NCBI GenBank assembly: GCA_021200975.1
Contig: JAJQFT010000016.1
Span: 1-34,140 of the forward strand
Length of the DNA stretch: 34,140 nucleotides
Direction of reading: 5' to 3'
DNA from: Bacillota bacterium
GTDB taxonomy: Bacteria; Bacillota; Clostridia; Oscillospirales; Oscillospiraceae
The notes beneath the pieces are model-generated. The model saw only the letters and a list, made by a program, of their open reading frames with translations. It did no database searches and was not told the origin of the DNA. The position numbers were made by a program, and so were the translations under genes. Shown piece by piece: positions 1 through 34,140 of this stretch. Each line of letters starts with the position of its first letter. Within the stretch, counting starts at the first letter, position 1.

Positions 1-48
1 AGGAATCTTTTCTTATTTTCTCCCTACCCCAACTATTGACATAGAGCC

Positions 49-80
49 AAAAAAAATTCCCCTCCTTGGCGGAGGGGAAT
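49..80 (-). terminator. Intrinsic terminator downstream of jag
   Basis: Minus-strand reading ATTCCCCTCC-GCCAA-GGAGGGGAAT followed by a T8 run; lies just past the jag stop codon. Confidence 0.85.
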
Positions 81-88
81 CTGCCTTG

Positions 89-943
89 CTATTTTACGTA
101 TTCGATGACCACGCGGCGGTTCGGCTCAGAGCCGACGGAGTGGGTGGTGATGTTCTCCATATCCTGCAGGGCGGCGTGCACGATGTGCCGCTCGTAGGCG
201 TTCATTGGCTCGAGCGTGGTGCGGCGGCGCGCCTTTAGAACGTGCTGCGCCTTCTTGCGCGCGTAGCGGGCGAGCGTCTGTTCGCGCTTTTCGCGGTAGT
301 CCTCGGCGTCGATGCTCACGCGGATGCGGCTGTCGGCGCTGCGGTTCATGACGTAGGTGGTCAGGTGCTGCAGCGCGTCAAGCGTGTCGCCGCGGTGGCC
401 AATCAGGTAGCCGAGATCCTCGCCCGTCAGCTCCACATGGTAGCCGTTTTCGCCCTTTTCGCAGTGCGGCACGGCCTTCGCGCCCATGTGCTCCAGCAGT
501 CCCTTGAGGAAAATCTCAATCTGCTCCTCGGTGGAGCCGCTGGGGGCGGGAGTGAATTCCTTGACAATCTTTGGCGCCGGCTCGCTCTTGGGCGCGCGCT
601 CCTTCTTCGGCATCGGCGGCTTAGGCTGCTCGGCCTTGGCGGCGGGCTTAGTTTGCGGCTTCGGCTCCTCCGGCCGGGGGGCAACGTAGGCCTGCTTCGG
701 CTTGGAGCGGGAGGCGGCGCCGAGCGCGGATTTCACCTCCGCGGGCTTCTCTTCCGGCTCAGGGTCGGGAACCTCGTAGGTCACCTGAATCTTCGCGTTC
801 TGCGCGCCAAAGCCCAGAAAGCCGGTCTTGGCCTGCTGCAGCACCATCACGCTCACGCTGTCGCGCTCGAGGTTGAGGGTTTGCAGCGCGGCCTCTATGG
901 CAAGGTCAATGGTCTTGCCGGTGGATATATATGTCTTTTCCAT
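89..943 (-). CDS. jag: Jag/KhpB (SpoIIIJ-associated) RNA-binding protein
   Basis: N-terminal Jag domain (MEKTYISTGKTIDLAIEAALQTL), Pro/Lys-rich linker, KH domain (YLIGHRGDTLDALQHLTTYVMNR) and R3H-like C-terminus; adjacent to yidC. Confidence 0.93.
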   Translation of the reverse strand: MEKTYISTGKTIDLAIEAALQTLNLERDSVSVMVLQQAKTGFLGFGAQNAKIQVTYEVPDPEPEEKPAEVKSALGAASRSKPKQAYVAPRPEEPKPQTKPAAKAEQPKPPMPKKERAPKSEPAPKIVKEFTPAPSGSTEEQIEIFLKGLLEHMGAKAVPHCEKGENGYHVELTGEDLGYLIGHRGDTLDALQHLTTYVMNRSADSRIRVSIDAEDYREKREQTLARYARKKAQHVLKARRRTTLEPMNAYERHIVHAALQDMENITTHSVGSEPNRRVVIEYVK

Positions 944-946
944 AGA

Positions 947-2188
947 TTATTCCTCCGTGGATACCCGGCTGTAACGGCTGGGGTCATAGTTGCGCCCCCG
1001 GCAGAAGGGACGCTCTGCAATGCCGGATAGTGGAGCGTTCTCCTCGCCGCCCTCGGGCGCGATGCCCTTCTTCACGGCATATTCGCGGGCGGCTGCGGCC
1101 TTGGCCTCGCTCTGGGCGTTCTGCTGCTGCTTTTGCAGCTTTTTCCGGCTGGTGTTTTCGGTAATGCCTTCGGGATTGGCGGCGCGGCGGGCGGCGCGGA
1201 TGCGCTCCTTCTCGGCCTCGGCAGCCTCCTCCTCCATCGCGCGCGCGAGCTTCACGGCGTCCTCGGCGTCGTAGATTTTGCGGTAGTGCTTTGTCAGGTA
1301 TACGTCCTGCACAATGGAGATGATGCCCTGCGTGAACCAGTACAGGCTCAGCGCCGCGGGCACGGTGAAGCCAATCCACAGGCTCATGAGGGGCATGATC
1401 CACATCATCATTCCCATCGACTTATTGGCTTCGGATTTTTTCGCGGTTTCCTCGTCCTGCACGCCCTTTTCGTTCGTTACGACGGAGTTGTTCATCTTCT
1501 GGCTGATCCACATGGAGAAAACCTGACTGCCGGCGGAGAGGCAGGGAATCAGGAAGGCGCCGATGTGCGCCCAGTCGTAGGCGTCCCAAGAGAAGATGTT
1601 GAAGCTTGGCACAGAGCCGAGGTCAATGCTGAACAGGGTAAAGTCGACGCCCTTCAGGGTATTCTCGGCGACGGTCGGCACCGCTTCCTTGACCACCTCG
1701 ACAAATTCCGAGATATGGCGCGCGGCGACGAGCTGATGGTAGTAGGAGTTCGAGCCGAACAAATCCGGCGCGGCGGTCTGGATGGCGGTCACGATGGCGG
1801 AGGCGTTCTCCGCGCTCTCGTGAAGCATATACACCAGCGGCTGGCGAATCACGGTATACAGCGGCAGCAGAATCAGCAGCGGCACGAAGCTCCAGAGGCA
1901 GCCGCCCGTCATGGATACGCCCTCGCGCTTGTATAACTCCTGCATCGCCGCAGACTGGCGCTGGGGATCGCCGTCGTATTTTTTCTGCAGGGCCTGAATT
2001 TGCGGCTGCAGGCGGGACATTTTCATGGTGCTTTTCTTGCTCTTGGCCTGAATGGGGAAGAGCACGAGCTTCACCACCACGGCGAAAATCACGAGCGCGG
2101 CGCCATAGTTGTGCGTGAGCTGGTAGAGCCAGTCCAGCAGGTAGCCGAAGGGCACGGTGATAATGTCGGAAATGGAAAAAAGGAACAT
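947..2188 (-). CDS. yidC: YidC/Oxa1/SpoIIIJ membrane protein insertase
   Basis: MFLFSISDIITVPFGYLLDWLYQLTHNYGAALVIFAVVVKLVLFPI..., QPQIQALQKKYDGD..., C-terminal hydrophobic segments; synteny with jag, yidD, rnpA. Confidence 0.93.
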   Translation of the reverse strand: MFLFSISDIITVPFGYLLDWLYQLTHNYGAALVIFAVVVKLVLFPIQAKSKKSTMKMSRLQPQIQALQKKYDGDPQRQSAAMQELYKREGVSMTGGCLWSFVPLLILLPLYTVIRQPLVYMLHESAENASAIVTAIQTAAPDLFGSNSYYHQLVAARHISEFVEVVKEAVPTVAENTLKGVDFTLFSIDLGSVPSFNIFSWDAYDWAHIGAFLIPCLSAGSQVFSMWISQKMNNSVVTNEKGVQDEETAKKSEANKSMGMMMWIMPLMSLWIGFTVPAALSLYWFTQGIISIVQDVYLTKHYRKIYDAEDAVKLARAMEEEAAEAEKERIRAARRAANPEGITENTSRKKLQKQQQNAQSEAKAAAAREYAVKKGIAPEGGEENAPLSGIAERPFCRGRNYDPSRYSRVSTEE

Positions 2189-2200
2189 TTCGTAGCCTCC

Positions 2201-2413
2201 TTAGGGTACGTTGTCGATGATATCCCCCTTATAGAAGGGATGGCAGCGCAAAATCCGGCGCAGGGCAAGCCTGCCGCCCTTCACCGCGCCGTATTTTTGG
2301 ATTGCTTCAAAGGCGTACTGCGAGCAGGTCGGGCGAAAGCGGCAGCAGGCGGGAAAACAGGGCGAAATATGCCGCTGGTAGAAGCGGATGAGCTTTAGAA
2401 GAAGCCTTCTCAT
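2201..2413 (-). CDS. yidD: YidD membrane protein insertion efficiency factor
   Basis: 70 aa; LIRFYQRHISPCFPACCRFRPTCSQYAFEAIQKYGAVKGG...RCHPF is the YidD signature; overlaps the end of rnpA by 4 nt. Confidence 0.95.
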   Translation of the reverse strand: MRRLLLKLIRFYQRHISPCFPACCRFRPTCSQYAFEAIQKYGAVKGGRLALRRILRCHPFYKGDIIDNVP

Positions 2414-2754
2414 CTTGCCCCATCCCCCAGTAGACCGGCCCTTGCCGCAAGCGACAGGTAGGCGTGTGTGAGCTGCTCAAAGCTTGCCCCCACCGCGCGC
2501 GAGCGCGCGACCACCACGATGTCGTAGCCCGGGCGGAAATCGGCCTCGTGCAGGCGGTAGATTTCCCGAAGGCGGCGGCGGACGCGGTTGCGCACCACGG
2601 CGTGCCCAAGCTTTTTGCCCGTGGTCAAGCCGACGCGGTTGATGCCCAGCCGGTTTTTGCGCGCGTACAGCACGAGGTAGGCATTCGCGTGGCCGGGGCT
2701 GGCGTAGAGCCGCCGGAAGATGTGGTTCAGCTTCAGGGATGTGGAATATTTCAT
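2410..2754 (-). CDS. rnpA: Ribonuclease P protein component
   Basis: MKYSTSLKLNHIFRRLYAS..., RNRVRRRLREIYR motif. Start placed at Met 2754 rather than the ORF-track start 2811 because the extra N-terminus lies over a terminator-like hairpin. Confidence 0.93.
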   Translation of the reverse strand: MKYSTSLKLNHIFRRLYASPGHANAYLVLYARKNRLGINRVGLTTGKKLGHAVVRNRVRRRLREIYRLHEADFRPGYDIVVVARSRAVGASFEQLTHAYLSLAARAGLLGDGAR

Positions 2755-2775
2755 ATTACTTCCGTCTTTTCCGTC

Positions 2776-2807
2776 AAAAAAAGGGAGTGGGGCGAATTTC
2801 GCCCCAC
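2776..2807 (-). terminator. Terminator/attenuator-like hairpin between rpmH and rnpA
   Basis: Minus strand GTGGGGCGA-AAT-TCGCCCCAC, then TCCC, then T7; perfect 9-bp stem. Confidence 0.55.
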
Positions 2808-2858
2808 ACATTCTCCCGTTTCGCGATGCTTTGCGCGCAGGAAGGATAGCCAGAGCAA

Positions 2859-2993
2859 TCAGGCGGTCAGTGCCTTGCGGCCCTTCGCGCGGCGGCGGGC
2901 AAGAACCTTGCGGCCGTTGGAAGTGGACATTCTCTGGCGGAAGCCATGTACCCTTGCGCGGTGGCGATTGCTGGGCTGGTAGGTCATTTTCAT
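2859..2993 (-). CDS. rpmH: 50S ribosomal protein L34 (absent from the supplied ORF track)
   Basis: Reverse complement translates to [44 protein letters not shown], the L34 signature; preceded by AGGAGGTG. Confidence 0.97.
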
Positions 2994-3090
2994 AGCGATT
3001 TACACCTCCTGAAAGATAATCTTATGCTCAACAGCCGGGTTGCGGCCGTAGCAACACGAATTTCCTGCCCAATACGGGTCAGTATGCACT

Positions 3091-3119
3091 ATTATAAACG
3101 AAAAAACAAGCTAGGTCAA
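3091..3119 (-). promoter_or_regulatory. Sigma-A type promoter for rpmH
   Basis: Minus strand TTGACC - 17 nt - TATAAT. Confidence 0.8.
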
Positions 3120-3171
3120 CCCTTTTTCGCCTCTTTTTTGAAAAAAAGCGAATCGAAAGGCTCCCTCGCGG

Positions 3172-3200
3172 AAAAAGAGCAGCCGCGCCTCGGCTGCTCT
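3172..3200 (-). terminator. Intrinsic terminator of the atp operon
   Basis: Minus strand AGAGCAGCCG-AGGCG-CGGCTGCTCT followed by TTTTT, just past the atpC stop. Confidence 0.85.
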
Positions 3201-3206
3201 TACCCT

Positions 3207-5071
<1,865 letters not shown>

Positions 5072-5914
5072 TCAGCCGCTGGAGCCGGCGATGATCTCCG
5101 TGATTTCCTGCGTGATGGCGGCCTGCCGCGCCTGATTGAATTTCAGGTTCAGCTCCGAAATCATGTCCTCGGCGTTGGAGGTTGCCGCGTCCATCGCGGT
5201 GCGGCGCGCGGCCTGCTCCGCGGCGCGGCTCTCGCACAGCGCGCCGTAGAGGATGCCGCCTACATATTCCGGCACAATCGCGGCGAAAACGCTCTCGCTG
5301 TCCGGCTCGTAGAGAATGTCAGAGCCGGGCTTCCTGCCGGGCGTGTGGGTGAGCGGCAGCGCCTTCATTACGGCGGGCGTCTGCGTGAGCACGGATACGA
5401 AGCTTGTGAAGGCAATCTGCACCTCGTCGATTTCGCCCGAAAGATAGCTGCGGCACAGGAGCTTGGCGATGGAGAAGCAGTCGCCAATCGAAACGCCCTC
5501 CGCCTCGGCGTACTGCTCGGTCAGCAGCGGGTAGCCGTGCGCGCGCAGGGTGTCCACTGCCTTTTTTCCAATCGGCAGCACCGTCACCTCGCGCCCGGTC
5601 ATCTGCGCCTCCGCGAGCCGGAGAATGCTGCTGTTGTAGCCCCCGGCAAGCCCGCGGTCGCCCGCAATCACGACATAGGCCGCCCTGCTTACAGGCCGGG
5701 CGATGAGGTAGGGCGAGGAGAAGTCGGTATTCGTGTCGGCAATGTCGGCGATGGTGCTGTGCAGAATTTCAAAATAGGGGCGCGAATTGAGAATCTGCGC
5801 CTGCGCGCGGCGAAGCTTGGACGAGGCCACCATTTCCATTGCCTTCGTGATTTGCTTGGTGGATTCCATGCTGCGGATTCTCGATTTGATTTCCCGGGAG
5901 GAAACGCCTGCCAT
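5072..5914 (-). CDS. atpG: F-type ATP synthase gamma subunit
   Basis: SSREIKSRIRSMESTKQITKAMEMVASSKLRRAQ... and C-terminal MDAATSNAEDMISELNLKFNQARQAAITQEITEIIAGS. Confidence 0.97.
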   Translation of the reverse strand: MAGVSSREIKSRIRSMESTKQITKAMEMVASSKLRRAQAQILNSRPYFEILHSTIADIADTNTDFSSPYLIARPVSRAAYVVIAGDRGLAGGYNSSILRLAEAQMTGREVTVLPIGKKAVDTLRAHGYPLLTEQYAEAEGVSIGDCFSIAKLLCRSYLSGEIDEVQIAFTSFVSVLTQTPAVMKALPLTHTPGRKPGSDILYEPDSESVFAAIVPEYVGGILYGALCESRAAEQAARRTAMDAATSNAEDMISELNLKFNQARQAAITQEITEIIAGSSG

Positions 5915-5927
5915 GCTTCGCCCCTCC

Positions 5928-7439
5928 TTACTGCGCCGTGAATTCGGCGAGAAGCTCGCTCAGAGCCTGCTTCAGGCTCTCCTCGGTTTCCGGCTCGAGC
6001 CTGCCAGTGGCGCGAATTGCCTCCAGCGCCGGCGCATAGCGGTTGTCCATCCATTCGTAGAGCCGCGCCTCAAATTCGGGCACCGCCGAAACGGGCAGCG
6101 AATTGAGGTAGCCGTGCGTCACGGCGTAGAGGATGCAAACCTGATGCGCTACCTCCACGGGGGCGTTGTTGCTCTGCTTGAGCACGGCCACGATCCGCTC
6201 GCCGAGCGCGAGCCGCGCCTTGGTGTCGGCGTCGAGGTCGGAGCCGAACTGCGCGAAGCTTTGCAGCTCGCGGTACTGCGAGTAGAGCAGCTTCAGCGAG
6301 CCGGCGACCTTCTTCATCGCCTTGATCTGCGCGTCGCCGCCCACGCGGGACACGGAGATGCCGGGGTTCACCGCCGGCATTACGCCGGAGTTGAACAGCT
6401 CGGTTTCCAGAAAAATCTGCCCGTCGGTGATGGAGATTACGTTCGTCGGGATATAGGCGCTCACGTCACCCGCCTGCGTTTCGATGATGGGCAGCGCGGT
6501 CAGGCTGCCGCCGCCGAGCTCGTCGGATAGCTGCGCGGCGCGCTCGAGCAGGCGCGAATGCAGGTAGAAAACGTCGCCGGGGTAGGCCTCCCGTCCGGGC
6601 GGGCGTCGAATCAGCAGCGAAATGGCGCGGTAGGCCACTGCGTGCTTGGATAGGTCGTCGTAGATAATCAGCACGTCCTTGCCTTGGTGCATGAAGTGCT
6701 CGCCCATCGTGCAGCCCGCGTAGGGCGCGATGTATTGCATGGGCGCAAGCTCCGAGGCGGTGGCGCACACCACGGTGGTGTAGTCCATTGCGCCGTTCAG
6801 GCTCAGGTTTTCCACCAGCTGCGCCACGGTGGAGCGCTTCTGCCCGATGGCGACGTAGATGCACAGCACGTCCTTGCCCTTCTGGTTCAGGATGGTGTCG
6901 GTCGCGATGGTGGTCTTGCCGGTCTGGCGGTCGCCGATAATCAGCTCGCGCTGGCCGCGGCCGATGGGAATCATCGAGTCGATGGCCTTGATACCGGTTT
7001 GCAGCGGGCGGCTGACGTGCTTGCGCTCGATGATGCCGGGCGCGGGCATTTCGATCGCGCGGTAGGCCTCCGCCTCGATGGGGCCCTTGCCGTCGATGGG
7101 CTGCCCCAGCGCGTTCACCACGCGGCCAATCATCGCGCTGCCCACGGGCACGGATACGACCCGATTCGTGCGCTTTACGGTGTCGCCCTCCCGGATGCCC
7201 TGGTCGGTGCCGAGGATGACGACGCTCACAATGTTTTCTTCCAGGTTCTGCGCCATGCCGAAGCTGCCGTTCGGCAGCTCAACCAGCTCGCCGGCCATGC
7301 AGTTGTCCAGCCCCGATACCTTCGCGATGCCGTCACCGACCACGATTACCGTGCCGATTTCGCTCGATTCCAGCCGCGTTTCATAGTTTTTAATCTGGGC
7401 GCGAATAATTTTTGTAAGTTCTTCCGGTTTTAGTTCCAT
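5928..7439 (-). CDS. atpA: F-type ATP synthase alpha subunit
   Basis: [28 protein letters not shown]-loop, [30 protein letters not shown]. Confidence 0.98.
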
Positions 7440-7459
7440 ATTTTACCTGCTTTCCAGTG

Positions 7460-8002
7460 TTACCCCTCGCCGGGTGCGCGGAGCGCGCCGCGGAGCTGCT
7501 CGAGCCGGCTCGCAACCGTTGCATCGAGCCGCTTGCCGTCGTAGTCGAGCCGCAGGCCGCCAATCACGCGCGCGTCGACCTTGTTGGTCAGCGCGATGCT
7601 CTGGCCGGTGAGCTCCTCGAGCCGGGCGCGCAGCGCGTCGCATTGCCCGCTCGTGAGCGGCACGGCGGAAACGACGATGACGGTAAGAATATGATGGTCG
7701 GCGTTGTACATCGCGCGGTACGTTTCGCAGCAGTCTGGATAGTACTGGGCGTGGCCATCCTCGGCCAGAATTTTCAGGAAGCTCAGGTGGAATTTGTTGA
7801 TTTTTCCGCCCAGAGCATCGTCCGCCACCTGCACGCGCTCCTCCTTGCTGAGATTGGGCGTGCTGAGCAGCCTCAGGTATTCCGGCTGGGAGCGGAAGCA
7901 TTGCTCCAGCACGTCAATTTCCTCACGAATTACATCGACAACGCCCTCGTCCTTCGCGAGGGTATACAGCGCGCCGCCATAAACTGCGCCAGTCTGCGTC
8001 AT
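7460..8002 (-). CDS. atpH: F-type ATP synthase delta subunit
   Basis: 180 aa between atpF and atpA; VVSAVPLTSGQCDALRARLEELTGQSIALTNKVDARVIGGLRLDYDGKRLDATVASRLEQLR. Confidence 0.93.
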   Translation of the reverse strand: MTQTGAVYGGALYTLAKDEGVVDVIREEIDVLEQCFRSQPEYLRLLSTPNLSKEERVQVADDALGGKINKFHLSFLKILAEDGHAQYYPDCCETYRAMYNADHHILTVIVVSAVPLTSGQCDALRARLEELTGQSIALTNKVDARVIGGLRLDYDGKRLDATVASRLEQLRGALRAPGEG

Positions 8003-8502
8003 ACGTTTTCACCCAAATCTTTCAGGAATTCGTCAACCAGCCGCTGCTGGTCGGCGGCGTTCAGCTCCCGCCCAACGACCTTTTCGGCAATCGCGAGCGC
8101 GATGTCAGAGATTTCGCCCTTCGCGTCGTTTACGGCCTGCTTTTTCTCGCGGGCAATGTCCGCCGCGGCCTTGTCGCGGATGGCGCCCGCGTCGGCGTTG
8201 GCTTGGCGGAGGATCTCCTCCTCCCGCTTCTGCGCGCGCACGGTGGCCTCCTTCACGAGGCGGTCGCTGGTGGACTGCGCCTCGCTGAGCTTGCGGCGGT
8301 ATTCGTCCTGCATGGCCTCGGCGCTCTGCTTGGCCGCGTCGGCGTCCTCGTAGATGCGGTCGATTTCGGATTGCCGGTCGGCAATCAGCTTCATGACGGG
8401 GCCGAACAGGAATTTTTTGGCAACGAAAAAGATGGTCAGGGTATTGGCGAGCGTGAACAGAGCGTCCCAGAAATTGACGCCCAGAAACGATTCATATCCC
8501 AA
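7999..8502 (-). CDS. atpF: F-type ATP synthase b subunit
   Basis: N-terminal TM then long charged coiled-coil helix; FLFGPVMKLIADRQSEIDRIYEDADAAKQSAEAMQDEY; operon position. Confidence 0.93.
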   Translation of the reverse strand: MGYESFLGVNFWDALFTLANTLTIFFVAKKFLFGPVMKLIADRQSEIDRIYEDADAAKQSAEAMQDEYRRKLSEAQSTSDRLVKEATVRAQKREEEILRQANADAGAIRDKAAADIAREKKQAVNDAKGEISDIALAIAEKVVGRELNAADQQRLVDEFLKDLGENV

Positions 8503-8533
8503 TTCGTCCGCCTCCTTTGCTTGCGGTTTCCGC

Positions 8534-8776
8534 TTAGCCGACGGCGAACAGAATCAGGAACGAGATGAGCAGCGAGTAGATGCCGGTGGTTTCGGTGATG
8601 CCGCAGCCAAGAATCATGTTGGTGCGCAGGGTGCTTGCGGCCTCGGGCTGGCGCGCCATGCCCTCGAGCGCCTTGCCGACGGCGTTGCCCTCGCCCAGCG
8701 CCGGGCCGATTGCGCCAAGACCCATGCACAGGCCGGCGCCGATTGCACAAGCAGCTTTGATAATTGCGGTTTCCAT
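8534..8776 (-). CDS. atpE: F-type ATP synthase c subunit (two-carboxylate, Na+-type motif)
   Basis: 80 aa METAIIKAACAIGAGLCMGLGAIGPALGEGNAVGKALEGMARQPEAASTLRTNMILGCGITETTGIYSLLISFLILFAVG; starts inside the longer ORF-track entry. Confidence 0.96.
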   Translation of the reverse strand: METAIIKAACAIGAGLCMGLGAIGPALGEGNAVGKALEGMARQPEAASTLRTNMILGCGITETTGIYSLLISFLILFAVG

Positions 8777-8922
8777 AGTAGATTCCTCCAAAATGTTAAA
8801 ATGTATGGGTTTTTGGGAAGCCCGAAAGCAGCCGTTTGCGGCGCAGAGGCTCATGCGGGACACCGCACACGGTGGATTCCGGGTTTGCTTTGAATATCGC
8901 TCGGTAAGGAACGAGATTTTCG

Positions 8923-9828
8923 TCAGGATGCCGCACCTTGCAGCTCTTCCTCCGGCGGCGGGCAGGCGCCCGCGATGTATACCATGCTCAGCAGGCTGAA
9001 TACGAAGGCCTGAATAAAGCCGGAGAAGAAGTCGAAGTACAGGCTCAGCACGGCGGGAATGCCGTATTCGAGAATGGGCACGCCCGCGAGAATGCCCGTG
9101 CTCTCCAGAATGCCCACGACGCCGATTGCCGTGAGCGCGATGCCGCCAATCAGCGCGCCCATCCCGCGCCGCCGGAACCAGCGCACGAGCAGCGCGACGC
9201 CAATCGCCGCCACGGCAATTGGAACGACCACGGTCGCGGAAATCAGCCCAATCAGCGCCGAGGAGGCGAGTGCGAGCGCGGTGTAGAGGATGCTTGTGAT
9301 AACGCCGCCGCCCGCGACGTTGCCGAAGTGACGGAAGGCCATCGAAACCGGCTGCGCGATTTCGGAGATGATGTTCATCGGGGTCATCACGGCCACCGGC
9401 TCGGTGAAGCCCTTGAGCCAGCCGAGGAGGCCGCAGCGCCGGATATTGTTGTACCAGATGATCACGCTCGTCATGACGGCCCATGTCAGGGGCACGGCGA
9501 GGTCGGCCGTGGAGGAGCGCAGGAAGCCGGTAAGCCCCAATAGCGAGCCGCACAGCGAGCTGAGGAAGATGGTGCCGATGTACGGCGTCCAGCCGATGTT
9601 GTGCTCGCCCATCGTGTCGCGCACGAGATTTTGCAGCATTTCCACGCCCTTTTCGGTTAAAACCTGCAATTTTCCGGGGCGCTTTTGCAGATTTTTCCCC
9701 AGCAGCACGGAGGCTGTGCAAAGGATGAGCGTCACCACCAGCAGCGAGATCGTGGTCTGCGTTATGGGAATGCCGCCGAAAATGGGAATTTCAAAGTAGA
9801 TATATGCGCCGTTTACGCTTACTTCCAT
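8923..9828 (-). CDS. atpB: F-type ATP synthase a subunit with an apparent internal insertion
   Basis: MAFRHFGN (conserved Arg) and SGFIQAFVFSLLSMVYI; 301 aa, with extra hydrophobic segments between these two blocks. Confidence 0.93.
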   Translation of the reverse strand: MEVSVNGAYIYFEIPIFGGIPITQTTISLLVVTLILCTASVLLGKNLQKRPGKLQVLTEKGVEMLQNLVRDTMGEHNIGWTPYIGTIFLSSLCGSLLGLTGFLRSSTADLAVPLTWAVMTSVIIWYNNIRRCGLLGWLKGFTEPVAVMTPMNIISEIAQPVSMAFRHFGNVAGGGVITSILYTALALASSALIGLISATVVVPIAVAAIGVALLVRWFRRRGMGALIGGIALTAIGVVGILESTGILAGVPILEYGIPAVLSLYFDFFSGFIQAFVFSLLSMVYIAGACPPPEEELQGAAS

Positions 9829-9833
9829 GCCTT

Positions 9834-10229
9834 TTATTCACCCGACTTCCTGAAAAATTCGCCAACAGTCGTGCTTGGCCGCACGAATACGAGCGGCAGC
9901 AGCAGCGCAAAGAGGTTGCACCGGCCGCTTTTGGCGGCGGCGTAAAATATGAGCGCCATACCGAGCATCCGCCCGAGGTAGGACAGCGTGATCATCCCCT
10001 GCGCGCCCTTGACATCCTGCGCGGTGGCCTTGTCCGCCGCCGCGTCCACAAAGACGGCCATCAGGAAAAAGTTGGCGGTCGCGACCGCGCTGCCAATCAG
10101 CGCGCCGAGCAGCACCGTGCCGTCGAGCCTGTCCATCAGCGCGAATATGCCAAACATCACGCAGTCGCACAGGATTTGCCCGAGCAGGACGATCCCCGTC
10201 TGCTGAAAAATAAACCTCTTGCTGTTCAT
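9834..10229 (-). CDS. ATP synthase I-like small membrane protein
   Basis: Four hydrophobic segments, MNSKRFIFQQTGIVLLGQILCDCVMFGIFALMDRLDG..., immediately upstream of atpB; start chosen at internal Met 10229. Confidence 0.7.
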   Translation of the reverse strand: MNSKRFIFQQTGIVLLGQILCDCVMFGIFALMDRLDGTVLLGALIGSAVATANFFLMAVFVDAAADKATAQDVKGAQGMITLSYLGRMLGMALIFYAAAKSGRCNLFALLLPLVFVRPSTTVGEFFRKSGE

Positions 10230-10242
10230 AGTGCCTCCGGGG

Positions 10243-10500
10243 TCAATCGTGGTCGTTGAAGGAAACGGGCGGCTCTGGCGGCTCCTTTTTGGATTTGGCG
10301 AGCCGCTCCATCGCCCGCAGGGAGCTGCGGAAGCCGTCCGCCGCGCCGATGAGCCCCAGCACAATGCCCACGGCGAGCACCCACGGGCCGAGGTTCAGCC
10401 GGCTTTGCAGCCACACTGCACCGCCGACGCACAGCGCAAGCGGTACCGCGATGGAAAGCCCCAGCTGCGTCAGCCAGACCAGCAAGCTCAAGTCCTTCAT
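10243..10500 (-). CDS. AtpZ/AtpI-like small membrane protein
   Basis: 85 aa, two TM segments MKDLSLLVWLTQLGLSIAVPLALCVGGAVWL...GPWVLAVGIVLGLIGAADGFRSSLRAM; first gene of the atp operon. Confidence 0.7.
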   Translation of the reverse strand: MKDLSLLVWLTQLGLSIAVPLALCVGGAVWLQSRLNLGPWVLAVGIVLGLIGAADGFRSSLRAMERLAKSKKEPPEPPVSFNDHD

Positions 10501-10536
10501 CCTCCATCGCCCCGCCCGAAAAAATTATTCCACCTC

Positions 10537-10565
10537 ATTATACAATAGAAAGTGAAAAATGACAA
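10537..10565 (-). promoter_or_regulatory. Sigma-A type promoter for the atp operon
   Basis: Minus strand TTGTCA - 17 nt - TATAAT, about 40 nt upstream of the first atp ORF. Confidence 0.8.
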
Positions 10566-10610
10566 GAAATATTTTGTGAAATTCAGATGAAAAAATCTCC
10601 GAGGGGGCTT

Positions 10611-10640
10611 TTCAAATTCGCCAAAATATTGTACAATATT
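10611..10640 (+). promoter_or_regulatory. Candidate recD2 promoter overlapped by a 16-bp palindrome
   Basis: TTTTCA - 17 nt - TACAAT; the -10 lies inside the perfect palindrome AATATTGTACAATATT (10625-10640). Confidence 0.5.
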
Positions 10641-10655
10641 CGCAAAAGCGCAGAA

Positions 10656-10728
10656 GAACCAATTGACGCAATCCGCTTTTGCCGATTGGTTCCGGGCTTC
10701 CTCGGCGGGGCGGTCGCCCCGATTTTTT
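10656..10728 (+). promoter_or_regulatory. Structured recD2 leader: hairpin followed by terminator-like hairpin
   Basis: GAACCAAT...ATTGGTTC stem (10656-10692), then CGGGGC-GGTC-GCCCCG-ATTTTTT (10706-10728), upstream of Met 10749. Confidence 0.5.
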
Positions 10729-10748
10729 CGGAAACGGCGGGCAAGGGC

Positions 10749-12974
10749 ATGGAAAACGCGGAAATGGAAATCCTGCAGGGGGTCATCACGGCGGTGGTGT
10801 TCCAGAATTATGAGAATGGCTACGCCGTTCTGCGCCTGAATACTGGCGCGCGCGAGGCGGTCACCGTGGTCGGCACCATCCCCGCGCCCGCGGCGGGCGA
10901 GCGCCTGCTCGTCACCGGCCGCTGGAGCACGCACCCCAGCTTTGGCCGCCAGTTTGAGGCGGAATTTTTGGAGCGGATGCTGCCGCAGTCGGCGCAGGAG
11001 ATCCTTGCCTACCTGTCCGGCCGCGTGATCAAGGGCATCGGGCCGAAAACCGCCGCGAAAATCGTCCAGCACTTTGGCGATCGGACGCTGCAAATTCTCG
11101 AGCGCGAGCCGGAGCGCCTGAGCGAGGTTCCCGGGATTACGCGTGCGAAGGCCGCCGCGATTGGCGAGGAGTTCCGCCAGAAGGTCGGGATGCGCCAGCT
11201 GATGGAGTTCTTCGCGCAGCACCAGCTCCCGGCCGAGCTTGCCGTGCGCACCTATAAGCTCTATGGCGAGAGCGCGGCCGATTTGCTCTATGCCGACCCC
11301 TACCTGCTCACCGACGAGGCGCTGCAGGCGCCCTTTGCGGCCGTTGACCGCTTCGCGATTGAAATCGGCACCGCCGCGAACGACCCCAAGCGCATCCGCG
11401 CGGGGCTACTGTTTGAGCTGCGGTATAATCTCAGCGCGGGGCACTGCTTCCTGCCCACCGAGAAGCTCGTTGCCGCCGCCGCGCAGCTGCTGCATATCGA
11501 GGAGGATGCCGCGCGCAGCGTCGCGGCGAACTGCGCCGCGGAGCAAATCCTCTCCCCCGCCGCGCTCGCGGGTATCCCGGTGCTGTACCTGCCGCAGCTG
11601 TTTCAGGCCGAGACTGCCATCACCCGGCGGCTGCTCGCTGCCGCGCGCCTGCGCTTCCCCGAGCCGCAGAATCTGGAGCAGCTGCTGCGGGAGGTTTCGC
11701 GCGAGAGCGAGGTGGAGTATTCCGCCGACCAGGAGGCGGCTGTGCGCATGGCGGCCGGCTCCGGCATATTGCTGATTACCGGCGGGCCGGGCACGGGCAA
11801 GACCACCGTCCTGCGCGGCATTCTCGCCCTGTTTGGCAGGATGCAGCTCGCCTGCGTCCTTGCCGCCCCGACCGGCCGCGCCGCCAAGCGGCTGGCGGAG
11901 GTCACGGGCGAGAGCGCCTCCACCATCCACCGCCTGCTGGAGGCCGCCATCGACCCGGCGACGGGGCAGATGACCTTCACGCGCGACGAGAGCAATCCCC
12001 TGAAGGCCGACGCGGTGATTGTCGATGAGATGAGCATGGTCGATGTGCCGCTGCTCGACGCGCTTCTGCGCGCGATTCCGGCGGGCAAGCGGCTGATTTT
12101 CGTCGGCGACCCCGACCAGCTCCCGCCCGTCGGCCCGGGCTATCCCTTCGGCGATATGCTGCGCAGCGGCGAGATTCCTGCCGTGCGGCTGACGGAGATT
12201 TTCCGCCAGGCGCGCGAGAGCCTGATTGTTATGAATGCGCACCGCATCAACCGCGGCGAGCTGCCGCAGCTGCACGATACGCGCAGCGATTTCTTCTTCC
12301 TCGGCGCGCCGAGCGAGGAGGCCGCGGCGCGCACGGTGGTAGACCTTGTCGCCCGCCGTCTGCCGCGCAATATGCACATCCCGGCCGAGCAGATTCAGGT
12401 GCTCAGCCCCACGCGCCGGGGAACCTGCGGCACGGCCGCGCTCAACGAGGCGCTGCAGGCCGCGCTCAACCCGCCTGCGCCCGGCAAGCAGGAACGAAAA
12501 TTCGGCGCCTTCACCTTCCGCGAGGGCGACCGGGTGATGCAGGTGAAGAATAACTACGACATCGTGTGGAAACGGACGGATTCCCTCGCCGTCGGCACCG
12601 GCGTATTCAACGGCGACGTGGGCACGGTCGCGAAAATCGACAATTCCGCCGAGCTGCTCACCGTCGTGTTCGACGACCGCGCCGCCGATTACGATTTCAC
12701 CCAGCTCGGCGAGCTGGAGCCGGCCTACGCCATCACGGTGCATAAAAGTCAGGGCAGCGAGTACCGCGCCGTGGTGCTGGCGCTCTGGGGCGGGCACCCG
12801 AACCTGCTCAGCCGCAGCGTGCTGTATACCGCCGTCACCCGCGCGCGGGAGCTGCTCGTAGGCGTCGGGCGGGAGCAGACCGTTGCCGCGATGGTGGAAA
12901 ATGCGCACCGCGGGCGGCGCTACTCGGGGCTGAAGCTGCGCCTGCAGGGCAAGACCGGCCCGGAGAATTGTTAA
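10749..12974 (+). CDS. recD2: RecD2-type SF1B DNA helicase
   Basis: LQGVITAVVFQNYENGYAVLRL N-terminus, GGPGTGKTTVLRGILALF Walker A, VIVDEMSMVDVPLLDALL, VGDPDQLPPVGPG, C-terminal YAITVHKSQGSEYRAVVL and LYTAVTRARELLVGVG. Confidence 0.95.
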   Translation: MENAEMEILQGVITAVVFQNYENGYAVLRLNTGAREAVTVVGTIPAPAAGERLLVTGRWSTHPSFGRQFEAEFLERMLPQSAQEILAYLSGRVIKGIGPKTAAKIVQHFGDRTLQILEREPERLSEVPGITRAKAAAIGEEFRQKVGMRQLMEFFAQHQLPAELAVRTYKLYGESAADLLYADPYLLTDEALQAPFAAVDRFAIEIGTAANDPKRIRAGLLFELRYNLSAGHCFLPTEKLVAAAAQLLHIEEDAARSVAANCAAEQILSPAALAGIPVLYLPQLFQAETAITRRLLAAARLRFPEPQNLEQLLREVSRESEVEYSADQEAAVRMAAGSGILLITGGPGTGKTTVLRGILALFGRMQLACVLAAPTGRAAKRLAEVTGESASTIHRLLEAAIDPATGQMTFTRDESNPLKADAVIVDEMSMVDVPLLDALLRAIPAGKRLIFVGDPDQLPPVGPGYPFGDMLRSGEIPAVRLTEIFRQARESLIVMNAHRINRGELPQLHDTRSDFFFLGAPSEEAAARTVVDLVARRLPRNMHIPAEQIQVLSPTRRGTCGTAALNEALQAALNPPAPGKQERKFGAFTFREGDRVMQVKNNYDIVWKRTDSLAVGTGVFNGDVGTVAKIDNSAELLTVVFDDRAADYDFTQLGELEPAYAITVHKSQGSEYRAVVLALWGGHPNLLSRSVLYTAVTRARELLVGVGREQTVAAMVENAHRGRRYSGLKLRLQGKTGPENC

Positions 12975-13000
12975 AAATTCAAAAATTGGGAAAAATGCAC

Positions 13001-13029
13001 TTTACAACGCAAAAAATATATTGTATAAT
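13001..13029 (+). promoter_or_regulatory. Sigma-A type promoter for gap
   Basis: TTTACA - 17 nt - TATAAT. Confidence 0.85.
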
Positions 13030-13042
13030 GATTCTGTACGAA

Positions 13043-13082
13043 TTCAGGGCGTCCTTCTGCCGAATCCAGAGGGTCGCCTGAA
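13043..13082 (+). promoter_or_regulatory. Long hairpin in the gap 5' UTR
   Basis: TTCAGG-(G)-CG-T-CCTTCT / loop GCCGAATCC / AGAGGG-T-CG-CCTGAA, starting within about 10 nt of the predicted transcription start. Confidence 0.6.
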
Positions 13083-13129
13083 ATACTGCTGCCTGCAAAG
13101 CGGCAAATAAAAAATTGGAGGAAATTCCG

Positions 13130-14146
13130 ATGTCTGTTAAAGTAGCAATCAATGGTTTTGGCCGAATCGGCCGGCTGGCGTTCCGCCAGATGTTCGGCGC
13201 GGAGGGCTTCGAGATCGTTGCCATCAACGACCTGACCTCCCCCAAGATGCTCGCGCATCTGCTGAAGTACGACTCCACGCAGGGCAACTACGCCGCGATG
13301 GGTCATGTCGTCGAGGCCGGTGAGGACAATATTGTGGTCGATGGCAAGAAGATTACCATCTATGCCAAGGCCAACGCCGCCGAGCTGCCTTGGGGCGAGC
13401 TGGGCGTGGATGTTGTGCTGGAGTGCACCGGCTTCTACACCAGCAAGGCTAAGGCGCAGGCGCATATCGATGCCGGCGCCAAGAAGGTCGTCATTTCCGC
13501 GCCCGCCGGCAACGACCTGCCCACCATCGTCTACAACGTCAACCATGATACCCTGACCAAGGACGATAATATCATCTCCGCCGCCTCCTGCACCACCAAC
13601 TGCCTCGCCCCGATGGCGAAGGCGCTCAATGATCTGGCTCCCATCGAGTCCGGCATCATGTGCACCATTCACGCCTACACCGGCGACCAGATGATTCTCG
13701 ACGGCCCGCAGCGCAAGGGCGACCTGCGCCGCTCCCGTGCCGGCGCCTGCAACATTGTCCCCAACTCCACCGGCGCCGCCAAGGCCATCGGCCTCGTCAT
13801 CCCCGAGCTGAAGGGTAAGCTGATTGGCGCCGCCCAGCGCGTGCCCACGCCCACCGGCTCTACCACCATCCTCAACGCGGTCGTCAAGGGTGAGGTCAGC
13901 ATCGAGCAGGTCAATGCCCAGATGAAGGCTGAGTCCACCGAGTCCTTCGGCTACAACACCGACGAGATCGTTTCCTCCGACGTGATTGGTATGCGTTATG
14001 GCTCCCTGTTTGACGCCACCCAGACCATGGTCCTGCCCCTCGAGGGCGGCAAGACGCAGGTGCAGGTCGTTTCTTGGTACGACAACGAGAACTCCTACGT
14101 TTCTCAGATGTGCCGCACCATCAAGCACTTCGCTACCCTGCTGTAA
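13130..14146 (+). CDS. gap: Glyceraldehyde-3-phosphate dehydrogenase
   Basis: [39 protein letters not shown] catalytic Cys motif, [20 protein letters not shown] upstream of ATG 13130. Confidence 0.98.
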
Positions 14147-14160
14147 GCAAATCCGCTGCA

Positions 14161-14194
14161 CCCGGCGCAGGGAAGCCTCTGCGCCGGGTTTTTT
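14161..14194 (+). terminator. Intrinsic terminator of gap
   Basis: CCCGGCGCAG-GGAAGCCT-CTGCGCCGGG-TTTTTT. Confidence 0.93.
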
Positions 14195-14207
14195 CTAGTC
14201 ACACAGA

Positions 14208-14236
14208 AGGTCAGGCACACGCCTGACCTCATTTTT
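14208..14236 (+). terminator. Second terminator-like hairpin downstream of gap
   Basis: AGGTCAGGC-ACAC-GCCTGACCT-CATTTTTAT. Confidence 0.65.
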
Positions 14237-14246
14237 ATATAATAGG

Positions 14247-14288
14247 AAAGGAAAAAGGATGGGGATGCAGGCTGCGCCTGCACCCCCA
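14247..14288 (-). terminator. Candidate terminator of the MFS-ended operon
   Basis: Minus strand GGGGGTGCAGGC-GCA-GCCTGCATCCCC (G-U pair) followed by ATCCTTTTTCCTTT. Confidence 0.55.
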
Positions 14289-14312
14289 ATGGAGGAAAAC
14301 CAAAGCTGCGCG

Positions 14313-15467
14313 TCAGGCGGCCTGGGTTTCGGGCTTTTTGATGCTCTCCAGAACGAAGAAGTAGACCATGCAGACGAGGCCGATGATGGCCGCGCCGTAG
14401 TACTTGCCGGCCGCGCCGCCGCCGAGCAGGCTGGACATCGGCGCAAGCACATAGTCGGAGCAGACGTTGCCCAGCAGCATGAACGATACCATGATGCCGA
14501 TGGCCGTGCCGCTCGATTCGGCGTCGCAGGAGCCGGCGGTGCCCATCAGCGCGCAGGGAACGGCGGTGGAATACGCCAACCCTTGGATGCCGCCCGCCAG
14601 CGCAATCACGAGGTAGCTGTCGGTAAGCGGGATCATGAACTGGGTGATGGCCACAAGCAGCAGCGAAAGCGGCATGGTGAACTTGCCGAGCGCCTTAAAG
14701 ACCCGGCCAAATACCAGCCCGGCGACAACGCCAAAGGCGGTGGAGATGGAAACGACTGCGCCGGAGCCGGTGGCGTCGGAGATTTCCCGGCCGACCACGA
14801 TTTCGGACATGTGGTTGGAGAAGCAGGCAATCGAGAGCATGAAGATGAACATGCCGATGCACCACGCCCAGGTTTTGCCGGTGAGGTGTACCTTTACCTT
14901 TTCCGTCTGGGCAGCCTTGGTTTCGCGCTTGGGCAGGCCGAGCATGATGAAGAAAATCGGCACGGCAATCAGGTAGAGCAGGTAGGAATAGCGCCAGTTC
15001 AGGGTCGCCAGATAGCCGCCGAGCAGGCCGTAGGCAATGGCGAAAACGTTCTGCACCGACTGCTTGATGCCCATCAGCGAGTCGGCGTCATCGGGGCAGT
15101 ATTCGGTGACCAGTGTCGCCGAGCAGGACGAGCAGAAGGCGTAGCCGATGCCATGCAGCGCTCTTACAACCAGAATGGCGGTAACGTTTTGCAGGAAGCA
15201 GGGCGCGACGCCGGTGATTGCGAATACGGCGGTGCCAAACAGGGCGACGTTCCGGGTGGAGAACTTATTACAGAACGAGCCGCAGAAGAAGCAGAACGGG
15301 ATGGCGACGAAGTTCGGAATCATCAGAATCAGCACGGCGGTCTCCGAGGAGATGTTCAGGTCTGCCATCATGTAGGCCAGGCCGCCGGAAAGCGCGAGGA
15401 TCATCATCACGATGGCATTCACGGCAATAGCGGCGAATTTGATGTAGCCATAGGATCTTTGTTTCAT
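14313..15467 (-). CDS. MFS transporter
   Basis: 384 aa polytopic membrane protein; MFS-like 12-TM pattern; RALHGIGYAFCSSCSATLVTEYCPDDADSLMGIKQSVQN. Confidence 0.85.
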   Translation of the reverse strand: MKQRSYGYIKFAAIAVNAIVMMILALSGGLAYMMADLNISSETAVLILMIPNFVAIPFCFFCGSFCNKFSTRNVALFGTAVFAITGVAPCFLQNVTAILVVRALHGIGYAFCSSCSATLVTEYCPDDADSLMGIKQSVQNVFAIAYGLLGGYLATLNWRYSYLLYLIAVPIFFIMLGLPKRETKAAQTEKVKVHLTGKTWAWCIGMFIFMLSIACFSNHMSEIVVGREISDATGSGAVVSISTAFGVVAGLVFGRVFKALGKFTMPLSLLLVAITQFMIPLTDSYLVIALAGGIQGLAYSTAVPCALMGTAGSCDAESSGTAIGIMVSFMLLGNVCSDYVLAPMSSLLGGGAAGKYYGAAIIGLVCMVYFFVLESIKKPETQAA

Positions 15468-15497
15468 GGTAATTTTCCTTTCTTTTTCAGATTCACC

Positions 15498-17075
15498 TTA
15501 CAGGCCCTGCGCCTTGGCGATTGCGGGGAAGGTGTTGTTCTTGAGGTCGTTGTATGCCATTTTGTAGATTTCGTAGCTCTGGTCGTAGGCATCCTTGACG
15601 GCAGGATTCGGGTCGTAGTGGCCGGTGACATGCACCATGTTCTCCACGGCCTCCTCGTAGCTGCTGTAGTAGCCGCAGCCTATCGTGCCCAGAATCGCCG
15701 CGCCGCAGGCCGTTGCCTCGTTGGCGGATACGGTTTCCACCGGCTTGCCGAGGATGTCGGCGTGGATCTGGCACCAGAGCTTGGAGCGCGCGCCGCCGCC
15801 GGTGAAGCGAAGGCTTTCGTAGGCGGGCAGGCCGGCCTTGTCCAGCGATTCGAGCATCTCGCGGTTTTCGTAGCACACGCCCTCCATGACCGAGCGCACG
15901 ATTTCGGCCTTGCCGTGGCTGTTGGTCATGCCGGTGAAGGTCATGCGCGGGTTCGGGTCGAAGTGCGGCGTGCCGGCCGCGCCGCCCGGCCACGGCAGGA
16001 ATACCATGCCGTCGCAGCCCGGCTTGGCCTTCGCGGCCAGCGCGGTCATCACGTCGTAAACGTTTTCCCCGCTGCGCATAGCCTGCTCCGTCTCGCTCTG
16101 GCAGAGGGTGTCGCGCAGCCAGCGGAAGCAGCCGCAGGCGGTCGGGGAGTTGGCGTCCATCTGCCACCCGCCGGAGGAGGAGCCGAGCACCGTGCAAATC
16201 ATCTCCGGGTGGCGGAAGGGGTAGCTTCCCACGCGGGAGATGGTGCCAGTGGTGCCGATGCACATGTAGGTCTGGTCGTCGTGGATGACGCCAAGGCCGA
16301 GCGCGCCGCACTGGTGGTCGCCGTTGCCGACGTACAGCGGCGTGCCCTCGGGCAGGAGCGTTTTCTCGGATACCGCCTTGGTAACGCGCCCGCACAGGGT
16401 CGCGCACTTTTGCAGCTTCGGGAACTTGCCGGCGTCGAATTCCTCGCGCCACTCGAAGATGTCGATCAGCTCCTGGTCGTAGTCCAGCGTGTCGAGATTG
16501 GTTACGCCGAACCAGCCGGAGTCCGCCGCCGGGTCGATGAATTCCTCGCCGCCGTAGGCCTTCACCAGCAGGCCGTGCATATTGTGGATTTTCGTGGTAC
16601 GGGCGTAAACCTCCGGCTCGTTCTGCTTAATCCACAGGTACTTTGCCAAGGGCCCCGCGCCGCCGCCGGGGAAGCCGCGGCGGTTATACAGCTCCGCCTG
16701 CGAGATGCCGGCGGCCTGCATCTGCTCCAGCGCGTAATCGCCCTGCTTTCTGGCGCGGCCGTCAAACCACATGATGACCTTGTCGCGGGAGAAGTCGCCG
16801 TTCGCATCGCGGGTGACCATACCCACGCGCATATAGGAGAAGCTGACGGACAGGATGTCTTGGGGGTTGATGCCGGATTTTGCGATTGCGTCGTGGGTGG
16901 TTTGCAGGCAGTTGTCCTCTAAGTGCCTGCCGTCCACTTCGCACCAGCCTATGCGCGGATACTCGAGCCGATTTTCCCGGTAGGCGTCTGCGATTTGTCT
17001 GCCCTTGTCATCAAAGATGACCGTCCGGGCGCCGGTCGTGCCGAGGTCCACGCCGATGAAATACTTGCTTGCCAT
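15498..17075 (-). CDS. FGGY-family carbohydrate kinase
   Basis: MASKYFIGVDLGTTGARTVIFDDKGRQI... ATP-binding start, GNGDHQCGALGLGVI, RFTGGGARSKLWCQIHADILGKPVETVSANEATACGAAILG. Confidence 0.93.
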   Translation of the reverse strand: MASKYFIGVDLGTTGARTVIFDDKGRQIADAYRENRLEYPRIGWCEVDGRHLEDNCLQTTHDAIAKSGINPQDILSVSFSYMRVGMVTRDANGDFSRDKVIMWFDGRARKQGDYALEQMQAAGISQAELYNRRGFPGGGAGPLAKYLWIKQNEPEVYARTTKIHNMHGLLVKAYGGEEFIDPAADSGWFGVTNLDTLDYDQELIDIFEWREEFDAGKFPKLQKCATLCGRVTKAVSEKTLLPEGTPLYVGNGDHQCGALGLGVIHDDQTYMCIGTTGTISRVGSYPFRHPEMICTVLGSSSGGWQMDANSPTACGCFRWLRDTLCQSETEQAMRSGENVYDVMTALAAKAKPGCDGMVFLPWPGGAAGTPHFDPNPRMTFTGMTNSHGKAEIVRSVMEGVCYENREMLESLDKAGLPAYESLRFTGGGARSKLWCQIHADILGKPVETVSANEATACGAAILGTIGCGYYSSYEEAVENMVHVTGHYDPNPAVKDAYDQSYEIYKMAYNDLKNNTFPAIAKAQGL

Positions 17076-17122
17076 TTTTTGAATTCTCCTTTCGGTGGTG
17101 GGTTGGGTGGTCTTTCGGGTGA

Positions 17123-17857
17123 TTACTGCTCCGCGTAAGGCGGCACAATTCCAATTTCGCGCATGGTGTCGAAGTCGTTGCGGATGTCCAGCACATCCCA
17201 AGAAATCACGGCCGAGGCGCCTGCGCGCAGCAGCGTATAGGCGTTTTGCGCGTAGGGGAAGGGAATCGCGGAGGCCTTGATTTCCACATCCGTGTCCTTC
17301 AGCTCGTCGGCCATGAGCAGAACCTGATCGACGGACGGGCCTTCAAACAGGCCGTTTACCGCCGAGGTGGCCACGGCGTCCACGCCGTAGCGCGCGCACA
17401 GGCGGCAGCATTTGCGGATTTGCTCGTCTGTCAGGTAGGCGACTCCGAGCACGGCTACCAGCTCCACGCCCTTCGCGCCCTCGCGCATGGTGCGGATGTC
17501 CGCCTCCACGCCTGCCCAGTCGTCCACGGCAATGGCGGTGGTGTTGATGGCGCTGACGAGCACCTTCGCGCCCAGGGCGATGCCCTCCTCCATTTCGACC
17601 TTCTTCATCTCGCCGCTGAAGCTGCCGCTGCTGGTGCCAATGAAGCAGCCGGGCACGACGTCCGAGCCGGCCAGCGCGTCGGTGAGGATGGGCAGGAAGT
17701 AGGGCGTGTTCACATAGAAGCGGGAGATGCCGTTGGCGATGGCCTTGGCGCAGGCCTCGCGGATTTCCGCCTCGCGGACGTTCTTCCAGTTGATGGAATA
17801 TTCCAGCACCGAGCCGATGGTTTCGCGGGTGTATTTGGATAAATCAAGCTGTTTCAT
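17123..17857 (-). CDS. DeoC-family aldolase paralog A, apparently lacking canonical catalytic Lys/Asp
   Basis: Aligns end to end with the neighbouring DeoC paralog (LDLSKYTRETIGSVLEYS / VNLAKYDRNNIGKLFELS; EIGIVPPY / KIGIVPAY); Schiff-base Lys position is Ala (DAVATSAVNG). Confidence 0.75.
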   Translation of the reverse strand: MKQLDLSKYTRETIGSVLEYSINWKNVREAEIREACAKAIANGISRFYVNTPYFLPILTDALAGSDVVPGCFIGTSSGSFSGEMKKVEMEEGIALGAKVLVSAINTTAIAVDDWAGVEADIRTMREGAKGVELVAVLGVAYLTDEQIRKCCRLCARYGVDAVATSAVNGLFEGPSVDQVLLMADELKDTDVEIKASAIPFPYAQNAYTLLRAGASAVISWDVLDIRNDFDTMREIGIVPPYAEQ

Positions 17858-17876
17858 GATAGCTGCTCCTTTCAAC

Positions 17877-18605
17877 TCAGTCCGGATTGTAGGCCGGGAC
17901 GATGCCAATCTTGCGCATGTTCTCCAGGCCGTCGATGATGGCGGGCGCCGCCCGGGTCCCGACGATGTCGGCGCCGGCGAGCAGGTAGGCGTAGGTGTTC
18001 TGCGGGCGGGGCGCCTTGATTCCGGCCATCTTGATGCCCACATTCGAGTCGCCCAGCACCTTGCGGATGAAGCGGACGTTGTCCACCGTCGGGCCGCCCC
18101 ACAGGCCGAGGCTGGTCTTGACGTAGTTGATGCCGCACTCGACGAACAGCTCGCTGATGGCCTGAATCTCGGTGTTGGTGAGGAAGCACACCTCGATGAT
18201 GCCTTTCAGGCAGATGTCGGGGCCGACTGCGCCGCGCAGTGCGTTGAGGTGGCTGCGCAGGAAGTCGTACTTGTGGTCGAGCAGGGCAGAGGTGTTCACG
18301 CAGAAGTCGATCTGCGAATAGCCGAGCTTCACGGCTGCCTCGGCCTCGCAAATCTGCGCCTTGATGGTGTCGTCCCCGTTCTCGTTGCAGCAGCCGGTGC
18401 CCATGTAAACGGTCGAGCCGGCAAGCTCCTCCTTCAGCACATCCGCCCAGTACAGCGTGGAGCTGTACATGGTGCGCAGGTTGTACTTCACGGCCATGCG
18501 GCAGCCCTGCCGCACCTCCTCCTCGGTGTTGGTGGGGCGGACCTGCGACAGCTCAAAGAGCTTGCCAATGTTGTTTCGGTCGTATTTTGCTAAATTTACG
18601 GACAT
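17877..18605 (-). CDS. DeoC-family aldolase paralog B (catalytic residues retained)
   Basis: SQIDFCVN (Asp), CLKGIIEVCFLT, NYVKTSLGLWGGPTV (Schiff-base Lys), GIKMAGIKAPRPQNTYAYLLAGADIVGT. Confidence 0.8.
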   Translation of the reverse strand: MSVNLAKYDRNNIGKLFELSQVRPTNTEEEVRQGCRMAVKYNLRTMYSSTLYWADVLKEELAGSTVYMGTGCCNENGDDTIKAQICEAEAAVKLGYSQIDFCVNTSALLDHKYDFLRSHLNALRGAVGPDICLKGIIEVCFLTNTEIQAISELFVECGINYVKTSLGLWGGPTVDNVRFIRKVLGDSNVGIKMAGIKAPRPQNTYAYLLAGADIVGTRAAPAIIDGLENMRKIGIVPAYNPD

Positions 18606-18621
18606 GAGATTACCTCCTTGT

Positions 18622-19401
18622 TTATTCTTCAGGCCAGGGCATTGTGGGTGCCTCCGCCTGATTGAGGATGGAGAAGCCGCCGTCCACTGTAATGGTCTGC
18701 CCTACAAGGGAGGACGCCTCGTCCGAGGCGAGGAACAGCACGACCTTTGCCGGGTCGTCCGGTGTGAGCACGCGGCGAATGGGGTGGATGTTCGCAACCT
18801 TCGTAAGAAAATCCGGGTCCTCCTGCAGATGGTGTGCCGACATGGGGGTGAGGATCATCCCCAGCGACACGGCGTTGACGTTGATGCCGTAGCGCGCCCA
18901 GCAGATACCGAGATATTCGGTGATGGCCATCACCGCGCGCTTGGTCACGCCGTAGGGCAGGTGGCGCGTATCGGCGAATACCGCCCGCGGCGAGGTGACG
19001 TTGATGATTTTGCCATAGCGCTGCTTTTTCATCACCTTGGCGGCCTCTTTCGAGAGGAAGAACACGGATTTTTGGTTGATTTCTTGGATAAAGTCGTAGT
19101 GCTCCTCGCTGATGTCCTCCACAAAGATGCGCGAGGCCACGCCGGCGTTGTTCACCAGCACCTCCAGCGAGCCGAAAAGCGCCACGGTCTTTTCCACCAG
19201 CGCCGCGCGATCGCCGGGTATGGTCACATCGCAGTGCACGTAGGCGCATTCGCCGTATGCCGACAGCTCCTTTTCGGTTTTGAGCCCCAGCTCGTCCTGA
19301 ATGTCGGCAAGCACGACGCGGTACCCGGCCTTCAGGAAATATTCCGCATAGGTTTTTCCCAAGCCCCCGGCCGCGCCGGTAATGAGGGCGGTTTTTGCCA
19401 T
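18622..19401 (-). CDS. Short-chain dehydrogenase/reductase
   Basis: TGAAGGLG cofactor motif, NNAG, YGVTK catalytic motif; start at Met 19401, not the longer ORF. Confidence 0.93.
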   Translation of the reverse strand: MAKTALITGAAGGLGKTYAEYFLKAGYRVVLADIQDELGLKTEKELSAYGECAYVHCDVTIPGDRAALVEKTVALFGSLEVLVNNAGVASRIFVEDISEEHYDFIQEINQKSVFFLSKEAAKVMKKQRYGKIINVTSPRAVFADTRHLPYGVTKRAVMAITEYLGICWARYGINVNAVSLGMILTPMSAHHLQEDPDFLTKVANIHPIRRVLTPDDPAKVVLFLASDEASSLVGQTITVDGGFSILNQAEAPTMPWPEE

Positions 19402-19414
19402 ATCTGCTCCCTCC

Positions 19415-21358
19415 CTATGCGTAGTAGCCCGCGAAGAAGCCGTTGCGGACGTTCTTGCGGATGTTGCCGGTTTCGGCCGCGTCGCCGATGCAGACGGCGT
19501 CGATGCCCATATCGTTGAGCGCAAGCTCGAGCTTCGCGCCCGCCGGGCGCTGCCCGGTCGCAAGCACGGTCAGGCTGGCCGGAGCCGTGCAGGCCTCGCC
19601 GGCCGAATTTTTGTAGCGCACCGACGTGTCGCCGATTTCCTCCACGCTTGCGCTCACCTCTAAGCGGAAGCCGCGCTCGCGCATGATGGATAGATCCCGC
19701 GCGCGGTGCGTCCCCTCCTGCTCTCCGGCGAGGGTGGGCAGCATTTCCAGAATGCTCAGCCGGTTGCCGAATTCGGACAGGTAGATGGCCGTTTCGGTGC
19801 CGACCATGCCGCCGCCGATTACCGTGATGTCTGCGTTTTTGGGGATCTCCCGCTTTCCGCTGAGGATGTCCCAAGCCAGCACGGCCTTCTGCGCGCCGGG
19901 AATCGGCGGGACGAAGGGCGTCGCGCCGATGGCAATCAGCACCTTGTCCGGCTTCGCGGCCGCTACCGCCTCGGGGCTGGCCTCGGTGCGGTAGCATACC
20001 TGCACGCCGAGCCTTTCCAGCTCGCGCAGCAGGTACGGCACCGCCGTGCCCAGCACCTGCTTGTGCGGCGGGACGGCCGCCAGCTGCATCTGGCCGCCCG
20101 CGCGGTCGGATTTTTCCCAAACCGTTACGCGGTGGCCGCGCTTGGCCGCGCTCAGCGCCGCCTCCAGCCCGGTGATGCCCGCGCCAATCACCAGAACATC
20201 CTTCTTAACTGCGGCGGGGATGGGATTTCTCTCGTCGAATTTTCCCTCCAGCGCCACGTAGGGATTCAGCGCGCAGCGCATTCCGCTCTGGCGGGTCGTG
20301 GTGTTATAGTAACAGCCGTCGTTGCAGTTGAGGCAGGTGCGAATCTCCGACTCGCGGCCGGTGCGTACCTTTTCCGGCCAGTAGGGGTCGCAGATCAGCT
20401 GCCGCCCGATGCAGACGAGATCCGTCACGCCGGAGGCGAGCAGCTCCTCGCAGACCTGCGGCGAACGCAGGCGGCCCACCATCGCGAGCTTGGCGTCCGG
20501 CAGCACCGCGCGAACAGCCTCGTTGAGCCAGCGGCGGTTGCCCTCGGCGAAATCCTGTGTTTCCACGTTGATGTCCAGCCCGTATTTCATGCCCTTGGTC
20601 ACGTTGATTAAATCCGCCCCGGCTTCGGACAGGATTTTCGCAAACTGCGCGCCCTCCTCGAGCGTCGTGCCGCCGGGAACGGCGTCGCGCACGCCCAGCC
20701 GCACGCTGATCAGGAAGCGCGGCCCGCAGGTCTTGCGGATGGCCTGCACGATTTCCTTCGGGAAGCGCACGCGCCCCTCGATGGTGCTGCCGCAGTAGCC
20801 GTCGCTGCGCTTGTTGAAATAGGGCGAAAGGAACTGCCCCAGCAGCGTGCCGTGCCCCGCGTGCAGCTCCACGCCGTCCATGCCGGAGGCTTGCGCAAGG
20901 CTTGCGGCGGCGGCGAATTTGCCCACGAGGGTCTTCAGCTCCTCCTCGGTGAGCCCGTGCACCGGCACCTTGCCCTCCACATCGACCGCGCCGACCAACC
21001 CCTTGCCGTGGCAGAGCTGCGGAATGGTGCGCACGCCGGAGTGCAGCAGCTGCACGATTACCTTGCTGCCGCAGGCGTGGATGCAGTCGGATAGCTCGCG
21101 GAAGCTGGGGATGGACTGCATTTGGCAAAGCTGCGGCTGGCAGCTCTCACCCGCGCCCCAAGGGTAGTCCACCGCGGTCATTTCCACGATAATCAGTCCG
21201 GCGCCGCCCTTTGCGCGCTCCACATAGTAGTCGCGCATGGTTGGGCTGATGGTGCCGTCGCTGGAGGCCAGATTGCTGCCCATAGAGGGCATGACAATGC
21301 GGTTTTTCAGCGTCAGCGCGCCCACCCGCACCGGGGAAAATAAGATGGGATAATTCAA
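19415..21358 (-). CDS. Old yellow enzyme / 2,4-dienoyl-CoA reductase-type flavin oxidoreductase with Fe-S and FAD domains
   Basis: FSPVRVGALTLKNRIVMPSM, CLNCNDGCYYNTTTRQSGMRC cluster motif, VLVIGAGITGLEAALSAAKRGHRVTVWEK FAD-binding motif. Confidence 0.93.
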   Translation of the reverse strand: MNYPILFSPVRVGALTLKNRIVMPSMGSNLASSDGTISPTMRDYYVERAKGGAGLIIVEMTAVDYPWGAGESCQPQLCQMQSIPSFRELSDCIHACGSKVIVQLLHSGVRTIPQLCHGKGLVGAVDVEGKVPVHGLTEEELKTLVGKFAAAASLAQASGMDGVELHAGHGTLLGQFLSPYFNKRSDGYCGSTIEGRVRFPKEIVQAIRKTCGPRFLISVRLGVRDAVPGGTTLEEGAQFAKILSEAGADLINVTKGMKYGLDINVETQDFAEGNRRWLNEAVRAVLPDAKLAMVGRLRSPQVCEELLASGVTDLVCIGRQLICDPYWPEKVRTGRESEIRTCLNCNDGCYYNTTTRQSGMRCALNPYVALEGKFDERNPIPAAVKKDVLVIGAGITGLEAALSAAKRGHRVTVWEKSDRAGGQMQLAAVPPHKQVLGTAVPYLLRELERLGVQVCYRTEASPEAVAAAKPDKVLIAIGATPFVPPIPGAQKAVLAWDILSGKREIPKNADITVIGGGMVGTETAIYLSEFGNRLSILEMLPTLAGEQEGTHRARDLSIMRERGFRLEVSASVEEIGDTSVRYKNSAGEACTAPASLTVLATGQRPAGAKLELALNDMGIDAVCIGDAAETGNIRKNVRNGFFAGYYA

Positions 21359-21370
21359 GCAAAAGCCTCC

Positions 21371-22138
21371 TTAGTTGCCGTACATGTACCGGCCGCCACA
21401 GATGTCCAGCGTGATGCCGGTGATATAAGCGCTCTCGTCCGAAGCGAGGAAGAGCGCGCCCTTCGCGATGTCCTCCGGGTAACAGAGCCGGCCGAGCGGG
21501 ATGGTCTTCTCCACTTTGGCGACCAGCTCCTGGTCAACGCCCGGGCTGTGCAGCACCGGGGAGTCGGTCGCGCCCGGACAAATGGTGTTGCAGCGGATTT
21601 TGTCGCCGTACCAGTGGTTTGCGACGTATTTGGTCAGGCCGATGATGCCGGCCTTGGTGGAAACGTAGTGCGCGCCGCTGCCGATGCTGCCGCCGCTCTT
21701 GCCCGAGGTGGAGGACAGCTGTACGATGCGGCCGCCGCCGGACTGCTTCATGTATGGATGCACCGCGCGCAGGGTGTAGAAGTAGCCGGTCAGGTTGATT
21801 TGCAGGGCGCGGTTCCAATCCTCGTCGCTCAGGTGGTCGAGGTCGTCCGCCGTTGACCAGAATGCGCCGTTGACCAGGATCGTGATGCGGCCGCAGCGCT
21901 CGAAGATGCCTCGCATCGCCTCGTTGACGCACGCGGAGCTGCTCACATCCATGTAAACCGCCTCCGCGCTGCCGCCCTCATCGGCAATGGCCTGCGCCGT
22001 TTCCTGCGCGCCCTCCAGGTTGATGTCGCAGCAGCATACGTGGCAGCCGTGGCGGGCAAATTCGAGCGCGATGGCGCGGTCGAGGCCCCTGGCTGCGCCG
22101 GTGATTACCGCGACATCGTTTTCAAGCCTTTTTTTCAT
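21371..22138 (-). CDS. Short-chain dehydrogenase/reductase with variant Gly-rich motif
   Basis: VAVITGAARGLDRAIALEFARHG, YVSTKAGIIGLTKYVA catalytic motif, LASDESAYITGITLDICGGRYM. Confidence 0.92.
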   Translation of the reverse strand: MKKRLENDVAVITGAARGLDRAIALEFARHGCHVCCCDINLEGAQETAQAIADEGGSAEAVYMDVSSSACVNEAMRGIFERCGRITILVNGAFWSTADDLDHLSDEDWNRALQINLTGYFYTLRAVHPYMKQSGGGRIVQLSSTSGKSGGSIGSGAHYVSTKAGIIGLTKYVANHWYGDKIRCNTICPGATDSPVLHSPGVDQELVAKVEKTIPLGRLCYPEDIAKGALFLASDESAYITGITLDICGGRYMYGN

Positions 22139-22181
22139 CTGAATACATCTCCTTTGGTGATTTTTGGGTGGAGCGCCGCTT

Positions 22182-23123
22182 TCAGCGGCCTTCGTTTACA
22201 AATTCGGCGATGCTTTGGGCGATGCCCTCGGCGTCCAAGCCGTATTTTCGCAAAATTTCTGCGTAGCTCCCGGAGCTGGCGTAGGCGTGCGGAATGCCGA
22301 GCTTTCTGACCGGGGCGGGGAAGCTCGATGCCAAAAGGTCGGCGATCTGCGTGCCGATGCCGCCGTAGACGTAGTGCTCCTCAACGGTCACGACCCGGCC
22401 AGTCTTGCGCACCGATTGCAGCAGCAGATCCGTATCGAGCGGGTAAACCGTCGGCAGGCCGATGTGCTCGACCGTGATGCCGGCCGCCTGCAGCTGCTCG
22501 GCTGCGGCGATGGCGTTGGCGGTCAGGCTGCCGGTGGAAACCAGCGTCACGTCCCGCCCTTCGCGGATCCGCCGCCCCTTGCCGATGGAGAAGGACGCCT
22601 CCTCAAACAGGTTCTCGATCGGCTCGTTGCCGATGCGCATGTAGATTGGCCCGCGCTCGGCCAGCATGGCCTTTACCGCGCCGCGAATCTCGTTGGGGTC
22701 CTGCGGGCACAGGATGCGCACGCCCGGAATCATCCGGATGATGGCGAAGTCGTCGAGCGAGTGGTGGGTCGAGCCGAGGTCGGAATAGGTGATGCCACCG
22801 TTTCTGCCCACGATTTTCACGTTTTGCCGCATATAGCCGATGTCGTTGCGGAACATTTCGAAAGGCCGGGCGGTCACGAAGGGGGCGATGGCGCAGAATA
22901 CCGGGATTTTTCCCGTCGTCGCGAGGCCGGAGGCCACGCCCTCTACCGCCTGCTCCATGATGCCGAATTCAAAGTAGCGCTGCGGCGCGAGGCGGATGAA
23001 GTCGCCGAAGCCGGAGCTTTTCCCGCTGTCGGCCGATAGCAGCACAATGCGCTCGTCGGCCAGCGCGCATTCGGTTACGGCTGCGCCGAATACCTTGCGC
23101 GGATCCTCTTTGTTGCCAATCAT
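22182..23123 (-). CDS. Transketolase C-terminal subunit
   Basis: RKVFGAAVTECALADERIVLLSADSGKSSGFGDF..., FEFGIMEQAVEGVASGLATTGKIPVFC; 4-nt overlap with the N-terminal subunit. Confidence 0.95.
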   Translation of the reverse strand: MIGNKEDPRKVFGAAVTECALADERIVLLSADSGKSSGFGDFIRLAPQRYFEFGIMEQAVEGVASGLATTGKIPVFCAIAPFVTARPFEMFRNDIGYMRQNVKIVGRNGGITYSDLGSTHHSLDDFAIIRMIPGVRILCPQDPNEIRGAVKAMLAERGPIYMRIGNEPIENLFEEASFSIGKGRRIREGRDVTLVSTGSLTANAIAAAEQLQAAGITVEHIGLPTVYPLDTDLLLQSVRKTGRVVTVEEHYVYGGIGTQIADLLASSFPAPVRKLGIPHAYASSGSYAEILRKYGLDAEGIAQSIAEFVNEGR

Positions 23124-23971
23124 ATTGCTTCCTCCCGCAGCGCCGCCGCCTCGGCGGCCAGCGCCTCCTCCGCCTGCCGCAGCTGTGCCTCGTTCGCCTT
23201 CCAGAAGTGGAATGCCACTTGGTTCTCGCCGAAGGGCAGGCCCTTTGCCTTGATGGTGTGGCACACGATGGCCGTCGGCTTGCCCGCGCACAGCGGCAGC
23301 TCGTCCAGCGCCGCTACAATCTGCTCCATGCTGTTGCCGTCAATCTCCTTTGTCGCCCAGCCGAAGGCCGCGAAATGCGCGGCGATCGGGCGGAAGCTCA
23401 TCACCTCGTCCACCCGCCCGCTGATTTGCAGGCCGTTGTTGTCGATGAACAGCACGAGGTTGTCCGCCTTGTGCTGCGCCGCGGCCGCGGCCGCCTCCCA
23501 GTTGGAGCCCTCCGCCAGCTCGCCGTCGCCCAACAGCGTGTAAACGCGGCGGTCGCTCCCGTCGAGCCGAAGGCCGAGCGCCATTCCCAGCGAAATGGAA
23601 AGTCCGTGCCCGAGCGAGCCGGTGTTGGCCTCGATGCCGGGCAGCTTGTGCATATCCGGGTGGCCGGGGATGCGGCTGTCCAGACTGCCGTAGCTGTCGA
23701 GCACCGTTTTCGGAAAGAAGCCGCGTTCGGCCAGCGCCGCGTATTGACACAGGCATTTGTGCCCGGCCGACAGCACGAAGCGGTCGCGCCCTGCCCATTC
23801 CGGGTTGCGCGGGTCGAGCTTCATCTGGTAAAAGTACAGCGCCGTCACGATGTCCATGGCCGAAAGCGCCCCGCCTACGTGCCCATGCCCGCTGGCGCGC
23901 ACCATGCGCAGCACGTTCAGGCGGCAGGCGACGGCCGTTTGTTTCAGCGCGTTGAGTCTGGCTTTGTCCAT
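23120..23971 (-). CDS. Transketolase N-terminal subunit
   Basis: RASGHGHVGGALSAMDIVTALYF, DRFVLSAGHKCLCQYAAL, GDGELAEGSNWEAAAAAAQHKADNLVLFIDNN ThDP-binding motif. Confidence 0.95.
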   Translation of the reverse strand: MDKARLNALKQTAVACRLNVLRMVRASGHGHVGGALSAMDIVTALYFYQMKLDPRNPEWAGRDRFVLSAGHKCLCQYAALAERGFFPKTVLDSYGSLDSRIPGHPDMHKLPGIEANTGSLGHGLSISLGMALGLRLDGSDRRVYTLLGDGELAEGSNWEAAAAAAQHKADNLVLFIDNNGLQISGRVDEVMSFRPIAAHFAAFGWATKEIDGNSMEQIVAALDELPLCAGKPTAIVCHTIKAKGLPFGENQVAFHFWKANEAQLRQAEEALAAEAAALREEAI

Positions 23972-23972
23972 G

Positions 23973-24413
23973 CTACTGTCCCAGCCTTTCGTACTCGGCA
24001 ATGCGCGCGATTTTTTGGGCGGAGCGGGAGCCGGGGTCGAAGGTCAGGCCGAGGTATTCCTTCACTAGGCACTTGGCCAGCTCGATGCCGGTGACAAGCG
24101 CGCCCAGCGTGATGATATTGGCGTTGTTGCTCAGCGCGGCGCGCTGCGCCTGATAGATGTTTCCCACGCAGGCGGCGTAGGCGCCGGGAACCTTGTTGGC
24201 CGCGATGCTCACGCCGATGCCCGTCCCGCACAGGAGGATGCCCTTGTCGCATTCCCCGGCGGCCACCGCCTCCGCCAGACGGATTGCGGTGTTGGCGTAG
24301 ATGGGGTCGTCGCTGCCAAAATCCACCGTTTGGTAGCCTAGGCTCTCGATGTATGGAATCAGGCTTTGCTTATACGCTGCGGCATTTGGGTCGCAGCCGA
24401 TTGCGATTTTCAT
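23973..24413 (-). CDS. RpiB/LacAB-family sugar-phosphate isomerase
   Basis: KIAIGCDPNAAAYKQSLIPYIESLGYQTVDFG, GILLCGTGIGVSIAANKVPGAYAA; divergent at two active-site His positions. Confidence 0.93.
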   Translation of the reverse strand: MKIAIGCDPNAAAYKQSLIPYIESLGYQTVDFGSDDPIYANTAIRLAEAVAAGECDKGILLCGTGIGVSIAANKVPGAYAACVGNIYQAQRAALSNNANIITLGALVTGIELAKCLVKEYLGLTFDPGSRSAQKIARIAEYERLGQ

Positions 24414-24487
24414 GTTTCCACATCTCCTTTTTTTTGCATTTTTTGAAAAACTGGAAAAGAATGCGAATATTTGCGTATATCGATGGC

Positions 24488-24516
24488 TTGACTATTCCAA
24501 AAAACGATGATAAAAT
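24488..24516 (+). promoter_or_regulatory. Sigma-A type promoter for the GntR gene
   Basis: TTGACT - 17 nt - TAAAAT. Confidence 0.75.
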
Positions 24517-24547
24517 ATACCAAATCGTGGAAAGGAAGATCTTCAAA

Positions 24548-25273
24548 ATGCTAGATAGAAACAACCCGCAGCCGCTGTATGTTCAGGTGCACAACATTCT
24601 GGTTGGGCGGCTCGACAGCGGTATTTACAAGCCGCATGACCGTATTCCGTCGGAAAATCTGCTCCGCCAAGAATTCGGCGTCAGCCGTGAAACGCTTCGC
24701 TCCGTGCTTACCGAGCTGGTTCGGGACGGGCGGCTGTACCGCGTGCAGGGCAAGGGCACCTATGTCTCCGAGCCGAAAATCACGGCCAAGGATTTCACCT
24801 ATGTCGGCATCCGGCGGCAGCTTGAGGAGCTGGGATACAACGTCACCACCATCCTGCTGGGTGTGGAGAAGCAGCCCTGCCCGCTGTCGATTGCCGCGCA
24901 CCTGCAAATCCCCGAGGGGGAAGAGGTGTATTACATCCAGCGCCTGCGCAAGGTCAAGGAGGAATCGCTCAGCATCCACAATACCTATGTGCCTGCCGCC
25001 CTGTGCCCGGATTTTGCGCGCAACGACTTCTGCAATAAGCAGATGTGCGAGCTGCTCAGCGAGCAGTACGGCCTTGTGCGCGGCCGGGTGCGGGAAACGC
25101 TGGAGTCCGTCCTCGCGCGCGAGGATGAAACCGAGCTGCTCGGCATCAAGAAGGGGCAGCCGCTGCTCAAGCTCTCCGACGAGATTGCCACCGCCGACGG
25201 CCAGCTTTTTGAGTACAGCACCGTGGTCTTTCGCGGGGATAAGCTCAAGATTCAGCTCAATTACGGCTTTTGA
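24548..25273 (+). CDS. GntR-family (HutC/UTRA) transcriptional regulator
   Basis: MLDRNNPQPLYVQVHNILVGRLDSGIYKPHDRIPSENLLRQEFGVSRETLRSVLTELVRDGRLYRVQGKGTYVSEP wHTH, followed by a UTRA-like domain. Confidence 0.95.
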   Translation: MLDRNNPQPLYVQVHNILVGRLDSGIYKPHDRIPSENLLRQEFGVSRETLRSVLTELVRDGRLYRVQGKGTYVSEPKITAKDFTYVGIRRQLEELGYNVTTILLGVEKQPCPLSIAAHLQIPEGEEVYYIQRLRKVKEESLSIHNTYVPAALCPDFARNDFCNKQMCELLSEQYGLVRGRVRETLESVLAREDETELLGIKKGQPLLKLSDEIATADGQLFEYSTVVFRGDKLKIQLNYGF

Positions 25274-25279
25274 TTTTCG

Positions 25280-25305
25280 TGCCCGCTTGCGCGGGCGCGT
25301 TTTTT
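25280..25305 (+). terminator. Intrinsic terminator of the GntR gene
   Basis: GCCCGC-TTGC-GCGGGC-GCGTTTTTTAT. Confidence 0.8.
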
Positions 25306-25333
25306 ATGCGCTCGGGTGCGACCCGGTCCGCCC

Positions 25334-26266
25334 TCAGAGTGTCCTTAGGGGATCCGCGGCCAGATATTCGGCGTAGCTTAAGCCACATTCGCCGATTTCT
25401 CTGGCGTTTTGCACGCCCCTTTTGAAGTCGGCATGGTAATCCGAGCCTCCGGAAAGGAAGCGCAGGCGGGGCGCGTACAGCCGGCGTACGAGCGCCTCCA
25501 GCTCGGCGGCGCTGCTGCTGCCGTGGTAGCTGGTCTTGCCGTAGGGGTAGCTGGCCTCCATCGCGTCGATCCCCGCCGCAAGCAGCGTGTCGATGTAGGC
25601 GCCGCGGAAATCCTCCGGCTGCGGGTCGAGCGGTGTGATTAGAAAGGGGTGCGCCAGAATGGCCACGCCGCCGGCGACGTGCAGCGCCTCGATTACCGCC
25701 TCGGGCCGCGGCTTGCGGCGGCGGATTCGGAAGCGGCTGTCGCGCTTGGTCATCAGCTTCGCCTCGCTCCAGGAGCCAAAGCAGCCCTTGGCGGCCAAAA
25801 GCTCAAAAATCTGCTTCTTTTGCAGGGATTTTCCGGCTTTTTCATTCTGCTCGAGTAGCTCCTGCCAGCCTATTGGGTAGCCGGCCTGCGCCAGCGCCTC
25901 CACCAGCACGCGGTAGCTCTCCAGCTTGGAGCGCGCCACCTCCTGCTCCAGCTGCGCGAAGAAGGGGTCGTCCCAGTTGCAGCCGAGGCCCACGATGTGG
26001 ACATCCTCCACATCCGTGTCGCAGGAGATTTCGATCCCCGGCAGGAGCTTCACGCCGTGTGCGGCGGCGTAGCCGATCAGGGAGATCTCCTCCCCGTCCC
26101 CGGCGCGCACGCTGCGCGCCGGGCGCAGGTCGTGGTCGGTCATGGCGATTACCCGCATCCCCCTTGCCGCCGCCCGGTCAATCAGCTCCAGCGGCGTATC
26201 CGCGCCGTCGGAGCGGGTGGTGTGGCAGTGCAAATCCACGGGATACGGCGCGCGCGGCAGCTTCAT
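25334..26266 (-). CDS. PHP-domain phosphoesterase (TrpH-like)
   Basis: YPVDLHCHTTRSDGADTPLELIDRAAARGMRVIAMTDHD, LLPGIEISCD, GGVAILAHPFLI, LSGGSDYHADFK. Confidence 0.92.
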   Translation of the reverse strand: MKLPRAPYPVDLHCHTTRSDGADTPLELIDRAAARGMRVIAMTDHDLRPARSVRAGDGEEISLIGYAAAHGVKLLPGIEISCDTDVEDVHIVGLGCNWDDPFFAQLEQEVARSKLESYRVLVEALAQAGYPIGWQELLEQNEKAGKSLQKKQIFELLAAKGCFGSWSEAKLMTKRDSRFRIRRRKPRPEAVIEALHVAGGVAILAHPFLITPLDPQPEDFRGAYIDTLLAAGIDAMEASYPYGKTSYHGSSSAAELEALVRRLYAPRLRFLSGGSDYHADFKRGVQNAREIGECGLSYAEYLAADPLRTL

Positions 26267-27123
26267 TGGGCAGCGCCCTCCCCGCTGTGGAAAATCCGCA
26301 TGTGCGCCATTGCGACATCCTTGATGCTGCAATTCATCTCTTGGTCGAAGTCGAGCGGATTGAATTTTCCGTCATGGCGCTCGAGGTAATGGGTGCAGCC
26401 CTCCACATAGGCCTGCTTGATGGCGGTGGAAACGTTGATTTTCGAGGCGCCGAGAGAAATCAGCGCCCGAAATACCTCCGGCGCCAGCCCTGTGCCGCCG
26501 TGTATCACGATGGGCACGTCTGTGCGCTGCGCCAGCTCCCGCACAAGGTCGAAGTTGATTTTGGGTGCCCCGGTGTAGACGCCGTGGGCGGTGCCGATGG
26601 CGGGCGCCAGCGCATCCACGCCGGATTGCTCCAGAAAGTACAGGCTCTCCTCAAGTCCCGCTCCGGCGGCGTCCGCCGCGTCCACCTGAATGTCGTCCTC
26701 TACGCCGCTGATTTTGCCGATTTCTCCCTCCACCATGACGCCGCGGTGATGCGCGTAGGCCACGATTTGGCGGCAGTTGGCGATGTTGTCCTCCAGTGGG
26801 AGCTGCGAGCCGTCGTACATCACGCCGTCCCAGCCGCAGTCGATGCAGGCCCTCGCCAAATCCGGGTCGGTGCAGTGGTCGAGATGCACCAGCACGTTTA
26901 CCGGCGCGTTCCATGCCAGCTGCCGGAGCATCGTGCCCAGCTCCTGCGGGCCGAAGTGCTTCACCGTAGCGGCGGAGGTTTGCAGGATTACCGAGCAACT
27001 CATCGTCGTGGCGGCGTGAATGACGGCACGCGCGGACAGATAGTTAAAGATGTTGAAGGCGCCAACCGCGTAGCGATGCTCGCGGGCGTAGCGCAATTCC
27101 TGCACAAAGTTTCTGCTTTTCAT
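26263..27123 (-). CDS. Class II (Zn-dependent) fructose/tagatose-bisphosphate aldolase family
   Basis: VGAFNIFNYLSARAVIHAA, VLVHLDHCTD, VEGEIGKISGVEDD, GTAHGVYTGAPKINFDLV, IVIHGGTGLAPEVF. Confidence 0.94.
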   Translation of the reverse strand: MKSRNFVQELRYAREHRYAVGAFNIFNYLSARAVIHAATTMSCSVILQTSAATVKHFGPQELGTMLRQLAWNAPVNVLVHLDHCTDPDLARACIDCGWDGVMYDGSQLPLEDNIANCRQIVAYAHHRGVMVEGEIGKISGVEDDIQVDAADAAGAGLEESLYFLEQSGVDALAPAIGTAHGVYTGAPKINFDLVRELAQRTDVPIVIHGGTGLAPEVFRALISLGASKINVSTAIKQAYVEGCTHYLERHDGKFNPLDFDQEMNCSIKDVAMAHMRIFHSGEGAAQ

Positions 27124-27160
27124 GCGCGTTTCCTCCTTTTTTGGGGCAAATGGATTCTTC

Positions 27161-28465
27161 TTATTGCGCACCGTTGGCGGCGTTCATAAAGCGGCGCTGG
27201 TAGGATACGACCTGATTCGCGCTCGAGAAGCGGGCGAGATATTTCGGCTCGGCGGTCAGCACCACGCGGTGCGCCATGTCGCCGTATTCGTCGGAGGCGA
27301 GCAGGCGGTCGATGTCGTAGTAGTTGTAGTCGCCCTCCATCGAGCAGATAATCAGGCGGGTGTCGTCCATGTTGGTCTGCCGCAGCAGCCGCAGGTTGTG
27401 GCGGATGCCGTCCAGCCCGTCGCTGCCCTGGTCGGTGTAGAAGCTGCGCTGGTCGAGCAGTGTTTCCGCCTTGGCAAGAACCCGCAGCAGGTCCGCGTCC
27501 TCCTCCCCGGCGGCGAGATAGTCTTTCTCGAGCATGTAGCCGCGCAGCTGCTCGAGCACCGTGCGGTCGCCCGTGCCGTGGTACAGCTGCACGAGGCGCG
27601 CCATCTGCTTGGACTGCACCAGCCGGTGGCGGATAAAGCTGTTGATGAAATATGGCCGCGCCTGCAGCGCCAGCGCGGTCTGCGCGGGCTCAAACATCAG
27701 GGTGAAGTTGACGCGGTAGCCATGCTCGCGCAGCATCAGCGCCAGATTGTGGCCGCGGAAGGCATCGGTAACGCTCGGATCGTCGTAGCGCGCGTTCAGG
27801 CGCTTGTCCCCCGAGAGCAGCTGCTGCACATTCTCCTTATTTACTGGGCCGGTGTGCGGCACCTTGATGACCACGCGGTATTCCGAAAGCAGCTCGCGGA
27901 AGCGCGCCGCCTCCTCCAGAATTTCGCTGTCGCTCTTGTTGAAGGGGTCGTTCAGCTCCACGCTGATGTCGCAGCCGGGCCCGAGGATGCGGCCGATTTC
28001 GGCCAAAACCTCGTCGCGGGTCTTGTATACGCCGCCGACGTTGGCCTTGGGGTTGTTGATAAAAAGGTCATAGATAATGCCGGGGTTACAGGTCAGGTTT
28101 GATAGAAGCTTCGCGACCGGGGCCACCTCGTAGGGGTTGGCGCTGTCGGCGGAGAATAGCAGGTTGGTTGGGCGCTTCTGGCCGTTCTTGTCGTAGGAAA
28201 TGTTGCGCCTGAGATTGGCGCGCAGCACCCGGTCGGCGCTCACCTCCAGCTCGATTTCAAAGCCGCTTGGCGTTTCTCCGGCGGGAACATGGAAGTAGTC
28301 GATTACCCTCTTGAATTCCGGCGTGACACCGATGTATTCCGCCACGCTGTGCACGCTGCGGAATTCCTCTAGGCTCAGGTTCAGGTTTTCGATCCGGCTG
28401 GTGTATTCCTCCTCGCCGGGCACAGGCTTCAGGTTCAGGTTGCGGATTTTCGAGTAAATGTTCAT
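27161..28465 (-). CDS. Divergent transaldolase-family protein (434 aa)
   Basis: NLTCNPGIIYDLF, VVIKVPHTGP (candidate Schiff-base Lys), RVNFTLMFEPAQTALALQARPYFINSFIRHRL resemble transaldolase blocks; long N- and C-terminal extensions. Confidence 0.65.
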   Translation of the reverse strand: MNIYSKIRNLNLKPVPGEEEYTSRIENLNLSLEEFRSVHSVAEYIGVTPEFKRVIDYFHVPAGETPSGFEIELEVSADRVLRANLRRNISYDKNGQKRPTNLLFSADSANPYEVAPVAKLLSNLTCNPGIIYDLFINNPKANVGGVYKTRDEVLAEIGRILGPGCDISVELNDPFNKSDSEILEEAARFRELLSEYRVVIKVPHTGPVNKENVQQLLSGDKRLNARYDDPSVTDAFRGHNLALMLREHGYRVNFTLMFEPAQTALALQARPYFINSFIRHRLVQSKQMARLVQLYHGTGDRTVLEQLRGYMLEKDYLAAGEEDADLLRVLAKAETLLDQRSFYTDQGSDGLDGIRHNLRLLRQTNMDDTRLIICSMEGDYNYYDIDRLLASDEYGDMAHRVVLTAEPKYLARFSSANQVVSYQRRFMNAANGAQ

Positions 28466-28551
28466 GCGCTTTCCCCCTAAATTTTCGTAAGATTGTCGCG
28501 CGAGGCTAGTCTGGTATAAGCCTGCTTAGTCACATTTGAACTTATCCAAAC

Positions 28552-28563
28552 ATGTACGTACAT
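28552..28563. promoter_or_regulatory. Perfect 12-bp palindrome, candidate operator
   Basis: ATGTACGTACAT located at about +5 to +16 of the predicted transcript of the transaldolase-like operon. Confidence 0.5.
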
Positions 28564-28574
28564 CTTCTGCCAGT

Positions 28575-28603
28575 ATCATAGCGCACCGCCCGGGAAAAGT
28601 CAA
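28575..28603 (-). promoter_or_regulatory. Sigma-A type promoter of the transaldolase-like/aldolase/PHP operon
   Basis: Minus strand TTGACT - 17 nt - TATGAT. Confidence 0.8.
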
Positions 28604-28690
28604 GGTAATTTTTACCGGGCGTGTATTTTTTGGCGTTTCTCCTAATTCTTTCGGAAGAAATTTGTAGAATATTACATGCCGCAGGGGGCA

Positions 28691-28726
28691 AAAAAATCCC
28701 GCCCCGGCCAAAAGCCGGGGCGGGAT
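28691..28726 (-). terminator. Intrinsic terminator of the surface-glycan operon
   Basis: Minus strand AATCCCGCCCCGGC-TTTTG-GCCGGGGCGGGATT followed by T run. Confidence 0.9.
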
Positions 28727-28755
28727 TGGAAGGCAGCGCGAAGGGGCAGGGCTTC

Positions 28756-29892
28756 CTAGAGTGCCCGCCACGTTTCGTCCTGCATAAATTTTTCCACATT
28801 GTATAGGAATAAAACGTCCGTGATTTGCGCGCCGTAGCTTTCCAGAACCGTGTCGATCGGCTCGGATAGGTAGCGCAGGTCGAGCAGAATGATGCGGTCG
28901 AAGTTGCCGCTCAGGAACGGAACGAAGCAGTTGGCGTAGGAATCCTTGAATAGCAGCAGCGTGCGCCCGGTGTCCGCGCCGGTATCCACCACGATTTTGG
29001 CGGTGTTTCCGCGCAGAAATACCCGGTATTTGTCGCTGTACGCCAGCTGGTCGCGGAAGTAGAAGCTGTCCGATACCCGCGCGCCGTCGTTCATGTCCAC
29101 GGTGATGCCGCTCTCGTCGTCGCTGTGCCAGAGCTCCACGCTGTCGGCGGCAACCGGCAGGGAAAGCTTGTTGTAGGCGGTGCCGTAGAAGTCCTGCGCG
29201 ACCACCTCGATGGTGAAGGCGTCGCGCGGCGTCACAGCAAAGCCCTTGCGCGCCGCGTAGGCCGCGTAGGCGTAGTAGGCGCCGAGCGTCGTCCAGTGGT
29301 GATCTGTGCGGTAGTAGAGCGCCTCCCCGGCGTGGAGCAGCAGCGCATCTTGGAGGTAGAGCAGCTGCTGCGGGCAGTCCAGCGCCGCGCGCAGAGCCTC
29401 CACGGTTTCCTCCTCGGGGTAGGCGGAGGCGAGGTCGGGCAGCACCTGCGGCATGGCCGCGGCCTTCGCCGGAATCAGCAGCAGGTCCACATTTTCCGCG
29501 CCGTAGGCCGCGCTCAGCTTGTTTGCGAGCGCAGCGAGCGCGGTAATATTCCCGGCGACGAGGGATTCGTCAAAATCCGCGTCCGTGTATTTTTCCACCA
29601 AATATCCGTCCTTCCCGACGTATATGCCGCCCACGTCCCGCTTTCCCAGCGCGAGCGAAAGCCCGGAGGACAGATCCACCCAGCTGTCGCGCAGGAAGAA
29701 CTGGTCGCTGACGTAGGCTTCGTAGTCCTCCTGAAAGGAGCCGTCCAGCACCGCCTCGAGGCGAAGCGCGGGCATGGTGTCGAGCACGCGATTTTCCCGC
29801 TCGGAAATTTCGGTGTCCGGCTTCAGCAGGGAAGCGGCGGAAGCGCCAAAAACGAATAGGAGAAAAAGTAGAATGGTAAGCCTGTTTTTCAT
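28756..29892 (-). CDS. DHHW / AlgX-AlgJ-like SGNH protein
   Basis: Signal/TM N-terminus MKNRLTILLFLLFVFGASAASLL, EISERENRVLDTMPAL, YYRTDHHWTTLGAYYAYAAYA, LLLFKDSYANCFVPFL. Confidence 0.88.
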   Translation of the reverse strand: MKNRLTILLFLLFVFGASAASLLKPDTEISERENRVLDTMPALRLEAVLDGSFQEDYEAYVSDQFFLRDSWVDLSSGLSLALGKRDVGGIYVGKDGYLVEKYTDADFDESLVAGNITALAALANKLSAAYGAENVDLLLIPAKAAAMPQVLPDLASAYPEEETVEALRAALDCPQQLLYLQDALLLHAGEALYYRTDHHWTTLGAYYAYAAYAARKGFAVTPRDAFTIEVVAQDFYGTAYNKLSLPVAADSVELWHSDDESGITVDMNDGARVSDSFYFRDQLAYSDKYRVFLRGNTAKIVVDTGADTGRTLLLFKDSYANCFVPFLSGNFDRIILLDLRYLSEPIDTVLESYGAQITDVLFLYNVEKFMQDETWRAL

Positions 29893-29904
29893 TTTTTCGT
29901 TTTC

Positions 29905-31320
29905 CTAAAAACGGAAGTATAGAAATGGATTGTAGGAGGCGTTCACGAGGCAGGCCACGCTCAGCACCAGCAGCGCCGCAAGAAAAGCAATTTCCGCGGC
30001 GGCGCCGAGCGCCGCGCCCGCCTGCGCCTCGAGCCTCCTGCCCGCCCGGGCGGCGAGCGATGTCGAGCCGATGGCGGCAACGGCGAAAAGAAGCGCGTTC
30101 GTCAGCAGCAGGTAAAGCGCGCCGCTGTCGCAGAGGCCGCGACCGGCAAGGCCGAACAGCGTCCGAAAATATCCCGCGCCGTCCGCCATGTCCGGATAGG
30201 CAAAAATCGCCCAGCCGAACAGCACCAGCAGCATCGTGTAGCCATGCCGCAGGGCGGCCGGCAGGCGGCGCAGCGCGCGCTTCAGCACCAGCTTCTCCAG
30301 CACGAGGATCGCGCCGTAGTACAGCCCCCAGAGCACGAAGCACCACGAGGCTCCGTGCCACAGCCCGGTGAGGAACCAGACGATGGCGATGTTGCGAATC
30401 TGCTTGGCGAGCGTGCAGCGGTTGCCGCCGAGCGGGATGTAGACGTATTCGCGGAACCACGTCCCCATCGAGATGTGCCACCTGCGCCAGAATTCCGTGA
30501 CGCTTGCGGATTCGTAGGGATGCTCAAAATTTTCCAGAAAATGGAAGCCGAACATCCGCCCGAGGCCGATCGCCATGTCCGAATAGCCGGAAAAATCGAA
30601 GTAGATTTGCAGGGTGTAGGCGGCGATGCCGACCCACGCGGCCAGCGTGCTCAGGTGCGCCGTTTGCGTGGCAGCGATTTCGTCAAATACCTCGCCGAGC
30701 TGGTTGGCAATCAGCACCTTTTTGGCGAGCCCAATCGTAAAGCGCCGCACCCCCTCGGCAAAATCCGCCGTATTTTCCCGGCGGCCGGACAGCTCCTGCG
30801 CGACGGTCTTGTACTGAACGACCGGCCCGGCAATCAGCTGCGGGAAGGAGGTCACAAAGGCGCCGAAGGTGATGAGGCTGCGCTGCGCGGGAACCTCGCC
30901 CCGGTAGACGTCGATGGTGTAGGACATCGTTTGGAAGGTGTAAAAGGAGATGCCAATCGGCAGCGCGATATGCAGCGCCGCGAGCGAGAGCGGCGTGAGG
31001 CTGTTGACGATTCCAATCGCGAAGTCGGCGTATTTCATCACGCCCAGCATGGAGAGGTTGATGACCAGCGAGCAGCCGAGCGCAACACGGGCGATCCCCG
31101 CCCGCCCCCGGCGGCGGCCGAAGGCGATCGCCCGGCCGGCGCAGTAGTCCACGATGGTGGATACGAGCATCAGCACCACATAGACCGGCTCGCCCCACGC
31201 ATAGAAGAGCAGGCTCGCGAGCAGCAGGACGAGATTCCGCCCCCGGCGCGGCACGAGAAAATAGACGAGCAGCACGGGCGGGAGAAAGCGGAATAAAAAT
31301 AGCAGGCTGGAAAAGACCAT
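29905..31320 (-). CDS. MBOAT-family membrane O-acyltransferase (AlgI/DltB-like)
   Basis: MVFSSLLFLFRFLPPVLLVYFLVPRRGRNLVLLLASLLFYAWGEP, YFDFSGYSDMAIGLGRMFGFHFLENFEHPYESASVTEFWRRWHISMGTWFREYVYIPLGGNR, WFLTGLWHGASW. Confidence 0.96.
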   Translation of the reverse strand: MVFSSLLFLFRFLPPVLLVYFLVPRRGRNLVLLLASLLFYAWGEPVYVVLMLVSTIVDYCAGRAIAFGRRRGRAGIARVALGCSLVINLSMLGVMKYADFAIGIVNSLTPLSLAALHIALPIGISFYTFQTMSYTIDVYRGEVPAQRSLITFGAFVTSFPQLIAGPVVQYKTVAQELSGRRENTADFAEGVRRFTIGLAKKVLIANQLGEVFDEIAATQTAHLSTLAAWVGIAAYTLQIYFDFSGYSDMAIGLGRMFGFHFLENFEHPYESASVTEFWRRWHISMGTWFREYVYIPLGGNRCTLAKQIRNIAIVWFLTGLWHGASWCFVLWGLYYGAILVLEKLVLKRALRRLPAALRHGYTMLLVLFGWAIFAYPDMADGAGYFRTLFGLAGRGLCDSGALYLLLTNALLFAVAAIGSTSLAARAGRRLEAQAGAALGAAAEIAFLAALLVLSVACLVNASYNPFLYFRF

Positions 31321-31341
31321 GGTTATTCTCCGCGGCCGGGC

Positions 31342-31887
31342 TTATTCCGCGCTTTCGATGCTCGAACGCAGCGCGGCCTCCGCGGCCTGCACCACGGCCG
31401 AATCCGCGGATAGGGACAGGTACCAGACATAGCAGCCGCTGCGCCCGGTGCGGGCGGCCTTCACGACTTTTTGCTCGTCCGTGGTCAGGTAGCTGTCGTG
31501 CTGCGTGGCCTCGAGGGTGTCGTTGAATTCCTGCAAAATTTCCGCGGCGGCGTCCTCACTCGGCGCCTCCACGATGCACACGCAGTAGACCTGCTCGCTG
31601 TCGGAGGCATAGTAGTAGTCTGCAAGCGTGTCGCGGCGGCTGCCGCTTACAAAGGTGCAGCTCTCCCGGGCGGTGAGCTGCGCCGCGCCGTCCGCGGCCT
31701 GCGCCGCTGCCGCCTCGTATAGCAGCGCACAGCTGCATTCTGCCTGCGCGGCGCTTTCGTGCGTGGCCTCGGTTCCGGGGCTGCGGGAGATGGTTTCCTC
31801 CGGGGCAGCGCCGCTGCACCCGGCCAGCAGCCCGGCCAGCAGCGCCGCGGCGAGGCCGCAGGCGATTGGATTGGTAACTTTTCTCAT
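31342..31887 (-). CDS. Putative lipoprotein, possibly DUF4358-like
   Basis: Lipobox-like LLAGLLAGCSG, about 180 aa; neighbour of MBOAT and DHHW genes. Confidence 0.6.
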   Translation of the reverse strand: MRKVTNPIACGLAAALLAGLLAGCSGAAPEETISRSPGTEATHESAAQAECSCALLYEAAAAQAADGAAQLTARESCTFVSGSRRDTLADYYYASDSEQVYCVCIVEAPSEDAAAEILQEFNDTLEATQHDSYLTTDEQKVVKAARTGRSGCYVWYLSLSADSAVVQAAEAALRSSIESAE

Positions 31888-31913
31888 TTTTCTGCGCTTC
31901 CTTCTATATTTCT

Positions 31914-33935
31914 CTAAAGCGTCGCGTCGTAGTTGCTGATTAGCTCAGCGAATTTCGTGTAGCCGCTTTTCTTCCAATGAATTCCGTCGCCACCGGAGTA
32001 CTCCGCGCGCAGGTAGCCGTTATCGTCCGCGAAGTCCGCGGTGTAATCGTAAAAGTGCAGCCCGAGGCTCTCCGCCATGCGCTCCAGCGCGGCGTTCAGC
32101 GCCGGAATGTTCTGGAAGCCGGTCCGCGCGGCGGCGACCGAGGCGGAAACCGGCGATACGGCCAGAACCACAATGTCCGCCGATGGGCAGGCCTCCATCA
32201 GCTCCTCGAGCAGCACGGTGTACTTCTGCGTCAGGGCGGAGACGCTCGTGTACTCGATCTCGTTCATGCCCAGCATGATGTAAATCCGGCTCGGATTATA
32301 GGCGCTTACCTTCTGCACGCCGGTCAGCCCGTCGAAAACGGTTCTGGTGCGGAAGGTCACCGTCCCCAGCCCCACATAGGCCACGACCTGCTTTTCTCCC
32401 GGAATCGTCACGCTCGCGACGCCGTTGTATACGCTTTTGTCCATGCCGGTCATGATGGAGTCCCCGGCGAACACGGTCACCTGTTCGTCCGGCTCGGTGG
32501 CGCTGCTTTTGATGGTCACCCTGCGGCGTCCGGTGGCGGTGTTCCCGGCCTTGTCTGCCGCCGTGTAGACCACATAGTAGACGCCCGGCGTATCGTAGTC
32601 CACTCCGGATGCGTCAAACGAGAAGTCCACCGTGCCGTCGACATTGTCCACGGCGCTTACGCCGTCGGCGTAGTCCGGCGCCTGCGAGCCGACCACTAGG
32701 TACAGATTGGTCAGCGAGCGGAATTCGGGCGCAACGTCGTCCTCCTTCACGGTAAGCTTTCGGATTGCGGTTGCGAGATTTCCTGACGAATCCGATGCCG
32801 TGTAGGGAATTTGGTAGGTTCCGGCCGTGTCCATGTCCACGCCGGAGGCGTCATACCAGAAATCCACCGCGCCGTCCAAGCTGTCTACCGCGCGCACGCC
32901 GCTCGTCAGGTTCGGCAGCGACGTGTGCAGGTAGGCGACCATGTCCGACAGGCCGGAGAATACCGGCGCGAGGTCATCCGCCTTCACCAGAAGGGTGGTG
33001 CTGGCTGTTGTGCTGTTGCCGCTGCTGTCCGCCGCCTCGATGAGGATGCTGTGCGCGCCCACCTGCCCGTTTGGGATGTCGCTGAGCAGCCGCAGCCCCA
33101 CCTCGCCCGAGTTGTCGGTGGCGGATACGATGAAGCTGTCCATCGTCGCGGTTTCGTTCAAATAGATTTGCACCTGCTGCAAAATCAGCTCCGGCGGCGT
33201 GGTATCGGCCACCGTGACGGTGCAGCTTTCCTTCTTCCCGCCGGAGGAGCTGACGAGCGTGTACTCCCCCACGCCGGAGGCGTTGATTTCGTCAATCAGC
33301 CGCTGGTCAACCAGCCTTTCGCCCTTGCCGGGCACAAGCAGCACGTCCTCCTTCGTAAGCGTGTCGCCAAGCTCCAGCGTGACGCTTTCGGCCAGCCATG
33401 TGTAGCAAAGCAGGCAGGTCTGCTGCACGCGGTTGCCGCTCGCGTCCTCCACGACCACGGTCAGCTCGCGGTCGTTAAATTTCCGGATTTCGCCGACCTC
33501 CTCGGCAAAATAGGCGACCGTTTCGGCATAATCCTCGACGCTCGCGACAAAATCCGCCGCGTCCGGCACATAGCCGACGGTTTTCACCAGCGTGTCAATA
33601 AATTCCACCTCGGGCGCGACCGTGTCGACAACGTGCAGCGTCACCGTTTCCTCCCGGCTCCCCTGCGCAAGCGTGATTGCGTAGTCGCCCGCCGCGTCCA
33701 GCGTCACGCTGCCGGGGTCGGTGACAAAGCGAACCCGATTCCAGTTCGCGTATTGGGTCGTAAAATCGCGGATCGAGATGGTTTCCGTGCCCAGCTCGAT
33801 GGTCAGATCCTGAAATTTCGGCTGCAAATACAGCCAGTATCCGTAGCCGCCGAGCGCGAGCGCGGCAATCAGAAGGATGGCCGCCAGCGCCGCGATTGCT
33901 TTCTTACTATGAAAAAGAGCCAAAAATCGTTTCAT
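31914..33935 (-). CDS. Membrane-anchored protein with Ig-like repeats and C-terminal SGNH/GDSL hydrolase domain
   Basis: N-terminal TM AIAALAAILLIAALALGGYGYW; repeats VDFWYDASGVDMDTAGTYQIPYTASDSSGN / VDFSFDASGVDYDTPGVYYVVYTAADKAGN; SGNH blocks VFAGDSIM, IMLGMNE, DGIHWKKSGY. Start at Met 33935. Confidence 0.88.
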   Translation of the reverse strand: MKRFLALFHSKKAIAALAAILLIAALALGGYGYWLYLQPKFQDLTIELGTETISIRDFTTQYANWNRVRFVTDPGSVTLDAAGDYAITLAQGSREETVTLHVVDTVAPEVEFIDTLVKTVGYVPDAADFVASVEDYAETVAYFAEEVGEIRKFNDRELTVVVEDASGNRVQQTCLLCYTWLAESVTLELGDTLTKEDVLLVPGKGERLVDQRLIDEINASGVGEYTLVSSSGGKKESCTVTVADTTPPELILQQVQIYLNETATMDSFIVSATDNSGEVGLRLLSDIPNGQVGAHSILIEAADSSGNSTTASTTLLVKADDLAPVFSGLSDMVAYLHTSLPNLTSGVRAVDSLDGAVDFWYDASGVDMDTAGTYQIPYTASDSSGNLATAIRKLTVKEDDVAPEFRSLTNLYLVVGSQAPDYADGVSAVDNVDGTVDFSFDASGVDYDTPGVYYVVYTAADKAGNTATGRRRVTIKSSATEPDEQVTVFAGDSIMTGMDKSVYNGVASVTIPGEKQVVAYVGLGTVTFRTRTVFDGLTGVQKVSAYNPSRIYIMLGMNEIEYTSVSALTQKYTVLLEELMEACPSADIVVLAVSPVSASVAAARTGFQNIPALNAALERMAESLGLHFYDYTADFADDNGYLRAEYSGGDGIHWKKSGYTKFAELISNYDATL

Positions 33936-33984
33936 TCTTTCTTTGTACCTCGACTCGGATTTTGCAAGGTCATTTACCAAAAAA

Positions 33985-34013
33985 ATTATACTCTTCAGCC
34001 ACGAAAAAGTCAA
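33985..34013 (-). promoter_or_regulatory. Sigma-A type promoter for the surface-glycan operon
   Basis: Minus strand TTGACT - 17 nt - TATAAT. Confidence 0.85.
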
Positions 34014-34128
34014 GGACATTCCAAAAATTTTTATGTCAACTTTTCACACAGCCGCCTGCCGGATTTGCGAAGGAGGTCGAAAATCTGTCCATTTGTCAAT
34101 GATGTGAGACCGAAAAAAAGGAAAGAGT

Positions 34129-34140
34129 ATGTTCATTAGA
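34129..34140 (+). CDS. Possible start of a truncated plus-strand gene
   Basis: AAGGAAAGAGT ATG TTC ATT AGA; plausible RBS and start at the window edge only. Confidence 0.25.

Follow-up and report, generated by a model that had tools for sequence, protein, structure and literature searches.

The window, a stretch of 34,140 nucleotides, carries two tandem DeoC-like genes, here called A and B, and the product of A has lost the catalytic lysine that B keeps. From the family alignment and the AlphaFold models, in which A163 sits where B has K163, it is well supported that A is incapable of the lysine-enamine reaction of deoxyribose-phosphate aldolase (DERA). We propose that A is a non-catalytic partner subunit, or 'prozyme', of the divergent class I aldolase B and is made together with it, a role for and against which we find the balance even. 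The residue loss, an intact predicted fold, the operon, the codon usage, the open frame and residues found in these two proteins alone are observed; that A binds B and changes its activity is inferred.

Table 1. Positions of the A and B genes and of the neighbouring features in the window
Feature	Position	Strand	Remark
MFS transporter, last gene of the operon	14313..15467	-	
FGGY-type sugar kinase, next gene past A	15498..17075	-	FGGY by DeoL in 68/83 loci
A, catalytically stripped DeoC-like paralogue	17123..17857	-	244 aa; alignment, AlphaFold model, structure matches
B-A gap of 19 nt, ribosome-binding site GAAAGGAG ahead of the A start	17858..17876	-	TTGAAAGGAGCAGCTATC-ATG
B, DeoC-like aldolase	17877..18605	-	242 aa; K163, D100 and K192 kept
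Short-chain dehydrogenase 1	18622..19401	-	
Old-yellow-enzyme/BaiCD-like flavoprotein	19415..21358	-	
Short-chain dehydrogenase 2	21371..22138	-	
Split transketolase, C-terminal half	22182..23123	-	
Split transketolase, N-terminal half	23120..23971	-	
RpiB-type sugar-phosphate isomerase, first gene of the operon	23973..24413	-	
GntR/UTRA regulator, divergent from the operon	24548..25273	+	GntR in 36/83 related loci
PHP-domain phosphoesterase-like protein, same conserved neighbourhood	25334..26266	-	
Class II (GatY/Fba-like) aldolase, same conserved neighbourhood	26263..27123	-	
Long transaldolase-like protein, same conserved neighbourhood	27161..28465	-	

The tandem gene pair

The preliminary description had placed two tandem DeoC paralogs, alignable over their length, at positions 17123-18605, and both points hold: the two genes lie there on the minus strand, and A aligns with B from end to end at 31-32% identity (E ~1e-28). 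Translation of A begins with the ATG codon 17855-17857, preceded by GAAAGGAG; an extended open reading frame of A reaching 18043 was rejected as the gene because it overlaps B. Every motif quoted for the pair is present in the translations, SQIDFCVN, GIIEV, NYVKTSLG and GIKMAG in B, and AKVLVSAIN, AVLGV, DAVATSAV and EIKASA in A. The catalytic set of B is intact, with the Schiff-base lysine K163, the aspartate D100 and the second lysine K192. A instead has A163, V101, V134 and G138, and of the catalytic residues keeps K194 alone, which confirms the earlier reading that lysine, aspartate and glutamate were replaced in A by alanine, valine and glycine and that the second lysine persists in both proteins. 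The four changed residues are encoded by GCC (163), GTC (101), GTA (134) and GGA (138), so the substitutions do not come down to one miscalled base; an assembly error was likewise rejected, since several separate codons are changed and there is no frameshift.

Predicted structures and catalytic residues

The AlphaFold2 model of A revealed a complete TIM barrel with a mean pLDDT of 94.7 and a pTM of 0.92. The model of B (pLDDT 96.2) is also a complete barrel with the same strand order, and in each model strand 6 ends at position 163. The A model matched DERA crystal structures with TM values of 0.82-0.93, and the barrels of A and B each match DERA at about 0.8-0.9. On the strength of this similarity and the confident model, the DERA fold appears to be kept in A. 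The best 50 structure matches of A found by Foldseek are all DERA-type or deposited as DERA-like aldolases, with LsrF absent; the top 50 matches of B are DERA-type, and so are the significant chain matches of both proteins in phmmer. An LsrF/FbaB-type assignment was therefore rejected for A and B, and LsrF, cited earlier as a precedent for A, is not needed. We also looked in the AlphaFold model for another lysine of A at the Schiff-base position, the observation that the preliminary description had named as its own refutation. There is no such substitute among the 11 lysines of A: ten lie in helices or loops, and the sole strand lysine is K194, on strand 7.

In E. coli DERA, K167 on strand 6 is the Schiff-base lysine, K201 on strand 7 lowers the pKa of K167, and D102 is important for catalysis (PMC4725968). 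Equivalents of all three are found in B (K163, D100 and K192), whereas A has A163 in place of the Schiff-base lysine on barrel strand 6 and V101 in place of the catalytic aspartate, and retains the second lysine on strand 7 as K194. K163 and D100 (B numbering) are kept by 126 of the 127 distinct proteins of the family, all but A, so the substitutions in A are far from random. The collection was scanned with two peptide patterns containing K163 or K192 and may therefore be poor in relatives without the lysine. This bias does not apply to about 59 of the 137 hits (137 less the two window proteins and 76 pattern anchors), which are array neighbours or products of a pattern-free search. A further 14 sequences, drawn in part from genomes that are in the count already, all keep the lysine. 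Position 134 is lysine or arginine in 126 of the 127 members and valine in A, and K192 (K194 in A) and N105 are found in all 127, A included. A is further changed at G195 (to A), G216 (to I) and R218 (to W) (B numbering), and retains the family tail residues R233, G236 and P239 together with Q204/N205. Of the 51 columns that are strongly conserved, half are lost in A. Losses affect 17 of the 27 conserved columns on the catalytic face versus 9 of the other 24 (p = 0.09), so that they are only weakly concentrated on that face.

B, its family and the operon

B differs from DERA in several parts of the pocket. Asp18 is replaced by glutamate (D18E), FPxG by NENG, and the phosphate-binding GG loop and GASSG are absent; B has KMAGIKAP and GTRAAPAI where DERA has KASGGV and GASSG. 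The DERA pocket has been left by both proteins at F74, D18 and the phosphate loop, and GG/GASSG and FPxG are missing in A and B alike. A and B have the TIM-barrel fold in common with DERA (DeoC, EC 4.1.2.4; TIGR00126), and both score under the curated cut-offs: B reaches 106.5 bits against TIGR00126 (cut-off 117.3) and 11.6 bits against Pfam DeoC (cut-off 23.8), and A is likewise below both. The earlier identification of B as DeoC stands for its catalytic residues and its fold. It does not extend to a plain DeoC; by its sequence, B is assigned to a distinct DeoC-like family with a predicted altered substrate pocket. An ordinary DeoC is encoded elsewhere in the genome (L003, contig 91), which makes it improbable that A and B serve in nucleoside salvage.

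For this unnamed DeoC-like array family we coined the label DeoL. B is a member both by sequence, at about 35-47% identity, and by its neighbourhood of FGGY kinase, GntR regulator, PHP protein and class II aldolase. A class-level search with B gave a best match per genome of 41-46% identity and showed that 3-4 genes can stand in a row. Relative to its family, B carries D18E, F74N, K84Q and proline for lysine at position 24; three columns (K24, K84 and A204) are lost in B only. Some DeoL members pass the NCBI deoxyribose-phosphate aldolase model. K163 is kept in all members found other than A, including every DeoL locus from the phylum-level search; the pair in the window is divergent.

The ten genes of the operon are tightly packed, with gaps of -7 to 43 nt and the A start 19 nt past the B end. 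Across 83 loci (the window, fetched genome regions and 76 scanned loci), DeoL is accompanied by the FGGY kinase in 68, GntR in 36, PHP in 28, HAD in 24, a transaldolase-like gene in 23, a class II aldolase in 22 and split transketolase halves in 13-14, counts that are lowered by short contigs. Because this neighbour set is also found in the window, the cluster looks like a sugar-catabolic pathway. The window shares the FGGY, GntR, PHP, class II aldolase, transaldolase-like and split transketolase genes with DeoL loci of Eubacterium, Acetobacterium, Treponema, Synergistaceae and others, and differs from them in adding two short-chain dehydrogenases (SDRs), the old-yellow-enzyme (OYE) flavoprotein and the MFS transporter. 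No HAD gene was seen in the set around the divergent GntR gene of the window. The OYE/BaiCD-like flavoprotein has 647 aa and scores 416-433 bits against the bilirubin-reductase and BaiCD models (cut-offs 750 and 825), well short of both. Of the 83 DeoL loci examined, the window is the one with an OYE gene.

The main rival to a partner role is that A is an enzyme which acts beside B, not with B, and performs a new non-aldolase chemistry through K194, N105 and a remodelled pocket, such as isomerisation, dehydration or deacylation of a sugar-phosphate intermediate. Both of these residues are invariant in the family (127/127) and kept in A, both twins have moved away from the DERA pocket, and an ene-reductase and two SDRs have been added to the operon, which implies extra steps that need enzymes. 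However, the joint loss of D, K, K and E strips A of nearly all polar pocket residues, and the single sequence known for A offers no new conserved acid/base cluster. We consider such a new activity unlikely.

Distribution, origin and selection of A

A was found in one genome only: it did not turn up again in the genus (136 genomes) or in the family (301 genomes), and a scan of all species genomes with 8-mer patterns from A alone found nothing. As that scan was empty, the family was reached through B at class level. A weak match to A in Proteus mirabilis was rejected, being an ordinary DeoC with complete catalytic residues. The transaldolase-like gene has no relative in the three other genomes of the genus that were sampled; therefore the cluster was probably acquired here, or lost by the relatives.

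The branches of A and B are 3.18 and 2.05 changes per site long (median end branch 0.086), which makes their placement unsure; a sister relationship of the two is compatible with the AU test (p-AU 0.49). Four residues, E18, L133, L168 and V215 (B numbering), are shared by A and B and by 0 of 125 others, in columns that are otherwise conserved. These exclusive residues favour a duplication within the lineage, after which A would have lost its catalytic function. The helix-3 lysine K85 of A (K84 in B numbering) is present in all 125 others and is lost in B, which has glutamine. Each twin is thus without one lysine that all others have, K163 in A and K84 in B, and this split of invariant lysines, although it rests on few columns, is suggestive of a division of labour.

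The A gene probably is under selection, to judge from its place in a tight operon, its ribosome-binding site, its freedom from stop codons and a codon usage similar to that of the adjoining genes. Its 244 codons are open where about 7 stops are expected at neutral saturation with the same composition (P(none) ~0.0009), its GC3 is 0.84, and its codon score of 0.442 is within the operon range of 0.27-0.48. These values bear on a second alternative, in which A is a dispensable duplicate heading for loss and its divergence reflects relaxed selection, as the long branch, the occurrence in a single genome and the loss of half of the conserved columns would allow. However, the frame is free of frameshifts as well as stops, the ribosome-binding site is intact, the codon usage is operon-like and the fold is predicted with confidence, and as the branch of B is long too, much of the length comes from a sampling gap in the lineage; decay is improbable. 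The least probable alternative makes A a sensor or binding protein that stands on its own, recognises the substrate or product of the aldol reaction and is no subunit of B. The retained fold, K194, N105 and a few pocket residues speak for it; against it, no DNA-binding or signalling part is fused to A, and a GntR/UTRA regulator is already present by the operon.

Proposed role of A as a partner subunit of B

The preliminary description had offered two readings of A, a pseudoenzyme partner of B or a protein with different chemistry, and both are still putative. In the partner role that we prefer, B would be the working subunit, a divergent class I (Schiff-base) aldolase of a sugar-catabolic operon. 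A would be a tandem copy of B in which the Schiff-base lysine, the proton-relay aspartate and most pocket residues are gone, while the DERA fold and the family C-terminal tail are retained. Co-produced with B, A would enter a mixed dimer or higher oligomer as the non-catalytic subunit and stabilise B or switch it on. More tentatively, the two may form an obligate hetero-oligomer, in which a dead, operon-encoded subunit of the DERA superfamily is joined to its active twin in the sugar pathway of a DeoC-like array; this is possible, though we lean against it. Two marks of known prozymes are seen in the pair: the paralogue is encoded with its catalytic partner, here by tandem genes whose products share exclusive residues, and it has lost essential catalytic residues with the fold kept, as judged from the alignment and the AlphaFold model. 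Native dimer contacts of DERA are reported to affect its stability and not its activity (PMC4725968), which weakens an allosteric role of A and leaves a stabilising one unaffected. The occurrence of A in a single genome, the lysine bias of the peptide patterns and the weak concentration of its losses on the catalytic face also count against a partner role.

The dead paralogue of trypanosomatid deoxyhypusine synthase raises the activity of its partner 3000-fold (PMC3663545), and in plants a dead tryptophan synthase beta-like (TSB-like) protein activates TSA (PMC12727527). Similar to A, the prozymes of trypanosomatid deoxyhypusine synthase and AdoMetDC are paralogues that lost essential catalytic residues and are produced alongside an active counterpart (PMC3663545). 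For these eukaryotic prozymes, binding and activation have been proven, whereas for A and B they are proposed from sequence and models; the two deoxyhypusine synthase genes are on different chromosomes, whereas A and B are in tandem. The plant protein PDX1.2 has a TIM-barrel fold. It belongs to the PDX1 family, has lost its active-site residues and supports catalytic homologues (PMC6829848), as A would support B, although its family and reaction differ from those of A and B. A structure of the PDX1.2-PDX1.3 complex has been published, according to a citation in PMC6829848. In a limited text search of open papers, a dead paralogue of DERA was not described. Should A prove to be a non-catalytic subunit, the pair would offer a small soluble bacterial model of a dead twin controlling an active enzyme, and one that is easier to handle than its trypanosome and plant counterparts.

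DeoL arrays in other genomes

DeoL arrays consist of 1-4 tandem genes in several phyla, adjoined by the FGGY sugar kinase, and the 76 DeoL loci in named genomes are spread over Bacillota, Spirochaetota, Synergistota, Actinomycetota, Verrucomicrobiota and others. The family and its gene cluster may be as interesting as the dead paralogue: up to four paralogues stand by a kinase, a regulator and a second aldolase in several phyla, acetogens and Treponema included, and the substrate and pathway are within reach of standard enzymology. In Eubacterium and Acetobacterium, four DeoC-like genes lie in a row (L048:8785-11789; L075:9998-12998; L070:9998-12983), and in the tree the array members fall into separate paralogue groups that are kept across species. 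PHP and class II aldolase genes, often with a HAD phosphatase gene, adjoin DeoL in L047, L048, L050-L052 and L054; in the Anaerofustis-like L051 and L052 the set is reduced to class II aldolase, PHP and DeoL.

The transaldolase-like protein of the window has 434 aa, a weak match to TAL_FSA and no matching NCBIfam model, and may be an unnamed long transaldolase. In L172 and L173 its gene occurs with split transketolase and RpiB genes and without DeoL, and no DeoL was found in the transaldolase-positive relatives of the bacterial family (L172-L174).

Two groups of sequences were considered as counterparts of A or of the pair and rejected. A second DeoL type, 'deo2', comprises 14 sequences adjoining B-like genes; it is not an orthologue of A, as it keeps the lysine and the aspartate and lacks the C-terminal tail of A. 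Tandem DeoC pairs of the same bacterial family (L011, L017, L019-L021, L023 and L026) are not a parallel, as the lysine is present in both copies. One copy of each pair, the canonical one, is extended at its N-terminus and ends in a ferredoxin-like CxxCxxC...C tail; its neighbour has the sequence (D/E)(F/Y)VKIQN around the Schiff-base lysine.
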